A stretch of 64,000 nt of DNA from Thalassorhabdomicrobium marinisediminis. Its GTDB lineage: Bacteria; Pseudomonadota; Alphaproteobacteria; Rhodobacterales; Rhodobacteraceae. The stretch is from positions 186,001-250,000 of the forward strand of contig NZ_QCYG01000004.1 in NCBI RefSeq assembly GCF_003072065.1, in the 5' to 3' direction. Within the stretch, counting starts at the first letter, position 1. The number at the start of each line of letters is the position of its first letter. This document shows positions 1 through 64,000 of this stretch, in pieces. The position numbers were made by a program, and so were the translations under genes. A model generated the notes under the pieces. The model did not search any database, had not been told where the DNA came from, and saw only the letters and a program-made list of their open reading frames with translations.

Positions 1-39
1 GTCGGGCGCGGTCAGGCGTTTGAAAAAATCAGCAAGCAT
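1..39 (-). CDS. TerB-like protein, N-terminal fragment (cut by window edge)
   Basis: Only the first 13 codons lie in the window, reading MLADFFKRLTAPD from an ATG on the minus strand; the gene continues to the left. The start resembles the next gene upstream (MFDRLLSLLRAPAPG), which is a TerB-like protein. I therefore infer a tandem TerB paralogue. The ATG is 37 bases beyond the stop of that neighbour on the same strand, so the two are probably co-transcribed. The assignment rests on position and a short N-terminal resemblance only. Confidence 0.5.
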   Translation of the reverse strand, partial: MLADFFKRLTAPD

Positions 40-76
40 GAGGGGGATATAGGGGGCGCAGCGCCGAAGACCAACC

Positions 77-505
77 CTATCTGCGCAAGGCGGTCGCTTC
101 GTCGAGGGTCATGCCGAAAGTGCGGGTCGCGATCATCACGACCTGCGCTTCGGTGTCGTCGCGTCGCCCATCGGCATCGGCCACCTGCCAGAGCGCTTGC
201 ACCAAGGCATCCCGTTCGGTGCGGGTGACCGTGTCCGACAGGATATGCGCCAGATCCTCGGTCTTTGGCATGGCGGCTTCCAGCTTCTCGCATTCCGCCC
301 GCATCCGCGCGGCCTCGACCACGTTCAGATCGTAAAGGCTGGCCAGCAAATGGTCGATTTCCTCAATCTCCTGAAACAGATAGACGCCATCGGCCTTGGC
401 CACCCGGACCAGCAGGGCGCCCAAAGCGTGGCGCGCATCCGCCTGGGGTATTTCGGTGGCGCCGGGGGCGGGCGCGCGGAGCAGGGACAAGAGACGATCA
501 AACAT
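77..505 (-). CDS. TerB-like (tellurite-resistance family) protein
   Basis: This is a 142-residue cytoplasmic protein of the TerB fold, a small all-helical family that is common in bacteria and whose molecular role is poorly defined. Support comes from the segment ALLVRVAKADGVYLFQEIEEID near residues 30-50 and the acidic ADADGRRDDTEAQVV near the C-terminus; acidic helices of this kind are typical of TerB. The frame is open further upstream, but I chose the Met that begins MFDRLLSLL because the longer N-terminus (Cys/Gly-rich) looks non-coding and would run into rlmJ. A second TerB-like gene follows directly. Tellurite resistance itself is not implied. Confidence 0.7.
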   Translation of the reverse strand: MFDRLLSLLRAPAPGATEIPQADARHALGALLVRVAKADGVYLFQEIEEIDHLLASLYDLNVVEAARMRAECEKLEAAMPKTEDLAHILSDTVTRTERDALVQALWQVADADGRRDDTEAQVVMIATRTFGMTLDEATALRR

Positions 506-542
506 GCCGCAAGTGTAGGCCGCCGGGCCGCACCCGCAAGAG

Positions 543-1313
543 TCAAAGGGCCGCAAACCTGTCCGAAAGCGCTTTTAACGCACCATCAAGCCCCCAGGGC
601 GCGTTGACGACGAACAGGCCCGAGCCCACCATCTTGTGACCCTCGCGCGCGGGCGGAAAGCGCACCTCGTGGCGCAGGGCGTCGGGCAAGGCCGCAGTGA
701 GCGCGCGAACCATGCCGCGATGCCGCTCGTCCGTCAGGATCGGATACCACAGCATCAGCACCCCAACCGGCCAGATCCGCGCAATCCGTGCAAGGTGCCG
801 GGGCAGGTCCGTATAGTCGCTTTTCACCTCGTAGGACGGATCGACCAGCAGCAGCCCCCGCCGCGGCGTCGGAGGGCAGAGCGAATAGGCCATGTCGAAC
901 CCGTCCTGCAGATGGATATGCGCGCCGGGCACCGAAGCCTGCAACGCCGCCCCTTCCGCCGGGTGCAATTCCGCCACATGCAGACGATCCTCGGGGCGCA
1001 GCAAGCGCGAGGCGATCCAGGGCGACCCGGGATAGGCCGTGTCCCCATGTTCGTCGCGACAACCGGCCAGAACGGCGCGGTAGGGGTGGTCAGCCTCGAA
1101 CCAATCTTCCACCTGCCCGATCCCGGCCTCTGCCTCTCCGGTCTTCACCGCCTCGGGGGCGGCCAGATCATAAAGCCCGCGCCCGCCGTGGGTCTCAAGA
1201 TAGCTGATCGGTTTGTCCTTGCGGGTCATGTAGCTCAACACCCACGCCAGTGCCGCGTGTTTGTGCACATCGGCCAGATTGCCCGCGTGATAGAGGTGTT
1301 GATACGACAGCAT
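543..1313 (-). CDS. rlmJ: 23S rRNA (adenine-2030-N6)-methyltransferase RlmJ
   Basis: RlmJ methylates N6 of A2030 in 23S rRNA using S-adenosylmethionine. The protein begins MLSYQHLYHAGNLADVHKH, a characteristic family N-terminus, and carries THGGRGLYDL in the SAM domain and LLVDPSYEVKSDY as the N6-adenine methylase motif IV (DPPY-type, here DPSY). Length is 256 residues, close to normal. An in-frame ATG lies nine codons upstream, but it falls inside the dispersed repeat ending AAGCAAAGATG, so the internal Met is the better start. It lies downstream of pyrG on the same strand. Confidence 0.9.
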   Translation of the reverse strand: MLSYQHLYHAGNLADVHKHAALAWVLSYMTRKDKPISYLETHGGRGLYDLAAPEAVKTGEAEAGIGQVEDWFEADHPYRAVLAGCRDEHGDTAYPGSPWIASRLLRPEDRLHVAELHPAEGAALQASVPGAHIHLQDGFDMAYSLCPPTPRRGLLLVDPSYEVKSDYTDLPRHLARIARIWPVGVLMLWYPILTDERHRGMVRALTAALPDALRHEVRFPPAREGHKMVGSGLFVVNAPWGLDGALKALSDRFAAL

Positions 1314-1323
1314 CGCGAAAGCC

Positions 1324-1386
1324 TCATCTTTGCTTTTCAAATATCCCGGGGGACGCCCGTCAGGGCGGGGGGCAGCGCCCCCAAGC
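1324..1386 (-). repeat. dispersed GC-rich intergenic repeat, copy 1
   Basis: Read on the minus strand this is a G-rich/C-rich stem (GGGGGCGCTGCCCCCC), a second GC-rich part, CCCCCGGGATATTTG, then AAAAGCAAAGATG. Close relatives occur at 28657, 28831, 42402 and 53262. It lies between the 3' end of pyrG and the 5' end of rlmJ. The terminal ATG is in frame with rlmJ and would falsely extend it. Confidence 0.75.
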
Positions 1387-1440
1387 GCCGCCCGCGTGGC
1401 ACCCCGCCGTCAACAGGTCAGCGCCTGCGGCCCCGGCCTC

Positions 1441-3084
1441 TTAAACCAGCCGCGAGGTGTCGACCGCCGCCCGCACGAAGTCCGCAAACAGGGGATGCGG
1501 TGCGAAGGGTTTGGATTTCAGCTCGGGGTGGAACTGCACGCCGATGAACCAGGGGTGATCCGTCCATTCGACGATCTCGGGCAGCTTGCCGTCGGGCGAC
1601 ATGCCCGAGAAACACAGGCCCGCCGTCTCCAGCGGTTCACGGTACTTGGTGTCGACCTCGTAGCGATGTCGGTGACGTTCCTCGATCGCGGTGGTGCCGT
1701 AGATGTCCGCCACTTTCGAGCCTTCGACCAGCGTCGCGTCATAGGAGCCAAGGCGCATGGTGCCGCCTTTGGCGTCATCGGCCTTGCGTTTGACCTTGGC
1801 GTTGCCCTGCACCCATTCCTTGAGGTGATAGACCACCGGCTCGAACCGCTTCAGCCCCGCCTCGTGGTCGAACTCTTCCGAGCCTGCGCCGGTCACGCCG
1901 GCCACGTTGCGTGCGGCTTCGATCACCGCCATCTGCATGCCCAGACAGATCCCGAGGTAGGGGATCTTGCGGGTGCGGGCGAATTCAGCCGCCTTGATTT
2001 TGCCTTCGGTGCCGCGTTCGCCAAAGCCGCCGGGGACAAGGATCGCGTGGAACCCTTCCAGATGCGGGGCCGCATCCTCGCGGTCGAAGACTTCTGCATC
2101 GACCCATGAGACATTGACCTTCACCCGGTTGGCCATCCCGCCGTGGGTCAGGGCCTCCTTGATGGATTTATAGGCATCTTCAAGCTGGGTGTATTTGCCG
2201 ACGATGGCGACGTTCACCTCGCCTTCGTAGTTGTGGATGCGGTCATAGACGTCGTTCCAGATGCGCAGGTCCGGGCGCGGCGCAGGCGAGATGTTGAACG
2301 CGTCCAGCACCGCCTGATCCAGCCCCTGCTTGTGATAGGCCAGCGGGGCCTCGTAAATGGATTTGAGGTCATAGGCCGGCACGACCGCCTCTTTGCGGAC
2401 GTTGCAGAACAGCGCGATCTTTTCGCGTTCCTTGTCCGGGATCGGATGCTCGGACCGGCAGACAAGGATATCGGGGGCGATACCGATGCTTTGCAATTCC
2501 TTGACCGAGTGCTGCGTCGGCTTGGTCTTGAGCTCTCCACTGGCCGCGAGATAGGGCAGCAGCGTCAGGTGCATGAAGATGCACTGGCCGCGCGGCATGT
2601 CGTGGCTGAACTGGCGGATCGCCTCGAAGAAGGGCAGACCTTCGATGTCGCCCACGGTGCCGCCGATCTCGCAGAGCATGAAATCGACCTCATCCTCACC
2701 GATGTGAAGGAAATCCTTGATCTCGTTGGTGACGTGGGGGACGACCTGAATGGTCTTGCCCAGATAGTCGCCGCGCCGCTCTTTCTCGAGCACCGTGGAA
2801 TAGACCCGCCCCGACGAGACCGAGTCGGTCATCCGCGCGGGCACACCGGTGAAGCGTTCGTAGTGGCCCAGATCAAGGTCGGTCTCGGCGCCGTCGTCGG
2901 TGACGAACACTTCGCCATGCTCGAAGGGCGACATCGTGCCGGGATCGACGTTGAGGTAGGGGTCAAGCTTGCGCAGCCGGACCGAGTAGCCCCGCGCCTG
3001 CAGCAGCGATCCAAGCGCCGCCGAAGCCAGACCCTTGCCCAGCGAAGAGACAACGCCGCCGGTGATGAAAATAAAACGCGCCAT
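1441..3084 (-). CDS. pyrG: CTP synthase
   Basis: PyrG makes CTP from UTP, ATP and glutamine, the last step of de novo pyrimidine nucleotide synthesis. The 547-residue protein has the full family length. It begins [22 protein letters not shown], which contains the synthetase P-loop. The C-terminal class I glutamine amidotransferase domain has [11 protein letters not shown], the nucleophile elbow [12 protein letters not shown] (catalytic Cys) and the His/Glu of [11 protein letters not shown]. secG lies immediately upstream on the same strand, a common alphaproteobacterial linkage; a hairpin sits between them. Confidence 0.97.
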
Positions 3085-3259
3085 GAACCGGAAACCCCCG
3101 TGAAGTCCGTCAAAAAGTGGTTGGACAGGGCGCCGGCCAAAACACGTCGGTGCCCTGTATCACGGGATTTAATCTTAATCGGATTCGGGGGGGACTGGCA
3201 ACCAGACACCCCCGCGATCTAGGACAAAAACCGCAATAGCTAGTGGTTAGAGTGACTTA

Positions 3260-3281
3260 GCCCCGCAACCGGTTGTGGGGC
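3260..3281 (-). terminator. palindromic hairpin between secG and pyrG
   Basis: A near-perfect palindrome, GCCCCGCAACCGGTTGTGGGGC, sits 12 bases beyond the secG stop on the minus strand. There is no long U-run on that strand, so it may be a weak terminator or attenuator ahead of pyrG, or a processing site. Confidence 0.4.
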
Positions 3282-3293
3282 CTTTCGTCGGTG

Positions 3294-3656
3294 TCAGTCA
3301 ACGTCCGGGGTCAGGGGATCGGCGCTGCCGCCCGCAGTCGGGGGCAGCAGGCTTTCGCCTTCGCTCGGGGCTTCATCGGACTGCGTGGCCGGCGGCAACA
3401 GGCCGTCGCCATCCACGACCGAGGCATCGCTGGCCTTTTGTGCCGCAAGGATCGTCAGCGCGATCGAGGTGCAGATGAAGGCCACCGCAAGGATCCATGT
3501 CACCTTGCCCAGTGCCGTGGCTGCCGCGCGGCCGGTCATGGCCCCGCCACCGCCGCCGCCAATGCCAAGGCCGCCGCCCTCGGAGCGCTGCAGAAGAACC
3601 ACGCCAATCAGGGACAGCGCGAGCAGCAGGTGGACGACAAGAACGACATTTTCCAT
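3294..3656 (-). CDS. secG: preprotein translocase subunit SecG
   Basis: SecG is the small non-essential subunit of the SecYEG inner-membrane channel. The 120-residue protein shows the expected layout: a first membrane helix (NVVLVVHLLLALSLIGVVLLQ), the conserved ERSEGGGLG-type loop seen here as RSEGGGLGIGGGGGG, a second helix (VTWILAVAFICTSIALTILA), and a hydrophilic, acidic C-terminal tail of about 45 residues that is typical of alphaproteobacteria. It is transcribed away from purA and toward pyrG. Confidence 0.95.
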   Translation of the reverse strand: MENVVLVVHLLLALSLIGVVLLQRSEGGGLGIGGGGGGAMTGRAAATALGKVTWILAVAFICTSIALTILAAQKASDASVVDGDGLLPPATQSDEAPSEGESLLPPTAGGSADPLTPDVD

Positions 3657-3828
3657 GGATCAGACCTTTGGCGGATAGACGCGTGGTATCTAGAAGCGAA
3701 CGGCCCGTGCCGCAACCCCCGAAACGCGGCGCGCCGGAGCGGGACCGCCGCGTGCGGCATTTGCCCACTTTCCCCCTTGGGCGCGATGCCCTAGAAGGTG
3801 CTCGGATTTGACCCGAGGGGATTCAACA

Positions 3829-5124
3829 ATGGCGAACGTAGTGGTTGTCGGCGCACAGTGGGGCGACGAAGGCAAAGGCAAGATCGTGGACTGGCTGTCC
3901 GAACGCGCGGATGTGATCGCGCGGTTTCAGGGCGGTCACAATGCGGGCCACACGCTCGTTATTGATGGCAAGGTCTACAAGCTGCACGCGCTGCCCTCGG
4001 GCGTGGTGCGTGGCGGCAAGCTCAGCGTCATCGGCAACGGCGTGGTGCTGGACCCCTGGCACCTGCTCAAAGAGATCGAGACGATCGAAGGGCAGGGGGT
4101 CGAGATCAACCCCGAGAACCTGATGATCGCCGAGAACACGCCGCTGATCCTGCCCTTCCACGGTGAGCTGGACCGCGCCCGCGAAGAGGCGGCGAGCAAG
4201 GGCACCAAGATCGGTACCACCGGACGCGGCATCGGCCCGTGCTATGAAGACAAGGTTGGCCGTCGCGCCATTCGGGTCGCCGATCTGGCCGATCCGGCGA
4301 CGCTGGAAGCCCGTGTCGACCGCGCCTTGCAGCACCATGATCCGCTGCGCAAGGGTCTCGGCGTTGAGGCGATCGACCGCGACGCGCTGATCGCCCAACT
4401 GCAAGAGATTGCGCCGAAGATCCTGCCCTTTGCCGCCCCGGTCTGGAAGGTGCTGGCCGAGAAGCGCAAGGCTGGCAAGCGCATCCTGTTCGAAGGGGCG
4501 CAAGGCGCGCTTCTGGACATCGATTTCGGAACCTATCCCTTCGTAACCTCGTCGAATGTGATCGCGGGGCAGGCGGCAACGGGCGTGGGGCTTGGGCCCA
4601 CGGCGATTGATTACGTGCTGGGCATCGTAAAGGCCTACACGACCCGCGTGGGCGAAGGCCCGTTCCCGACCGAGCTTGACGACGAAGATGGCCAGCGTCT
4701 GGGTGAGCGGGGGCACGAGTTCGGCACCACCACGGGTCGCAAACGCCGCTGTGGCTGGTTCGACGCAGCCCTGCTGCGCCAGACCTGCGCCACCTCCGGC
4801 ATCACGGGCATCTGTCTGACCAAGCTGGACGTGCTCGACGGGTTCGAGACGCTCAACATCTGTGTGGGCTATGAGCTGGATGGCGAGCGGCTGGACTATC
4901 TGCCCACTGCCGCCGACCAACAGGCCCGCTGCACCCCGATTTACGAAGAAATGCCCGGTTGGTCCGAAAGCACCGAAGGCGCGCGCTCTTGGGCGGATCT
5001 GCCCGCGGCGGCGATCAAATATGTGCGCCGGGTGGAAGAGCTGATCGAATGCCCGGTGGCTCTGGTCTCGACCTCGCCCGAGCGTGAGGACACGATCCTC
5101 GTCACCGACCCCTTCGCGGACTGA
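3829..5124 (+). CDS. purA: adenylosuccinate synthetase
   Basis: PurA joins IMP and aspartate with GTP hydrolysis to make adenylosuccinate, the first committed step to AMP. The 431-residue protein begins [18 protein letters not shown], the family's glycine-rich P-loop, followed by GGHNAGHT. Later motifs include [14 protein letters not shown] and [16 protein letters not shown] preferred this ATG to the in-frame codon seven residues upstream because the family starts immediately before the P-loop and a purine-rich GAGGGGATT stretch precedes it. It is divergent from secG and followed five bases later by a DUF2842 gene. Confidence 0.97.
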
Positions 5125-5128
5125 TCCG

Positions 5129-5374
5129 GTGGCCCTGTCCTACAAGGCGCGCAGGCGCTGGTCGCTGGTGGTGCTGCTGATCGCCTTGCCGGTCTATGTC
5201 GTGGTTGCGGTGAGCGTGCTGAACTGGCTTTACCCCGACCCCATGGCGCGCCCGCCGATCTGGGTGGAGTTGTCGATTTATGTCGGTTTGGGTGTGCTCT
5301 GGGCGTTTCCGCTCAAGGCGGTGTTCAAAGGCATCGGACAGGCGGACCCGGAGGCAGAGGACGCGGGCGAGTAG
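5129..5374 (+). CDS. DUF2842 small membrane protein
   Basis: This 81-residue protein has two predicted membrane helices (SLVVLLIALPVYVVVAVSVLNW and WVELSIYVGLGVLWAFPLKAVF) and a charged, acidic tail. It matches the DUF2842 family of alphaproteobacterial inner-membrane proteins of unknown function, commonly found after purA. I chose a GTG four bases past the purA stop because it gives the family's short basic N-terminus (ALSYKARRRW); an ATG start in this frame would overlap purA. Translational coupling to purA is likely. Confidence 0.75.
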   Translation: MALSYKARRRWSLVVLLIALPVYVVVAVSVLNWLYPDPMARPPIWVELSIYVGLGVLWAFPLKAVFKGIGQADPEAEDAGE

Positions 5375-5401
5375 CCGCGAGACACAGGTGCCGGAAACAA
5401 A

Positions 5402-5432
5402 AACGGCGCGGGGGGAAACCCTCGCGCCGTTT
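5402..5432. terminator. bidirectional intrinsic terminator
   Basis: The stem AACGGCGCG/CGCGCCGTT encloses a short loop, with a T-rich stretch on either side. It lies between the convergent DUF2842 gene (plus) and the large acidic protein (minus) and can serve both. Confidence 0.75.
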
Positions 5433-5452
5433 GCTTTGGTCTGGTGGTGCGG

Positions 5453-7813
5453 TCAGCCCGCGCGCCGCTCCGGGTTGAAGCGGCTGTCATCAGCCACTTG
5501 GAAACGCCCGTTGCGCACCTTGGTGAAGCGTCCGTCCTGCAACAGTTTGGCAAAGCTGCGCAGACCGTCCTCGCGGTTAAAATCGTCGCTGGCGACCGTG
5601 CGCACCCGGCGCAGGATCTGCGGGCGGGAGAACTCTTCCGCGCCTTCGACAAACGCGGTGTAGGCCGCTGCGGCCTCAAGCAGGTCGGGCAGGTCTTTGG
5701 CACCCATGCGTTCGGCAAACTCGGCGAAGGAGCCGCCGGAGGCGCCAACGTTCTCGGACCGGCTGGCCGAGACTCGGCGCGGGGTGACCGGACCCTCGCG
5801 CTTTTCCGCTTTGGGCAGGTCGACCCGTTGCGACGCCACGAGTTTCAGCGGCGCAGGGCGGGGCCGTTCGGTGCGGGTGGTGCCGCGCACCACGGGGCGG
5901 GGTCGCGGGGCCGCACTTTCGGGGCGCACCACCTCGGACAGGTCGTTGCGGAAGGCGTTCTCGACATCCTGGTCGTCGTCGTCCGTCTCGCCGACCTGAC
6001 GGGCGGCCTCTTTGGCGGCGACAGCGGCCTTGAGTTGCGCAATCGCCTCGCGGCGGCGGCTGCCTTCGGGTTCTTTCAGTTGGGCGTCGGTCTCGGACAT
6101 CAGCCGCTCAAGTGCTGCGTCGTCGACCTGCGGCTCATCGGTGAGGAAGGCATTGGCCGTTGGCGCGTCGTCCTCATTGTCCGATGTGGCCGGTTCGGGG
6201 GCGTCATCCGCTGATGCGTCCTTGGTCAGCGTGAGCGTGCTGTCGTCGCCGACATCCGTGCCAGCGTCCGGGCCTGCAACGGGGGCTTCTGCGTCCTCAT
6301 CGTCCTCATCCGCAAGGGCGCGCAGGTCGTCGGCAAGCTCGGCGTCAATACCGGGATCGTCGGCGATGACCAGACCGGAGTCGTCGAAATCGCTGTCTTC
6401 GAGGTATTCATCAAGCTCGTCAGCCCCGTCGAGCAGCCCGAGGTCGGGTGCGGCCTCGACCGGCTGCGCCGCCTTGGCCTTTTCGAAGTCCGCCCGCTTC
6501 ATGCGGACGACGCGGGCCCGGGGCGGTTTGGGGTGCGAAGCTTCGGTCGGTGCGGTATCTTTTGCAGCATCCGCGTCAACGGGCTCGGCCGCGTCTTCGG
6601 CAGGGGCTACATCCGCGCTGTCGCCATCCGCAGAATGCCGCGCCATAACGCGGGAGATCATGTCGGTGCCGGAGTCGTCTTCCGACTCGGTCTCGTCGGT
6701 CGCAGCCTCAGCCTCAACCGGCTGGTCCTCAGCCTGAACGTCGGTCGATGGCTCGTGGTCCTTGGAGGCGGCTTCGGACGTGTCGGCCTTCTGCTCCTCG
6801 GGGGTGCTGTCAGGCGCTGCGGCGTCGTGCTGCTGCAGATCGGTGCTGTCGGTTGCGGCGTCCGGGGTGTCGGCGTCCGCGGTGTCGGACCGGGGCAGGA
6901 CCTGCTCGGTCAGATCGTCCGAGGGCGCGATGGTAGCACTTTTGCCCACGACCGCGCGAATGCGCTGCAGCTTGGCGGCAACGCTGTCGGCATCGGGGTG
7001 GGCAGGGGCCTCGTCCAGTTGTGGCGCGGGCGCGGTTTCAGCCTTTGTGTCGCCCTGCGGAGCCTCGGCCTGAGCCTCGGACGCCGTCTCGGCTTCGCTT
7101 GAAGGCGACGGCGCTGCAAGCTCTTCGTTTTCATCCACGGGGAACGCCTCGGGGGCTTCCGCCTCGGGCGCGTCGTCGGTGGTTTCTGCCTCAGAAGTTT
7201 GGGCCTCCGCCGGGGCCTGCGGCTCCGCATGCGGTGTGCCCGTCTGATCCGATGTCTTTTCCGGCGCATTCGCGGCGTCGATTTTGGCTGTGGCTTCCGC
7301 TTCGGCGCGGGCCCGGGCTTCGGCTTTCTCTGCCGCTTTCCGCGCGGCCTTCGCCTTGGCCTTGGCCGCCTTGCGCGCGGCCTTCTCGGCGGCTTTCTTC
7401 GCTTTGCGGGCCGCTTTCGCTTCCGCTTCGGCGGCTTTGGCGGCCGCATCTTCGGCAGTGTCTTCGACCTTGTCCGCGGTCACCTCTTCGGCGTCCTCAT
7501 CCTCAGCCGCCTCGGGCGCGCGTTTGGCGGTGGGCGCGTCGTCGGTCTGATCGCTGATCTGGGCCGCGCGCAGCACAATGCCGCCGTCGTCCATACGGGC
7601 GTCGACGCGGCGCGAAATCTCGCGCTCGGCGATCTTGGCCAGCATTTCCGCATCCGGCGTTGGCGGTTCGGCCCCGAAATACCTATCGTCTGCGGCCAGA
7701 CCGCGAAAATATTCCGCAATCGCCTTCATCGTGTTGAAGGAATCGTCGAACCCTTCCAATGTGCACGAGAAAGTGCCGTATGAGACGGTAAGAATCTTAC
7801 TTGTTCCAACCAT
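5453..7813 (-). CDS. large acidic Ala/Lys-rich protein of unknown function
   Basis: I do not recognise a characterised family. The 786-residue protein has three visible parts. Residues 1-85 form an ordered domain (MVGTSKILTVSYGTFSCTLEGFDDSF...YFRGLAADDRYFG). Residues about 123-177 are an Ala/Lys/Glu/Arg tract (for example AARKAKKAAEKAARKAAKAK) likely to be a long single helix or coiled coil. From about 180 to 660 the chain is low-complexity and strongly acidic. The last 110 residues are ordered again (SFAEFAERMGAKDLPDLLEAAAAYTAF...DGRFTKVRNGRFQ). No signal peptide or membrane helix is seen. It is divergent from thiN. Ends that look conserved around a disordered middle suggest a scaffold or nucleoid/envelope organiser, but that is inference. 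Confidence 0.75.
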   Translation of the reverse strand: MVGTSKILTVSYGTFSCTLEGFDDSFNTMKAIAEYFRGLAADDRYFGAEPPTPDAEMLAKIAEREISRRVDARMDDGGIVLRAAQISDQTDDAPTAKRAPEAAEDEDAEEVTADKVEDTAEDAAAKAAEAEAKAARKAKKAAEKAARKAAKAKAKAARKAAEKAEARARAEAEATAKIDAANAPEKTSDQTGTPHAEPQAPAEAQTSEAETTDDAPEAEAPEAFPVDENEELAAPSPSSEAETASEAQAEAPQGDTKAETAPAPQLDEAPAHPDADSVAAKLQRIRAVVGKSATIAPSDDLTEQVLPRSDTADADTPDAATDSTDLQQHDAAAPDSTPEEQKADTSEAASKDHEPSTDVQAEDQPVEAEAATDETESEDDSGTDMISRVMARHSADGDSADVAPAEDAAEPVDADAAKDTAPTEASHPKPPRARVVRMKRADFEKAKAAQPVEAAPDLGLLDGADELDEYLEDSDFDDSGLVIADDPGIDAELADDLRALADEDDEDAEAPVAGPDAGTDVGDDSTLTLTKDASADDAPEPATSDNEDDAPTANAFLTDEPQVDDAALERLMSETDAQLKEPEGSRRREAIAQLKAAVAAKEAARQVGETDDDDQDVENAFRNDLSEVVRPESAAPRPRPVVRGTTRTERPRPAPLKLVASQRVDLPKAEKREGPVTPRRVSASRSENVGASGGSFAEFAERMGAKDLPDLLEAAAAYTAFVEGAEEFSRPQILRRVRTVASDDFNREDGLRSFAKLLQDGRFTKVRNGRFQVADDSRFNPERRAG

Positions 7814-7951
7814 TGTGTACTCGCTTTCTTCCCATCCAGTGACCGTCTGTTTACCATCAATTGGTTCGCAAACCGGAACAGAACCGCGTTATATTGGGTA
7901 TTATTTCGTGGCGGTTTTGGGGCAGGTTTCCAAAGACAGGGGTAATCAGAC

Positions 7952-8623
7952 GTGATCCAGCCGATTGTTGCAAGTGCGTGTCCAATCACCATGATCGGCG
8001 GAGGGGATGTTTCGCCAGATACCCTTTCAGAGGCGTTAAAATGGGGCGAAACGGTGGTTTGCGCCGATGGCGGGGCCGATGTTGCGCTGCGTGCGGGGCT
8101 GCGGCCTGCGGCGGTGATCGGCGATCTGGATTCGATCTCGGGCGATGCGCGGGCGGCATTTGACGCGGTGCTGCACCCGGTGGCCGAGCAGGACAGCACC
8201 GATTTCGACAAGGCTTTGCGCCATGTGGCCGCGCCGCTGGTGATCGGGGTGGGGTTTCTGGGGCGGCGGTTCGACCACTCGCTCGCCGCGCTGCACGTGC
8301 TGTTGAAGTATCGCCACCGGCCCGTGATTCTTCTGGGTGAGGATGATGTCGTCTTCGTGCCGCCGCCGGTGCTGGTGCTCGACACGGACACGGGGCAGCG
8401 GGTGTCGCTGTTGCCGCTGATGCCGGGACGTGTCAGCACCCGAGGCCTACGGTGGGACGTGGCGGGGGCCGAGATGTCGATGGCGGCTTTCATCGGCTCA
8501 TCCAACGAGGCCACCGGCCCGCAGGTCGAGGTGCGCAGCGACGGCGGGCTGGCGCTTATCCTTCCACGGGCGGCATTGGGTGCGGCGGTGCGAGCCGTGC
8601 AAGCCGCCGTTCCCGCAGGATGA
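7952..8623 (+). CDS. thiN: thiamine diphosphokinase
   Basis: This enzyme transfers pyrophosphate from ATP to thiamine, giving thiamine diphosphate. The 223-residue product has the expected motifs: VVCADGGAD, AVIGDLDSIS and DSTDFDKAL in the catalytic N-terminal domain, GFLGRRFDHSLAAL, and a C-terminal beta domain ending VRSDGGLALILPR. The start is GTG, reading MIQPIVASACPITMIGGG; a later in-frame Met would cut the first strand. Its 3' end overlaps the convergent transporter gene by 68 bases. No TPP riboswitch is visible upstream. Confidence 0.88.
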   Translation: MIQPIVASACPITMIGGGDVSPDTLSEALKWGETVVCADGGADVALRAGLRPAAVIGDLDSISGDARAAFDAVLHPVAEQDSTDFDKALRHVAAPLVIGVGFLGRRFDHSLAALHVLLKYRHRPVILLGEDDVVFVPPPVLVLDTDTGQRVSLLPLMPGRVSTRGLRWDVAGAEMSMAAFIGSSNEATGPQVEVRSDGGLALILPRAALGAAVRAVQAAVPAG

Positions 8624-9473
8624 TGTAAAGACCTGCTGCGATAGTGATGCAGATGCCAAGGGCGGCCAGACCGTTGGGCAGGTCGCGGAACACCAGATAG
8701 CCGATCACGGTCCCGATGGGGATTTCCAGATATTGCATGGGTGCCAGCGTGGCCGACGGCGCGAACCGCAGGCTCCAGGTCATCAGCAGATGCGCGAATG
8801 TGCCCAGCGCGCCCAGAGCGATGAGGAGCCACCACGTGCCTTCGTCCATCTCCGAAAGCGTCAGCCGGTCCGTTTCGGGAAACAGCAGCAGCGCGGCGCC
8901 CAGAACCGGCACCGCCATGATGCCGGACAGGGCCTGCATGCCGATGGGGTCCACCTCTTTTGCGATGGCGCGGGTCACCAGCATGAAAAGCGAAAACACC
9001 ACCGCAACCCCCATGGGCAGCAAGGCCGGCGCGCCGACATCGACGAAGTTCGGCTGCACGACCAGCAACGTGCCTGCGAACCCAACGGCGCAGGCGGCAA
9101 GACGGTGGGGGCCCACCTCTTCATGCAGGAACACCTTGCCCAGAAGCAGCATGATGAACGGCATGACAAAGGCGATGGCGATGGCATCCGCCAGCGGGAG
9201 GTATTGCAGCGAGGTGAACATCAGACCGATTCCGGCGATGTGGAGCACCGTGCGCAGGGCGGTCATCCGGATCAGCCAGGCGCCACGGGGAAGGGGATAG
9301 CCCGCCAGCCAGACCAGCGGCATCAGCAAGATGACTTGGGCGGCAAAGCGCACAAAGACCAGAAAGCCTACGGACAGCTCATCGCCCAACAGCTTCGCCA
9401 TGGCGTCCCCAAGGGGCGCCAGCATGCAAAAACCAAGCATCAGGATGATGCCAAGAAACGGGCGGTCGATCAT
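8556..9473 (-). CDS. DMT-family (EamA) transporter
   Basis: This 305-residue inner-membrane protein shows about ten hydrophobic helices arranged as two EamA repeats, the drug/metabolite transporter fold. Examples are FLGIILMLGFCMLAPLGDAMAK at the start and the second-repeat segment ALGALGTFAHLLMTWSLRFAPSATLAPMQYLEIP. The substrate cannot be read from the sequence; members export amino acids, nucleosides or drugs. Its 3' end runs 68 bases into the convergent thiN gene, an overlap that keeps both frames intact. Confidence 0.85.
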   Translation of the reverse strand: MIDRPFLGIILMLGFCMLAPLGDAMAKLLGDELSVGFLVFVRFAAQVILLMPLVWLAGYPLPRGAWLIRMTALRTVLHIAGIGLMFTSLQYLPLADAIAIAFVMPFIMLLLGKVFLHEEVGPHRLAACAVGFAGTLLVVQPNFVDVGAPALLPMGVAVVFSLFMLVTRAIAKEVDPIGMQALSGIMAVPVLGAALLLFPETDRLTLSEMDEGTWWLLIALGALGTFAHLLMTWSLRFAPSATLAPMQYLEIPIGTVIGYLVFRDLPNGLAALGICITIAAGLYIILRERRLARLAPPHPMPPVEG

Positions 9474-9706
9474 GGACGCAGGCTAGGTCCGCGCGGGGGC
9501 GGGGTCCAGTGGCCACGGGTGTTACGGACCACGGGTATCGGGCGCGTGGTCGTCGGTGTTGACGAACGGCTTATCCCGGCGACGGAGTTGCATAGCAAAA
9601 GGCAGGCGCGGCGCTCTGTTAGGGTGCCAGCAGATCAAACGCCCGCCTCGCGCTGCGCGATATCGTGCCCCAACCGTGGCAGGCAGGGGTGGGGCATCGT
9701 CCAAGC

Positions 9707-11080
9707 CTAGCAATTGGGGACGTTCACCGCCAATCCGCCAAGAGCCGTCTCTTTGTATTTCTCGGACATATCCTCACCGGTCTGGCGCATGGTCTCGATC
9801 GCGGAATCCAGCGGAACAAGGTGCGAGCCGTCCCCCCGCAGCGCCAGCGACGCGGCCGAGACTGCCTTGATCGCGCCCAAGCCGTTGCGCTCGATGCAGG
9901 GGACCTGCACCAGCCCGCGCACGGGGTCGCAGGTCATGCCAAGGTGGTGTTCCAGCGCGATTTCTGCGGCGTTCTCGATCTGCTCGGGCGTGCCGCCCAT
10001 GACCGCGCACAGGCCCGCCGCCGCCATGGCCGAGGCGCTGCCCACCTCCGCCTGACAGCCTGCTTCCGCCCCCGAGATCGAGGCATTGAACTTGACCAGC
10101 CCGCCGATGGCCGCAGCGGTGAGCAGGAAATCCGGGATCTTCGAGGCGGAGGCGTTCGGCACATGGTCCATGTAATAGCGCAGCGTCGCGGGCACGACAC
10201 CCGCCGCGCCGTTGGTGGGGGCGGTGACGACCTGCCCGCCGGCGGCGTTCTCTTCGTTCACGGCCATGGCATAGGTCGACATCCAGTCGTTGATCGTATG
10301 CGGGGCGGACTGGTTGACGCCTTTCTCGGCCTGAAGCGCGTCGTGAATGCCCTTGGCGCGGCGTTTGACCGACAGGCCACCGGGCAGGATGCCCTCGCTC
10401 GTCAGGCCCCGGTCGATGCAATCGTTCATCACCCGCCAAAGCCGGTCGATGCCCCGGTCAAGGTCGTCGGCCGAGCGGCGGGTCAACTCGTTATGGCGCT
10501 TCATGGCCGCGATGCTGAGGCCGGATTCCGAGGCCATATCAAGCATTTCTGCCGCACTCTTGAACGGGAAGGGGACCGGCGCGCCGTCATCCTTGTCGGC
10601 GCCAGAGGCGAGTTCCTCTTCGGTGAGCACGAAGCCCCCGCCGATGGAGTAATAAGTCACCTGCGTGACCACATCGCCCTGCGCGTCCGTGCCCTTGAGG
10701 ATCATGCCGTTGGCATGGCCGGGCAGGTTCGGCCCGTAGTCGAATTCCAGATGCTCCTTGGGGCGGAAGGTCAGCGCGCCCAAGCCTTCGGGATGGACGG
10801 TGCCCTCAGCCTTGATCCGCTCCATCTCCGCATCGGCCTTCTCGCGGTCGTAGTCATCGGCGCGAAATCCGGCCAGCCCGAGGATCGTGGCGCGGTCGGT
10901 GGCGTGGCCCACCCCCGTGAAGGCGAGCGAGCCGTGCAACGTCGCCCGCAGACCGCTCACCTTGAACGGCTGCGCGCGCAGGTGATCCAGAAATCGGGAG
11001 GCCGCCACCATCGGGCCGATGGTGTGTGACGATGACGGGCCGATGCCCACCTTGAACATGTCGAAAACCGATAAGAACAT
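9707..11080 (-). CDS. sdaA: L-serine ammonia-lyase, single-chain iron-sulfur type
   Basis: This enzyme deaminates L-serine to pyruvate and ammonia using a [4Fe-4S] cluster. The 457-residue product fuses the beta domain ([24 protein letters not shown]) and the catalytic alpha domain, as in E. coli SdaA. Cluster-ligand cysteines are visible in [28 protein letters not shown] and nearby. I took the Met beginning [10 protein letters not shown]; longer in-frame starts upstream give Arg/Pro-rich sequence unlike the family. A purine-rich GGGAGTGC precedes this ATG. It is divergent from rpiA. Confidence 0.95.
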
Positions 11081-11272
11081 AGCTGCACTCCCTTTGGGTC
11101 CCTTTGGACGCATATAGGGGGCGGGCGCGGGAAACACGACCTCAAGCGACAGGTTTCGGCGTGTTTGCGGGGACTTGCCGCCCGATGGGGCAAATTTGCA
11201 CGACTTGCACCGTAGCGCGCGGGCGTGCCTGTGCGTATAAGGACGCGAAACCACCCCTGCAGGAGGCCCCGC

Positions 11273-12061
11273 ATGTCATCCGAACTTTCCCCCATCGACA
11301 AAGCGAAATTCGTCGCGGCAAAACAGGCGACGCAATATGTCGAGGACGGGATGAAGGTGGGGCTGGGCACCGGCTCGACCGCCGCGTGGCTGGTGAAATG
11401 TCTGGGCGAGATGGTCGAAAACGACGGCCTGAAGATCCGCGGCGTGCCCACGTCCTCGCGCACGGCCGAGCTCGCGCGGGATGTGGGGATTGAGGTGATT
11501 TCGCTGGATGAAGCCAAGTGGCTCGACCTGACGATCGACGGAGCGGACGAATTCGACGGCAATCTCAACCTGATCAAGGGCGGCGGGGGTGCCTTGCTGC
11601 AGGAAAAGATCGTCGCCACCGCCAGCGACCAGATGGTGGTGATCGCCGATGCGGCGAAATCCGTGGAAACGCTGGGCGCCTTTCCGCTTCCGATTGAAGT
11701 GATTCCCTTCGGCTGGCAGACCACCAAGATGCTGGTTGAGGAGACCTTGATCGGAATGGATGTGCTGGGCCGCACGGTGTCGCTGCGGATGAACGGCGAT
11801 GCGCCATACTACACCGATGAGGGCAACCACATCCTTGACCTGCACCTCAACCGGATCGGCCACGCGCGGCAATTGTCGTTGGTGATCAACCAGATCCCCG
11901 GCGTGGTCGAGAACGGCCTGTTCATCGACATCTGCGATGTGGTGGTGATCGGCCACGGTGACGGGCGGGTTGAAGTGCGCGACATCAACGAAGGCACCGT
12001 CGAGGAAAGCCGCTTCGACATCATCGAGAAGGACAACCTTTTCGCCGACTTGTCGGACTAG
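11273..12061 (+). CDS. rpiA: ribose-5-phosphate isomerase A
   Basis: RpiA interconverts ribose 5-phosphate and ribulose 5-phosphate in the pentose phosphate pathway. The 262-residue product carries VGLGTGSTAAWLV (phosphate loop), DLTIDGADEFD (catalytic Asp) and LIKGGGGALLQEKI. A perfect AGGAGG lies six bases before the ATG, which decides this start over an in-frame codon 16 residues upstream. It is followed by gor on the same strand after about 145 bases. Confidence 0.96.
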   Translation: MSSELSPIDKAKFVAAKQATQYVEDGMKVGLGTGSTAAWLVKCLGEMVENDGLKIRGVPTSSRTAELARDVGIEVISLDEAKWLDLTIDGADEFDGNLNLIKGGGGALLQEKIVATASDQMVVIADAAKSVETLGAFPLPIEVIPFGWQTTKMLVEETLIGMDVLGRTVSLRMNGDAPYYTDEGNHILDLHLNRIGHARQLSLVINQIPGVVENGLFIDICDVVVIGHGDGRVEVRDINEGTVEESRFDIIEKDNLFADLSD

Positions 12062-12206
12062 ACCGCGCAGCCGCCCAAAGGGCCCGCCGCCATCCGCGGC
12101 CCCGCACCGGCCCCCCACTAAGCCCCACGGCGCCGTGACTGGTCATCGGGGCGGGCTTGTGGTTTATCTTGCGGCGAATTTTTCTGACGAGAGGGCGCCG
12201 AGCACG

Positions 12207-13676
12207 ATGGCCGAGTTTGACTATGATCTGTTTGTAATTGGTGGCGGCTCAGGCGGGGTGCGCGCGGCGCGGGTCGCGGCCGCCACGGGGGCGCGCGTGG
12301 CGCTCGCCGAAGAGTATCGCATGGGCGGCACCTGCGTGATCCGCGGCTGTGTGCCCAAGAAGCTGATGGTGTTCGCCTCCGAGTATAAAGAGGTGTTCGC
12401 CGACGCCCGCACCTATGGCTGGGATGTGGACGAATGCACCTTCGACTGGCCGTCGTTCCGCAGCCACCTGCATAAAGAGCTGGACCGTCTCGAAAGCGTC
12501 TATCGCAGCCTGCTCGACAAATCCGGGGTCGAGATTTTCGACAGCCGCGTGACCCTGAAGGACCCCCACACGGTGCAGTTTGCCAACGGGGTGACCAAAT
12601 CCGCCAAGCATATTCTGGTGGCCACGGGCGGGCATCCGAACCGCCCCGATATGGAAAACGCGCATCTGGGCATCGTGTCGAACGACATTTTCCTGATGGA
12701 GGAGCTGCCCAAGTCGATCCTGATCGTCGGCGGTGGCTATATCGCTTGTGAGTTTGCCTGTATCCTCAATGGCTTGGGCGTCGATGTGACGCTCTATTAT
12801 CGCGGCGCCCAGATCCTGCGCGGCTTCGATGACGAAGCGCGCGGCCTGATCGCGGACATGATGCGCGAGAAGGGGATCGACATTCACGTGGGCACCAACA
12901 TCGTTGAGATGGCGCCCGACTCCGACCGGCCCGAAGCGGGGCCCGCAGGCAGCGACGCCGCCATGGGTGCGCCTTCGGAACACGGCAAGGGCATCGCCAG
13001 CAACCCCAAGAGCGAGACGGACCCCGCCGCACGCGGCCCGGTCTGGGTCAAGTCCACCAACGGGCATGAGCAGGTCTTCGATCACGTCATGTTCGCCACC
13101 GGCCGCGACCCCAGCAGCCACGACATGGGGCTGGAAGAGGTCGGCGTGAAGCTCGGCCGCCGGGGCGAGATCGTTGTGGACGAATACAGCCAGACGAACG
13201 TGCCCAGCATCTATGCCATCGGCGACGTCACCAAGCGCGTCGAACTGACGCCGGTGGCCATCCGCGAGGGCATGGCCTTCGTGGAAACCGTGTTCAAGGG
13301 CAACCCGACCCCGGTCGATCACGAGCTGATCCCCTCGGCCATCTTCACCCAGCCCGAGATGGGCACCATCGGCATGACCGAGGAAGACGCCCGCGAGCAG
13401 GAAGAGATCGAGGTGTACAGCACTTCGTTCCGGCCCATGCAGACCGCCTTTGCCGACCGGCCCGACCGGGTGATGATGAAGCTGATCGTCTCCAAACGCA
13501 CCCGCGTGGTGCTGGGCTGCCATATCGTCAGCCCCAACGCCGGTGAAATGATCCAGATGGCCGGGATCGCCGTAAAGATGGGCGCCACGAAAGAGCAGTT
13601 CGACCAGACCTGCGCCGTGCACCCGACCATCTCGGAAGAGCTGGTCACAATGCGCGACCCGATCAGGAGTTCTTGA
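12207..13676 (+). CDS. gor: glutathione-disulfide reductase, with a 40-residue insertion
   Basis: Gor reduces glutathione disulfide with NADPH and FAD. The 489-residue protein has the FAD dinucleotide fold (FVIGGGSGGVRAARVAA), the redox-active disulfide in GGTCVIRGCVPKK (Cys43/Cys48), the NADPH fold (ILIVGGGYIACEFA), the second FAD motif (IYAIGDVTKRVELTPVAIREG) and the dimer-interface His-Glu near the end (HPTISEELV). It is about 35-40 residues longer than usual because of a Gly/Ala/Ser/Pro-rich insertion at residues 236-279, in the NADPH domain. The ATG before AEFDYDLFVIGGG fits the family start. Confidence 0.92.
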   Translation: MAEFDYDLFVIGGGSGGVRAARVAAATGARVALAEEYRMGGTCVIRGCVPKKLMVFASEYKEVFADARTYGWDVDECTFDWPSFRSHLHKELDRLESVYRSLLDKSGVEIFDSRVTLKDPHTVQFANGVTKSAKHILVATGGHPNRPDMENAHLGIVSNDIFLMEELPKSILIVGGGYIACEFACILNGLGVDVTLYYRGAQILRGFDDEARGLIADMMREKGIDIHVGTNIVEMAPDSDRPEAGPAGSDAAMGAPSEHGKGIASNPKSETDPAARGPVWVKSTNGHEQVFDHVMFATGRDPSSHDMGLEEVGVKLGRRGEIVVDEYSQTNVPSIYAIGDVTKRVELTPVAIREGMAFVETVFKGNPTPVDHELIPSAIFTQPEMGTIGMTEEDAREQEEIEVYSTSFRPMQTAFADRPDRVMMKLIVSKRTRVVLGCHIVSPNAGEMIQMAGIAVKMGATKEQFDQTCAVHPTISEELVTMRDPIRSS

Positions 13677-13780
13677 ACATTGCACCGGAAAGACGCACTT
13701 ATACCGGTGGTTGCAATCGCGTATAAGCAGACGAAGACCGTGCCCGGGGGTCGGGCGCCTCAACTAGGAAAGCAGGCTTG

Positions 13781-15034
13781 ATGGCTGGAAACAATGGTGG
13801 CCCCTGGGGGGGCGGAGGCAGTGATGACGAAGGTCGTCGTCCGCCGAACGGGGGCCCGAACGGGGGCGACGGACGTCCGGGCGGGCGCCGTCCGGGGGAG
13901 CCGCAGATCCCCGAGTTCGATGAAATCGTGAACAAGACCAAGGACCAGTTGCGCGTCCTGATGGGCGGTGGCAATGGCGCAGGTCGCACCGGCGGTGGCG
14001 CCGGGGGCGGCGGCGGGCCCGTGGTCAGCCGCGGCATGGTGATCCTTGGCGTGCTGGCCGCTGTGGCGCTCTGGACCATGTCCAGCGTCTATACCGTCCG
14101 GCCCGAGGAGAAGTCGGTCGAGCTGTTCTTGGGCAAATGTATGGAGCCCTGCATCGGCGAGAGCGGTTTGAACTTCGCGCCCTGGCCCTTCGTGACCTAT
14201 GAGGTCGTGCAGGTCACCCGCGAACAGGTCATCGAAATCGGTGAGGATCCGGTCCCGCAAGAGCTGTCGGAAAGCCCCAGCGTCATGCGGATGCTGGAAG
14301 GCGACACTGGCCTGATGCTGACCGGAGACGAGAATATCGTCGACATTGATTTTCAGGTGGTCTGGAACATCACCCAGCCCGACCGCTTCCTGTTCAATCT
14401 GGCCGAACCCGAAGAAACCATCGCCGCGGTGGCGGAATCGGTCATGCGTGAGATCATCGCGCAATCGCGCCTCGCCAACCTGAACCAGGATCGCGACAAC
14501 ATCGAACAGCGCATGCAAGAGCTGACGCAGGCAACGCTCGACAGCTACGATTCCGGGGTGAACATCGTCCGGATCAATCTCGGGGCTGCCGATCCACCGG
14601 CCACCCGCGTCGCAGCGACCAACATCGACGGTGAGGTGAACCCAACATCGCCACTGGCCGCTTACCGTGACGTGCAGGATGCCGAACAGGAACGCATCCA
14701 GCTGCAAAACCAGGCTGACGCCTATGCCAATCGTGTGACAGCCGGCGCACGCGGGAACGCGGCGCAGGTGCTCGAGAATGCCGAAGGCTACCGCGCCCGC
14801 GTGGTCAACGAGGCCGAAGGTGAGGCCGCGCGCTTCCTGAGCGTTCTGGAAGAATACCAGAAGGCCCCCGAGGTGACCCGCGAACGGCTCTATCTCGAAA
14901 TGATCGAGGACGTGATGAACTCGGCCAATATCATCCTGCTGGATGAGGCGACGTCCGAGGGCGGAGGCTCCGGCGTGGTGCCCTATCTGCCGCTCGACCA
15001 GCTGCGCAACTCTAACACCGGAGGGTCGAACTGA
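13781..15034 (+). CDS. hflK: HflK, membrane protease-regulating SPFH protein
   Basis: HflK forms with HflC a large inner-membrane SPFH (band 7) complex that surrounds and modulates the FtsH protease. The 417-residue product has a Gly-rich hydrophilic N-terminus (residues 1-80), one membrane helix (GMVILGVLAAVALWTMSSVY) and a band-7 domain (TVRPEEKSVELFLGK...), then a long coiled-coil stretch rich in Ala, Glu and Gln. An alternative TTG lies one codon upstream. Its stop overlaps the hflC start (TGATG), indicating coupled translation. Confidence 0.95.
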   Translation: MAGNNGGPWGGGGSDDEGRRPPNGGPNGGDGRPGGRRPGEPQIPEFDEIVNKTKDQLRVLMGGGNGAGRTGGGAGGGGGPVVSRGMVILGVLAAVALWTMSSVYTVRPEEKSVELFLGKCMEPCIGESGLNFAPWPFVTYEVVQVTREQVIEIGEDPVPQELSESPSVMRMLEGDTGLMLTGDENIVDIDFQVVWNITQPDRFLFNLAEPEETIAAVAESVMREIIAQSRLANLNQDRDNIEQRMQELTQATLDSYDSGVNIVRINLGAADPPATRVAATNIDGEVNPTSPLAAYRDVQDAEQERIQLQNQADAYANRVTAGARGNAAQVLENAEGYRARVVNEAEGEAARFLSVLEEYQKAPEVTRERLYLEMIEDVMNSANIILLDEATSEGGGSGVVPYLPLDQLRNSNTGGSN

Positions 15035-15933
15035 TGAACAAGGCCTTGCTTATCGTGCCGCTGATCGTCGTTCTGCTGATCGTGGCTATCTCTTCGCTTT
15101 TCATCGTGGATGAACGCGAAAAGGCACTTGTGCTGCGGTTCGGCCGCGTCGTGCAGGTCAAGGAAGAGCCCGGTCTGGGCGTCCGTGTGCCGATCATCGA
15201 TCAGGTCGTGCGCTATGATGACCGGATCATCTCTATCGATATGGCGGCGCAGGAAGTGATTCCCAACGATGACCGCCGCCTGATCGTCGACGCCTTCGCC
15301 CGCTACCGCATTTCCGATGTGGAACGGTTCCGGCAGGCGACGGGGGCCGGCGGGGATCAGGCCATCGCGATTGCCGACAACCGGCTTGAGCGGATCCTGA
15401 ACGCGGAAACCCGCGCGGTGCTCGGGTCGGTGTCCTCGGGCGATATCCTGTCCACGGACCGGGATGCCCTGATGCTGCGGATCCGCAACGGGGCCATCGC
15501 GCAGGCCTCGGGTCTGGGTCTGACGGTGATCGACGTGCGACTGAAGCGCACCGACCTGCCCAGCCAGAACCTTGAGCGGACCTTCCTGCGGATGGTGTCC
15601 GAGCGCCAGCGTGAGGCCGAGGACGAACGCGCCCGCGGCCGTGAAGCGGCCTTGCGGATCACCGCGCAGGCGGACCGCACGGTGGTTGAGCTTGTCTCGG
15701 AAGCCGAGCGGGAAGCCCGCATCGTGGAAGGCGAAGCCGACGCCCGCCGCAACGCGGTCTTTGCCGAAGCCTACGGGCAGGACGTAGAGTTCTTCGAATT
15801 CTACCGTTCGCTTGAAGCCTACCGCGAAGGGTTGGCCACGGGGAACGCCCGCATGGTCATCGCGCCGCCGGAGGAGTTCTTCAACTACCTGCGCTCGCCC
15901 ACCGGTGATGCGCCCCGCCGGGCGTCGCAGTGA
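15034..15933 (+). CDS. hflC: HflC, partner of HflK
   Basis: This 299-residue SPFH protein has an N-terminal membrane helix (ALLIVPLIVVLLIVAISSLFIV), the band-7 signature DEREKALVLRFGRVV and IDMAAQEVIPNDDRR, and an Ala/Glu/Arg-rich coiled coil (REAEDERARGREAALRITAQAD). It assembles with HflK in a periplasmic cage around FtsH. The ATG shares one base with the hflK stop, and its own stop overlaps the GTG of the following DUF2065 gene. Confidence 0.95.
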   Translation: MNKALLIVPLIVVLLIVAISSLFIVDEREKALVLRFGRVVQVKEEPGLGVRVPIIDQVVRYDDRIISIDMAAQEVIPNDDRRLIVDAFARYRISDVERFRQATGAGGDQAIAIADNRLERILNAETRAVLGSVSSGDILSTDRDALMLRIRNGAIAQASGLGLTVIDVRLKRTDLPSQNLERTFLRMVSERQREAEDERARGREAALRITAQADRTVVELVSEAEREARIVEGEADARRNAVFAEAYGQDVEFFEFYRSLEAYREGLATGNARMVIAPPEEFFNYLRSPTGDAPRRASQ

Positions 15934-16139
15934 TCGGGCTTGCGCTCCTTGCCCTCGGGCTTGTCATGATTGTCGAGGGGCTGGTGTACGCACTGGCCCC
16001 TTCGCTTATCGAGGATCTGCTTGAGGCGCTGCGCCAGATCCCGCGTGAGGCACGGCGTCTGCTCGGGTTTGCGGTGCTCACCGGCGGCGTGTTCTTTCTG
16101 TGGCTGGCCTCGGTTCTGGGCGCTTTGGACGGGTTGTAA
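15930..16139 (+). CDS. DUF2065 small membrane protein
   Basis: A 69-residue protein with two hydrophobic helices (IGLALLALGLVMIVEGLVYALAP and RLLGFAVLTGGVFFLWLASVLGAL) matches DUF2065, a family of unknown function regularly found behind hflC. It starts with GTG overlapping the hflC stop by four bases (GTGA), so it is almost certainly translated by coupling and probably belongs with the HflKC membrane complex. Confidence 0.85.
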   Translation: MIGLALLALGLVMIVEGLVYALAPSLIEDLLEALRQIPREARRLLGFAVLTGGVFFLWLASVLGALDGL

Positions 16140-16211
16140 CGCCCACGCGGCGTTCACAGCTCCTTGACGGGTTTGAAATGCCCGTTGCGCTCATCCTGAC
16201 GTGACCTACAT

Positions 16212-16241
16212 TTGCCCCAATCGGCAACTTCGCCCTATTCT
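16212..16241 (+). promoter_or_regulatory. possible promoter of the Do-family protease gene
   Basis: TTGCCC and TATTCT are separated by 18 bases and end about 28 bases before the proposed GTG start. This is a weak match to the housekeeping consensus. A heat-shock-type promoter was not identified. Confidence 0.3.
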
Positions 16242-16269
16242 ATCTGACACACGACGAAGGAGACGTATT

Positions 16270-17769
16270 GTGCACAGTTCCACCAAGTCCCCGCCCGCCA
16301 CAGGCCCCGCGCAGGCCGCGGCTCAGGTCCGCACGGACAGCGGGCTTTACTGGCTCGCCGCGTTGATGCTCGGCGCGTTTCTGGCGCTGGTCAGCATTCT
16401 GCCGGCCGCCGCGCAGAACCGGCCCGACACGTTCGCCGACTTGGCCGAACAGGTCAGCCCGGCGGTGGTCAACATCACCACCAGCACCGTGGTCGCCAAT
16501 CGCACCGGCCCGCGGGGCATCGTGCCCGAAGGCTCTCCGTTCGAGGACTTTTTCAACGATTTCAACAACGGGCAACCGCGCCGTTCCTCGGCGCTGGGCT
16601 CCGGTTTCGTGATTTCGGCGGACGGCTATATCGTCACCAACAACCACGTCATCGAGGGCGCGGACGAGATCGAGATCGAATTCTTCCCCGGTGCCGGGCA
16701 GCCGGCAGACCTGTTGCCGGCCGAACTGGTGGGCACCGATCCCAACACCGATATTGCCGTTCTCAAGGTCGATTACGACGCGCCCTTGAAGTTCGTGAGC
16801 TTCGGCGACAGCGATGCCGATGGCGCGCGTGTGGGCGACTGGGTTCTGGCCATGGGCAACCCGCTGGGGCAGGGCTTCTCGGTCTCCGCCGGGATCGTCT
16901 CGGCGCGCAACCGCTCCTTGCAGGGGACCTATGACGACTACATCCAGACCGACGCCGCCATCAACCGCGGTAACTCGGGGGGGCCGCTGTTCAACATGGA
17001 CGGTGAGGTGATCGGCGTGAACACCGCGATCCTGTCGCCTAACGGGGGCTCCATCGGGATCGGCTTTGCGATGTCCTCGGCGGTGGTGACGAACGTCGTC
17101 GACCAACTCAAGGAATTCGGCGAGACCCGGCGCGGCTGGCTTGGTGTGCGCATTCAGGACGTCACACCAGACATGGTTGAGGCCATCGACGGGCTGAGCG
17201 CCGCCCGTGGGGCCATGGTCACCGATGTGCCCACCGGCCCCGCCGAAGAAGCGGGCGTTGAAGCGGGTGACGTCATCCTGACCTTCGACGGAGTTGAAGT
17301 CGCCGACACGCGCGAACTGGTTCAGATTGTGGGCAACAGCCCCGTGGGCAAGGCCGTGCCCGTCGAGATCCTGCGCAACGGCGACGTAATCAATGTGACC
17401 GTGACGCTTGGACGGCGTGAAACCTCGGAAGCCTCGGCGTTTCCCGGTGACGTTCCGGCCCCCGGCCAGCCCGAGACGACCAACATGCTGGGCCTGACTC
17501 TGTCCGAGATCACCCCGGATATTGCCGAAGAACTCGGCGTGAACGCGAACGCCGGTCTTGTGGTGGTCGAGGTCGAGATCGGCTCGGACGCCGAGGGCAA
17601 AGGTCTGCGCGCTGGTGATGTGATCACCGAAGCCGGCCAGCAGAAGATCACCAACATCTCGGACTTCGAGACCCGCGTGGAAGAGGCGCAGGAAGCGGGG
17701 CGCAAGTCGGTGCTGCTTCTGGTCCGTCGCGGTGGCGCGCCACGGTTCGTGGCGCTCAGCCTCGAATAA
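16270..17769 (+). CDS. Do-family periplasmic serine endoprotease (DegP/DegQ-like)
   Basis: This 499-residue envelope protease degrades misfolded periplasmic proteins. A membrane/signal segment (LYWLAALMLGAFLALVSILPAAAQ) ends in a plausible AQN cleavage region. The trypsin-like domain has the catalytic His in VTNNHVIEGADEI, Asp in NTDIAVLKVD and Ser in NRGNSGGPLFNMDG. Two PDZ domains follow. I chose a GTG preceded by AAGGAGA at good spacing; the frame is open for 23 further codons upstream but without a ribosome site. It follows hflK-hflC-DUF2065, so membrane and periplasmic protein quality control are clustered. Confidence 0.93.
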   Translation: MHSSTKSPPATGPAQAAAQVRTDSGLYWLAALMLGAFLALVSILPAAAQNRPDTFADLAEQVSPAVVNITTSTVVANRTGPRGIVPEGSPFEDFFNDFNNGQPRRSSALGSGFVISADGYIVTNNHVIEGADEIEIEFFPGAGQPADLLPAELVGTDPNTDIAVLKVDYDAPLKFVSFGDSDADGARVGDWVLAMGNPLGQGFSVSAGIVSARNRSLQGTYDDYIQTDAAINRGNSGGPLFNMDGEVIGVNTAILSPNGGSIGIGFAMSSAVVTNVVDQLKEFGETRRGWLGVRIQDVTPDMVEAIDGLSAARGAMVTDVPTGPAEEAGVEAGDVILTFDGVEVADTRELVQIVGNSPVGKAVPVEILRNGDVINVTVTLGRRETSEASAFPGDVPAPGQPETTNMLGLTLSEITPDIAEELGVNANAGLVVVEVEIGSDAEGKGLRAGDVITEAGQQKITNISDFETRVEEAQEAGRKSVLLLVRRGGAPRFVALSLE

Positions 17770-17791
17770 CCTCGAATACGATGAGTTAACG

Positions 17792-17824
17792 AAACGCCCC
17801 GTCTGACCTCAGGCGGGGCGTTTT
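17792..17824 (+). terminator. intrinsic terminator after the protease gene
   Basis: The stem AACGCCCCG/CGGGGCGTT closes a loop of about ten bases and is followed by TTTT. It lies 22 bases past the protease stop and also faces the convergent lipoprotein gene. Confidence 0.85.
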
Positions 17825-17845
17825 GCGTCTGGACCTTGAAAAGGT

Positions 17846-18400
17846 CTAAAGCGCGTCGCGGGGCAGGGCGATCAACCCGAGTGTCCGGGCGCTGCGCAGG
17901 GTCAGAACCCCAGTGGGAACGTCATCCTGATCGGTCTGGAAGCGTTTGATAGCATCGCTCGTGCGCGCGTCGATTTCACCGTTGATTGCGCCCCGGTAAT
18001 ACCCGCGCGCGAGCAGGGCCCGCTGCACCGAGGCGATAAACTCCGGCGTCATCACGCCGCGGCAGGGGGTTTCGAACTCCACCTCCCGCCGCTCGCGCAG
18101 GATGCGCTGGCGCGAGACGGTGCGAAAGGCCGCTGGCTGTTCGACGGTGCCGTCACTGCGCACCAAGGCGGGCTGCACCATCACCTGCTCGGTCACGGTC
18201 TCGATCACCGCGGGCGTGGTGTCGCGGGCAAAACAGGTGCCAAGACGGGCATCGACGACCGGCGGTTGCGCCAATGGGCCGATGGCCGGGTCACCGTTCT
18301 GCGGCGGGGCGCAAGCCACGAGCAAGGTCAGGGGCGCCGCCATCCGCCACGGATGCCACCATCGGGCCAGTTGTAGAATGGTCGCGGGGGTCACTGTCAT
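17846..18400 (-). CDS. peptidoglycan-binding lipoprotein
   Basis: This 184-residue protein has a short N-terminus, a hydrophobic segment and a lipobox-like LLVACAP, suggesting a lipoprotein anchored after signal peptidase II cleavage. The C-terminal 55 residues (VQRALLARGYYRGAINGEIDARTSDAIKRFQ) form a PG_binding_1 repeat that binds cell wall. No catalytic domain is seen. I took the ATG with GGAG seven bases upstream (MTVTPATILQ); a later Met (MAAPLTLLVAC) would give a shorter, more typical signal peptide and is a real alternative. Confidence 0.8.
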   Translation of the reverse strand: MTVTPATILQLARWWHPWRMAAPLTLLVACAPPQNGDPAIGPLAQPPVVDARLGTCFARDTTPAVIETVTEQVMVQPALVRSDGTVEQPAAFRTVSRQRILRERREVEFETPCRGVMTPEFIASVQRALLARGYYRGAINGEIDARTSDAIKRFQTDQDDVPTGVLTLRSARTLGLIALPRDAL

Positions 18401-18523
18401 AGGCTCCGCCTTTGGCGGGGCAGCCCCGCAGGTGTGTTGCGGTGATAACGCAGAACATCCCCCGCTCAAAGGCGCGGCATGTCCGGGCGGGGCCGGTCGG
18501 CAAAGATCGCGCAACTCGCGTGA

Positions 18524-18931
<408 letters not shown>

Positions 18932-19022
18932 CGGCTCGGGCCGGGTCTGCGTCCGAGGCCGTGGTATCTGGGATAGACGTCCGGCTTTAGGTATTTGAGA
19001 ACCAGAGAAGGGGGGCCACGCG

Positions 19023-19793
19023 TCAGGTCACCAGCGTGGTGAGGGTGATCAGCAGCGCGGTTTCTGTAAGGTTCTGTGTCGCGCCGAGGATGTCACCGGT
19101 CTGGCCGCCGATCTTGGCGCGGGCGATGGCGATCACGGCGAACGTGACGAGTGTGCCGACCACCAGCAGGGGCAGAGCGGCTGCGGGCCAGAGGATCAAA
19201 GTCGCCGCGAGCGCAATGGCCAACCCGATCAGGGTCGGTATGTTGTCAGGGCTGCCTACGGAACGGCTCAGCCCCGTGGCGCGGGCATGGGGCAGGCGGG
19301 TCATGACCGGCAGCATCGCCGCACGGCTTAGGCTGGCGGTGAGGAGCATCGCAGGCCATGTTGCCCCCGCGACAATCAACAGCCCAAGCGCGTGCCAACG
19401 CAGCGCGAAGCTGCCGACCAGCGCCATGACGCCGTAGACGCCGATGCGGCTGTCTTTCATGATCTCCAGCCTGCGGGGCGCGTCCCATCCGCCCCAAAGC
19501 CCGTCGGCGGTGTCCGCCAGCCCGTCTTCGTGCATTGCGCCTGTCAGGATAACGAGGCTGATCAGTGCCAGCGCGGCTGCCAGCATGGCCGGGATCCCCA
19601 GCCAGAGCGCACTCTGCGTGACCGCTGCCGCAAGGCCGCCAAGCACGAGCCCCGCCACCGGATAGGCCCAGACCGCCTGCGCGCCGCGCGCCGTCGCACG
19701 GGCGGGATCGATCGGGATCGGCAGGCGGCTGAGCAGACCCAGGGCTGCGGGAATATCGCGAAGCCGGGGCGTGGGGGCGGCGGTGTCTGTCAC
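19023..19793 (-). CDS. cobS: adenosylcobinamide-GDP ribazoletransferase (cobalamin synthase)
   Basis: CobS joins adenosylcobinamide-GDP and alpha-ribazole to make adenosylcobalamin (or its phosphate) at the inner membrane. The 256-residue polytopic protein has the family's acidic motif [29 protein letters not shown] near the start, and several hydrophobic helices. It is divergent from cobT, which supplies alpha-ribazole phosphate, with only 73 bases between the starts; there is no room for a cobalamin riboswitch. Confidence 0.93.
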
Positions 19794-19866
19794 GGTTTTT
19801 CCTGTCTGGTCATTCCTGCCCTATGGGGTAGAGATTGCGCACCCCTGTTGCAATGAGGCCCAGACC

Positions 19867-20877
19867 ATGACCGCACCTTTCGCCACGCTTGAAGAATTTC
19901 GCCACGTCCTGTCGCAGGCAGACGGGCCAGACATGGGCGCCATCGCCGGCGCCCGCGACCGCAACGCGCAGTTGACCAAACCGCCCGCCGCATTGGGACG
20001 GCTGGAGGAGCTGGCGATCTGGTATGCCGGATGGCGTGGCACCGACCGGCCCGAGATCGCCAACCCGCAAGTGATCGTCTTTGCGGCGAACCACGGGGTC
20101 TGCGCACAAGGCGTATCGGCCTTCCCGCCCGAGGTGACGGCGCAGATGGTTGAGAATTTCCAGCACGGGGGGGCGGCGGTCAACCAATTGGCCAATACCT
20201 TCGGCGCGCGGATGGATGTGCACACGCTGGACCTTGACCTGCCGACACAGGATTTCACCAAGGCCCCCGCCATGAGCGATGCCGAGGTCGTTCTGGCGCT
20301 GGCGACCGGTTGGAACGCGGTGGACCCCGCATCCGACGTGCTGGTCGCGGGGGAGATGGGCATCGGCAATACCACGTCGGCGGCGGCAATAGCGGCGGCC
20401 CTGTTCGGGGGCGCGGCCGAGGATTGGGTTGGCCGGGGCACCGGTGTCGACGACGAAGGCCTTGCGCGCAAGACGGACGTCGTGGCGCGGGGGCTGGCGC
20501 TGCATGACACATCCGACCCGCTGGACGCTCTGCGCTGTCTGGGCGGGCGCGAGCTGGCGGCCATGGCCGGAGCCATCGCCGCCGCACGCCATCACCGGAT
20601 TCCGGCGATTTTGGACGGGTTCATCTGCACTGCGGCTGCGGCGGTGCTTGAGAAAACCGCCGAAGGCGCGCTGGACCACACGGTGGCCGGACACCTGTCC
20701 GATGAGCTCGCGCATAAACGTCTGCTTGACGCTTTGGAGCTGGAGCCCTTGTTGGCATTGCGCCTGCGGCTGGGCGAAGGGTCGGGCGCGGCGTTGGCGT
20801 TGGGTGTGCTGAAAGGCGCGGTGGCCTGTCACTCGGGCATGGCGACCTTTGCCGAAGCGGGCGTGACGGACTCCTAG
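19867..20877 (+). CDS. cobT: nicotinate-nucleotide--dimethylbenzimidazole phosphoribosyltransferase
   Basis: CobT makes alpha-ribazole 5'-phosphate from dimethylbenzimidazole and nicotinate mononucleotide for the lower ligand of cobalamin. The 336-residue protein carries [29 protein letters not shown] and [13 protein letters not shown], typical of the family. I took the ATG at [11 protein letters not shown]; the ORF extends 32 codons upstream into the cobS side of the shared intergenic region. Its stop is five bases from the convergent antiporter gene. Confidence 0.94.
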
Positions 20878-20882
20878 GCTCC

Positions 20883-22778
20883 TCAGGCGCGGTCTGGGGG
20901 GGCTGGCATCGCGTCGCCTGCGTCGCCCGCTTCGCTCTCTGCTTCCTCGATGGTTTGCTGCAGTTGGGTCTCGAGCTCACGGTTCGAGGCGCGGGCCCGG
21001 CGGATGTATTCCTTGTTCTCGGTCAGTGACAGGTCCGGGTCCCAGACCTCGGCCAGATCGCGCAGGGATTGCCGGTCATGCCGGTAATAGGCCCGCTGCG
21101 CTTCCGCGGCCTCGTAATCCGACAGGCCGAGGTTCTCCAGAACGTAGCGGCCCGCCCGTAGCGAGCTGTCGAACATCTCGCGCACGATGTCGTTGGCCCC
21201 GGCTGCGTAAAGCCGGTAAACATGCACCCGGTCATGGGCGCGGGCCACGATGTGCAGATCCGGATAGGTGCTGCGGGCATATTTCACCAGTCGCACCGCC
21301 GCATCCTTGTCGTCGACGCCGACCACCAGCACCCGCGCCTTGCCCAGACCGGCCGCCTTTAGCACGTCGGGGCGGGTCGGATCGCCGAAATAGCCTTCGA
21401 ACCCGAAGGTGCGGACGTTTTCGATGGCCTTGATGTTGTTGTCGAGCACGACGGTGTCGAAACCGCTGGACCGGATGAAGCGGTTCACCACCTGACCGAA
21501 CCGGCCAAGGCCCGCGATCACGACGCTGCCCGACTTGTCGATGGTATCGTGCGCCGGGTCGCTGTCGTCGCGCTGCATCCCCCGTGCGAGGTAGTCATAG
21601 ACGATGAACAGCAGTGGCGTGACCAACATGGAAAGGGCGACGATCAGCAAGAGCTCATCGCTCAGATCGCCCCCCAGCACGTTCTGTTGCCGCGAAAACG
21701 AGATCAGCACGAAGCCGAACTCGCCCGCCTGCGCCAACCCCAAGGTGAACAGCCACCGCGCCCGGCCACGCAAGGAGAACAGAAGCGCCAGTCCATAGAG
21801 CACAAGGCCCTTGGTCAGGATGACCGCGCCGGTGACCGAGAGGATCCACAAAGGGTTGTCCATCAACGTGGAGAAGTTGATCCCCGCGCCGACGGTGATG
21901 AAGAACAGACCCAGCAGCAGCCCCTTGAACGGCGCAAGGTCGCTTTCTAGCTCATGCCGGAATTCCGAGTTCGCCAGAACCACCCCGGCCAGAAAGGTGC
22001 CGAGGGCGGCGGACAGGCCCACCATGCCCATAAGCGTCGCGATAGACACCACGATCAACAGGGCCAGCGCGGTGTACATCTCGCGCAGCCTTGCCTGATG
22101 GATGTAGCGGAACACCGGGCGGGTCAGATAGACGCCCACAAGGATGACGGCGGCGACCGCTCCGATGGTGACCAGCGTCACTCCCCAGGCGGGCAGGCCC
22201 TCGACCAAGCTGATGGCGGGTTCCTCGCCTGCTATTCCGCCGGCGCCGCTGGTCTCGCCCCGGGGCGCGCCGCGGATGCTCAGAAGCGGCAGAAGCGCCA
22301 GCATGGGGATCACCGCGATGTCTTGGGTGAGCAGCACCGAGAAGGTGCTGCGGCCTCCGGTGGTCTGCATCAGACCCTTTTCGTCCAGCGTCTGCAGCAC
22401 GATTGCTGTCGACGACAGCGAGAAGATGAGGCCAATCGCCAGCGCGGTCTGCCACGGATAGCCGAACAGCGCAAAGGCCCCCATCAGCAGCCCGGTGGTC
22501 AGGAAGATCTGCAGCCCCCCGAGCCCGATGAGCCGGTGTCGCATCCCCCAAAGCGCACGCGGTTCGAGTTCGAGCCCGATCAGGAACAGCATCATCACGA
22601 CGCCAAGCTCGGCGATGTGTTGCAGGCCCTCGGCTTCGCTGCCGATGATCGGACCGATGGCGATCCCGGCAAGCAGATAGCCCAGCACCGACCCCAGCCC
22701 CAGCCGTGCGGCCAGCGGAACGGCGATAACGGCCGCGCCCAGAAGGATCGTGGCGAGGAGGAGGGCATTTTGCATCAT
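20883..22778 (-). CDS. CPA2 monovalent cation:proton antiporter (KefB/KefC-like)
   Basis: This 631-residue protein has about 12 membrane helices over residues 1-390 with YLLAGIAIGPIIGSEAEGLQHIAELGVVMMLFLIGLEL, the Kef family signature region. A cytosolic RCK (TrkA-N) domain follows with the nucleotide fold VVIAGLGRFGQVVNRFIR, and then a charged Glu/Ala-rich tail. Such proteins exchange K+ (or Na+) for H+ and are gated by nucleotides or, in KefC, by glutathione. No KefF/KefG ancillary gene is next to it, so glutathione gating is not supported here. Confidence 0.9.
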   Translation of the reverse strand: MMQNALLLATILLGAAVIAVPLAARLGLGSVLGYLLAGIAIGPIIGSEAEGLQHIAELGVVMMLFLIGLELEPRALWGMRHRLIGLGGLQIFLTTGLLMGAFALFGYPWQTALAIGLIFSLSSTAIVLQTLDEKGLMQTTGGRSTFSVLLTQDIAVIPMLALLPLLSIRGAPRGETSGAGGIAGEEPAISLVEGLPAWGVTLVTIGAVAAVILVGVYLTRPVFRYIHQARLREMYTALALLIVVSIATLMGMVGLSAALGTFLAGVVLANSEFRHELESDLAPFKGLLLGLFFITVGAGINFSTLMDNPLWILSVTGAVILTKGLVLYGLALLFSLRGRARWLFTLGLAQAGEFGFVLISFSRQQNVLGGDLSDELLLIVALSMLVTPLLFIVYDYLARGMQRDDSDPAHDTIDKSGSVVIAGLGRFGQVVNRFIRSSGFDTVVLDNNIKAIENVRTFGFEGYFGDPTRPDVLKAAGLGKARVLVVGVDDKDAAVRLVKYARSTYPDLHIVARAHDRVHVYRLYAAGANDIVREMFDSSLRAGRYVLENLGLSDYEAAEAQRAYYRHDRQSLRDLAEVWDPDLSLTENKEYIRRARASNRELETQLQQTIEEAESEAGDAGDAMPAPPDRA

Positions 22779-22812
22779 TCAGGGTCCGCAGAGAAAGGGG
22801 AGAGGTGGAGCG

Positions 22813-25800
22813 TCAGCCGCCCACCTGAAGCGTCACCGTGCGGCCACGTTTGTTGTAACTCAGGGCGTTGGCGCTGATCCCGGTGACGCGTCCGCCGTCC
22901 AGCCGGTCGCCCACGGTCACCCGCAGATAACGCCCGTTGCCCAGACGCACCAGCGCCCGGCGGTCGGAAGAGCCGCCGTAGATGCCGATCAAGTTGATGT
23001 CGCGCAGGTTAATCTCATTCTGCAGGGTCGCGGCCTGGGCCACCGAGCTTGCCGTCGGAGCGCTGGGGGCGACGCTGGCCGTACGCGGCACCGCTGCGGC
23101 TTGCGCAGCCGCCTGTTGCTGGGCCGCAGCCGCCCGCGCGACGATGCGGGCCATGTTGCGGGGCCGGGTGTCCGGCCGGCCGCTTTGTGTCACCGCAAGC
23201 CGCGTCGGGTTCACGAAAGGGTCGGGGCGGTTGGCCGCGGCCTGCACCGCGGCAGCGATCTCGGGCGTGAGTTGCAGGCCGCTTGCCTGTGCCGGGGCCG
23301 CCGCTGCGACCTGTGGCTCGGGCGTGGGTTCGGTTTCCGGTTCGGCCTCTTCAGGCTCTTGCGCGGGGGCGAGGGCTGCGGGGCGCGTGCGGGGGCGGAA
23401 GGCTTCCGCTTGCGCGCGCGTCAACTCGCCCAGAACCGGCGCATTGGCGCGGGCGGCGGCGGCCTGCACGATCTGCGCGGACCGCGGACGCGGGCGCAGT
23501 GTGTCCGCGTCGGGCGCTTGCGCGGTTGCCTCGACATTGTCGGCGTCAGAGACATCAACGGCCGCCTCAACCTGTGGGGCGACCGTTCCGGGGCGGGCCG
23601 GAGGCAGGACCGATGGGGTGCCGGTGACGACGATCACGTCTTCGCCTGTCACATCGGTTGGTTCGGCGTCCTCCGGTGGTGGCGGTTGCGGGGTGGCGCG
23701 GGCTTCCTCGGCCGATAGGTCGGAGGTGCTTTCGGTGTCAGCGACGGGCGCTTCGGGCTCCGCCACGGGGGCTGTCGTGCCGGGACGCACGGGCGGCAGG
23801 ACCGGAGGTGATCCGGCCAGAACCAGCAAGTCGTCGCTTTCTACAAGGGGCGCATCCGCCTCGGCGATCAGCGCGGCCTGCGGCGCGGGCGTGGGCGCGG
23901 TGGTGCCCGGGCGCACGGGCGGCGCGATCCGAGGGCGCCCATTAAGCACGACCACGCCTTCGGGGGCGTTCTCGACCGGCTCTGCGTCCTCGGGCACGAC
24001 CTCGGCGATCTGGTCCTGCGGTGTGATCTCGGGGGCGACGGTGCCCGGACGGGTGGGCGGGTTCAGCGGCGGCGTGCCGGCGATAACAAGAATACCGTCG
24101 GGTGTGGCACTGCCCTCGGGCGTGGCGATGACGCGCCCGTCGGCACCGAAGTTGAATGTGGCGTCGGGGGCCGGAGGATCAATCGGCGTGGCGATCAGCG
24201 CATCCCCGGCAACGCTGCCCGCATCCGCAAGGCGCGTCACCTCACTGCGGGGTGCGGCCTGCCAACCGTCACCCAGTTGCAACCCCGACAGGCTGGTGGT
24301 GCGCGGGGTCAGCGGGATGCGCGGCGCCCGCTGCCAGACGCCGGTGGCCGCATAGATGCGCGTGGCTTCCTCGGGTGAGAGAACATGCCCCCCCGCAGGC
24401 GCAGTGGGGGTCGCCAGCGTATCGCTCGCGGTTGGCACGGCCGCCACGGGCGCGGTCGCCTCGGGCGCGGTGGCGGCGACATCGACCGCTTCGGCCATAG
24501 GCGCGTCGACCTCGGCTTCGGGCTGGTCTTCCGGCGCGTCTGCCACCTGCGTTTCGGGCGCGCCGCCGCCGAACCAGCGGGCCAACCCCTCGTCCGAGAG
24601 GGCGGCGAAGGCGGCGATGGCGAAGAGCAGCACCAGCAACACCGCCGTCAGGATCAACCCGAGGAACCGGGGCTTTCCACCCACCCGCGCCTTGGGTTTG
24701 GCGACCTTGCGGGCGCCGAAGACCGTCAGGCGCGATGTCTTGTCAGAGGTGGCTTTCTCGGCGTCTGGCGCGGCGGCTTTGGACCGGGCCATGCGGCGGC
24801 TGGCGAACATGCCGCCCACCGCACCGCCAACTGTGGTAGTTTCAGTCGGGGGTGAGTTCGGCGCCACCTGCGCCGGTGTTTCGGCCGAGAGGGTTGCGGC
24901 AACGCGGGCCGCATCGACCGGGTCCACCGCAGCCGGGGTGCCGGTAATCGCCGGGGCCGCGTCGGTCGGGCCAGCCTCGTCCACCGAAGGGGCGGGGGCC
25001 GCGTCCGATGCGGGCACGCTGTCGGGGGCGGCGACCGGGGGCATGGCGTCGGTGCCCTTGCCCGTGGGCACCGCGAGTGGCGGCGGGGTGGGGCGGCTGA
25101 CGCTGGGTTCGGCCCGGCGCGACGAGAAGCTTGCAGCCTCGGGCGAGCCGGACGCTTTGGCAGGCACAGCGGGCGCCGGAGCCGAGCCTGACGCGCCCCG
25201 ACCCTCGTTGCGATCCGCGCGCAGCCGTGACGCGAACACGGGCGCGGCTTCGGCGACGGCTGCGGGTGCCTCCGGAGTGTGGTCCGATGCGTCCTCGGCC
25301 GGGCTTGCCGTTGGGATGGCCGGCACGTCTGGGGGCGGCGGTGTGATGATCGCGTCCTCCGGCGTGTCGTCCGTCCGCCCCGCCTGCGGCATCTCCACCG
25401 GCTCCGGATCGGGTTCGGCGGCCGGCTCGGCGGCATTCACCGGATCGGGCAGGGCGTCGGGGGCGGGTTCGAACGCGGGGTCAGCGATCTCGCCCGACGG
25501 CGTGATCGGCGGCACGGGAGGTGCGGCGCGCTCTTCATCGGGGACGTCCGGTGTCGCCACAACAGGTGCGGCCTGTGCTGCCACGGCCGGCAATGCGTCT
25601 GACTCGTCCTCGGTGCTCACCTGCGCCACGGGATCCGTTGGAGCTTCATCCATATCGGCAGGCGGCGACGGAGGTGTCCCCCCCTCGGGCGGCAAATCGA
25701 CGGTGCCGGTGACGATTACCGGCTCGGCATCACGCTCCGCCTCGGCCCCGGCGACTGAGCCGAAGAACGCCTCACCGACGAAGGTGAAGGGTTCGGGCAC

Positions 25801-26211
25801 GGCGGCGAAACTGACGGGGTTGAAGCCATGCTCACGGGCGAAGGCTTCGGCTTCGGCCAAAGTCTCACGCGCGACGGCGGCGACATAGGTGCGGCCACCC
25901 CCCTTGGCGTAGTCATAGGCCAACTCGTCCAGCGCATAGGGCGTCGTGCCGTCCAGTGCGGCGCGCACGTCAGCCTCTTCCGCGCGGGTGCCATCGATGG
26001 CGATATAGCGGATTTGATCGTTTGGAATCAGTAGCTTGGTCGCGATCGGGTCAGAGGTCAGCGTCAGCGCGTCCGCCCGCAGGCGTTCCAGCGCGCCGTT
26101 GACGTCGGGATCGTCCAGCGCCACCTGACCGACAAGGTGCCAGCCATCGGCGACACGGTGCATCAGGCGCAGGCCGTCGAAGGAAAGGGACAAGGCAAAA
26201 TTGGGTTTCAT
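22813..26211 (-). CDS. large membrane protein with GspL/PilM-like N-terminus and GspC/PilP-like C-terminus
   Basis: The 1132-residue product appears modular. Residues 1-150 resemble the cytoplasmic actin-like fold of GspL/PilM (KLLIPNDQIRYIAIDGTRAEEADVR and TPYALDELAYDYA). Residues 150-510 are Pro/Ala/acidic and low in complexity. One membrane helix lies at about 516-537 (FLGLILTAVLLVLLFAIAAFAA). A second disordered region holds four copies of a GxPxxxPPxRPGTxAP repeat at residues 706-879. The last 70 residues (INLRDINLIGIYG...VTVGDRLDGGRVTGI) resemble the GspC/PilP domain. Predicted topology is N-terminus in, C-terminus periplasmic. No other type II secretion or pilus gene is nearby. The fold assignments are motif-based. 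Confidence 0.65.
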   Translation of the reverse strand: MKPNFALSLSFDGLRLMHRVADGWHLVGQVALDDPDVNGALERLRADALTLTSDPIATKLLIPNDQIRYIAIDGTRAEEADVRAALDGTTPYALDELAYDYAKGGGRTYVAAVARETLAEAEAFAREHGFNPVSFAAVPEPFTFVGEAFFGSVAGAEAERDAEPVIVTGTVDLPPEGGTPPSPPADMDEAPTDPVAQVSTEDESDALPAVAAQAAPVVATPDVPDEERAAPPVPPITPSGEIADPAFEPAPDALPDPVNAAEPAAEPDPEPVEMPQAGRTDDTPEDAIITPPPPDVPAIPTASPAEDASDHTPEAPAAVAEAAPVFASRLRADRNEGRGASGSAPAPAVPAKASGSPEAASFSSRRAEPSVSRPTPPPLAVPTGKGTDAMPPVAAPDSVPASDAAPAPSVDEAGPTDAAPAITGTPAAVDPVDAARVAATLSAETPAQVAPNSPPTETTTVGGAVGGMFASRRMARSKAAAPDAEKATSDKTSRLTVFGARKVAKPKARVGGKPRFLGLILTAVLLVLLFAIAAFAALSDEGLARWFGGGAPETQVADAPEDQPEAEVDAPMAEAVDVAATAPEATAPVAAVPTASDTLATPTAPAGGHVLSPEEATRIYAATGVWQRAPRIPLTPRTTSLSGLQLGDGWQAAPRSEVTRLADAGSVAGDALIATPIDPPAPDATFNFGADGRVIATPEGSATPDGILVIAGTPPLNPPTRPGTVAPEITPQDQIAEVVPEDAEPVENAPEGVVVLNGRPRIAPPVRPGTTAPTPAPQAALIAEADAPLVESDDLLVLAGSPPVLPPVRPGTTAPVAEPEAPVADTESTSDLSAEEARATPQPPPPEDAEPTDVTGEDVIVVTGTPSVLPPARPGTVAPQVEAAVDVSDADNVEATAQAPDADTLRPRPRSAQIVQAAAARANAPVLGELTRAQAEAFRPRTRPAALAPAQEPEEAEPETEPTPEPQVAAAAPAQASGLQLTPEIAAAVQAAANRPDPFVNPTRLAVTQSGRPDTRPRNMARIVARAAAAQQQAAAQAAAVPRTASVAPSAPTASSVAQAATLQNEINLRDINLIGIYGGSSDRRALVRLGNGRYLRVTVGDRLDGGRVTGISANALSYNKRGRTVTLQVGG
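23575..24096 (-). repeat. four imperfect Pro-rich repeats within the GspL/GspC-like protein
   Basis: Residues 706-727, 753-773, 795-815 and 858-879 share the pattern hhhxGxPxxxPPxRPGTxAP, for example GTPPLNPPTRPGTVAP and GSPPVLPPVRPGTTAP. Spacing is about 42-63 residues. They lie on the predicted periplasmic side of the single membrane helix. Confidence 0.8.
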
Positions 26212-26383
26212 CGGCGTGACTTAGCATCCTGCGCATGGGCTGGAAACACCCCATCCTGTTGCCGATCAAGGCTATAGCAAGGTTCCGCCCACGCCAAGGC
26301 GAAGATTCTTGCCATGTTCCCCCGGGCGCGCTCCTATGGAATGCGTCACACCACTATATCCATCATACCCCGGAGGTTTCCCC

Positions 26384-27121
26384 ATGCGATCCACCCTTGC
26401 CATCGGCGCCCTTGCCGCCACTTTGTTAAGCGCAACGCTGGCCACCCCGCTGGCTGCCGAAGCCCCCGCCCGCACGATCACCGTCACCGGCACCGCAGAG
26501 GTCAGCGTCGATCCGGACATGGCCACGGTGATGATCGGCGTGCAGACCGAGTCGGAGCATGCAGCCGAGGCGCTGGATGCGGCGAGTGTCGCGACTTCGT
26601 CCCTTCTGTCCTTGCTAGAGGCCGAGGGCATCCCCCCGGAGCAGATCCGCAGCAGCACCATCCGCCTGCAGCCACGCTATTCATCAAGCGCGCTGAGCAG
26701 CGGGACTGAAATCACCGGCTATCAGGCGGTCAATTCGATCATGGTCGAGGTGATGTCCCTCGACCGTCTGGGCGGCCTGCTGGCAGCGTCGGTCGGAGAA
26801 GGGGCGAACCGTCTGAACGGAGTGACTTTCGGCCTGCAGGACCCGGACGAAGCCACCGATGAGGCGCGCCGCCTTGCGGCGGCCGATGCCCGGCGCCGCG
26901 CGGAGCTTTACGCCGATGCGGCCGGGGTGTCGCTGGACGGGCTGGTCTCTTTGTCGGAAATGGGCGGCGGCAACTACCGGCCCATGCGCGCCGAACCGGT
27001 CATGCTGGAAATGGCCAATTCCGCGCCGCAACACGACGTGCCGACCGCGCCGGGGCAGATCGACGTGTCTGCCTCCGTCAACATGGTTTTCGCGATCGAT
27101 GCGGATGACGACGAGGACTGA
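26384..27121 (+). CDS. SIMPL-domain (DUF541) periplasmic protein
   Basis: This 245-residue protein has a clear Sec signal peptide (MRSTLAIGALAATLLSATLATPLAA, cut near AEA) and a SIMPL/DUF541 domain with the usual opening RTITVTGTAEVSVDPDMATVMIGV and the Asp-rich C-terminus. SIMPL proteins are periplasmic or outer-membrane associated and are linked to oxidative stress in some bacteria; no enzymatic role is established. CGGAGG precedes the ATG and decides the start. It is divergent from the large GspL/GspC-like gene. Confidence 0.88.
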   Translation: MRSTLAIGALAATLLSATLATPLAAEAPARTITVTGTAEVSVDPDMATVMIGVQTESEHAAEALDAASVATSSLLSLLEAEGIPPEQIRSSTIRLQPRYSSSALSSGTEITGYQAVNSIMVEVMSLDRLGGLLAASVGEGANRLNGVTFGLQDPDEATDEARRLAAADARRRAELYADAAGVSLDGLVSLSEMGGGNYRPMRAEPVMLEMANSAPQHDVPTAPGQIDVSASVNMVFAIDADDDED

Positions 27122-27126
27122 CGCAA

Positions 27127-27152
27127 AAAAGGGCCCCACGAGGGGCCCTTTT
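27127..27152. terminator. bidirectional terminator between the SIMPL gene and metY
   Basis: The stem AAAAGGGCCCC/GGGGCCCTTTT has a four-base loop and A- and T-runs on each side, so it works on both strands for the convergent pair. Confidence 0.9.
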
Positions 27153-27172
27153 CTTTCGCTTTGGGTCTGGGA

Positions 27173-28465
27173 TCAGGCTGTTGCCTTGCTCAACGCCTGA
27201 TCCAGATCGGCGATCAGGTCTTCCACATTCTCAAGCCCGATGGACACCCGGACGACGTTCGGCCCGGCACCCGCCGCCTCTTGCTGCTCCGGCGTCAATT
27301 GCCGGTGGGTGGTCGAGGCCGAATGGATGATCAGCGACCGCGTGTCGCCAAGGTTGGCCACGTGGCTGAAAATCTCAAGGCTGTCGACAAGCTTGACGCA
27401 GGCGTCGTAGCCGCCTTTCACCGCGAAGGTGAACAGGGCCGACGCGCCACGAGGGCAAACCGTCTTGACCCGCTCGAAATAGGGCGAGGATTCAAGTCCC
27501 GCATAGGTGACATAGTCCACACGGTCGTCCGCCTCGAGCCATTTGGCGACCTTCGTGGCGTTCTCGACGTGACGCTCCATGCGCAGCGACAGGGTCTCGA
27601 TCCCCATCAATGTGTAGTGCGCGGCTTGCGGGTTCATCGTCATGCCGAGGTCGCGCAGACCGATGGCGATGCCGTGGAAGGTGAAGGCCATGGGGCCGAA
27701 GGTCTCGGCGAAGACGGTGCCGTGATAGGCGGGCTCGGGCTGGCTGAGCGACGGGAACTTGTCCGAAGCGGTCCAGTCGAACTTGCCGGAATCGACAACG
27801 CAGCCGCCCATGACCGACCCGTTCCCGGTCAGGTATTTCGTTGTGGAATGTACCACCAGCGTGGCGCCGTGCTCGATGGGGCGGCACAGATAGGGCGTGG
27901 CGGTGGTGTTGTCGATGATCAGCGGAACGCCAGTCTCATCCGCGATATCCGCGATGGCGCGCACGTCCATGATATAGCCGCCGGGGTTGGCGATGGCCTC
28001 CCCGAAGATGGCGCGGGTGTTGTCGTCGATCGCGGCGCGCACGGCGTCGGTGTCGTCCATGTCGACGAACTTCGCTTCCCATCCGAAACGTTTGATGGTC
28101 TGGCTGAACTGCGTCACGCTGCCGCCGTAAAGACGGGTGGAGACGACGACATTCATGCCCGGCTGCATCAGCGGAAACAGCGCCATGATCTGCGCCGCGT
28201 GCCCGGACGCGCAGCACACCCCGCCGACGCCGCCTTCGAGCGTGGCAATGCGTTCCTGCAGCACCGCGACCGTGGGGTTCGTCAGGCGCGAGTAGATGAA
28301 ACCGACCTCTTGCAGGTTGAACAGCGCCGCCGCGTGATCGGCATCGCGGAACACATAGGCCGTGGACTGATAGATAGGCGTATTGCGCGCGCCGGTGGCC
28401 GGGTCGGGCTGTGCACCGGCGTGGATCTGCAGGGTGTCGAAGCCAAGGGAAGGGGTGTCGGTCAT
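27173..28465 (-). CDS. metY: O-acetylhomoserine aminocarboxypropyltransferase (sulfhydrylase)
   Basis: MetY makes homocysteine directly from O-acetylhomoserine and sulfide with pyridoxal phosphate, a methionine biosynthesis route typical of this group. The 430-residue product has the Cys/Met-metabolism fold: GFDTLQIHAGAQPDPATGAR, PIYQSTAYVFRD, and the PLP lysine in LVVHSTTKYLTGNGSVMGG. The long in-frame extension upstream to 28918 is Arg/Ser/Pro-rich, crosses the dispersed repeat and is unlikely to be translated; TGGAGAC precedes the chosen ATG. I found no SAM riboswitch in the leader. Confidence 0.94.
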   Translation of the reverse strand: MTDTPSLGFDTLQIHAGAQPDPATGARNTPIYQSTAYVFRDADHAAALFNLQEVGFIYSRLTNPTVAVLQERIATLEGGVGGVCCASGHAAQIMALFPLMQPGMNVVVSTRLYGGSVTQFSQTIKRFGWEAKFVDMDDTDAVRAAIDDNTRAIFGEAIANPGGYIMDVRAIADIADETGVPLIIDNTTATPYLCRPIEHGATLVVHSTTKYLTGNGSVMGGCVVDSGKFDWTASDKFPSLSQPEPAYHGTVFAETFGPMAFTFHGIAIGLRDLGMTMNPQAAHYTLMGIETLSLRMERHVENATKVAKWLEADDRVDYVTYAGLESSPYFERVKTVCPRGASALFTFAVKGGYDACVKLVDSLEIFSHVANLGDTRSLIIHSASTTHRQLTPEQQEAAGAGPNVVRVSIGLENVEDLIADLDQALSKATA

Positions 28466-28656
28466 GGAAGTCTCCAGCAATGTTTCGACGCTAGGTCTAA
28501 GGGCTATGCCGCGGGACCTCAATGCAAGCGACGAACGAAGTCCAATATTGTTCCTCCGGGGGACCGGTGCGAACATGCGTCCCGACGGGCAGCACGAATG
28601 CAGCAAGGTTTCCCGCCCCTCGCAAAGCCGCAGGCGGGATCGCGTGCGGCCGACCT

Positions 28657-28692
28657 GCGCCTCCGGCGGGGATATTTGCAAAGCAAAGATGG
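28657..28692 (+). repeat. dispersed intergenic repeat, copy 2 (short)
   Basis: CTCCGGCGGGGATATTTGCAAAGCAAAGATG matches the 3' half of the element at 42402 and 53262 but lacks the double GC stem. It points toward copy 3. Confidence 0.65.
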
Positions 28693-28830
28693 GTAAGGTT
28701 TCGTTAACCCTTCGGTGGCAGGCTCGGGGCGCGGTACAGGCGGGGACGTCGATGGCCGTAAGCGAAGATAAACTCTTGTGTTTGTCAGATCCGGTGCTGG
28801 CCATTGATCGGCGCCGGATTTTAACCGCCC

Positions 28831-28892
28831 TCATCTTTGTTTCACAAATATCCTCGGGGGGCCCGAAGGGCGGGGGCGGACAGCCCCCTCGA
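28831..28892 (-). repeat. dispersed intergenic repeat, copy 3
   Basis: Read on the minus strand it runs GGGGGCTGTCCGCCCCC, then a second GC part, CCCCCCGAGGATATTTGTGAAACAAAGATG. It is more diverged in the tail (AAACAAAGATG). It faces copy 2 in inverted orientation. Confidence 0.7.
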
Positions 28893-28965
28893 CGGCGCGG
28901 CACTTTGCCGTTCGGCACGTCGGGTTACCTGCTTGCCGCAGGCGCCGATCGTCACATTTTGCGAA

Positions 28966-29994
28966 CTAGCGCATCCAGAAGCCGTGTTTCTTGATCCGGT
29001 TGCGGATTTGCTGTTCCCGCGGTGGCAGATCGGACTGATCAAACAGCGCGCGCACCTTCTGGCCGCGGCCCTGATAGATCATCCGTTTGAAGGGGTCATA
29101 TTGCTTGAGCCATTTCTTGATCCGGTTCGGGCCGGTGACCTCTTCCAGCACCTGAACGACCGCGGCATCCTCGCGCGCGTAGAGCAAGGGCAGAAGGCGG
29201 TAGTGACAGGTCAGATCGCCATCGAGCCCGTCAAGCTCCGGCCCCGGGCGGCCGCCGCCGAAGCTGTGGATCACCAGCGGCAGACTCACCTGATCGAGCC
29301 AGGGATCGAGGGATTGCAGCACCAGTTCTTCGGGGGTGTTGTCGCGGATGTCGCGCGCCCAGTCCCGCCAGCGGGCCCCGAACGCCGGCGCGTCATGCCC
29401 CGTTACCCAGCCTGCGTTAAAATAAAGGTAGCGTTCCCAGTATTCATCGGGTTGGGCGAGGTCCAGACTGCTGTCGAAGTCCAGCCCGTAGCGGTCGTAA
29501 AGCGCCTTCCAGATGGCGGAGTAGCCCGGCCAGTAAAGCTCCTCCTCGGGCCAGGTGCCCGTGCGCCGCATGGAGGCCGCGGGACGGGTGAAGTCGGTCG
29601 ACAGGCCGCCCAGCTCGCCTAGGATGAGCGTATCACTGTCCAGAAAGAGGAAGTTGCGCCCTTCGGGCATCGCGCAGAGCGCTTCAATCTTGTTGCCATG
29701 GGGGTAGCTTTGCCCGAAGGCTGTGTTGTCGAACGGCAGGATCTGCGCCCCCAGATCATCAAGCGCGCCCTTGATGTCGCCCCGCATGGTCGGGTCCTTG
29801 TCCCAGAGCGGGCCGGGTTGCGGTTCGGCAATATAGAGCGTGCCGGCAAACCCCGGCGATTTCGCCCGCAAAGAGGCCGCCAGCAGCAGGCATTCGAACT
29901 GCAACCGCCCCGCCTGTCCGACCGCGACGATATCGAAGTCGGACGCGCGGGGGGCCGTGTCGCCGGGCGCCAGAGCGGAGGGTGATTGAGCCAT
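28966..29994 (-). CDS. glycosyltransferase-like protein (GT-A/GT8-like)
   Basis: This 342-residue cytosolic protein is probably a nucleotide-sugar transferase of the GT-A type. Evidence is the opening DFDIVAVGQAGRLQFECLLLAASLR, the DxD-like metal site in FLFLDSDTLIL, an acceptor-side stretch YLYFNAGWVTGHDAPAFG and a late conserved region IHSFGGGRPGPELDG. A C-terminal basic tail (IRNRIKKHGFWMR) could bind membrane. I used the ATG reading MAQSPSALA; a GTG ten codons earlier is possible. No polysaccharide genes are nearby, and donor and acceptor are unknown. Confidence 0.6.
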   Translation of the reverse strand: MAQSPSALAPGDTAPRASDFDIVAVGQAGRLQFECLLLAASLRAKSPGFAGTLYIAEPQPGPLWDKDPTMRGDIKGALDDLGAQILPFDNTAFGQSYPHGNKIEALCAMPEGRNFLFLDSDTLILGELGGLSTDFTRPAASMRRTGTWPEEELYWPGYSAIWKALYDRYGLDFDSSLDLAQPDEYWERYLYFNAGWVTGHDAPAFGARWRDWARDIRDNTPEELVLQSLDPWLDQVSLPLVIHSFGGGRPGPELDGLDGDLTCHYRLLPLLYAREDAAVVQVLEEVTGPNRIKKWLKQYDPFKRMIYQGRGQKVRALFDQSDLPPREQQIRNRIKKHGFWMR

Positions 29995-30089
29995 TTTGCT
30001 TGCCTGATTGCCTGTTGCCTGCACTATAGCGGCGCATCCGCGCCCGAGGGAAGGGCAGCGGGGCGCTATATTTCAAGAAGGATATTTCA

Positions 30090-30632
30090 ATGCTTGATCT
30101 TGTTCTACCGCTTTTCATCGGGCTGGCGTTGGGGATTGCGCCGCCTGCCGCGCCGGAGGGTGTCACCGCGGATACCGGGGGGCCGGGCCCGGAGGCCGCC
30201 GAGCCATCGCTGGCCGAAGGGTCGGGCGATCACCTCGACGCCAGCCGCACGCCCGAGCCGCAAGACCCCACCGGCAAGTTCACCACGGCGACCGAAGTGC
30301 GGCCCATTCTGGACATGACCAAGGGCAACTGGATTGGCGTGCGCGAATACGAGGGGCAGGACCTTTTGTATTTTACCCATCTGATGGCGTGGCGCTGCGG
30401 CCTTTGGGACATCCGCTACGGGATCAACGGCGCGCCCGCTGAAGAGGTCATGGCGATGGAGCCCTGCAACACCGACCACGCCCAGCCCAATGCGATGATC
30501 GACGTCGAGAATTTTCTGCCTTACGTGGCCTTTCCGCTGCAATCGATCGACAGCGTGAGCGTCGAGATCGTCTATGACGACGGCACCACCGATGCGGCCG
30601 AGTTCACCCGGGATGAGGTTCGCATTCCCTAA
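30090..30632 (+). CDS. secreted or periplasmic protein of unknown function
   Basis: A 180-residue product with an N-terminal hydrophobic segment (MLDLVLPLFIGLALGIAPPAA) that looks like a signal peptide or anchor, a disordered acidic/Pro stretch to residue 65, and an ordered domain (VRPILDMTKGNWIGVREYEGQDLLYFTHLMAWRCGLWDIRYG). Two Cys residues (WRCGLWD and EPCNTDH) may form a disulfide. I do not recognise a characterised family. It ends three bases from the convergent RND gene and is divergent from the glycosyltransferase-like gene. Confidence 0.65.
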   Translation: MLDLVLPLFIGLALGIAPPAAPEGVTADTGGPGPEAAEPSLAEGSGDHLDASRTPEPQDPTGKFTTATEVRPILDMTKGNWIGVREYEGQDLLYFTHLMAWRCGLWDIRYGINGAPAEEVMAMEPCNTDHAQPNAMIDVENFLPYVAFPLQSIDSVSVEIVYDDGTTDAAEFTRDEVRIP

Positions 30633-30635
30633 CCG

Positions 30636-33600
30636 TCAGGTCGCAGCATGCGGATCGAGCAACGGGGCCGGGGTGGCCCTGTTGCGCTCGCCCAGCATCA
30701 ACATCGCGGGCGTGACCACCAACGTAAGCAAGGTCGCCACGACCAGCCCGCCCGCAATGGCCGCCGAAAGCTCGGTCCACCACTGGGTCGACGGCGCGCC
30801 GTAGACGATTTCGCGGGTGAAGAAGTTCAGGTTCAAGCCGATCACCATCGGCATCAACCCGAGCGCCGTTGTCACCGAGGTCAGAAACACCGGACGCAGA
30901 CGTTGCGCGCCGGTGCGCAGCGCGGCCTCAAGCGGGGATTGCCCGGCCTTTTTCAGGTCGTTGTAGGTGTCGATCAGGACGATGTTGTTGTTCACCACGA
31001 TCCCGGCCAGCGCGATGACGCCAATGCCGCCCATGACGATGCCGAAGGGGCGACCGGTGACGACCAGCCCCATCAGAACCCCCGCGATGGAGAAGACGAT
31101 CGCGCTCATGACGACAAAGGCCTGATAGAAATTGTTGAACTGGATCACGAGGATCACGAACATCAGAAAAATCGCGGTGATGAAGGCGCCGACCAGAAAA
31201 GTCATGCTTTCCTGCTGGTCTTCCGCCTCACCCGCGAAGGAGTAGCTCACGTCGTCGGGCAGATCGGCGGCGTCGATGGCGGCGCTCAGCGCGATCACCT
31301 GATCGTTGACCAGCAGCCCCGGCGCGACGTTTGCCTCGATCGTGGTGACGCGCTTTTCGTCGATACGCCGGATCACGCCGGTGCGCTCGGAGGGGGCGAA
31401 GGTCACGAAGTTCGAGATCGGCACCAGACCGGACGCGGTGGGCACCCGCAGGCTGGCCAGTTCCGCAAGCGAGCGATCCTCACGCGGGAAGCGCACCCGG
31501 ATGTCGAGCGAGCCGTCCACATCGCCGGGGCGGTAGTCGGCCACCGTCACCCCCTGGGTGAGCAGTTGCACCGCTTGCCCCAGAAGGCTCACGTCCGCGC
31601 CGAACCGCGCGGCTTCGGCCCGGTTCACAAGGATCGACACTTCGACCCCCGGCACCGGGCTGGTGTCCGTCACGTCGGTAAATCCGCCCAGCCGGTCCAT
31701 GATCCCGCGGATCATCAGCACCGCTTCTTCCTGCTTTTCCGGGTCGCGCCCGGTGATCTGCAGGTTCACCGGCTTGCCCGAGGTGGGCCCCATGGATTGG
31801 GCCTGCACCTGCACGTCGATGCCGGCGATGTCGGCCACGGACTCGCGGATCTCCATGCCAAGCTCGTCCGCCGTGCGGCGCGTGTCCCAGGGTGTGAGTT
31901 CCAGTTGCAGCGTGCCGATGGTTTCCTCATCCCCCTGACCGGCGCTCATGGTGGAGCGGGCGTAGATGCTGGCGATCTCGTCGTAAGGCAGCAGGCGGTC
32001 TTCCACCGCGCGCACCAGCGCATCGCGCTCGAAGATCGAGAAGTTGTCCCGCGCGCGCACCTGCACCTGCATGAAGTCCGGCTCGGGCGAGGGGAAGAAG
32101 CTGACGCCCTTGCCGAACTGCCCATAAAGGCTGAAGGCCCCCAGCAGCATCGCGATGGCCAGCAGCAGCGTGGCACCCGGGCGCAGGATGGCCCAGTGCA
32201 ACAGCTTGACATAGGCGCCGGTGAAGCCCCCCATGTCACGCGGATCGCCCAGTTCGGCCGCGTGCAGTGCCGCCTTGTCCTTGGCGCTTTGTGGCTGCCG
32301 TTTGCCGATGAGACCGCCCACGACCGGGATGAAGATCAGCGCCATGAACAGCGATGCAAACAGCGTCAGGATCACCGTCGTCGGCAGGTATTTCATGAAC
32401 TCGCCGACCATGCCCGACCAGAACAACAGCGGGAAGAACACGCTCAGCGTGGTCGCGGTCGACGCGATGATCGGCCAGGACATGCGCTTGGCGGCAAATG
32501 CATATGCCGCACGGGCGGGCATCCCTTCTTGCAGCTTGCGGTCGGCCAGTTCGACCGTGACGATGGCCCCGTCCACCAGCATCCCCACCACAAGGATCAG
32601 CGAGAAAAGCACCACGATATTCATGGTGTAATCCATCACCCAAAGCGCTGTGACGCCGGCCAGAAACGCCCCCGGGATCGCCAGACCCACAAGGATCGCC
32701 GAGCGGGTGCCCAGCGCGAAGACCACGACAATCATCACAAGGATCACCGCGGCGATCACGTTGGCCTCTAGGTCGTTGAGCAGATCTTTGACGGATTTCG
32801 ATTGGTCCTGCAGGTAGGTTACGTTGATGGAGTCCGGCCATTCGGCTTTCAGCGCGGCGACGCGGGCCTTCACCTCGTCCACAGTCTCGATGATGTTTGC
32901 GCCGGAGCGTTTGGTCACCTCGAGTGCCAGCGCGGGCTGCCCGTTGATCCGCGCGAACGAGCTGGGGTCCTCGAAGGTCCGGCGCACTGTCGCCACGTCT
33001 CCGAAGGTCACCACGGCGTCGCCGCGCACCTTCACCGGGATCGCCATGACGTCTTCGAGGTCTTCGATAAGCCCCGGCACCTTGAGCACGATGCGTCCGG
33101 CCCCGGTCTCGATGGCGCCTGCGGCGATCAGACGGTTGTTGCGCTGGATCTGCCCGATCAGTTCATCAAAGGACAGGTTATAGGTCTCGAACACGGTAGG
33201 ATCGATCAGCACCTCAAGAAACTCGAACCGCTGGCCGCCGATATCCACCTCAAGCACCCCTTCAAGGCTTTCCAGCTCTTCTTGCAGGGTTTCAGCCAGC
33301 GCGTTCAGCGTGCGTTCGGGCACCGGACCTGAGAGGATCGCGGTGATCACCGGGAACAGCGCGGTGTTGATCTCGGTGATGGTGATGTCGTTGGCGTCCT
33401 CGGGCAGGTCGCCTTGGGCGCGGTCTGCGGCCTCGCGCACCTTGTCGAGGGCTTCGTCGTTGTCGCCGCCCGGCGTGAATTCAAGCTGGATCGACGCAAA
33501 GCCCTCGGTGGCCTCCGAGCTCATCTTGTCGAGCCCCTCGATTGAGCCGAACTCGGTCTCCATCGGTTCGAGCAGCAGGCGCTCTGCATCCGTGGGACTG

Positions 33601-33764
33601 ATGCCGTCCAGCCCCGTGGAGATGTAGAAGAAGGGCAGGGGGACTTCGGGATTGGCCTCTTTCGGGATCGCGGAATAGGCGTAGGCGCCCACGGCCAGCA
33701 GCATCATGAGCGCCATCACCACCACGCGAGAGCGCGAGAAGGCGGCGTCGATCAACGTCCCCAT
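30636..33764 (-). CDS. RND-family efflux transporter, inner-membrane permease
   Basis: This 1042-residue proton-driven permease has the RND layout: an N-terminal helix (VVVMALMMLLAVGAYAYSAIP), two large periplasmic loops, and two groups of helices. The TM4 proton-relay motif reads LVVGMLVDGAIVTVELADR, so one of the two Asp residues seen in AcrB (DD) is Gly here (Asp398-Gly399). It pairs with the adaptor gene upstream; start and stop overlap (ATGA). No TolC-type gene is adjacent, so an outer-membrane partner must be elsewhere. The substrate is unknown. Confidence 0.93.
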   Translation of the reverse strand: MGTLIDAAFSRSRVVVMALMMLLAVGAYAYSAIPKEANPEVPLPFFYISTGLDGISPTDAERLLLEPMETEFGSIEGLDKMSSEATEGFASIQLEFTPGGDNDEALDKVREAADRAQGDLPEDANDITITEINTALFPVITAILSGPVPERTLNALAETLQEELESLEGVLEVDIGGQRFEFLEVLIDPTVFETYNLSFDELIGQIQRNNRLIAAGAIETGAGRIVLKVPGLIEDLEDVMAIPVKVRGDAVVTFGDVATVRRTFEDPSSFARINGQPALALEVTKRSGANIIETVDEVKARVAALKAEWPDSINVTYLQDQSKSVKDLLNDLEANVIAAVILVMIVVVFALGTRSAILVGLAIPGAFLAGVTALWVMDYTMNIVVLFSLILVVGMLVDGAIVTVELADRKLQEGMPARAAYAFAAKRMSWPIIASTATTLSVFFPLLFWSGMVGEFMKYLPTTVILTLFASLFMALIFIPVVGGLIGKRQPQSAKDKAALHAAELGDPRDMGGFTGAYVKLLHWAILRPGATLLLAIAMLLGAFSLYGQFGKGVSFFPSPEPDFMQVQVRARDNFSIFERDALVRAVEDRLLPYDEIASIYARSTMSAGQGDEETIGTLQLELTPWDTRRTADELGMEIRESVADIAGIDVQVQAQSMGPTSGKPVNLQITGRDPEKQEEAVLMIRGIMDRLGGFTDVTDTSPVPGVEVSILVNRAEAARFGADVSLLGQAVQLLTQGVTVADYRPGDVDGSLDIRVRFPREDRSLAELASLRVPTASGLVPISNFVTFAPSERTGVIRRIDEKRVTTIEANVAPGLLVNDQVIALSAAIDAADLPDDVSYSFAGEAEDQQESMTFLVGAFITAIFLMFVILVIQFNNFYQAFVVMSAIVFSIAGVLMGLVVTGRPFGIVMGGIGVIALAGIVVNNNIVLIDTYNDLKKAGQSPLEAALRTGAQRLRPVFLTSVTTALGLMPMVIGLNLNFFTREIVYGAPSTQWWTELSAAIAGGLVVATLLTLVVTPAMLMLGERNRATPAPLLDPHAAT

Positions 33765-34963
33765 CAGGAGGGCTCCGCAGTCATGGGGGCCACGGTTTCG
33801 TCGATGTTCACGAATCCTTGGCCCACGGTGATGATGTCGACCGCGTCAGGCAGGCCGGTGACCCAGATGCCGTCGATCTGCGCCTTGACGATCTCGACGG
33901 GGTAGAATTCGACGATGTTGTCGGCATTCACCGTTTTGACGCCCAGCGTGCCCTGCGTGTCGAGCGAGACGATGGACGGCGCGATGAAATGGGCCGTCAC
34001 CTCACCGGTCGGGATCACGATCTCGGCGGAGATGCCCGCAGGAATCGCGCCGTCCGCGTTCTCGACCTCGATCTCGGCGCGGAAGGTGCGGGTCTCGGCG
34101 GCGGCGGAGCTGCCCACGAAGGTCACGGTGCCGGGAAGCTCCTCTCCGGTGATGAAGCGGACGACGGCGGGCTGGCCCACCTCAAGCTGGGTCAGCGATT
34201 GCTGGGGCACGCGGATCACCACGGTCAGCGGCGTGATGTCCACCAGCCGGCCCACCTCGGACCCGGCCGAGACGAATTCGCCCTCGTTGATGTGCAACTC
34301 TTCGATGCGCCCGGCGAAGGGGGCCGTGATCGTCAGCGATTTGGCGGCTTCCTGCACGGCGGTGACCTGCGCTTGTGCTGCGGCAAGGGCGGCGCGGGCC
34401 TGGGTCACGCGGTCCACCGTGGCAACTCCACGCTCCAGCAGGCTTTGCGCGTTGTCGAAATCGCGCTGGGCGCGGGCAAGCTCGGCCTCGGCGCGGTTCG
34501 TGTCCGCCGCGTTCGTCGTGAGATCGAACCGGGCGATCACCTCTCCGGCGTCCACGTCGTCGCCCTTGCGCACCAGAACCTCGGCAATGTCGCCCGAGGC
34601 TTCCGCCCGCAGCAGTGTGTCGCGGTCCGGTTCGGCCTGTCCTTCGGCGCGGAACACCTGCGGCACCGTCTCGGCGGTCGAGGGCTCAACCGCGACGGCC
34701 ACCGGCGCGGGTTCTTCGCGCAGGGGCGGGGGCGCGTCATCCTCGGACGGCAGAACGAAGCCACTGCCCATCCAGCCGACGATGGCAATCAGAAGAAAGG
34801 CTGCGAACCATGTGGAGCGGGACGCGCCCTTGTCGGTCTCGAACTGCAGGGTCCGCGCCACTGGCGCATCCGCCCCGGGGCCGGTCGATGGATCCGCCCG
34901 GCGGGCCTCGGTCACGGCGGGGGACTCCGGTGACAGGTCCGAAACATTCGACGGCGAATTCAT
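33764..34963 (-). CDS. RND efflux periplasmic adaptor (membrane fusion protein)
   Basis: This 399-residue protein links the RND permease to an outer-membrane channel. A disordered cytosolic N-terminus of about 50 residues precedes a membrane helix (STWFAAFLLIAIVGWMGSGFVL). Lipoyl-like (LLRAEASGDIAEVLVRKGDDVDAGEVIARFD), alpha-hairpin coiled-coil (RAEAELARAQRDFDNAQSLLERG) and beta-barrel domains follow. The ATG chosen has GAGGAA upstream; the ORF opens 16 codons earlier without support. Its stop overlaps the permease start. Confidence 0.92.
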   Translation of the reverse strand: MNSPSNVSDLSPESPAVTEARRADPSTGPGADAPVARTLQFETDKGASRSTWFAAFLLIAIVGWMGSGFVLPSEDDAPPPLREEPAPVAVAVEPSTAETVPQVFRAEGQAEPDRDTLLRAEASGDIAEVLVRKGDDVDAGEVIARFDLTTNAADTNRAEAELARAQRDFDNAQSLLERGVATVDRVTQARAALAAAQAQVTAVQEAAKSLTITAPFAGRIEELHINEGEFVSAGSEVGRLVDITPLTVVIRVPQQSLTQLEVGQPAVVRFITGEELPGTVTFVGSSAAAETRTFRAEIEVENADGAIPAGISAEIVIPTGEVTAHFIAPSIVSLDTQGTLGVKTVNADNIVEFYPVEIVKAQIDGIWVTGLPDAVDIITVGQGFVNIDETVAPMTAEPS

Positions 34964-35218
34964 GTGGTATTTCCTCAAGTGACGTCCGGGACGCTCCAAC
35001 GTGGGTGTCATGTGACCTATTTTTGCGAAAATTCAAACCCGAACCATAAAGATCAGGTGAAATTGACCCCGTCCGGCTCTGCGCGCACTCCTCCTTGGGG
35101 GCCATGAGCTGCGATCGGCAAGACCTATCAGCCCGTGGCCGCGCGCAGGGACGTCGCACTTCACCATTTCTCACTTGCTAGCGAGGGGGCGTTTCAGCTA
35201 CGTAAACCCACGACCCGA

Positions 35219-35289
35219 TCTCGGGAGAACCAGTTCGCTGGTGCCGAAGGAGCAACCGCCTCGGAATCTCTCAGGCCACAGGACCGAGA
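35219..35289 (+). promoter_or_regulatory. glycine riboswitch, aptamer 1
   Basis: The first of two aptamers in the gcvT leader. P1 is TCTCGG pairing with CCGAGA. The conserved core shows GGTGCCGAAGGAGCAACCGCC, then GGAATCTCTCAGGC and AGGACCGAG. The 180 bases before it, back to the divergent RND adaptor gene, hold promoters I could not assign. Confidence 0.93.
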
Positions 35290-35304
35290 CCGGAATGACG
35301 ACAA

Positions 35305-35367
35305 CTCTGGAGAGTGGTGCCGCACGCACCCGCCGAAGGGATAACGATCTCAGGCGAAAGGACAGAG
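35305..35367 (+). promoter_or_regulatory. glycine riboswitch, aptamer 2
   Basis: The second aptamer, 15 bases after the first. P1 is CTCTG pairing with CAGAG, with conserved CCGCCGAAGGGATAACGATC, CTCAGGCGAAAGGACAGAG. The tandem arrangement is typical of switches that turn on glycine cleavage genes when glycine is abundant. Confidence 0.93.
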
Positions 35368-35369
35368 GA

Positions 35370-35410
35370 GGCACCAGCGCGCAGGAATGATCCTGCGTAG
35401 GACAGGTGCC
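35370..35410 (+). promoter_or_regulatory. expression-platform hairpin of the glycine riboswitch
   Basis: GGCACC pairs with GGTGCC around an inner CGCAGGA/TCCTGCG hairpin. It begins directly after aptamer 2 and lies about 50 bases before the gcvT start. There is no U-run, so control may act on translation or through a rival fold rather than by simple intrinsic termination. Confidence 0.5.
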
Positions 35411-35458
35411 GCTTGATTCGTTAAGGGTCTCGCCGGCTTGAAAGAGACGAGTGGCGAT

Positions 35459-36583
35459 ATGGCTGAACTGTTGAAGACCCCGCTTTATGATCTGCACTTA
35501 GAGGCAGGCGCCAAGATGGTGCCCTTTGCCGGCTACGAAATGCCGGTGCAATATCCCATGGGCGTTATGAAAGAGCATCTGCACACGCGGGCCAAGGCCG
35601 GCCTGTTCGATGTGAGCCACATGGGGCAGGTGATCGTGCAGGGCGACAGCTACGAAGCGGCCGCGCGGGGGCTTGAGCGGTTGATCCCTGCGGATGTCCT
35701 TGGGTTGGAAGATGGGCGCCAGCGCTACGGGTTCTTCACAAACGACGCCGGCGGGATCGAGGATGATCTGATGTTCGCCAACCGGGGCGATCATCTTTAC
35801 GTGGTGGTCAATGCTGCCTGCAAGGGCGCGGACATCGCACGGATGAAAACGGCGCTTGAGCCGGATCTCACCGTGGCCGAAATCACCGACCGCGCGCTGT
35901 TGGCGCTGCAGGGCCCTTCAGCCGAGGCGGTGCTCGCCGCACTCGATCCGCGCGCGGCCGACATGGCCTTCATGGATGTGGCGACGCTTGACCTCAACGG
36001 GGTTGAGGCCTGGGTGTCGCGCTCGGGCTATACCGGTGAGGACGGCTATGAGATTTCCGTGCCCGCCGTGCATGCAAGTTCCATCGCCAAGGCGCTGCTC
36101 GAGCATGACGACGTTGAACTTATCGGGTTGGGCGCGCGGGATTCCCTGCGGCTTGAATCCGGCCTGTGTCTTTACGGCAATGACATCGACGCGAAGACCA
36201 CCCCGGTCGAAGCGGCTTTGACCTGGGCGATCCAGAAGGTCCGCCGCGCGGACGGTGCGCGCGCGGGCGGTTTTCCCGGTGCCGATGTGATCTTTGACCA
36301 GATGGCAAACGGCGCCGCGCGCAAACGCGTCGGCCTGCGCCCCGAAGGCCGCGCCCCCATGCGCGAAGGCGTGCAACTCTTCGCCGACGCGGCCGGGGGC
36401 GACAGCATCGGCATCATCACCTCGGGCAGCTTCGGCCCCACCGTGGGCGGCCCCGTTGCCATGGGCTATGTGACCGCCGATCACGCGACCACGGGCACCA
36501 CTGTTTACGGTGAATTGCGCGGCAAACGCCAACCCCTTACACTCACCAAGATGCCCTTCACACCGGCAAACGTTAAACGATAA
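35459..36583 (+). CDS. gcvT: glycine cleavage system T protein (aminomethyltransferase)
   Basis: GcvT takes the aminomethyl group from the lipoylated H protein and passes the carbon to tetrahydrofolate, releasing ammonia. The 374-residue product shows MVPFAGYEMPVQYPMGVMKEHLHTR, GLFDVSHMGQV and the substrate-binding SRSGYTGEDGYEISVP. It is the first gene of gcvT-gcvH-gcvP and lies behind the tandem glycine riboswitch. The ATG at MAELLKTPLYDLH is preferred over a TTG seven codons upstream. Length is normal. Confidence 0.97.
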   Translation: MAELLKTPLYDLHLEAGAKMVPFAGYEMPVQYPMGVMKEHLHTRAKAGLFDVSHMGQVIVQGDSYEAAARGLERLIPADVLGLEDGRQRYGFFTNDAGGIEDDLMFANRGDHLYVVVNAACKGADIARMKTALEPDLTVAEITDRALLALQGPSAEAVLAALDPRAADMAFMDVATLDLNGVEAWVSRSGYTGEDGYEISVPAVHASSIAKALLEHDDVELIGLGARDSLRLESGLCLYGNDIDAKTTPVEAALTWAIQKVRRADGARAGGFPGADVIFDQMANGAARKRVGLRPEGRAPMREGVQLFADAAGGDSIGIITSGSFGPTVGGPVAMGYVTADHATTGTTVYGELRGKRQPLTLTKMPFTPANVKR

Positions 36584-36598
36584 CAGGAAGATAGAGCT

Positions 36599-36961
36599 AT
36601 GAAATATACCGAAGAGCACGAATGGCTCCGCGAAGAGTCCGACGGCGTCTATGTCGTGGGCATCACCGAACACGCCACCACGCAGCTGGGCGATCTGGTG
36701 TTCGTGGAACTGCCCGAGGTGGGCACCACGGTCAGCAAGGATGACGAGATTGTGGTGATCGAGAGCGTCAAGGCCGCCTCGGACATTCTGGCACCGCTGG
36801 ACGGCGAGATTGTCGAAGTGAACGAAGCGCTGGCCGAAGATCCGAGCCTGGCCAACAGCGACGCCATCGGCGACGGCTGGTTCTTCAAGATCAAACCGTC
36901 CGACCTGTCGCAGATGGACGACATGATGGACGAAGCCGCCTACAACAAGATGATTGGCTAA
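36599..36961 (+). CDS. gcvH: glycine cleavage system H protein
   Basis: GcvH shuttles the aminomethyl intermediate on a lipoyl arm between the P, T and L proteins. The 120-residue protein has the lipoyl-lysine motif [15 protein letters not shown] and the family opening [14 protein letters not shown]. It begins 15 bases after gcvT, with an AGGAAGA ribosome site, and is followed 12 bases later by gcvP. Confidence 0.97.
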
Positions 36962-36973
36962 GGACGCAAACCC

Positions 36974-39817
36974 ATGACCTTCACGCCCACTGATTACCTG
37001 CCATACGATTTCGCGAACCGTCGCCACATCGGCCCCTCGCCCGAGGAGATGGATGCCATGCTGGACGTGGTGGGCGCGAAGGACCTTGACGCGCTGATCG
37101 ACGACACCCTGCCGCCGCAGATCCGCGCTAAGGCCCCCTTGGACTTTGGCAAACCCAAGTCCGAGCGTGAATTGCTCCACCACATGAAAGAGGTGGCCGG
37201 CAAGAACAAGGTGCTCGTCTCGCTCATCGGGCAGGGCTATCACGGCACGGTCACGCCGCCCGCGATCCAGCGCAACATTTTCGAGAACCCCGCCTGGTAC
37301 ACGGCCTATACGCCCTACCAGCCGGAAATCAGCCAGGGCCGGCTTGAGGCTTTGCTGAACTTCCAGACCATGGTCAGCGATCTGACCGGGCTGGAAATCG
37401 CCAACGCCTCGCTTCTGGATGAGGCGACCGCCTGCGCCGAGGCGATGACCATGGCGCAGCGGGTGGCCAAGTCCAAGGCCCCCGCCTTCTTCGTGGACGA
37501 GAATTGCCACCCGCAGAACATCAACGTGATGCGGACCCGGGCCGAGCCTCTGGGGATCGAGCTGATCATCGGCGATCCCGACGATCTGGACGCCGAGGCG
37601 GTCTTCGGCGCGATCTTCCAGTATCCCGGCACCCACGGGCGGCTGCGCGATTTCACGCCGCAGATGCAGGCGCTGCACGCCGCTAAGGCCGTGGGCGTCA
37701 TCGCCGCCGACCCGCTGTCTTTGACGCTGTTCAAGGAACCGGGTGCGATGGGCGCGGACATCGCCGTGGGCTCGACCCAGCGGTTCGGCGTGCCCGTGGG
37801 CTACGGCGGGCCGCACGCGGCCTATATGGCAACCAAGCAGGCCTATGCGCGCAACATGCCCGGCCGGATCGTCGGTGTCTCCATCGACGCCCACGGCAAT
37901 CGCGCCTACCGTCTGGCGCTGCAAACCCGCGAGCAGCACATCCGCCGCGAAAAGGCCACGTCGAACGTCTGCACCGCGCAGGCTTTGCTGGCGGTGATGG
38001 CCGGGTTCTATGCAGTGTTCCACGGGCCGAAAGGTCTCCGCGCCATCGCCGAGCGCATCCACCGCAAGACCGCGCGTCTGGCCGAAGGGCTCAAACAGGC
38101 GGGCTTCGATCCGCGCCCGGTGACCTTCTTCGACACCGTGACGGTCGAGGTGGGCGACAAACAGCGCGAGATCATGGACCGCGCCGTGGCGAACGGCGTC
38201 AACCTGCGCAAGGTCGGAGAGGACCGCATCGGCATCTCGCTGGATGAACGCACCCGCTCTGAGACCATCGAAGCGGTCTGGGCGGCCTTCGGCATTGATC
38301 GCAAGGACAAGGACTACACCCCGCACTACAGCGTGCCCGACAAGCTGATCCGCACCTCTGACTACCTGACGCATCCGGTGTTCCACATGAACCGGGCCGA
38401 GACGGAAATGATGCGCTACATGCGCCGTCTGGCCGACCGCGATCTGGCGCTCGACCGGGCGATGATCCCGCTGGGCTCTTGCACGATGAAGCTAAACTCC
38501 GCCGCCGAAATGATGCCGGTGAGCTGGGACGAATTCGCGCTGTTGCACCCTTACGTCCCCAAGGATCAGGCCAAGGGTTACACGCAGATGATCGACGATC
38601 TCTCGGCGAAACTGTGTGACATCACCGGCTATGACGCGATCTCGATGCAGCCGAACTCGGGCGCGCAGGGGGAATATGCGGGGCTACTGTCGATTGCGGG
38701 CTATCACCGTGCCCGGGGCGAGGAGCACCGCAATATCTGCCTCATCCCCATGAGCGCCCATGGCACCAACCCCGCCAGCGCGCAGATGGTCGGCTGGAAG
38801 GTGGTCCCGATCAAGTCGGCCGACAATGGCGACATCGATCTGGACGATTTCCGCGCCAAGGCCGAACAGCACGCCGACAATCTGGCCGCCTGCATGATCA
38901 CCTATCCCTCAACCCATGGCGTGTTCGAGGAAACCGTGACCGAGGTCTGCAAGATCACCCATGACGCGGGCGGGCAGGTCTATATCGACGGGGCCAATAT
39001 GAACGCCATGGTGGGCCTGTCGCGCCCCGGCGATCTGGGCGGTGACGTGAGCCACCTGAACCTGCACAAGACGTTCTGCATCCCCCACGGCGGCGGCGGT
39101 CCCGGCATGGGGCCGATCGGGGTCAAGGCGCATCTGATCGAACATCTGCCGGGCGATCCGGTGGAGGGCGAAGGTGCGGTGTCGGCGGCGGCCTTCGGCT
39201 CTCCGTCGCTTCTGCCGATCTCATGGGCCTATTGCCTGATGATGGGCGGTGAGGGGCTGACGCAGGCGACGCGGGTGGCGATCCTCAATGCCAACTACAT
39301 CGCCAAGCGGTTGGAAGGCGCGTTCGACGTGCTCTACAAGGGGCCGTCGGGCCGTGTGGCGCATGAGTGTATCATCGACACGCGCCCCTTCGCCGACAGC
39401 GCCAACGTCACCGTGGATGACATCGCCAAACGGCTGGTCGATTGCGGGTTCCACGCGCCGACCATGTCGTGGCCGGTGGCGGGCACGCTGATGATCGAAC
39501 CCACGGAATCCGAGACCAAGGCCGAGCTCGACCGGTTCTGCGATGCCATGCTCGCGATCCGGGCCGAGATTGCCGAGATCGAGGACGGCAAGATCGATGA
39601 CAAGAACAACCCGCTGAAGAATGCGCCCCACACGATGGAAGACCTCGTGAAGGACTGGGACCGCCCTTACAGCCGTGAGACGGGCTGCTTCCCGCCCGGC
39701 GCCTTCCGCGTCGACAAGTATTGGCCCCCGGTCAACCGCGTCGACAACGTCTGGGGCGACCGGAACCTGACGTGCACCTGCCCGCCAATGGAAGACTACG
39801 CCGAAGCGGCGGAATAA
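36974..39817 (+). CDS. gcvP: glycine dehydrogenase (decarboxylating), single-chain P protein
   Basis: GcvP decarboxylates glycine with pyridoxal phosphate and loads the methylamine on GcvH. The 947-residue protein is the fused single-chain type, with paired halves: [15 protein letters not shown] at the start, [12 protein letters not shown] in the first half, and the PLP lysine in [23 protein letters not shown] in the second. With gcvT and gcvH it makes the glycine cleavage operon; the lipoamide dehydrogenase (L protein) is not here. Confidence 0.97.
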
Positions 39818-39841
39818 CAGCGAGCTGGCCAAGATCGAGAG

Positions 39842-39873
39842 CCCCCGCCCGGTAAAACGGGCGGGGGTTTTCG
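39842..39873 (+). terminator. intrinsic terminator of the gcv operon
   Basis: CCCCCGCCCG pairs with CGGGCGGGGG across a TAAAA-like loop and is followed by TTTTCGTTT, 24 bases past the gcvP stop. Confidence 0.92.
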
Positions 39874-40090
39874 TTTGGAGGGGGGACACGGAAGAGGGCT
39901 GTGGCTGGGGTGCGCATACACAAGGGCTGCGTTGGCCCGCCGGGGTGGCGGAACGCCGCCCCGATGGGGGCGGGCCGGCGTTGCCCGGCGTGCCGCCGGG
40001 CTGGGGCGTCGAATTGTGGGGATTGATAGCAGACGAGCGGTTGAAAAAATCTCACAAGACGTGCGTCGTGCTGCGCGTGCGGCGATGACG
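39874..40090. other. non-coding GC-palindrome region between gcvP and the tRNA-Tyr duplication
   Basis: No credible gene is seen. It contains two strong hairpins: GGCCCGCC/GGCGGGCC at 39934-39976 enclosing a second GGCGG/CCGCC stem, and GCCCGGC/GCCGGGC at 39983-40001. The rest is unremarkable. Confidence 0.6.
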
Positions 40091-40254
40091 GTGGCCTGCG
40101 CGAACGCGAGTTGCTGCGCAATTCGCGGCCTCGCGCGGATCGGGTGGGGGTGATTGGGTGTGGCCCTATTGGCCCTTCGGGTGCCGAAATGCGGTGCATT
40201 TCGGCAGTGGTGGGCGACCCTGGAATCGAACCCGGCGTGCGTCTCCGCGAGGGA
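40091..40254 (+). repeat. tandem duplication, copy A (contains tRNA-Tyr 3' remnant)
   Basis: About 164 bases nearly identical to 40306-40466. Both run from GTGGCCTGCGCGAACGCGAG through TTGGCCCTTCGGGTGCC and ATGCGGTGCATTTCG into the 3' half of a tRNA-Tyr gene. Copy A ends where the anticodon region should begin. Confidence 0.85.
40208..40254 (-). pseudogene. tRNA-Tyr fragment (3' half only)
   Basis: The CCA end, acceptor strand, T arm and variable arm of tRNA-Tyr are present, but the anticodon stem-loop is missing and the sequence diverges at the junction. One T-stem base is changed (CCGGG for CCTGG), which breaks a pair. Faint similarity to the 5' half continues to about 40285. Confidence 0.8.
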
Positions 40255-40305
40255 ACCGCAGGTGGCCCTTGTCGCCGTGAGACCCTTGCGCATGCAGTGA
40301 CCGCA

Positions 40306-40466
40306 GTGGCCTGCGCGAACGCGAGTTGCTGCGCAATTCGCTGCCTCGCGCGGATTGGGGGGTGTCCGGGATTGGCCCTATTGGCCCTTCGGGTGCCGAA
40401 ATGCGGTGCATTTCGTCAGTGGTGGGCGACCCTGGAATCGAACCAGGCGTGCGTCTCCGCGAGGGA
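40306..40466 (+). repeat. tandem duplication, copy B (leads into the intact tRNA-Tyr)
   Basis: This is the partner of copy A, about 215 bases downstream in the same orientation. It covers the 3' flank and 3' half of the functional tRNA-Tyr. Small indels in the middle separate the two copies. Confidence 0.85.
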
Positions 40467-40503
40467 GTTACAGTCCCCTGCCACACCTTGCGGCCTGTCG
40501 CCC
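40420..40503 (-). tRNA. tRNA-Tyr (anticodon GTA)
   Basis: On the minus strand GGGCGAC pairs with GTCGCCC in the acceptor stem, followed by A and an encoded CCA. The anticodon loop is CTGTAAC (GTA). A long class II variable arm (TCGCGGAGACGCACG region) and the T loop TTCGATT fit tRNA-Tyr. Length is 84 bases including CCA. Confidence 0.95.
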
Positions 40504-40513
40504 ACTGGCGGCG

Positions 40514-40542
40514 TGAATAGCTTTGGCCTTGGGGGGCGTCAA
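40514..40542 (-). promoter_or_regulatory. promoter of tRNA-Tyr
   Basis: TTGACG and TATTCA are separated by exactly 17 bases on the minus strand. The -10 ends 11 bases before the tRNA 5' end, so transcription would begin a few bases ahead of the mature tRNA. Confidence 0.6.
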
Positions 40543-40624
40543 CCTCATTCAGCGCAATTCTTTGGCAGCCCTTGCGGTTTTTTGCGATCCCCCGCATGAG
40601 AGGGGCAACCGAAAGGATATGGCG

Positions 40625-41410
40625 ATGAAGAAACCTCAGTGGGTGGTCGACAAGGAGCGCGACAAACGGGCGGCGGCGAACCATACGGTGTGGCTGTTCG
40701 GCCTGCATGCGGTGCGTGACGCGCTGCTCAACCCGGCCCGGGAAAAGCTGCGGCTGGTGGTCACGCGCAACGCGCTGGACCGGCTGGGCGATGCGGTCAC
40801 TCCGGGCCAGAACGGCTGCCCCGAGCCCGAGATGTCCGAGCCGCGCAAGTTTGCCGCACCGCTCGACCCGCAATCGGTGCATCAGGGGGCTGCGCTTGAG
40901 GTCAAGCCGCTGGACTGGGGCAGCATCGCGGACCGCTGCATGGGCGACGGCAAGACCCCCCCGCGGGTGCTCTTGCTGGACCGGGTGACCGATCCGCACA
41001 ACGTGGGCGCAATCCTGCGGTCGGCGGAAGTGTTTGGCGCGCAGGCCGTCATCGCCATGAGCCGCCATGCCGCTCCGGAGACCGGCGCATTGGCCAAAAC
41101 CGCCAGCGGCGCGCTTGAGCGGCAGCCCTATCTGCGGGTGCGCAATCTGGCCGAGGCGATCACCGAGCTGCAGGACATGGGCTATCTGGTGCTGGGACTT
41201 GACGGTGAAGCCGAGGAGGGGATCGAGGCGGCGATCGAGGGCAAACGCGACCGCGCGATTGCGCTTGTGCTGGGTGCCGAAGGCCCCGGCCTGCGCGAGA
41301 AGACCAAACAGACCTGCGACAGATTGGTTAAAATCGACTTCGCCGGTGAATTTGGCTCGCTCAACGTCTCGAATGCGGCGGCGGTGGCCTTATATGCCTC
41401 CCGTGCCTAG
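40625..41410 (+). CDS. rlmB: TrmH-family 23S rRNA (guanosine-2'-O)-methyltransferase, RlmB-like
   Basis: This SPOUT methyltransferase probably methylates the 2'-O of G2251 in 23S rRNA. The N-terminal substrate-binding domain includes HTVWLFGLHAVRDALLNP. The catalytic domain shows the three SpoU motifs: LLLDRVTDPHNVGAILRSAEVFGA, IALVLGAEGPGL and GSLNVSNAAAVALYASRA. I chose the second of two close ATGs because AGGA is seven bases before it but only one base before the first. The 261-residue length is normal. The gene is divergent from tRNA-Tyr. Confidence 0.9.
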   Translation: MKKPQWVVDKERDKRAAANHTVWLFGLHAVRDALLNPAREKLRLVVTRNALDRLGDAVTPGQNGCPEPEMSEPRKFAAPLDPQSVHQGAALEVKPLDWGSIADRCMGDGKTPPRVLLLDRVTDPHNVGAILRSAEVFGAQAVIAMSRHAAPETGALAKTASGALERQPYLRVRNLAEAITELQDMGYLVLGLDGEAEEGIEAAIEGKRDRAIALVLGAEGPGLREKTKQTCDRLVKIDFAGEFGSLNVSNAAAVALYASRA

Positions 41411-41425
41411 GCAAAAGGAGGCTGC

Positions 41426-41761
41426 ATGCCCGTCACCAAGATCGCGACCTGCTGCTATTGCGGCACCCGCGCGGCGCTGCGCCTGCGGGGCGCGGAGCGA
41501 CATGAGCTGAGCTGCGCCAGCTGCGGCGCGCCGCTGCGGAACATGAAAGAGATGCCCGTGGCACGGGCGGCGGGATCGGTGGGCCAGTCCACCGGCAAGC
41601 CGGCGCGAAACCCGGCAAAACCGGTCGCGGCGCCATCTGCCAAGCGGTCCCGACCAGACCGCACTGAGACGCGAAATCCCAAAAAACGGCGAAATCGCAA
41701 GGGGTTGTGGCGCAAGATTGCCGAAGAGGTTTGGGACGAGATCGAGGATATTTTCGACTGA
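41426..41761 (+). CDS. small zinc-ribbon protein of unknown function
   Basis: A 111-residue protein with an N-terminal zinc ribbon made of two CxxC pairs (CCYCGTRAALR and LSCASCGAPLR), a basic, Pro/Lys/Arg-rich linker (residues 45-90) and an acidic amphipathic end (LWRKIAEEVWDEIEDIFD). It begins 15 bases after rlmB and is preceded by AGGAGGC, so it is probably co-transcribed. The ribbon plus basic linker suggests nucleic-acid binding, possibly with rRNA modification; this is inference. Confidence 0.75.
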   Translation: MPVTKIATCCYCGTRAALRLRGAERHELSCASCGAPLRNMKEMPVARAAGSVGQSTGKPARNPAKPVAAPSAKRSRPDRTETRNPKKRRNRKGLWRKIAEEVWDEIEDIFD

Positions 41762-41945
41762 GCGCGCCCGTCGCGGTCACGTTTGCCTGATCCCCCTTAC
41801 ATTTCTGCGAATCGTATCCATATCAGATCTGGAAACGGAGACTGGAACCTCTCTGTTTTGTCTTACTGTCCCTCGTTCCGTACCTCGCGCCCGCACAACG
41901 ATGCGGGCGCTTTTTTGTCACGATTTGATAGGCTAGGATCCGGAT
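41762..41945 (+). other. 184-base gap with a strong terminator; possible small RNA
   Basis: No reading frame of note. A terminator at 41887-41916 lies 125 bases beyond the zinc-ribbon stop, far for a simple gene end. TTACAT and TATCAG spaced by 18 bases upstream (about 41798-41827) could start a transcript of about 85 bases ending at this terminator. Confidence 0.35.
41887..41916 (+). terminator. strong intrinsic terminator
   Basis: GCGCCCGCA pairs with TGCGGGCGC around CAACGA, followed by six T residues. Confidence 0.93.
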
Positions 41946-42383
41946 ATGTATAGCGATGACCTGCTCAGGGATGTGTTCACCCGGACCGCCACGATTGCGG
42001 TCGTTGGCGTGTCGGCCAAACCCGAACGGCCAAGCCATTATGTGACCGAGTTCCTGCAACGAAAAGGCTACCGCGTGATCCCCGTCAATCGCGGTCTTGC
42101 GGGGCAGGAGCTGTTCGGCGAACGGGTTTATGGCTCGCTGTCCGAGGTGCCCGACGACGTGGACATGGTGGATATTTTCCGCCGGTCCGAGGCTGTGCCC
42201 GCCGTCGTTGAAGAAGCGCTCGCGCGTTGGCCGAAGCTTGGCACGATCTGGATGCAGATCGGGGTGGAGCACGCGGGGGCCGCCGCTGCGGCAGAAGCGC
42301 GGGGCGTGACCGTGATCCAGAACCGCTGCCCGAAGATCGAGTATCCCCGCCTGTTCGGGGCGGCATCGGTTGCTGACCTGTAG
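41946..42383 (+). CDS. CoA-binding domain protein (YccU-like)
   Basis: This 145-residue cytosolic protein consists of one CoA-binding Rossmann domain: IAVVGVSAKPERPSHYVTEFLQRKGYRVIPVNR at residues 14-46 and VDMVDIFRRSEAVPAVVEEAL in the middle, ending with the conserved NRCPKIEYPRLFG. YccU-type proteins bind CoA or related nucleotides; the cellular role is unknown. It is transcribed toward the Dabb-hisE-hisF-hisA genes and ends just before a dispersed repeat. Confidence 0.88.
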   Translation: MYSDDLLRDVFTRTATIAVVGVSAKPERPSHYVTEFLQRKGYRVIPVNRGLAGQELFGERVYGSLSEVPDDVDMVDIFRRSEAVPAVVEEALARWPKLGTIWMQIGVEHAGAAAAAEARGVTVIQNRCPKIEYPRLFGAASVADL

Positions 42384-42401
42384 CTGGTTTGGCGTGGGGT
42401 G

Positions 42402-42466
42402 AAGGGGGGGGCGCTGCCCCCGGCCTGCGGCCTCCCCCGGGATATTTTTTCAAGCAAAGATGGGAA
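42402..42466 (+). repeat. dispersed GC-rich intergenic repeat, copy 4
   Basis: GGGGGGGGCGCTGCCCCCGG, GGCCTGCGGCC, CCCCCGGGATATTTTTTC and AAGCAAAGATGGG follow each other, giving nested stems and then a T-run. It lies between convergent genes, where it could act as a terminator. Confidence 0.8.
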
Positions 42467-42491
42467 GGGCGGATCTTGGCGTGGGGGGCGT

Positions 42492-42779
42492 TCAGAGGGC
42501 GAGGTCGGCAGCGACGCGGATGTCGCGCAGGGGGCGCACGCGGCGGATCGATTCCGCATAGAGCGGGTGGGCCTTGTAGGCGGCGAGCGCGGCTTCATCC
42601 TCGAGATCGGCGATCACCACAAAATCCGGATGCGGGCCGGGGATCTCGTCCAGCCCGAGGTTGCGGTGCACTGCGAATGCCCGCGCGTGGGGATTGTCCT
42701 TGAGCAGCCAAAGGCCGGCTTCGATCTCGTCCAGGTCGGCGCGGTCGATGGCGGAGAAAAACGCGATGTGGCGGATCAT
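42492..42779 (-). CDS. Dabb-family (stress-responsive A/B barrel) protein
   Basis: This 95-residue protein is a ferredoxin-like alpha/beta barrel of the Dabb type. Visible marks are MIRHIAFFSA at the start (normally IxHxVxF), the His-containing LLKDNPHARAFAVHRNLGLD and the conserved DFVVIADLEDEAALAAYKAHPLY. Members are dimeric and mostly uncharacterised. It overlaps hisE by four bases (ATGA), so it is the last gene of the hisA-hisF-hisE unit. Confidence 0.85.
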   Translation of the reverse strand: MIRHIAFFSAIDRADLDEIEAGLWLLKDNPHARAFAVHRNLGLDEIPGPHPDFVVIADLEDEAALAAYKAHPLYAESIRRVRPLRDIRVAADLAL

Positions 42780-43078
42780 CGGCTGGCCTTTTCTTGCAGG
42801 CCCGATTGGGCGGTGCGGCGCGCCAGTTCGGCTTCGATCGCGTCAAGCGTGACTCCGTGGGCGGCGCACATGACCAAGAGGTGATAGACTACGTCGGCGG
42901 CTTCCGATGTCAGCCGCGCGGCATCCCCTTTCGTGGCTTCGATGATCGCCTCAACCGCTTCTTCACCGAATTTTTCGGCGGCCTTGTCCGGGTTGGCCAG
43001 CAGCCGGGCGGTCCAGCTTGTTTCGGCATCCGCTTGCGCGCGGGCGGCGATGGTTTGGGCGAGATCACGGATCGACAT
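42776..43078 (-). CDS. hisE: phosphoribosyl-ATP pyrophosphatase
   Basis: HisE hydrolyses phosphoribosyl-ATP to phosphoribosyl-AMP, the second step of histidine synthesis. The 100-residue protein has the MazG-like helical core: KAAEKFGEEAVEAIIEA (metal-binding Glu residues), AADVVYHLLVMCAAHGV. It begins one base after the hisF stop and overlaps the Dabb gene. Confidence 0.95.
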   Translation of the reverse strand: MSIRDLAQTIAARAQADAETSWTARLLANPDKAAEKFGEEAVEAIIEATKGDAARLTSEAADVVYHLLVMCAAHGVTLDAIEAELARRTAQSGLQEKASR

Positions 43079-43079
43079 G

Positions 43080-43838
43080 TCAGAGCCTCACAGGAATTCC
43101 GGCGGCATCCATATGCGCCTTGGCTTGCGGGATGGTGAAGGTGCCGAAGTGGAAGATCGACGCGGCGAGCACCGCAGACGCGCCGCCCTTGGTGACGCCT
43201 TCGACCAGATGATCCAGCGTGCCGACACCGCCGCTGGCGATGACCGGGATCGAGACCGCATCGGTGACAGCGCGGGTCAACTCGAGGTTGAAGCCGGATT
43301 TGGTACCGTCGTTGTCCATCGCGGTGAGCAGGATTTCCCCCGCGCCCTTGGCTTGCGCGGTCAGGGCGAATTCCACCGCGTCGATGCCGGTGGGGCGGCG
43401 CCCGCCATGGGTGAAGATTTCCCAGCGGCCCGGCGCGACGGTCTTGGCGTCGATGGCGCAGACGATGCACTGGGCGCCGAAGCGCAGCGCGGCTTCGGTC
43501 AGCACGTCCGGGTTCGCCACCGCCGCCGAGTTGAACGAGACCTTGTCGGCCCCTGCGAGCAACAGTTTGCGCACGTCCTCATGGCTGCGCACGCCGCCGC
43601 CGATGGTCAGCGGCATGAAGCAGGCCTCGGCCGTGCGGGTGGCCAGATCGTAGAGCGTGCCACGGTTCTCTTCCGTGGCCATGATGTCGAGGAAACAAAG
43701 CTCATCCGCGCCTGCCGCGTCATAGGCCTTGGCGGATTCCACCGGATCGCCGGCGTCGACCAGATCGACGAAGTTCACACCTTTGACAACGCGACCGTTG
43801 GCGACGTCAAGGCAGGGGATGATGCGGGTTTTCAACAT
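43080..43838 (-). CDS. hisF: imidazole glycerol phosphate synthase, cyclase subunit HisF
   Basis: HisF, a TIM barrel, uses ammonia from HisH to form imidazole glycerol phosphate and AICAR. The 252-residue product begins [20 protein letters not shown] (catalytic Asp11) and carries the second catalytic Asp in [13 protein letters not shown]. The ORF is open upstream, but the family start is at [11 protein letters not shown]. The partner hisH lies 1.4 kb away beyond hisA and the DUF2147 gene. Confidence 0.97.
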
Positions 43839-43896
43839 GGGATACGGTCTAGGGGGCTTTGCGGGGGGCCGCAAGCGGCAGAGGCGCGCGGGTCGA

Positions 43897-44616
43897 TCAG
43901 CCTTTGAGCGTCTCGAGCGCGGTGGCAAGGTCGATGGCCCCGTCATAAAGCGCGCGGCCCGAGATCGCGCCGGAGATCACCCCGGTGGCTTTCAGCGCCG
44001 CGAGGTCCTCCATCGAGGAGACGCCGCCTGACGCGATCACCGGAATGTCCACCGCCCGGGCGAGGGCTTCGGTCGCGGCGATGTTGGGCCCTTTCATCGC
44101 GCCGTCGCGCAGGATGTCGGTGTAGATGATCGCGGCGATTCCAGCATCCTCGAACGAGTGGGCGAGGTCTTCGACCTGCACGTCGGTCTCCTCCGCCCAG
44201 CCCTTGGTGGCGACAAAGCCGTTGCGCGCGTCCAGCCCCACGGCGACCTGACCGGGGAACTCTTTCGCGGCCTCCCGCACAAGGGCGGGGTCCTCCACCG
44301 CCACGGTTCCAAGGATCACCCGGGCCAGCCCCTTGTCGAGCCAGCTTTCGATCGTTTTCATGTCGCGGATACCGCCACCCAGTTGCGCAGGCACCGGGCA
44401 GGCTTTGAGGATCGCTTCGACCGGGGCGGCGTTGACCGGCGCACCCGCGAAAGCGCCGTTGAGGTCCACCAGATGCAGCCATTCACACCCAGCGGCGACA
44501 AAGGCCCGGGCCTGAGCGGCGGGGTCGTCGTTGAACACCGTGGTCTGATCCATGTTGCCATGCACCAGCCGCACGGCCTGTCCGTCCTTGAGGTCAATCG
44601 CAGGGTAGAGGATCAT
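43897..44616 (-). CDS. hisA: phosphoribosylformimino-5-aminoimidazole carboxamide ribotide isomerase
   Basis: HisA isomerises ProFAR to PRFAR in histidine synthesis. The 239-residue TIM barrel opens [17 protein letters not shown] (catalytic Asp8) and has [26 protein letters not shown], and [16 protein letters not shown]. An in-frame GTG 11 codons earlier is less likely. It heads the hisA-hisF-hisE-Dabb unit and is divergent from the DUF2147 gene. Confidence 0.96.
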
Positions 44617-44745
44617 CGCAGGCACCTTTCGTTTGCCGCGTTTATGCACGCACCTGCGGCGGATGCAACGGACCCTACGTCACGGTTGAATGGAATCAGG
44701 GATTGCAGGCAGGATTGTCGCAATCTCAGGGAGGAGACACGCAAC

Positions 44746-45129
44746 ATGAAGACATTTCTGGTCACGCTTGCCGCCATGGTCGGCTTTGCCTCGGCGGCTT
44801 TTGCCGACCCCATCGAGGGAACATGGCGCACCGAAACGGATGACGGATCCTATGCGCTGGTGAATATCGCACCCTGCGGTCCGGCCTATTGCGGGGTGAT
44901 CGCGCGGACGTTCAACGCCTCGGGCGAATACCAATCGGAAAACATCGGCCGGCAGATCGTCATCAACATGGTGCCGCAGGGTGGCGGTGCCTATGAGGGG
45001 CAGGTCTGGCGTCCGTCCAACAACAAGGTCTACCTTGGCAAGATGGACATCTCAGGCAACACCGCGCGGCTGCGTGGTTGTGTTGCCGGGGGGCTGTTCT
45101 GTGCCAGCCAGACCTGGACGCGCAATTAA
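44746..45129 (+). CDS. DUF2147 secreted protein
   Basis: A 127-residue protein with a standard signal peptide (MKTFLVTLAAMVGFASAAFA, cut before DPIEGTW) and a DUF2147 domain, a small lipocalin-like beta barrel of unknown function. The domain opening GTWRTETDDGSYALVNIAPCG and the ending GCVAGGLFCASQTWTRN fit the family; two Cys pairs may be disulfides. GGGAGGAG lies 12 bases before the ATG. It is on the opposite strand between hisH and hisA. Confidence 0.9.
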   Translation: MKTFLVTLAAMVGFASAAFADPIEGTWRTETDDGSYALVNIAPCGPAYCGVIARTFNASGEYQSENIGRQIVINMVPQGGGAYEGQVWRPSNNKVYLGKMDISGNTARLRGCVAGGLFCASQTWTRN

Positions 45130-45174
45130 GACTCAACTTGAGGATCGCGCCGCAGTGATCTGAGGAGCAAAGGA

Positions 45175-45210
45175 AAGCCGCACCCGGAGATTGACGGGCG
45201 CGGCTTTTTT
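45175..45210. terminator. bidirectional terminator between DUF2147 and hisH
   Basis: AAAGCCGC and GCGGCTTT form the outer stem, with CCCG/CGGG inside. TTTTTT on the plus strand runs into the hisH stop codon; the minus strand has TTTCCTTT. Confidence 0.85.
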
Positions 45211-45848
45211 CATGGGGTCCAGCCGAGGAAGTTGGCAATCATGCGCAGGCCCGCCGATTGGCTTTTCTCGGGGTGGAACTGCATCCCGATGATATTGTCT
45301 CGCCCAACGATGGCGGTGATGTCGCCGCCGTAGTCGCAATGGGCGAGCCGTTGGGTGGGGTCGGTCATCTGCATCGCCCAGGAATGGACGAAATAGGCGT
45401 GATCTCCGGTCAGAATGCCCTGAAGCACCGGGTGCGGGGCGTCAATCACCAGATCGTTCCAGCCCATGTGCGGCACCGGTAGGGTTGGGTCGGCAGGCGT
45501 GATCGCGCGAATCTCGCCGTCGATCCAGCCAAGGCCCTGGGTCTCTTGATATTCAAACCCGCGCGTGCCGAGCATCTGCATGCCAACGCAAATGCCCAGA
45601 AACGGCACGGCCCGATCCTCGACCGCTTCGCGGAGCGCGTCCGCAAGGCCCGGGATGCCATGCAACTGGGCCTGACAATGGGGGAAGGCCCCGTCTCCGG
45701 GCAGCACGATCCGGTCGGCGCGGCGGACGGCATCAGGGTCCGAGGTGACCTGCACCCGGCCTGCACCCGTCTCGCTGGCCATCCGTTCAAACGCCTTCTG
45801 CGCCGAATGCAGATTGCCGCTGTCGTAGTCGATCAGGACCGTGGTCAA
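45210..45848 (-). CDS. hisH: imidazole glycerol phosphate synthase, glutaminase subunit HisH
   Basis: HisH hydrolyses glutamine and channels ammonia to HisF. The 212-residue class I amidotransferase has [20 protein letters not shown], the Cys elbow [13 protein letters not shown] and the His-Glu pair in [13 protein letters not shown]. It overlaps hisB by four bases (ATGA). It is followed by a shared terminator, so hisB-hisH form one transcription unit separate from hisA-hisF-hisE. Confidence 0.96.
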
Positions 45849-46432
45849 AGGGCACCTTTGGTCGACGGGATCGCGTCGCCTTTGCGCGGGTCGGTTTCCA
45901 CGGCCACCCGCAGGGCGCGGGCGACGGCCTTGAACGCGGCTTCGACGATGTGGTGGCTGTTGAACCCGTGCAGCCGGTCGATGTGCAGGGTGATGCCGCC
46001 GTGGGTGCTGAAGGCCTGAAAGAATTCGCGCACCAGTTCGGTGTCGAAAGCACCGATTTTCGTGGTCGGCAGGTCCAGATTGCAGATCAGATAAGGCCGG
46101 GCCGACAGATCAAGCGCGGCGCGCACCTGCGCGTCATCCATCGCCAGATGGCAATCGCCATAGCGGTTGATGCCGCGCTTGTCGCCCAACGCCTTGACCA
46201 GCGCCTGACCCAGTGCAATGCCCGTATCCTCGACCGTGTGGTGATCGTCGATGTGCAGGTCGCCCTTGGCCTTCACCGTCATATCGATGAGCGAATGGCG
46301 GGCCAGTTGGTCAAGCATGTGGTCGAAGAATCCGACGCCGGTCTGGTTGTCGTAGGTTCCCGTCCCGTCGAGGTTGAGTTCGACGCTGATCCGGGTCTCG
46401 GCGGTTTCGCGGGTGATCGTGGCTGTGCGCAT
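45845..46432 (-). CDS. hisB: imidazoleglycerol-phosphate dehydratase
   Basis: HisB dehydrates imidazole glycerol phosphate to imidazole acetol phosphate with manganese. The 195-residue monofunctional enzyme (no phosphatase domain) shows [33 protein letters not shown] and [13 protein letters not shown], the His/Glu metal sites. It is the first gene of the hisB-hisH unit; the ATG is at [15 protein letters not shown]. Confidence 0.96.
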
Positions 46433-46630
46433 GTGGGCATCCCTTTGAAGTCGCGGCCCTTATAGGGCGCGCGTCCGACCGGGCCAAGCCACTAGATCAT
46501 GTGGGTGTGGCGTCGAATGCGCGGTCGCCGCGTCGCATCCGAGGACGGGCTTGACGTGGGCCGCCGCTGCGGTAGCTGTTGGACCCGCAAAGGCTTGAGA
46601 ATTTTCGGCGCAGAACAGGGGCAGGGCAGC

Positions 46631-47224
46631 ATGAATTCGGACTTTCTGGACATCCCGCAGGGCAAGATCGCTTCGGTGGTGACGCATCTGGAAATGCGCG
46701 AGAAACCCGAAGTGGCGCCCCATCCCGCCCCGGCCGCCGAGCTCGTGTTCCACGCCCGTCCGGAGCTTGACTGGTATCGCGATCTGTTCAGCCGGATCGG
46801 CGCGGACTGGCTGTGGTTTTCCCGGCTGGGGCTGAGCGACGCAGAGCTTGCCTCTGTGCTGAACGACGACCGGGTGCATGTCTATTCGGTGCGCGTCGAT
46901 GGCCGCGATGAGGGGATGTTAGAACTCGATTTTCGCGAGCCGGGCGAATGCGAGCTTGGGTATTTCGGCTTCACCCCCGCGATGGTGGGCAAGGGGGCGG
47001 GACGGTGGCTTATGGGGCAAGCGATTGCCAAAGCCTGGGCCGAGCCGATCACGCGGTTTCATGTGCACACCTGCACGCTGGACAGTCCGCAGGCGCTGCC
47101 GTTCTATCTGCGCTCGGGTTTCACCGCTTACCGCCGACAGGTCGAGATCGCCGATGATCCGCGGCAGGCCGGTATCCTGTCGCCAGACCGCGCGCCGCAC
47201 GTGCCGATCATTCCCGCCGACTGA
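46631..47224 (+). CDS. GNAT-family N-acetyltransferase
   Basis: A 197-residue protein with the GNAT fold in its C-terminal two thirds. The acetyl-CoA motif is visible as LGYFGFTPAMVGKGAGRWLMGQAI, followed by FHVHTCTLDSPQALPFYLRSGF, the typical beta-5 to alpha-4 region. The N-terminal 50 residues look like an extra domain (EMREKPEVAPHPAPA). The substrate is unknown. The ATG after GGGCAGC is the only good start; the longer frame is Arg/Gly-rich and unlikely. Confidence 0.85.
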   Translation: MNSDFLDIPQGKIASVVTHLEMREKPEVAPHPAPAAELVFHARPELDWYRDLFSRIGADWLWFSRLGLSDAELASVLNDDRVHVYSVRVDGRDEGMLELDFREPGECELGYFGFTPAMVGKGAGRWLMGQAIAKAWAEPITRFHVHTCTLDSPQALPFYLRSGFTAYRRQVEIADDPRQAGILSPDRAPHVPIIPAD

Positions 47225-47245
47225 AACCGGCGTCAGGTCAGGTGC

Positions 47246-48241
47246 CTAGGACAGGACGACGCGGCGCGGCATTGTCAACGTCCAGACCAGCCCGTCCGGC
47301 GCGTAGTCGATCACGGCCTTGCCGCCGACCGAAGCCCCGGCGATTGTGCAGATGACCGTTTGGCCGAATCCGGTCCGGGTGGGGGCCGAGACCGGCGGTC
47401 CGCCCTGTTCCTCCCAGCGCAGCACAAAGGTATCCCCCTCATAGCGCCAAGACTGGTCGATATGCCCGGTATCGTTCGACAGCGCGCCGTATTTCACCGC
47501 GTTCGTTGCAAGCTCATGAAACGCCATGCCGATCCCCTGTGCTGCATCGGTGGCGAAGCGGGCCTTCGGGCCGGACAGATGCAGCCGGTTGTCCTCGCAA
47601 TGCACAAAGGCCGAAAGCTGGCCGGTGGCGATGGTGCGCAAATCCACGGAGTCGAGATTGTTGGACACCAGCGCATCAAGGTTGCGGCCCAGCCCGGCCA
47701 GCCGCGCCGAAAACCGTTTGAGCGCGTCGTTCGAAGCCTCGCGGCCGAAGGTGCGCCGTGCGATGGCGTTCACCACGGTGAGCAGGTTCTTGGACCTATG
47801 GCGCACCTCAAGCAGCAAAAGGTGGCTGTGTTCCTCGGCCTGTTTCAGGCTGGTGATATCCATGATCGCCACGATGCCGGTCACGGGGCGCGGCAGCCCG
47901 TCCGGCTGGCGCGGCTCGAACCGGACTTCCTTGCGGGCCGCGACCCAGCGCAAAGAGCCGTCGCGATGTTGCACGCGGTGTTGCACGTCTATGGAAGGCG
48001 CGGATTCGGGGGGCAGTAGCCGGTGCACCTCATGCTCGATGGTGTCGCGGTCGGCCGGGTGGATCCGACCGTGCAGCTCGGCGCGGGCAATGGGCACCTC
48101 TGCCGGCAGATCGAAAATCTCGGCGGCGACGGGATCAAGGGTGATCGTATCGCGCAGATAATCGACATCCCCCATACCAAGCCCGGCCACCTTGCGGGCA
48201 ATCTTGTAACGCTCTTCAAAGGTCGTCGGGGCAGGGGGCAT
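47246..48241 (-). CDS. PAS-domain HWE-type sensor histidine kinase
   Basis: A soluble 331-residue kinase. Residues 1-130 form a PAS domain with its PAC end (RVQHRDGSLRWVAARKEVRFEP...GIVAIMDITSLKQAEE). The phosphoacceptor region is LLLLEVRHRSKNLLTVVNAIARRT with His as the likely phosphorylation site, and the ATP lid region reads MAFHELATNAVKYGALS with WEEQGGPPV, the features defining HWE kinases. There is no membrane helix. No response regulator is next to it, so the partner is unknown. It may sense light, redox or a ligand; the PAS lacks an obvious LOV cysteine motif. Confidence 0.88.
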   Translation of the reverse strand: MPPAPTTFEERYKIARKVAGLGMGDVDYLRDTITLDPVAAEIFDLPAEVPIARAELHGRIHPADRDTIEHEVHRLLPPESAPSIDVQHRVQHRDGSLRWVAARKEVRFEPRQPDGLPRPVTGIVAIMDITSLKQAEEHSHLLLLEVRHRSKNLLTVVNAIARRTFGREASNDALKRFSARLAGLGRNLDALVSNNLDSVDLRTIATGQLSAFVHCEDNRLHLSGPKARFATDAAQGIGMAFHELATNAVKYGALSNDTGHIDQSWRYEGDTFVLRWEEQGGPPVSAPTRTGFGQTVICTIAGASVGGKAVIDYAPDGLVWTLTMPRRVVLS

Positions 48242-48377
48242 GGGCAGGTCCGGCGCATCAAGGGGATGGCCGTTCGGCCTGCCGTCAAAATGCGCGACCT
48301 TGCACCGGTTGGCAAGGCGAAGCGACCGGCGAGGGGGCGCCGCGTGCTTTGGTCGAAATGTTATGGAAGTGACGAAA

Positions 48378-48452
48378 TGGAGCGGGCGAGGCGATTCGAA
48401 CGCCCGACCCTAACCTTGGCAAGGTTATGCTCTACCCCTGAGCTACGCCCGC
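48378..48452 (-). tRNA. tRNA-Gly (anticodon GCC)
   Basis: GCGGGCG pairs with CGCCCGC in the acceptor stem, followed by T and an encoded CCA. The anticodon loop TTGCCAA sits in a TAACC/GGTTA stem. The D arm (GCTCAGGGGTAGAGC) and T loop (TTCGAAT) are canonical. Length 75 bases. Confidence 0.96.
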
Positions 48453-48471
48453 ACCGTTTCGTGAGGCAGGA

Positions 48472-48499
48472 TGTATAAAGTCTGGCTGGCACCCGCAAG
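48472..48499 (-). promoter_or_regulatory. probable promoter of tRNA-Gly
   Basis: CTTGCG and TATACA are 16 bases apart on the minus strand; the -10 ends 19 bases before the tRNA 5' end. Confidence 0.4.
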
Positions 48500-48582
48500 A
48501 GGAAAAAACGACTTTTCGCGAATATTTTTCACCCCCGGCGCGGGCCTTGGTTTTCCAGCGCAAAACGGGGCGGAGAACGAAG

Positions 48583-48614
48583 AAAGGGGCGACCAAATCC
48601 ATGGCCGCCCCTTT
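48583..48614 (-). terminator. hairpin after the DUF481 gene
   Basis: AAAGGGGCG pairs with CGCCCCTTT around a 14-base loop, about 35 bases past the DUF481 stop on the minus strand. The U-run (TTTCTTCG) is weak. Confidence 0.55.
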
Positions 48615-48649
48615 CCCCTTGGTCCTCGAGAATGCAAAAAACGAGGGAC

Positions 48650-49468
48650 TTATTGGAAGTTGTACACCAGCGAGACGCCGAAGGTGTTGTCGGTGTCTTT
48701 CAGGCCCGGCTGCGGGTCGGTGTGGTATTCGGTCTGCACGCTTGTGCGCAGGGCCAGCACGTCGGTCATCGCCACGTTCACGCCAAGATCGTTGTAGACC
48801 ACGGTGTCGCTGTCCGACGCGATGATGTCGGTGTCATTGGTGAGCGAGACGGTGTCTGTCAGGCTATTGTAATAGTTCGACGACACGCTGATCGCGGGCT
48901 CTTCAAGATCGTCCGCCGTGTTCAGATCTGCCACACGGTAGCCGACGCCACCCTGCACCGACCACTGCAGATCGGCGGTGTTGTAGATCCGGTAGCCCAC
49001 ACCCGCGCCAAGGTAGTTGTCAGAGGTGTCGAAGGGCAAGCTGTCGACGGAGCCCTGCAGCTTGGCGAACCCGAAGTAGGAGCGGCCGAAGTCGCGGGTG
49101 TATTGCGCGCTGTAAAGCAGGCTCTCTTCGGTCGAGACGCCATCGGTCTCTGCGTACTGGTAGCTCAGCTGCAGGTCATAGCCGTTGAGACCGTCATAGT
49201 AGCCCATGTTCATGCCAAGGCCCACGGATGCGTTGTCAGTGTTGCCGTCCGTAGCATTGGCTTGCAGGGCGACCGATCCGTCGAACCCGAGGGCACGGCC
49301 TTCGTTGCCGAACGACGGCACGTCACGCTCGAAATCGTCTTCGATGCTTTCGCGCAGGTCTTCGTTGCGGGTCTCGGCGGCGGAATCGCCCAGAACGGTC
49401 TGTGCCATGGCGGGCGCGCCCGCGAAAGCGACAACGGCGGCGGTCATAAGAAGGTATGTTTTTGTCAT
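48650..49468 (-). CDS. DUF481 outer-membrane beta-barrel protein
   Basis: This 272-residue protein has a signal peptide (MTKTYLLMTAAVVAFAGAPAMA, cut before QTVLG) and a DUF481 domain, predicted as an outer-membrane barrel: alternating aromatic strands such as YDLQLSYQYAETDG and YFGFAKLQGSVDSL, and a C-terminal strand ending VSLVYNFQ with an aromatic near the terminus. It is single, with no neighbour hinting at a role. The ATG at MTKTYLLMTA is preferred; the frame upstream is His/Arg-rich. No transport specificity can be read. Confidence 0.85.
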   Translation of the reverse strand: MTKTYLLMTAAVVAFAGAPAMAQTVLGDSAAETRNEDLRESIEDDFERDVPSFGNEGRALGFDGSVALQANATDGNTDNASVGLGMNMGYYDGLNGYDLQLSYQYAETDGVSTEESLLYSAQYTRDFGRSYFGFAKLQGSVDSLPFDTSDNYLGAGVGYRIYNTADLQWSVQGGVGYRVADLNTADDLEEPAISVSSNYYNSLTDTVSLTNDTDIIASDSDTVVYNDLGVNVAMTDVLALRTSVQTEYHTDPQPGLKDTDNTFGVSLVYNFQ

Positions 49469-49664
49469 GATAAGTCCTGTTCGTTCGGGACGCCGCGGCG
49501 GCGTCGATCGTGCTGCCCAAGGCAGCGTTGCATTCACGTCGGACCAACAGTGCTGCGCCGCAGAAGTTCCACCTTCGCGCCAGTTTTTTTGGTGACGTAG
49601 GGGAAGGTGGAGCGCGAGGTTTTTGTGTGGGTGCCGCTGATCCTGAATGATGGCGCACAATAAT

Positions 49665-49693
49665 CGGGCCGGCCCTTTGTTGGGGCCGACCCG
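49665..49693 (-). terminator. hairpin after pyc
   Basis: CGGGCCGGCCC pairs with GGGCCGACCCG (one mismatch) around a seven-base loop, 34 bases past the pyc stop, followed by GATTATTG on the minus strand. Confidence 0.55.
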
Positions 49694-49726
49694 GCGTTGA
49701 GCGCTTCAGAAAGGGCAGAGGGGCCG

Positions 49727-52700
49727 CTACTCCAGTTCGACCAGAAGATCCTTGGCGTCGATCTGCGCGCCGGGGGCGACGTGGATCGCCTTGACGACTG
49801 CATCACGCTCGGCATGCAGGCCGGTCTCCATCTTCATCGCCTCGATGGTGAGCAACAGGTCGCCGGTCTTCACCGGCTTGGCCACGGTGGCGGCGACTGT
49901 GGCAACGACGCCCGGCATGGGTGCGCCCACGTGATCGGCATTGCCCGGGTCCGCCTTGGGTCGCTTGGCCGAGGTGCCCGCCACGCGGCGGTCGGACACG
50001 CGGATGGTGCGGGGCTGGCCGTTCAGCTCGAAGAACACTTTCACGTCGCCTTCTTCGCTGGTCTCGGACACCGCTTGCAGGCGAATCTCCAGCGTCTTGC
50101 CGGGGTCGATCTCTGCGCTGATCTCCTCGCCCGGTTCCATGCCATAGAAAAAGGTCCGCGTGGGCAGGGTGCGCACCGGGCCGTAGAGCGCGTGACGGCG
50201 GGCGTAGTCGATGAACACCTTGGGATACATCAGGTAGCCGTTCAGGTCTTCGTCGTCGATCTCGATCCCGTCGAGCGTCTCGGACAGTTCCTTGCGCACC
50301 GCTTCCAGATCGACGGGCTTAAGGTGCTTGCCGGGCCGCTCAAGGTTCGGCTTTTCGTCCTTGAGCACCGTTTTCACGATGGTGTCGGGAAAGCCGCCGG
50401 GGGGCTGGCCCAGATTGCCGCGCATCATGTCGATGACGCTGTCAGGGAAGCTGACATCGACGGCTGGATCCTCGACCTCTTCGCGGGTCAGGCCCTGACT
50501 GACCATCATCAGCGCCATGTCGCCCACGACCTTGGACGAGGGCGTGACCTTGACGATATCGCCAAACATTCGGTTCACGTCCGCATAGGTCTGCGCGACC
50601 TCGTGCCAGCGTTCTTCCAGCCCGAGGCTGCGCGCCTGCGCCTTGAGGTTGGTGAACTGGCCGCCGGGCATCTCGTGCAGATAAACCTCCGACGCAGGCG
50701 CTTGCAGACCGGATTCGAAGGCCGCGTAATGGGCGCGCACGGTTTCCCAGTAGTTGCTGATCTCGCGGATGGCGGCCACATCAAGGCCGGTGTCGCGGTC
50801 GGTGTGTTTGAGCGCCTCGACGATAGAGCCCAGCGTCGGCTGCGAGGTGTTGCCCGAAAGCGCGTCCATCGCCGCGTCGATCGCGTCGACCCCCGCGGCC
50901 GAGGCCGCCAGCACCGTCGCGATGGCCGCACCCGAGGTGTCGTGGGTGTGGAAATGGATCGGCAGGCCGACTTCATCCTTGAGCGCCGAAATCAGCTGCG
51001 TCGCGGCCTTGGGCTTGAGCAGCCCGGCCATGTCCTTCAGGCCCAGCACATGGGCGCCGGCCTTCTCGAGATCCTTGGCCATGCCGACGTAATACTTCAG
51101 GTCGTACTTGCTGCGGTCGGGGTCGTTGATGTCGCCGGTGTAGCAGATCGTGCCTTCGCAGACCTTGTCGGCCGCGATCACGGCATCCATCGCCACGCGC
51201 ATGTTCTCGACCCAGTTGAGGCTGTCGAACACGCGGAACACGTCCACCCCCGAGGCCGCCGCCTGCCGCACGAATTCTTGCACCACGTTGTCGGGATAAT
51301 TGGTGTAGCCGACGCCATTGGACGCGCGCAGCAGCATCTGCGTCATGATGTTGGGCATCTTCGCGCGGATGTCGCGCAGGCGTTGCCACGGGCACTCCTG
51401 CAAGAAGCGATAGGCCACGTCGAAGGTCGCGCCGCCCCAGCATTCCACCGAGAAGAGCTGCGGCATGTTCGCCGCATAGGTCGGCGCGACACGCACCATA
51501 TCGATCGAGCGCATCCGCGTTGCCAGCAGCGACTGGTGCCCGTCACGCATGGTGGTGTCGGTGATGAGAAGTTGCTTTTGCTCTTTCATCCAGTCGGCCA
51601 CGGCCCCGGGCCCCGACTGATCAAGGATCTGCCGGGTGCCGGGGGCGGGGTCCTTGGTTTTGGGGGCCGGGGCGCGGGGCGGCAGGGCCTCGGCCTTCGG
51701 TTTCGCGCGGCCCTCGGTCTCGGGATGGCCATTCACGGTGATGTCCGCGATGTAGGTGAGGATTTTCGTCGCCCGGTCACGACGCGGCTTGAAGTCGAAC
51801 AGCTCGGGCGTGGTGTCGATGAAGGACGTGGAATATTCGTTGTTCAGGAACGTGGGGTGTTTGAGCAGGTTTTCCACGAAAGCGATGTTGGTGCTGACGC
51901 CGCGAATGCGGAACTCGCGCAGGGCGCGGTCCATGCGGGCGATCGCCGCCTCGGGGGTGGGGGCCCAAGCGGTGACCTTGGTCAACAGGCTGTCGTAATA
52001 GCGCGTTATGACAGCGCCGGCATAAGCGGTGCCGCCGTCCAGCCGGATGCCCATGCCCGTGGCGCTGCGGTAGGTCTGGATGCGGCCATAATCGGGGATA
52101 AAATTGTTGGTCGGGTCTTCGGTGGTGACGCGGCACTGCAGCGCGTGCCCGTCCAGCTTCACATCATATTGCGACGCACAGCCGGTGGCCTCGACAAGGC
52201 TTTTGCCTTCGGCAATCTTGATCTGGGCCTGCACGATGTCGATGCCCGTAACCTCTTCGGTGACGGTGTGTTCGACCTGCACACGGGGGTTCACTTCGAT
52301 GAAGTAGAAGTCGCCTGTGGTCATATCCATCAGGAACTCGACCGTGCCGGCGCATTCATAATTGACGTGGGCGCAGATTTTCTTGCCCAGATTACAAAGC
52401 GTTTCGCGCTGGGCCTCCGAGAGGTAGGGGGCGGGCGCGCGTTCCACCACCTTCTGGTTGCGCCGCTGGACCGAGCAATCCCGCTCCCACAGGTGGTAGA
52501 TTTCTCCGTGGCTGTCGCCGAGGATCTGCACTTCGACGTGGCGCGCCTTGGTGATCATCTTCTCAAGGTAGCCTTCGCCATTGCCAAAGGCGGCTTCGGC
52601 CTCGCGCCGGCCTTCGCGCACTTTCTCCTCAAGTTCGTCGGCGGAGTGGATCGGCCGCATCCCGCGCCCGCCACCGCCCCAGGACGCCTTGAGCATAAGG

Positions 52701-53170
52701 GGATAGCCGATCTCATCGGCCTCGGCGCGGATCGCGTCCATATCGTCGCCCAGCACTTCGGTGGCGGGAATCACCGGCACGCCGGCCTCGATCGCGACCT
52801 TGCGGGCGCTGGCCTTGTCGCCAAGCGCGCGCATGGTTTCGGCGCGCGGCCCGATGAATTTGATGCCATTGGCGGCACAAGCGTCAACAAAATCGGGGTT
52901 TTCGGACAGCAGTCCATAGCCCGGATGGATCGCGTCGGCGCCGCTTTCGAGCGCCACGCGGATCATCTCGTCAATGCTCAGATAGGCGGCAACGGGGCCG
53001 AGGTCTTCGCCGATCCGGTAGGCTTCGTCGGCCTTGAAGCGATGCAGGCCGAGCTTGTCCTCTTCGGCGTAGACCGCGACCGTGCGTTTGCCCATTTCAT
53101 TGGCTGCCCGCATGATACGAATGGCAATCTCGCCCCGGTTCGCGATGAGGATTTTTTCAAAGTCCGCCAT
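49727..53170 (-). CDS. pyc: pyruvate carboxylase
   Basis: Pyc carboxylates pyruvate to oxaloacetate with ATP and biotin, replenishing the TCA cycle. The 1147-residue single chain has the usual order: biotin carboxylase (MADFEKILIANRGEIAIRIMRAA; ATP-grasp KASWGGGGRGMR), carboxyltransferase (LLITDTTMRDGHQSLLATRMR; FRVFDSLNWVENM), tetramerisation region, and a C-terminal biotin carrier with EAMKMETGLHA (biotinyl Lys). The Met at MADFEKILIAN is the family start; an in-frame CTG/Met 11 codons upstream is not needed. It is divergent from the UvrD-type gene. Confidence 0.97.
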   Translation of the reverse strand: MADFEKILIANRGEIAIRIMRAANEMGKRTVAVYAEEDKLGLHRFKADEAYRIGEDLGPVAAYLSIDEMIRVALESGADAIHPGYGLLSENPDFVDACAANGIKFIGPRAETMRALGDKASARKVAIEAGVPVIPATEVLGDDMDAIRAEADEIGYPLMLKASWGGGGRGMRPIHSADELEEKVREGRREAEAAFGNGEGYLEKMITKARHVEVQILGDSHGEIYHLWERDCSVQRRNQKVVERAPAPYLSEAQRETLCNLGKKICAHVNYECAGTVEFLMDMTTGDFYFIEVNPRVQVEHTVTEEVTGIDIVQAQIKIAEGKSLVEATGCASQYDVKLDGHALQCRVTTEDPTNNFIPDYGRIQTYRSATGMGIRLDGGTAYAGAVITRYYDSLLTKVTAWAPTPEAAIARMDRALREFRIRGVSTNIAFVENLLKHPTFLNNEYSTSFIDTTPELFDFKPRRDRATKILTYIADITVNGHPETEGRAKPKAEALPPRAPAPKTKDPAPGTRQILDQSGPGAVADWMKEQKQLLITDTTMRDGHQSLLATRMRSIDMVRVAPTYAANMPQLFSVECWGGATFDVAYRFLQECPWQRLRDIRAKMPNIMTQMLLRASNGVGYTNYPDNVVQEFVRQAAASGVDVFRVFDSLNWVENMRVAMDAVIAADKVCEGTICYTGDINDPDRSKYDLKYYVGMAKDLEKAGAHVLGLKDMAGLLKPKAATQLISALKDEVGLPIHFHTHDTSGAAIATVLAASAAGVDAIDAAMDALSGNTSQPTLGSIVEALKHTDRDTGLDVAAIREISNYWETVRAHYAAFESGLQAPASEVYLHEMPGGQFTNLKAQARSLGLEERWHEVAQTYADVNRMFGDIVKVTPSSKVVGDMALMMVSQGLTREEVEDPAVDVSFPDSVIDMMRGNLGQPPGGFPDTIVKTVLKDEKPNLERPGKHLKPVDLEAVRKELSETLDGIEIDDEDLNGYLMYPKVFIDYARRHALYGPVRTLPTRTFFYGMEPGEEISAEIDPGKTLEIRLQAVSETSEEGDVKVFFELNGQPRTIRVSDRRVAGTSAKRPKADPGNADHVGAPMPGVVATVAATVAKPVKTGDLLLTIEAMKMETGLHAERDAVVKAIHVAPGAQIDAKDLLVELE

Positions 53171-53261
53171 AGCCTGCGCCTCCCTATTTTGCAGTTGCAG
53201 CATTTATGCGGAGTTTTTTGAAGGTGTAAACTGCTTTACGCGCAACTGGTCGTTCGGGTGG

Positions 53262-53321
53262 CTGGGGGCGCTGCCCCCCGGCCTGCGGCCGCCCCCCGGG
53301 ATATTTTCAAGCAAAGATGGG
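53262..53321 (+). repeat. dispersed GC-rich intergenic repeat, copy 5
   Basis: GGGGGCGCTGCCCCCCGGCC, TGCGGCC, CCCCGGGATATTTTCAAGC and AAAGATGGG repeat the copy at 42402 with few changes. Here it lies between divergent genes (pyc and the helicase), so a terminator role is not obvious. Confidence 0.8.
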
Positions 53322-53386
53322 CCAGTTTGGAACATATGGCGAACACGGTCTTTTCTTAACCTTCGGGTTTCGATAGATTGGGCGCC

Positions 53387-55783
53387 ATGAGCAGTTTTTC
53401 CGATGATGATGCCTTCGAGGCCGCCGCCGCACCGCAGCCCTCCCTGTCGCAACAGGCCATGCAGGCCCGGGGCGCGCCCTATCTGGACGGGTTGAACGTC
53501 GCGCAACGCGAAGCGGTCGAGACGTTGGATGGGCCGGTTTTGATGCTGGCTGGCGCGGGCACGGGCAAGACCAAAGCGCTGACCTGCCGGATCGCGCATT
53601 TGCTGGGCACGGGGCGTGCGCGCCCCAACGAAATTCTGGCGGTGACCTTCACCAACAAGGCCGCGCGGGAGATGAAGTCGCGGGTTGCGGCGCTGACGGG
53701 GCACGTCGAAGGCATGCCCTGGTTGGGGACCTTTCACGCCATCTGCGTCAAACTGCTGCGGCGGCACGCGGAACTGGTCGGGCTGAAGTCGAATTTCACG
53801 ATTCTGGATACTGACGACCAGTTGCGCCTGCTCAAACAGTTGATCGCGGCCAGCAATATCGACGACAAACGCTGGCCCGCGCGCATGCTTGCGGGCATCA
53901 TTGATGGCTGGAAGAACAAGGCTTGGACGCCCGCGCAGGTCCCGGTGGGCGAGGCGAGCGCCTTTGACGGCAAGGGTGTGGCCCTTTACAGCGCCTATCA
54001 GCAGCGGCTGAAGGATCTGAACGCCTGTGATTTCGGCGACCTTCTGTTGCATATGGTGACGATCTTCCAGACCCATGAAGACGTGCTGGCGCAGTATCAA
54101 CGCTGGTTCCGCTACATTCTGGTGGACGAATATCAGGATACCAACGTCGCCCAATACCTGTGGCTGCGGCTGTTGGCCCAAGGGCATAAGAACATCTGCT
54201 GCGTGGGTGACGATGACCAGTCGATCTACGGCTGGCGCGGCGCGGAAGTGGGCAACATCCTGCGGTTCGAAAAGGATTTCCCCGGCGCCCATGTGGTGCG
54301 GCTGGAGCAGAATTACCGCTCGACCGGACATATTCTGGGGGCGGCGGCCGGTGTGATCGCCGCCAACAAGGGGCGTTTGGGCAAGACCCTGTTCACCGAA
54401 GGCGAGGACGGCGATCAGGTGCGGCTGATCGGCCATTGGGACGGCGAGGAAGAGGCCCGCTGGATCGGCGAGGAAATCGAATCCATGCAGCGTGGCACCC
54501 GCGGCAACGCCGCCCTACCGCTCAACGCTATGGCGATCCTTGTACGCGCGTCCCACCAGATGCGCGCTTTCGAGGACCGGTTTCTGACCATCGGGCTGCC
54601 CTATCGCGTGATCGGCGGCCCGCGCTTCTATGAGCGGATGGAGATTCGCGACGCCATGGCCTATTTCCGCCTCGCGGTGAGCCATGACGATGACCTTGCG
54701 TTCGAACGGATCGTCAACACGCCCAAGCGCGGCCTTGGCGACAAGGCGGTGCAGACGATTCAGACCACCGCGCGCTCCAACGGGGTGAGCCTTGTGGAAG
54801 GGGCGCGTCTGGCGGTTGAGGGCGGCTTGATCAAGGGCAAGGGTGGCAAGGCGCTGGCCGAGCTGGTGCAGAGGCTGGACCGCTGGCACCGGCAGCTGCG
54901 CGAAGAGGCCGACACCCACGTTGAGATGGCGGAAATGATCCTTGATGAAAGCGGCTACACCGGCTTTTGGCAGAACGACAAAACGCCCGAAGCGCCCGGG
55001 CGGCTCGAAAACCTCAAGGAACTGGTCAAGGCGCTGGAGAACTTCGAGAACCTGCAAGGGTTTCTCGAGCACGTCAGCCTGATCATGGACAACGCGCAAG
55101 AGGAAGAGGATGACAAGGTCACGATCATGACCCTGCATGCGGCCAAGGGGCTGGAGTTTCCGGCCGTGTTCCTGCCGGGCTGGGAGGACGGGCTGTTTCC
55201 GTCGCAGCGGTCGATGGACGAGAGCGGCCTCAAGGGCCTCGAAGAGGAGCGGCGCCTTGCCTATGTCGGCATCACCCGCGCGGAAAAGTTGTGCACGATT
55301 TCCTTTGCTGCCAACCGTCGCGTCTATGGCCAGTGGCAAAGCCAGATGCCCAGCCGGTTTATTGATGAACTGCCCAGCGAACATGTCGAGGTGCTGACGC
55401 CTCCGGGCCTTTACGGCGGTGGCTACGGCGCTGCGGGCATGGGGGCCGAGGCGAATCCCGCCAGCATGGGCATGACCTCGAACCTGCATCAGAAGGCGGC
55501 GGACGCGAATGTCTACAACTCGCCCGGATGGCGCCGGTTGCAGGCGCGCAGCCAGCAGCGTCCGGTCAGCCAGCCGCTGGAAAGCCGCACCATGGTGATC
55601 GACATGACGGCCACGTCTTCGTTCACCACCGGCGACCGCGTGTTCCATCAGAAATTCGGCTATGGCGAAGTGATGGAGATCGAGGGCGACAAGCTGGTGA
55701 TCGAGTTCGACAAGGCGGGCGAGAAGAAGGTGGTGGCCAAGTTCGTGGTCAGCGCGGCCGCTGCGGACGACGTGCCGTTCTAG
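53387..55783 (+). CDS. uvrD: UvrD/PcrA-family ATP-dependent DNA helicase
   Basis: A 798-residue superfamily 1A 3'-5' helicase used in excision and replication-linked repair. Motifs in order: LNVAQREAVETLDGPVLMLAGAGTGKTKAL (Q motif and Walker A), ILVDEYQDTNVAQY (motif II), VGDDDQSIYGWRGAEVGN (III), LEQNYRST (IV), TLHAAKGLEFPAVFLPGWEDG (V) and RRLAYVGITRAEKL (VI). The C-terminus (TGDRVFHQKFGYGEVMEIEGDKL) is the PcrA-type tudor-like domain that contacts RNA polymerase. The N-terminal 40 residues are low complexity. A second, TTG start three codons earlier is possible. Confidence 0.93.
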   Translation: MSSFSDDDAFEAAAAPQPSLSQQAMQARGAPYLDGLNVAQREAVETLDGPVLMLAGAGTGKTKALTCRIAHLLGTGRARPNEILAVTFTNKAAREMKSRVAALTGHVEGMPWLGTFHAICVKLLRRHAELVGLKSNFTILDTDDQLRLLKQLIAASNIDDKRWPARMLAGIIDGWKNKAWTPAQVPVGEASAFDGKGVALYSAYQQRLKDLNACDFGDLLLHMVTIFQTHEDVLAQYQRWFRYILVDEYQDTNVAQYLWLRLLAQGHKNICCVGDDDQSIYGWRGAEVGNILRFEKDFPGAHVVRLEQNYRSTGHILGAAAGVIAANKGRLGKTLFTEGEDGDQVRLIGHWDGEEEARWIGEEIESMQRGTRGNAALPLNAMAILVRASHQMRAFEDRFLTIGLPYRVIGGPRFYERMEIRDAMAYFRLAVSHDDDLAFERIVNTPKRGLGDKAVQTIQTTARSNGVSLVEGARLAVEGGLIKGKGGKALAELVQRLDRWHRQLREEADTHVEMAEMILDESGYTGFWQNDKTPEAPGRLENLKELVKALENFENLQGFLEHVSLIMDNAQEEEDDKVTIMTLHAAKGLEFPAVFLPGWEDGLFPSQRSMDESGLKGLEEERRLAYVGITRAEKLCTISFAANRRVYGQWQSQMPSRFIDELPSEHVEVLTPPGLYGGGYGAAGMGAEANPASMGMTSNLHQKAADANVYNSPGWRRLQARSQQRPVSQPLESRTMVIDMTATSSFTTGDRVFHQKFGYGEVMEIEGDKLVIEFDKAGEKKVVAKFVVSAAAADDVPF

Positions 55784-55790
55784 CCTTGGA

Positions 55791-56408
55791 TTAAACTGCG
55801 GGCCACAGGATCGGCACCAGCGTTGCCAGCAACAGCAGCGCCATGGTGCCATTGAACGCGCGCAGCCGTCCCGGTGACGTAAGGAACCGCCGCATCTGTT
55901 GGCCCAGAACGGTCCAGCTGCCGATGCAGGGCAGGTTGACCAGCCCGAAGATCAGCGCCACGAGCAGCACTGCCAGCACGCTGCGGTGCCCGTTCGTGCC
56001 GGTGGCAAAGTTCGTCACCGCATAGACGGCCATGGTCCAGGCCTTGGGGTTCACCCATTGAAAGGCCGCCGCCTGCAGGAACGTCATGGGGGTGCCGCTG
56101 GTCTCGGGCGCGTCGGGCAGGCTTGGCGCGGCTCTCGCTATCTTCCAGGCGAGCCAGACCAAATAGGCGACCGACAGCACTTTCAGCACGGTGTTCATTA
56201 TCGGAAAGGCATCGAAAACCTGCATCAGGCCCAAGCCCACCAGCACGATCATCACCGTAAAGCCGATGGCCACGCCCAACATATGCGGCAGGCTGCGCCA
56301 GATGCCGAAGTTGGCGCCCGACGCCATAAGCATCGTGTTGTTCGGTCCCGGCGTGATCGAGGACACGAAGGCAAAGGTGATCAGGGCAAGCAGAACATCG
56401 AGAATCAT
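55791..56408 (-). CDS. LysE-family amino-acid exporter
   Basis: This 205-residue inner-membrane protein has six hydrophobic helices and the LysE/RhtB opening FVSSITPGPNNTMLMASGANFG in helix 1, which is diagnostic. Such exporters remove excess lysine, threonine, homoserine or related metabolites; the substrate is not predictable. It is convergent with the helicase gene (seven-base gap) and starts just beyond the terminator of the cuckoo-RNA operon on the same strand. Confidence 0.9.
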   Translation of the reverse strand: MILDVLLALITFAFVSSITPGPNNTMLMASGANFGIWRSLPHMLGVAIGFTVMIVLVGLGLMQVFDAFPIMNTVLKVLSVAYLVWLAWKIARAAPSLPDAPETSGTPMTFLQAAAFQWVNPKAWTMAVYAVTNFATGTNGHRSVLAVLLVALIFGLVNLPCIGSWTVLGQQMRRFLTSPGRLRAFNGTMALLLLATLVPILWPAV

Positions 56409-56480
56409 CCGCGCATCCTATCGCCGGCAGGGGCGAAGGGAACAGATGGATCGGATCGGATCGGGGAAAGAGAGCGAAAA

Positions 56481-56518
56481 AAGCGACGGAACCAAGGGAG
56501 GAGGAAGTTCCGCCGCTT
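56481..56518 (-). ncRNA. cuckoo hairpin 7 (last) and operon terminator
   Basis: AAGCGACGGAAC pairs with GTTCCGCCGCTT (one mismatch); the loop reads TTCCTCCTCCCTTG on the minus strand. Six U residues follow (56476-56481), making it an intrinsic terminator. Confidence 0.85.
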
Positions 56519-56525
56519 CTTTGCT

Positions 56526-56557
56526 ACGGTCACCCCAGGGAGGAGGGGGTCTTCCGT
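56526..56557 (-). ncRNA. cuckoo hairpin 6
   Basis: ACGG/CCGT and ACCCC/GGGGT stems enclose a loop reading CTCCTCCCT on the minus strand. Confidence 0.75.
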
Positions 56558-56565
56558 GTCATCAA

Positions 56566-56591
56566 AACGGTCCAAGGGAGGAAGAACCGTT
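56566..56591 (-). ncRNA. cuckoo hairpin 5
   Basis: AACGGT pairs with ACCGTT; the loop reads TCTTCCTCCCTTGG on the minus strand and holds the full CTTCCTCCC motif. Confidence 0.8.
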
Positions 56592-56609
56592 CTGGTGGTA
56601 TCCAACACA

Positions 56610-56627
56610 CCCCGAGGGAGGACGGGG
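56610..56627 (-). ncRNA. cuckoo hairpin 4
   Basis: CCCCG pairs with CGGGG around TCCTCCCT (minus strand), the most compact unit. Confidence 0.75.
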
Positions 56628-56645
56628 CAGGCTGGTATTCTTTGG

Positions 56646-56690
56646 ATCGAGAGCGACGGTATCAGGGAGGAGATACCGCCGCGTCTCGAT
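56646..56690 (-). ncRNA. cuckoo hairpin 3
   Basis: ATCGAGA/TCTCGAT, GCG/CGC and CGGTATC/GATACCG form a long stem, with TCCTCCCT in the loop (minus strand). Confidence 0.8.
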
Positions 56691-56694
56691 CTGT

Positions 56695-56728
56695 GCGCCT
56701 TCCATCAAGGGGAGGAAATGGACGGCGC
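56695..56728 (-). ncRNA. cuckoo hairpin 2
   Basis: GCGCC/GGCGC and TCCAT/ATGGA stems, loop TTCCTCCCCTTG (minus strand), with an extra C in the motif. Confidence 0.7.
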
Positions 56729-56735
56729 GATCACA

Positions 56736-56766
56736 GGTCAGCCCAGGGAGGGAGGAGAGGGCGACC
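56736..56766 (-). ncRNA. cuckoo hairpin 1 (first on transcript)
   Basis: GGTC/GACC and GCCC/GGGC stems, loop TCTCCTCCCTCCCT (minus strand) with the motif doubled. It starts ten bases after the DUF1127 stop codon. Confidence 0.7.
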
Positions 56767-56775
56767 CGATGCGAA

Positions 56776-56988
56776 TTAGTTGTAGGTCGCTTCGAAAGCG
56801 ACGCGCTTGATGCTCGAGCGGCCAAAGCCCAGATCGTTAAGCTCGTGGTCGGACAGGTTGCTCAGCTCGGCCACGGTCTTGCGATAGGCGCGGTACTGCA
56901 TGAAGCGGGAGAACAGGCCGCCAGCGCGATCGGATGCGCGGTCAAGGATGGATGGGCCGCTTGTGCGGATGTCAGATGCGTGTGCCAT
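56776..56988 (-). CDS. DUF1127 small basic protein (CcaF1-like)
   Basis: This 70-residue protein ends with the DUF1127 domain: RAYRKTVAELSNLSDHELNDLGFGRSSIKRVA, an Arg-rich helix-turn-helix-like element. In R. sphaeroides the homologous CcaF1 is described as an RNA-binding protein that affects processing of the CcsR RNAs encoded after it. The same order is seen here: a DUF1127 gene, then CUUCCUCCC hairpins. TAGGAGGCC precedes the ATG, a strong ribosome site. The product is positively charged and cytosolic. Confidence 0.9.
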   Translation of the reverse strand: MAHASDIRTSGPSILDRASDRAGGLFSRFMQYRAYRKTVAELSNLSDHELNDLGFGRSSIKRVAFEATYN

Positions 56989-57007
56989 GATGGCCTCCTA
57001 GGTCATT

Positions 57008-57051
57008 ACGACCCTTTCAGCGGGTCGTGGTCTGCGACGCCGTATTGCGTC
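57008..57051 (-). promoter_or_regulatory. paired hairpins in the DUF1127 5' leader
   Basis: ACGACCC/GGGTCGT with a seven-base loop and GACGC/GCGTC with a six-base loop lie 20-65 bases before the start codon. They could modulate translation or stability of the stress operon. Confidence 0.45.
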
Positions 57052-57085
57052 TTCGAGGCCTCATTTAAGCCAATGCTGCATTTGC

Positions 57086-57118
57086 ACAATGGCCGAAAGG
57101 TCAGACCCGCTATGCAAG
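57086..57118 (-). promoter_or_regulatory. possible RpoH-type promoter of the DUF1127-cuckoo operon
   Basis: CTTGCAT (resembling CTTGAAA) and GGCCATTGT (resembling CCCATNT) are 17 bases apart on the minus strand. This is a loose match. In R. sphaeroides the ccaF1-CcsR operon is driven by RpoHI/RpoHII, which motivated the search. Confidence 0.3.
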
Positions 57119-57335
57119 GACTGCATGGGTAATCTCTTGTAAATATTAATGTTAGCGCCATGGGCACGCCGTGACGCGGGGTCAATCCATGCTGCGGGTG
57201 CATAATTCCCCGCCCAGCTCGCCCCAGGGGTGCAAACGCGGCGTGCGTGGGTGCGGCAAGACATCTGTTGTCTTTTGTCTGCACAGGGTGTGAAACAGGT
57301 GCTGCAAGATTGACGCAGATAAAGGGCGGGACAGC

Positions 57336-58430
57336 ATGGCACTTACAGGCGAGCAGATCATGGCGGCATTGCGGACCATCGGGCTTCCGGACGGCGGGGA
57401 CCTCGTCTCGCGCGATATGATCCGGGCGCTGCAGGTGCAGGGCGATGCCGTGCGGTTCGTGATCGAAGCGCCGGACGCGGCCACCGCAAGCCGGATGGAG
57501 CCCGTACGGCAGGCGGCGGAAACCATCGTCGGCCGGATCGACGGCGTGTCTTCCGTCTCGGTGGTGTTGACCGCGCCCACGGCCAGCGGCGGGCAAACGC
57601 CTCCGGCCCCGGGCAGCAAACCGCCGCCGGACCTCAAGATCGGCCGTCACCCGACGCCGCAGGCGGGGCCGGAAGGGGTGCCCGGCGTCGACCGGATCAT
57701 CGCGATCGGGTCGGGCAAGGGCGGAGTCGGCAAGTCCACGGTGTCAAGCAACCTTGCTGTGGCGCTGGCAAAGCAGGGCCGCAAGGTCGGGCTGCTGGAC
57801 GCGGATATCTACGGCCCCTCCCAGCCGCGCATGATGGGCGTGAACAAGCGGCCCAGTTCGCCCGACGGCAAGACCATCATTCCCCTGCAGGCCCACGGCG
57901 TCACCGTCATGTCCATCGGCTTCATGGTGGATCCGGCCAAGGCCGTGGTCTGGCGCGGGCCGATGCTGATGGGCGCCTTGCAGCAGATGCTGACGCAGGT
58001 GGAATGGGGCGAGCTTGACGTCCTGCTGGTGGATCTGCCACCGGGCACCGGCGATGTACAGCTGACCCTTTGCCAGAAAACGCAGCTGACCGGCGCCATT
58101 GTTGTCAGCACTCCGCAGGACGTGGCGCTGATCGATGCGCGCAAGGCGCTGGACATGTTCAACACCCTGAAGACCCCGGTGCTGGGTCTGGTCGAGAACA
58201 TGTCGACCTATATCTGCCCCAATTGCGGGCATGAGGCGCACCTGTTCGGGCACGGTGGCGTGGCCGCGGAGGCTGAGGCCATCGGCGTGCCGTTTCTGGG
58301 CGCGCTGCCCGTGGACCTCGACACGCGGCTCGCCGGGGATGCGGGCACGCCCATTGCCACCGGCGACGGCCCCATGGCCGAGGCCTATGCGACCTTGGCC
58401 AAGCGGCTGATCGACGGCGGCATGGGGTGA
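57336..58430 (+). CDS. apbC: ApbC/Mrp-family Fe-S cluster carrier ATPase
   Basis: This 364-residue P-loop ATPase carries Fe-S clusters to target proteins. An N-terminal MIP18-like (DUF59) domain ([24 protein letters not shown]) precedes the deviant Walker [37 protein letters not shown] and the cluster-binding CxxC in [14 protein letters not shown]. The middle linker is Pro/Gly-rich. It overlaps the following acetyltransferase gene (GTGA), and the pair probably forms an operon. Confidence 0.95.
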
Positions 58431-58912
58431 TCATCCGGCCGGCAACCGCGGCGGACTGGCCGGCACTCTGGGACATTCTGCGCCCGGTGTTCCGCGCTGG
58501 TGAAACCTATGCGGTGGATCGCGACATCGACGAAAGTGCGGCGCGGGCGTTGTGGTGCGACAGCCCCGCCGCCACTTTTGTGGCCGAGGACGCGGGGCGC
58601 ATTCTGGGCACCTATTACCTCAAGACCAACCATCAGGGCGGGGCGCGCCACGTGTGCAACTGTGGCTACGTCACCGACGCCACCGCGACGGGCAGGGGGG
58701 TGGCGCGTGCGATGTGCGAGCATTCGCTGGCCGAGGCGCGGGCCATGGGCTACCGCGCCATGCAGTTCAATCTCGTGCTTGCCTCTAACGCCGCCGCCGT
58801 AGGGCTCTGGCAGAAGCTGGGGTTCCAGATCGTCGGCACGCTGCCGCAGGTTTTCGACCATCCGAGGCTGGGTCTGGTCGATGGGCACGTCATGTGGAAG
58901 GCGCTGTCCTGA
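58427..58912 (+). CDS. GNAT-family N-acetyltransferase
   Basis: A 161-residue GNAT enzyme that opens [21 protein letters not shown] and has the acetyl-CoA motif [38 protein letters not shown], plus the usual N-x-x-A-x-x-L-[WY]-x-K-x-G-F end ([13 protein letters not shown]). It starts with GTG, overlapping the apbC stop by four bases. The substrate is unknown; it is more conventional than the GNAT at 46631. Confidence 0.9.
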
Positions 58913-59030
58913 GCCGGGCGTGACCCGCGCTCCTGTCGCCTCTTGTGGCCCCGGTGAACCTCCCCCCGGTCCCGTCGCCCGTTCCCCGCGCATAGATGCC
59001 TCGGGAATTCATGGGAGCGACCCGAGATTT

Positions 59031-59065
59031 CCGAATCAAACACAAGAAACAGGGCTGTGATTCGG
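59031..59065. repeat. GANTC-containing inverted repeat, possible terminator of the apbC unit
   Basis: CCGAATCA and TGATTCGG are perfect complements 19 bases apart, each with a GANTC site; outer CCCG/CGGG extends the stem. TTTT follows on the plus strand at about 59069. Confidence 0.5.
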
Positions 59066-59501
59066 CGGGTTTTGGCCGGTCACCTGTCGGAATGTGCCGT
59101 GGCCCTCGCGGGAAAACGTGGGATTTTGGGAAAATCTGGAACTTTCTGTGGCTGCGCTTCAACCGCAACATCTTGTGGTTCATATGATCGGATTGCGCCT
59201 TATCTGTGGTTTTTGGCATCTTGAGTACCGGACCGTCGGCCGCGAACGTGACCAAAAAGCACCATCTTGTTCCATGATTTCCCAGAAAAGGGTTGGCGCG
59301 CCATGAATTCCCATGCATACATGATTGCAGGAAGACGGGCAGACAACACGGGGCACCAAACGACCCCACCGACACTAAGAAAACTTAGGTCAGGTTTCAT
59401 ACAGGCACCCCCTTTCTGAACGAAGAGATCCGGCGCGCGAGCGAGCAGACATCCCCCCAGGTGGCGCGCGCAGCTGGACACTCCCGGAGACGGGACGAGG
59501 G

Positions 59502-59541
59502 CGGCGGATCAGACAGTGGCAGCAGTCTGATCCGCCGTTTT
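59502..59541 (+). terminator. strong intrinsic terminator 52 bases before mraZ
   Basis: A perfect 13-base stem, CGGCGGATCAGAC with GTCTGATCCGCCG, encloses a ten-base loop and is followed by TTTTCC. No gene lies within 580 bases in front of it. Confidence 0.9.
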
Positions 59542-59593
59542 CCGTTAAAAATCAATAAACTGATGGGGGAACGGGCAAGGGAGCCGCAAGGCA

Positions 59594-60097
59594 GTGGGTC
59601 TGAGTTTCAGAGGCGAATTCAACCAGAAGGTTGACGGCAAGGGGCGCATGTCGATCCCGGCCGATTTTCGCGCTGTGCTCGCCGACGGTGATCCGCGCTG
59701 CCCTGAAAATCCGCTTCCCCGCATGGTCGTGTTGCACGGGCCCCACCTGAAAAATTGCCTGCACGCCTATACGATCGAGGCGATGGAAGAGATCGAAGAG
59801 GGCATCAAGCGCCTGCCGCGCGGTTCGGACGCCCGCAAACGTGCCTCACGGATGATCCTTGGCAAATCATGGGACACCGAAGTCGATAAGGACGGGCGCA
59901 TCGTCTTGCCCCAGCGTCTGCGCCAGCAGATCGGCCTGACCGGTGAGGCGACGATGGCCGCCATGGGCGATTATTTCGAAATCTGGAACGCAGAGACATA
60001 CGCCGAGGTGGAGGCCGCCGAGGCCGCAGCCCTTCTGGAAGAATTCGACGGCGACTTCGATCCGCTGTCCCTGATCGACCCGCCAGGAGGGGCCTAG
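59594..60097 (+). CDS. mraZ: MraZ, transcriptional regulator of the dcw cluster
   Basis: MraZ is a SpoVT/AbrB-like DNA-binding protein that represses the division/cell-wall cluster. The 167-residue product has two AbrB-like halves: FRGEFNQKVDGKGRMSIPADFR and DTEVDKDGRIVLPQRLR. It starts with GTG after GCAAGGCA. It leads rsmH, ftsL, ftsI and murE with short spacing, the usual dcw order, and is about 20 residues longer than E. coli MraZ. Confidence 0.93.
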   Translation: MGLSFRGEFNQKVDGKGRMSIPADFRAVLADGDPRCPENPLPRMVVLHGPHLKNCLHAYTIEAMEEIEEGIKRLPRGSDARKRASRMILGKSWDTEVDKDGRIVLPQRLRQQIGLTGEATMAAMGDYFEIWNAETYAEVEAAEAAALLEEFDGDFDPLSLIDPPGGA

Positions 60098-60100
60098 ATC

Positions 60101-61078
60101 ATGGGGACCGCTGCCGCATCTGCCCCGCATATTCCCGTTCTGATCGGGCCGCTGGTCGCGGCCTGCGCGCCGGTCCGTGGCACCTGGCTGGACGGAACCT
60201 TCGGGGCAGGGGGCTATACCAAACACCTTCTGGAGGCGGGCGCCGAGCATGTGATCGGCGTTGACCGCGATCCAGACGTTTTCAAAAACGCACAATGGGC
60301 GGTCGATGACCCGCGCATTTCGCTGGTAGAAAATACATTTTCCAACCTTGACGCGGTCGCGTCCGATCTGGACGGCATCGTCCTCGACCTTGGGGTGTCG
60401 TCGATGCAGCTGGACCAGCCGGACCGCGGATTTTCATTCATGAGGGACGGTCCGCTGGATATGCGGATGGGACAGGAGGGCACCAGTGCAGCTGATATTG
60501 TCAATAACGCGTCAGAAACCGATCTTGCTGACATTCTGTTTACCTACGGCGAAGAAAGAGCCTCTCGCCGGATCGCCCGCAAACTCGTCGCTGAACGCGC
60601 AAGTGAGCCGATTGAAGGCACGCTCCGCCTGGCCAAAATAATCGAAAGCTGCCTGCCGCGTCCGAAACCGGGGCAAAGCCATCCGGCGACGCGTAGCTTT
60701 CAAGCGATCCGCATCGCGGTGAACGACGAATACGGGCAACTGGCCGAAGGGCTTGAGGCTGCCGAGCGCGCGCTGAAACCCGGCGGGCATCTTGCGGTGG
60801 TGACCTTTCATTCGGTCGAGGATCGGATGGTGAAGCGGTTCTTGCAGCAACGCGGCGGCGGGCAGGCCAATGCGAACCGCTATGCGCCCGCGCTCGAAGT
60901 TGTGCAGCCCGCGTTCCGGATACTCACGAAAAAGGCGGTCGGCCCGTCCGAGGAGGAACTGGCTCAGAACCCCCGCGCGCGCTCGGCCAAGCTGCGCGTG
61001 GCCCAGCGGACCGACGCGCCCGCAGGGCCCGCAGACCGGACGAAACTGGGAATGCCACAATTGAGAGATCAACGGTAA
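60101..61078 (+). CDS. rsmH: 16S rRNA (cytosine-1402-N4)-methyltransferase RsmH
   Basis: RsmH methylates N4 of C1402 in the ribosomal P site. The 325-residue protein has [15 protein letters not shown], the SAM loop [32 protein letters not shown] and [24 protein letters not shown] lies ahead of the ATG, inside the end of mraZ. It overlaps ftsL by one base (TAATG). Confidence 0.96.
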
Positions 61079-61455
61079 TGCGTTCTATCCTTTACATCTT
61101 TTCGGCAGTCATGGTGATGGGTCTTGCCTATTGGGCCTATCATGAAAACTACCAAACGCAGGCGTCCCTGAAAGAGGTGCGTAGCCTGCACCGCCAGATC
61201 GGGCGCGCCCATGAGCGGCTCAAGGTGCTTGAGGCGGAATGGGCCTATCTCAACCGGCCCGACCGGCTGCGCGATCTGGCTGAGCTGAACTTTGACCGTC
61301 TTGGCCTGTTGCCACTGATGCCGGAATCCTTCGGCCGCATCGATCAGGTCGCCTATCCCACGGGCATCGTCTTCGATCTGGCCAATTCGATCGAGGTGTC
61401 ATCGGACAATGCGCCGCTTCTGGACACCAATCTCAACGTCGAGGTGGTCCGATGA
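61078..61455 (+). CDS. ftsL: cell division protein FtsL
   Basis: FtsL is a bitopic division protein that joins FtsB and the FtsQ-W-I core at the septum. The 125-residue product shows one N-terminal membrane helix (SILYIFSAVMVMGLAYWAYHE) and a periplasmic coiled coil (VRSLHRQIGRAHERLKVLEAEWAYL). Sequence is poorly conserved in this family; identification rests on topology, size and position between rsmH and ftsI. It overlaps ftsI by four bases. Confidence 0.88.
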   Translation: MRSILYIFSAVMVMGLAYWAYHENYQTQASLKEVRSLHRQIGRAHERLKVLEAEWAYLNRPDRLRDLAELNFDRLGLLPLMPESFGRIDQVAYPTGIVFDLANSIEVSSDNAPLLDTNLNVEVVR

Positions 61456-63245
61456 TCCGCACCCCGCTGCGCCCGCTGGCCCGAATCCTGAAAGCCCGCG
61501 AACAGGGGCAAAACCCCGACGCCATCGAAGCCGAAAACATCCGTCTGCGGCACGAGGATGACCGCGACCGCGACCGCAACCGCGCCGAGGGGCGCCTGCT
61601 GGTCATGGGGGTCGCGTTCTTTTGCGCCTTCATCGTGATCGGCGCGCGCATGGGAACCCTTGCCGGATCGGTCCCGCAAGAACCCACGGCCCAGGCCTCA
61701 GGCTCTCCCATCATTGGGCAACGTTCTGATATCGTTGACCGAAACGGGCGCGTTCTGGCGACCAATCTGGACACGCACAGCCTCTATGCGCAGATCCCAG
61801 ACATGGTTGATCCGGCGAAAGCCGCGCGCGAACTGGCGGGCATTTTCCCCGAGTTGGACGAAGACGAGCTGTTCAAGGATTTCACCGGTGAGCGGCGGTT
61901 CCTGTGGATCCGGCGGGAAATCAGCCCCGAGCAGATGCAGGCGGTCCACGACATCGGTGATCCGGGGCTGCTGTTTGGCCCGCGCGAGATGCGGCTTTAC
62001 CCCAACGGTTCGGTCGCCGCGCATATTCTGGGCGGCGCGACTTACGGGCGTGAGGGGGTGAGCTCGGCCGAGGTGATCGGCGTCGCCGGCGTCGAGAAAT
62101 ACTTCGACGACTTCCTGCGCGATCCCGCGAACGAGGGCGCACCGCTTGAACTGAGCCTTGACCTCACCGTGCAGGCGGCGAGCGAGCGGGTCCTGCACGG
62201 CGGCATGATGCTGATGTCGGCCAAAGGCGCATCGAGCGTGTTGATGGACGTGCATACGGGCGAAATCCTGTCGATGGTGAGCCTGCCGGACTTTGACCCG
62301 AATGACCGCCCCCGCGTGCTGACCGAGGCCGACGGAGCGACCGACCAGTCCGACAGCCCCCTGTTCAACCGCGCGGTGCAGGGCGTTTACGAATTGGGTA
62401 GCGTTTTCAAGATCTTCACCATCGCGCAAGCGGTCGAGCTGGGATTGATCCGCGCCGACACGATGATTGACACCAAGGGTCCGCTGACCTGGGGCCGGTT
62501 CCGCATCCGGGACTTCCGCAACTACGGGGCCGAGCTTACGGCCACGGATGTGATCGTGAAATCCTCCAACGTGGGCACCGCGCGGGTGGCGATGATGATC
62601 GGGGCGGAGAAACAGCGCGAATTCCTCGACTCGCTGGGGCTTCTGGCCCCGACGCCGGTGGAGATGGTCGAGGCCCCGACGGGGCGGCCACTGCTGCCGC
62701 CGAACTGGTCGGAAATCTCAACGATGACAATTTCTTACGGGCACGGGCTCAGCTCCTCTCCGGTGCATCTGGCGACTGCCTACTCCAGCTTGCTCAACGG
62801 TGGCTACCGGGTTGAGCCGACGCTGTTGCGCCAGGATGGCCCCCGTTATGGCCCGCGCGTGGTGTCCGAGCGTGTGTCGGCCACGGCGCGCGACATGCTG
62901 CGCGCAGTGATCACCCGTGGCACGGCGTCGTTCGGAGATGTTGAAGGCTACGAGGTGGGCGGCAAGACGGGCACTGCGGAAAAGCCGCGCCCGACGGGCG
63001 GCTACTATGACGAGAAGAACATCGCCACCTTTGCAAGCGTCTTCCCCGCCAGCGATCCGCGCTACGTGTTGATTGTCACGCTTGACGAACCCTCGGTTGA
63101 GGCTTTGGGCGAACAGCGGCGCACCGCAGGCTGGACGGCGGTCCCGGTCGCGGCGGAAATGATCCGTCGCGTCGCACCGCTTCTGGGCCTGCGACCGGAC
63201 GTTGAAACCCTGTCACCAACGGGTGTAACACTGACGTCGAACTAG
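61452..63245 (+). CDS. ftsI: peptidoglycan transpeptidase FtsI (PBP3)
   Basis: FtsI cross-links septal peptidoglycan. The 597-residue protein has a long cytosolic N-terminus of about 45 residues, a membrane helix (LLVMGVAFFCAFIVIGA), a dimerisation domain (SDIVDRNGRVLATNLDTHSLYAQI) and the transpeptidase motifs SxxK (LGSVFKIFTIA), SxN (KSSNVGTARVAM) and KTG (GGKTGTAEKPR). It begins four bases inside ftsL and is followed by murE 29 bases later. Confidence 0.96.
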   Translation: MIRTPLRPLARILKAREQGQNPDAIEAENIRLRHEDDRDRDRNRAEGRLLVMGVAFFCAFIVIGARMGTLAGSVPQEPTAQASGSPIIGQRSDIVDRNGRVLATNLDTHSLYAQIPDMVDPAKAARELAGIFPELDEDELFKDFTGERRFLWIRREISPEQMQAVHDIGDPGLLFGPREMRLYPNGSVAAHILGGATYGREGVSSAEVIGVAGVEKYFDDFLRDPANEGAPLELSLDLTVQAASERVLHGGMMLMSAKGASSVLMDVHTGEILSMVSLPDFDPNDRPRVLTEADGATDQSDSPLFNRAVQGVYELGSVFKIFTIAQAVELGLIRADTMIDTKGPLTWGRFRIRDFRNYGAELTATDVIVKSSNVGTARVAMMIGAEKQREFLDSLGLLAPTPVEMVEAPTGRPLLPPNWSEISTMTISYGHGLSSSPVHLATAYSSLLNGGYRVEPTLLRQDGPRYGPRVVSERVSATARDMLRAVITRGTASFGDVEGYEVGGKTGTAEKPRPTGGYYDEKNIATFASVFPASDPRYVLIVTLDEPSVEALGEQRRTAGWTAVPVAAEMIRRVAPLLGLRPDVETLSPTGVTLTSN

Positions 63246-63274
63246 GGGCGATCAACCCGGAAGAGAGACGGACA

Positions 63275-64000
63275 TGAGCAGCCAGGCCGAACAGAAAACA
63301 TCGACTTTGTCGGCCCTCGGGCTGACCGCGCGCAGCGGAAAGAACCCGCAGATCACCGGCTTGACCGTGGACAGCCGCGAGGTGCAGCCGGGCAGCCTGT
63401 TCTTTGCGCTCCCGGGGGCGCGGGTCCATGGGGGCGAATTTATCCAGTATGCTCTGCGCATGGGGGCGGCGGCGGTCGTCACCGACGCGCAAGGCGCTGA
63501 GATCGCGGCAAAAGAACTGGCGGAAAGCGAGGCCGCCCTGATCGTGACCGACGATCCGCGCGGCGCGCTGGCGCAGACTGCGTCGCTCTGGTTCGGCGCC
63601 CACCCCGAGACCTTGATCGCGGTCACAGGCACCAACGGCAAGACCTCAATTTCGACCTTCGCGCGGCAAATCTGGATCGAGATGGGGCTCGCCGCCGTCA
63701 ATCTGGGCACCACGGGCATCGAAGGGGCCTGGACCCATCCTTTGCGGCACACCACGCCCGAGCCGATCACCCTGCACCGCGCCCTGGCCGAGGCTCGCGC
63801 CGAAGGGATCACCCATGTGGCGATGGAGGCGTCCTCGCACGGGTTGGACCAACGGCGGCTGGACGGGGTGATGCTGGCTGCTGCGGGTTTCAGCAATTTT
63901 ACGCAGGATCATCTGGACTATCACAAGACGTTTGACGCCTATTTCGACGCCAAGATGGGGCTGTTCACCCGTCTTTTGCCTGAAGACGGTGTCGCGGTGG
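63275..64000 (+). CDS. murE: UDP-MurNAc-tripeptide synthetase MurE (N-terminal part, cut by window edge)
   Basis: MurE adds the third amino acid (normally meso-diaminopimelate here) to UDP-MurNAc-dipeptide. The first 242 residues are visible: LTVDSREVQPGSLFFALPGARVHG in the substrate domain, the ATP loop AVTGTNGKTSISTF, GTTGIEGAW, TTPEP and EASSHGLDQRRLDG. The family's full length is about 490 residues, so about half is missing. GAAGAGAGACGG precedes the ATG. Confidence 0.95.

Follow-up and report, generated by a model that had tools for sequence, protein, structure and literature searches.

The locus lies on the minus strand of the window, the 64,000-nt stretch of the Thalassorhabdomicrobium marinisediminis genome analysed here. 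A short DUF1127 gene is followed there, directly and on the same strand, by a row of seven hairpins, with 5 nt between its stop codon and the first of them. In the order in which the minus strand is read, the features are:

57063..57089, minus strand: promoter-like element TTG-N19-TAAAT, which includes TTGTGCA-N3-GCAGCA at 57074-57089 and is conserved in the genus alignment
56994..56999, minus strand: Shine-Dalgarno sequence AGGAGG of the DUF1127 gene, 5-6 bp of which are complementary to the array loops
56776..56988, minus strand: DUF1127 (CcaF1-like) gene, 70 aa; PF06568 with E = 6.5e-12; relatives precede arrays family-wide
56730..56770, minus strand: hairpin 1, loop UCUCCUCCCUCCCU, starting 5 nt past the DUF1127 stop codon
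56695..56728, minus strand: hairpin 2, loop UCCUCCCCUU
56645..56691, minus strand: hairpin 3, loop UCCUCCCU, 19-bp stem
56602..56635, minus strand: hairpin 4, loop UCCUCCCU, between the two ar14-like triplets
56560..56597, minus strand: hairpin 5, loop UUCCUCCCUU
56532..56550, minus strand: hairpin 6, loop CUCCUCCCU, 5-bp stem, -6.0 kcal/mol
56473..56525, minus strand: hairpin 7, loop UCCUCCUCCCUU, long stem with six consecutive U at its end

The hairpins follow each other at gaps of 1, 3, 9, 4, 9 and 6 nt. The initial annotation had described seven of them between 56481 and 56766; the row is indeed present, with 7/7 CCUCC tracts in hairpin loops, but its true extent is slightly wider, from 56770 to 56473. 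In an unconstrained fold of a 335-nt stretch, each CCUCC tract fell inside a hairpin loop. Dinucleotide shuffling of a 330-nt stretch (200 shuffles) yielded a mean of 0.56 CCUCC-loop hairpins and a maximum of three, while 200 shuffles in which the pyrimidine tracts were held fixed gave a mean of 2.62 and a maximum of five. The summed hairpin energy of the array was -127.5 kcal/mol, whereas the tract-fixed shuffles never fell below -53.3 kcal/mol. When both strands of the window were divided into fixed 300-nt bins, every other bin contained at most two such hairpins. A stricter hairpin caller, the third that we used, found six hairpins in the window, losing hairpin 6, and the first, cruder caller also found six. 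Hairpin 7 is likely the intrinsic terminator of the array, a candidate role suggested by its stem and U run; a simple T-run test did not flag it because the U run lies mostly within the called stem.

Consistent with the initial description of unrelated stems around similar loops, the loop tract is the same in six of the seven hairpins, whereas the 10 nt beside the loop show a mean identity of 0.30 among the seven 5' arms and 0.34 among the 3' arms (best single pair, 7/10 and 8/10, respectively). Exact UCCUCCCU occurs in these six hairpins, which account for 6 of its 28 copies in the genome, and hairpin 2 carries UCCUCCCC. The same pattern is seen between related arrays of the genus, and the proposal that the loops are conserved while the stems turn over is borne out. 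In 12 array pairs, which partly overlap in membership, 679 of 794 aligned stem pairs were unchanged, 64 had changed with pairing kept (46 one-sided, 18 two-sided) and 51 were broken, with 84 further pairs meeting gaps; only 24 of 578 aligned loop positions differed.

A DUF1127 gene followed by a CcsR-like RNA forms an arrangement that has been named CIN1 (PMC10253847). The assignment of the locus to this class, made initially from gene order and loop motif, is upheld by the PF06568 match and by matches to the Rfam models ar14 and CcsR1. Cotranscription with the gene and cleavage into sRNAs by RNase E are further marks of this class. At gathering scores, Rfam returned no match in the array region. 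At a relaxed threshold, ar14 (RF02344) matched hairpins 5-7 (48.0 bits, E = 1.4e-7) and hairpins 1-3 (39.7 bits, E = 9.8e-6), both end to end, and CcsR1 (RF02791) matched hairpins 6-7 (27.9 bits, E = 1.3e-4), all E-values being computed on 851 nt. In this comparison with covariance models, as suggested initially, two ar14 matches and one CcsR1 match are significant, but all lie below the gathering scores of 58.8 bits (ar14) and 65.3 bits (CcsR1), and for this reason the array is not filed under either family. Another seven-hairpin array of the genus, L036, scored 57.9 and 52.3 bits with ar14, just under the gathering score. In a scan of 19 family loci at gathering scores, only four (L007, L008, L033 and L102) reach ar14 or CcsR1, so the Rfam models miss most such arrays. 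The array is a real, well-formed and ordinary CIN1-type anti-Shine-Dalgarno locus, and it belongs to a kind, a DUF1127 gene with anti-Shine-Dalgarno hairpins, that is widespread in alphaproteobacteria. A three-motif pattern search of species genomes found at least 120 stretches; the 80 matches listed were mostly from Rhizobiales and Rhodobacterales, and three actinobacterial or myxobacterial records among them may be chance.

The view that seven hairpins exceed the four known in R. sphaeroides is not supported, because the four are RNAs with two hairpins each; the Rfam CcsR1 model consists of two hairpins, and the R. sphaeroides RNA RS0680a is reported to have two stem-loops (PMC3927594). We surveyed 100 genomes of the family, one per genus and our own included, 86 of which have a DUF1127 relative. 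An array was defined as at least two CCUCC-loop hairpins behind a DUF1127 gene, with at most 130 nt before the first hairpin and between neighbours. Arrays were carried by 76 of these 86 genomes and comprised 2 to 19 hairpins (median 6), with 33 above seven. Seven as a record number is ruled out by this survey, and the window array stands near the family median. Array counts differ by a few hairpins among the three callers: the third gave 34 of 76 genomes above seven, a maximum of 17 and a median of 6, the first gave a maximum of 16, and the second undercounts L033 (6 or 8 against 14 hairpins) and L101 (2, or 9 under a wider gap limit). Within the genus of the window, a DUF1127 gene was found in 17 of 19 genomes, our own included, and all 17 bear arrays of 3 to 8 hairpins.

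In the family genome L033, the CcsR1 model scores 106.2 bits and matches seven times, covering 14 hairpins, behind a DUF1127 gene. Five of these seven matches (L033:741-1491, minus strand) are near-identical repeats of about 114 nt, which look like a recent tandem amplification. In several genomes, other DUF1127 genes (L053, L055, L082, L085, L088 and L091) have 2-4 CCUCC-loop hairpins some way downstream; these short sets may represent another type of DUF1127/anti-Shine-Dalgarno pair. A literature search with limited access to the most relevant papers yielded no study recognisable as a survey of array sizes or loop targets in the family, and we claim no priority.

Spacing sets the genus apart from the rest of the family, to a degree that depends on the caller. 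With the second caller, 54% of even-numbered but only 10% of odd-numbered gaps were at least 20 nt long in the family outside the genus, a short/long alternation expected from two-hairpin units with linkers, whereas in the genus the figure was 3% for both. Arrays without any gap of at least 20 nt made up 14 of 16 in the genus (at least four hairpins each, window included) and 12 of 65 in the remaining family. The contrast was weaker under the third caller: 5 of 15 arrays of the genus and 10 of 64 outside it lacked any core-to-core spacing of 50 or more, the window failing this test because hairpin 6 is lost. The alternation was nevertheless confined to the family outside the genus with this caller too (spacings of 50 or more at 115/205 even and 21/250 odd positions, against 2/27 and 9/35 in the genus without the window). 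Paired-hairpin spacing is thus missing in the genus, in a contrast that depends on the hairpin caller and weakens under the stricter one. Loop length varies as well, from 6 to 18 nt round a fixed core in family arrays, 18 nt being the caller's limit. The loops contain CCUCCUCC in 430 of 539 cases in the rest of the family (109 lack it), in 43 of 85 in the genus without the window and in 1 of 7 in the window; most window loops are shortened, and this contrast again leans on the hairpin caller.

Upstream of the DUF1127 gene, the genus alignment keeps TTGTGCA-N3-GCAGCA together with a -10-like CCTATTT or CTTAAAT, giving TTG-N19-TAAAT or TTG-N19-TATTT. Promoters of RpoHI and RpoHII are described as having TTG at -35 and TAT at -12 (PMC10673084; also PMC3441632), and the element resembles and is compatible with a putative promoter of this type. 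TTGTGCA-N3-GCAGCA has one further exact copy in the genome, at L447. The ORF near that copy reads like an acyl-CoA dehydrogenase; the copy lends no support to the idea that the motif is a PhaR or phasin operator, which was dropped.

The initial annotation had suggested a search for AGGGAGG-type targets, and the loop complement proved to be concentrated at ribosome-binding sites. The pattern GGGAGGA-N3-11-ATG occurs at 36 places in the genome, and the reversed pattern at 3. Outside the array, UCCUCCCU has 22 copies, 13 of which are antisense to such sites (complement AGGGAGGA). Behind the 36 sites lie 23 ORFs of at least 100 aa, eight of which encode solute-binding proteins; among the genes with a AGGGAGGA site the share is 7 of 11, the other four encoding pyruvate dehydrogenase E1-alpha, an acetyl-CoA synthetase-type enzyme, a catalase and a DUF2147 protein. 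At control sites, also canonical but a poorer fit to the loops, solute-binding proteins numbered 1/19 (AAGGAGA) and 1/21 (AAGGAGG) against the 8/23 (Fisher p = 0.003), the controls being the matches listed, 30 of 104 and 30 of 65 places, respectively, with some proteins scanned singly. In eight relatives, they were found at 8 of 21 AGGGAGGA sites and at 0 of 26 TAAGGAGA sites (p = 0.0006), again among the matches listed (30 of 182 and 30 of 142 places). The relatives' eight comprise three DctP, three NMT1_3 and two proteins of ABC-type families, and two of the NMT1_3 proteins are near-identical and come from two genus members. For pdhA, GGGAGG was present in 12 of 27 readable family loci, our own included, compared with GGGAG in 7 of 277 long ORFs; the pdhA loci are the best 30 of 56 genomes with a match, and one of the 27 readable starts is probably misread. 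Predicted loop duplexes averaged -15.3 kcal/mol at GGGAGGA sites and -7.6 and -10.1 kcal/mol at the controls, differences that follow from the choice of site pattern. A direct CcsR target reported elsewhere is flhR. The solute-binding-protein and pdhA sites agree with reports that the predicted targets of the ar14 RNA NfeR1 are mostly ABC transport systems (PMC10746234) and that CcsR RNAs affect the PDH complex (PMC8307010).

The DUF2147 gene lies in the window itself (44728-45129, plus strand), and its ribosome site, CTCAGGGAGGAGA, is complementary to the array loops. A similar site precedes DUF2147 genes in four genus relatives (L371, L373, L374 and L378), all found by the pattern itself. 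The window also contains a tandem glycine riboswitch at 35212-35375 (plus strand), with two RF00504 aptamers of 60.4 and 47.7 bits. Elsewhere in the genome, at L443:1547-1620 (G000:C29:174180-174302, plus strand), a pair of hairpins whose loops are CCCUCCCU and UCCUCCC stands directly behind a Phasin_2 gene (PF09361, 4.6e-6). A U run follows the second hairpin, and the pair matches ar14 at 27.7 bits (E = 0.004). By sequence, it may be another unit of this type, made of two hairpins and carried by an unrelated mRNA.

Taken together, we consider that the array is probably a stress-induced 3' UTR RNA of the DUF1127 mRNA whose loops block AGGGAGGA-type sites, a reading to which we give a probability of about 0.7. 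Its observed basis is the order of the features, the predicted hairpins, the conserved loops with their changing stems, the complementarity and the enrichment of candidate targets; from these we infer transcription, stress control, processing and pairing in the cell. In the proposed mechanism, the CcaF1-like mRNA would carry in its 3' untranslated region seven anti-Shine-Dalgarno hairpins of the CcsR/cuckoo/ar14 kind, cotranscribed with the gene, probably from an RpoH-type stress promoter, and ending at hairpin 7. Rigid, freely varying stems would keep the UCCUCC(U)CCC loops open, and each loop would pair with a AGGGAGGA-type ribosome-binding site and block translation. Such pairing is the likeliest of the loop actions suggested at the outset. 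The likeliest targets would be the mRNAs of uptake solute-binding proteins, of pyruvate dehydrogenase E1-alpha and of the acetyl-CoA synthetase-type enzyme, and the array would probably damp translation of nutrient-uptake and central-metabolism genes, leading under stress to less nutrient uptake and less carbon flow. The multiple loops would provide dose and multivalency rather than separate specificities. Against this reading, any CCUCC loop is expected to complement strong ribosome sites, the solute-binding-protein enrichment could stem from another anti-Shine-Dalgarno sRNA (AbcR-type) or from expression needs, and a stress-protective RNA would be a poor match for a target such as catalase.

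Many identical loops would also suit titration, and the array might act as a decoy whose loops mainly bind Hfq, the DUF1127 protein or a ribosomal protein recognising the 3' end of the 16S rRNA, with mRNA pairing secondary. CcsR RNAs have been reported to interact with Hfq (PMC8307010), and CcaF1 is described as an RNA-binding protein cotranscribed with the CcsR RNAs and acting on them (PMC10253847). The 6-18-nt range of loop size round the fixed core is, however, looser than expected of a protein-bound loop, and the loop complement is concentrated at the ribosome sites of genes that form a coherent set, which also speaks against a decoy; we regard this reading as unlikely. That the hairpins are a mere 3'-end stabiliser or terminator cluster, the loop motif being a terminator sequence habit, is highly improbable. 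Hairpin 7 does resemble an intrinsic terminator, and the set behind the phasin gene provides a second genome terminator with such loops; but terminators do not need such loops, and the array has 7/7 tracts in loops, with the motif kept against stem turnover across genera.

The array and its terminator might instead act in cis, setting the stability and translation of the DUF1127 mRNA, with autorepression through pairing of the loops with its AGGAGG. Autorepression is possible in the window, because among 87 array-bearing DUF1127 genes this one alone has GGAGG as its ribosome site. The predicted duplexes of the array loops with this site reach -8.5 to -9.6 kcal/mol, stronger than at all but one of the 86 other DUF1127 sites but far weaker than at the GGGAGGA sites acting in trans. 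None of those 86 has GGAGG, and across the 87 loci (at least three hairpins each; 17 from one genus, plus some second loci per genome, and so not independent) GGAG is rarer, at 2/87, than in array-less DUF1127 genes (9/40, p = 0.0005) or long ORFs (31/277, p = 0.009). Strong self-pairing therefore looks avoided as a rule, although GAGG runs in the opposite direction (25/87 array-bearing against 7/40 array-less genes). Avoidance of GGAGG itself was considered and is not significant (1/87 against 14/277 long ORFs, p = 0.13). We find a primarily cis-acting device quite unlikely. A further proposal, which we hold only tentatively and doubt, sees the array as a single multivalent RNA that stays uncut, with one hairpin joining two ar14-like triplets, and that would grip several ribosome-binding sites at once. 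The genus would have lost the spacing between two-hairpin units by which CcsR RNAs can be separated through cleavage; in this species, the array would also repress its own DUF1127 partner through the newly gained AGGAGG.

Returning to the preferred reading, translational block in trans by a stress-induced 3' UTR RNA, the family offers material to test it. Within this one family, CIN1 arrays vary widely in hairpin number (2-19), spacing and loop length while the loop core stays constant, and this variation is a natural dose and valency series for testing action by pairing. The enrichment of AGGGAGGA sites on solute-binding-protein genes in the genome and in eight relatives constitutes a concrete, testable target list.

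In the cuckoo RNA family, reportedly described by Reinkensmeier and Giegerich in 2015, each RNA has 2-4 hairpins, whereas the window array has seven in one run, most with shortened loops. Cuckoo RNAs are characterised as adjacent hairpins, two to four in number, with a conserved loop motif and helices lacking sequence conservation (PMC4504443, PMC3927594). The window array likewise consists of adjacent hairpins with variable stems and an anti-Shine-Dalgarno core in every loop; the full CCUCCUCCC is wholly unpaired in hairpin 7 only, its first C is paired in hairpin 6, and the remaining five hairpins have UCCUCC(C). Like ccaF1-CcsR1-4 of R. sphaeroides, the locus comprises a putative RpoH-like promoter element, a DUF1127 gene (70 aa here, 71 there), CCUCC-loop hairpins and a likely end terminator. 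Unlike that system, its loops are mostly UCCUCCC(U) instead of CCUCCUCCC, its hairpins are packed at gaps of 1-9 nt without long linkers between two-hairpin units, and the CcsR1 model gives 27.9 bits against the gathering score of 65.3. The rhizobial ar14/NfeR1 sRNA, by comparison, has three hairpins with an anti-Shine-Dalgarno loop each, and hairpins 1-3 and 5-7 of the window each match the model over its full length; uptake systems are the candidate targets of both. NfeR1 acts in trans and is expressed from a promoter of its own, as reported in PMC10746234, whereas the window array consists of two such triplets and one further hairpin behind a DUF1127 gene.
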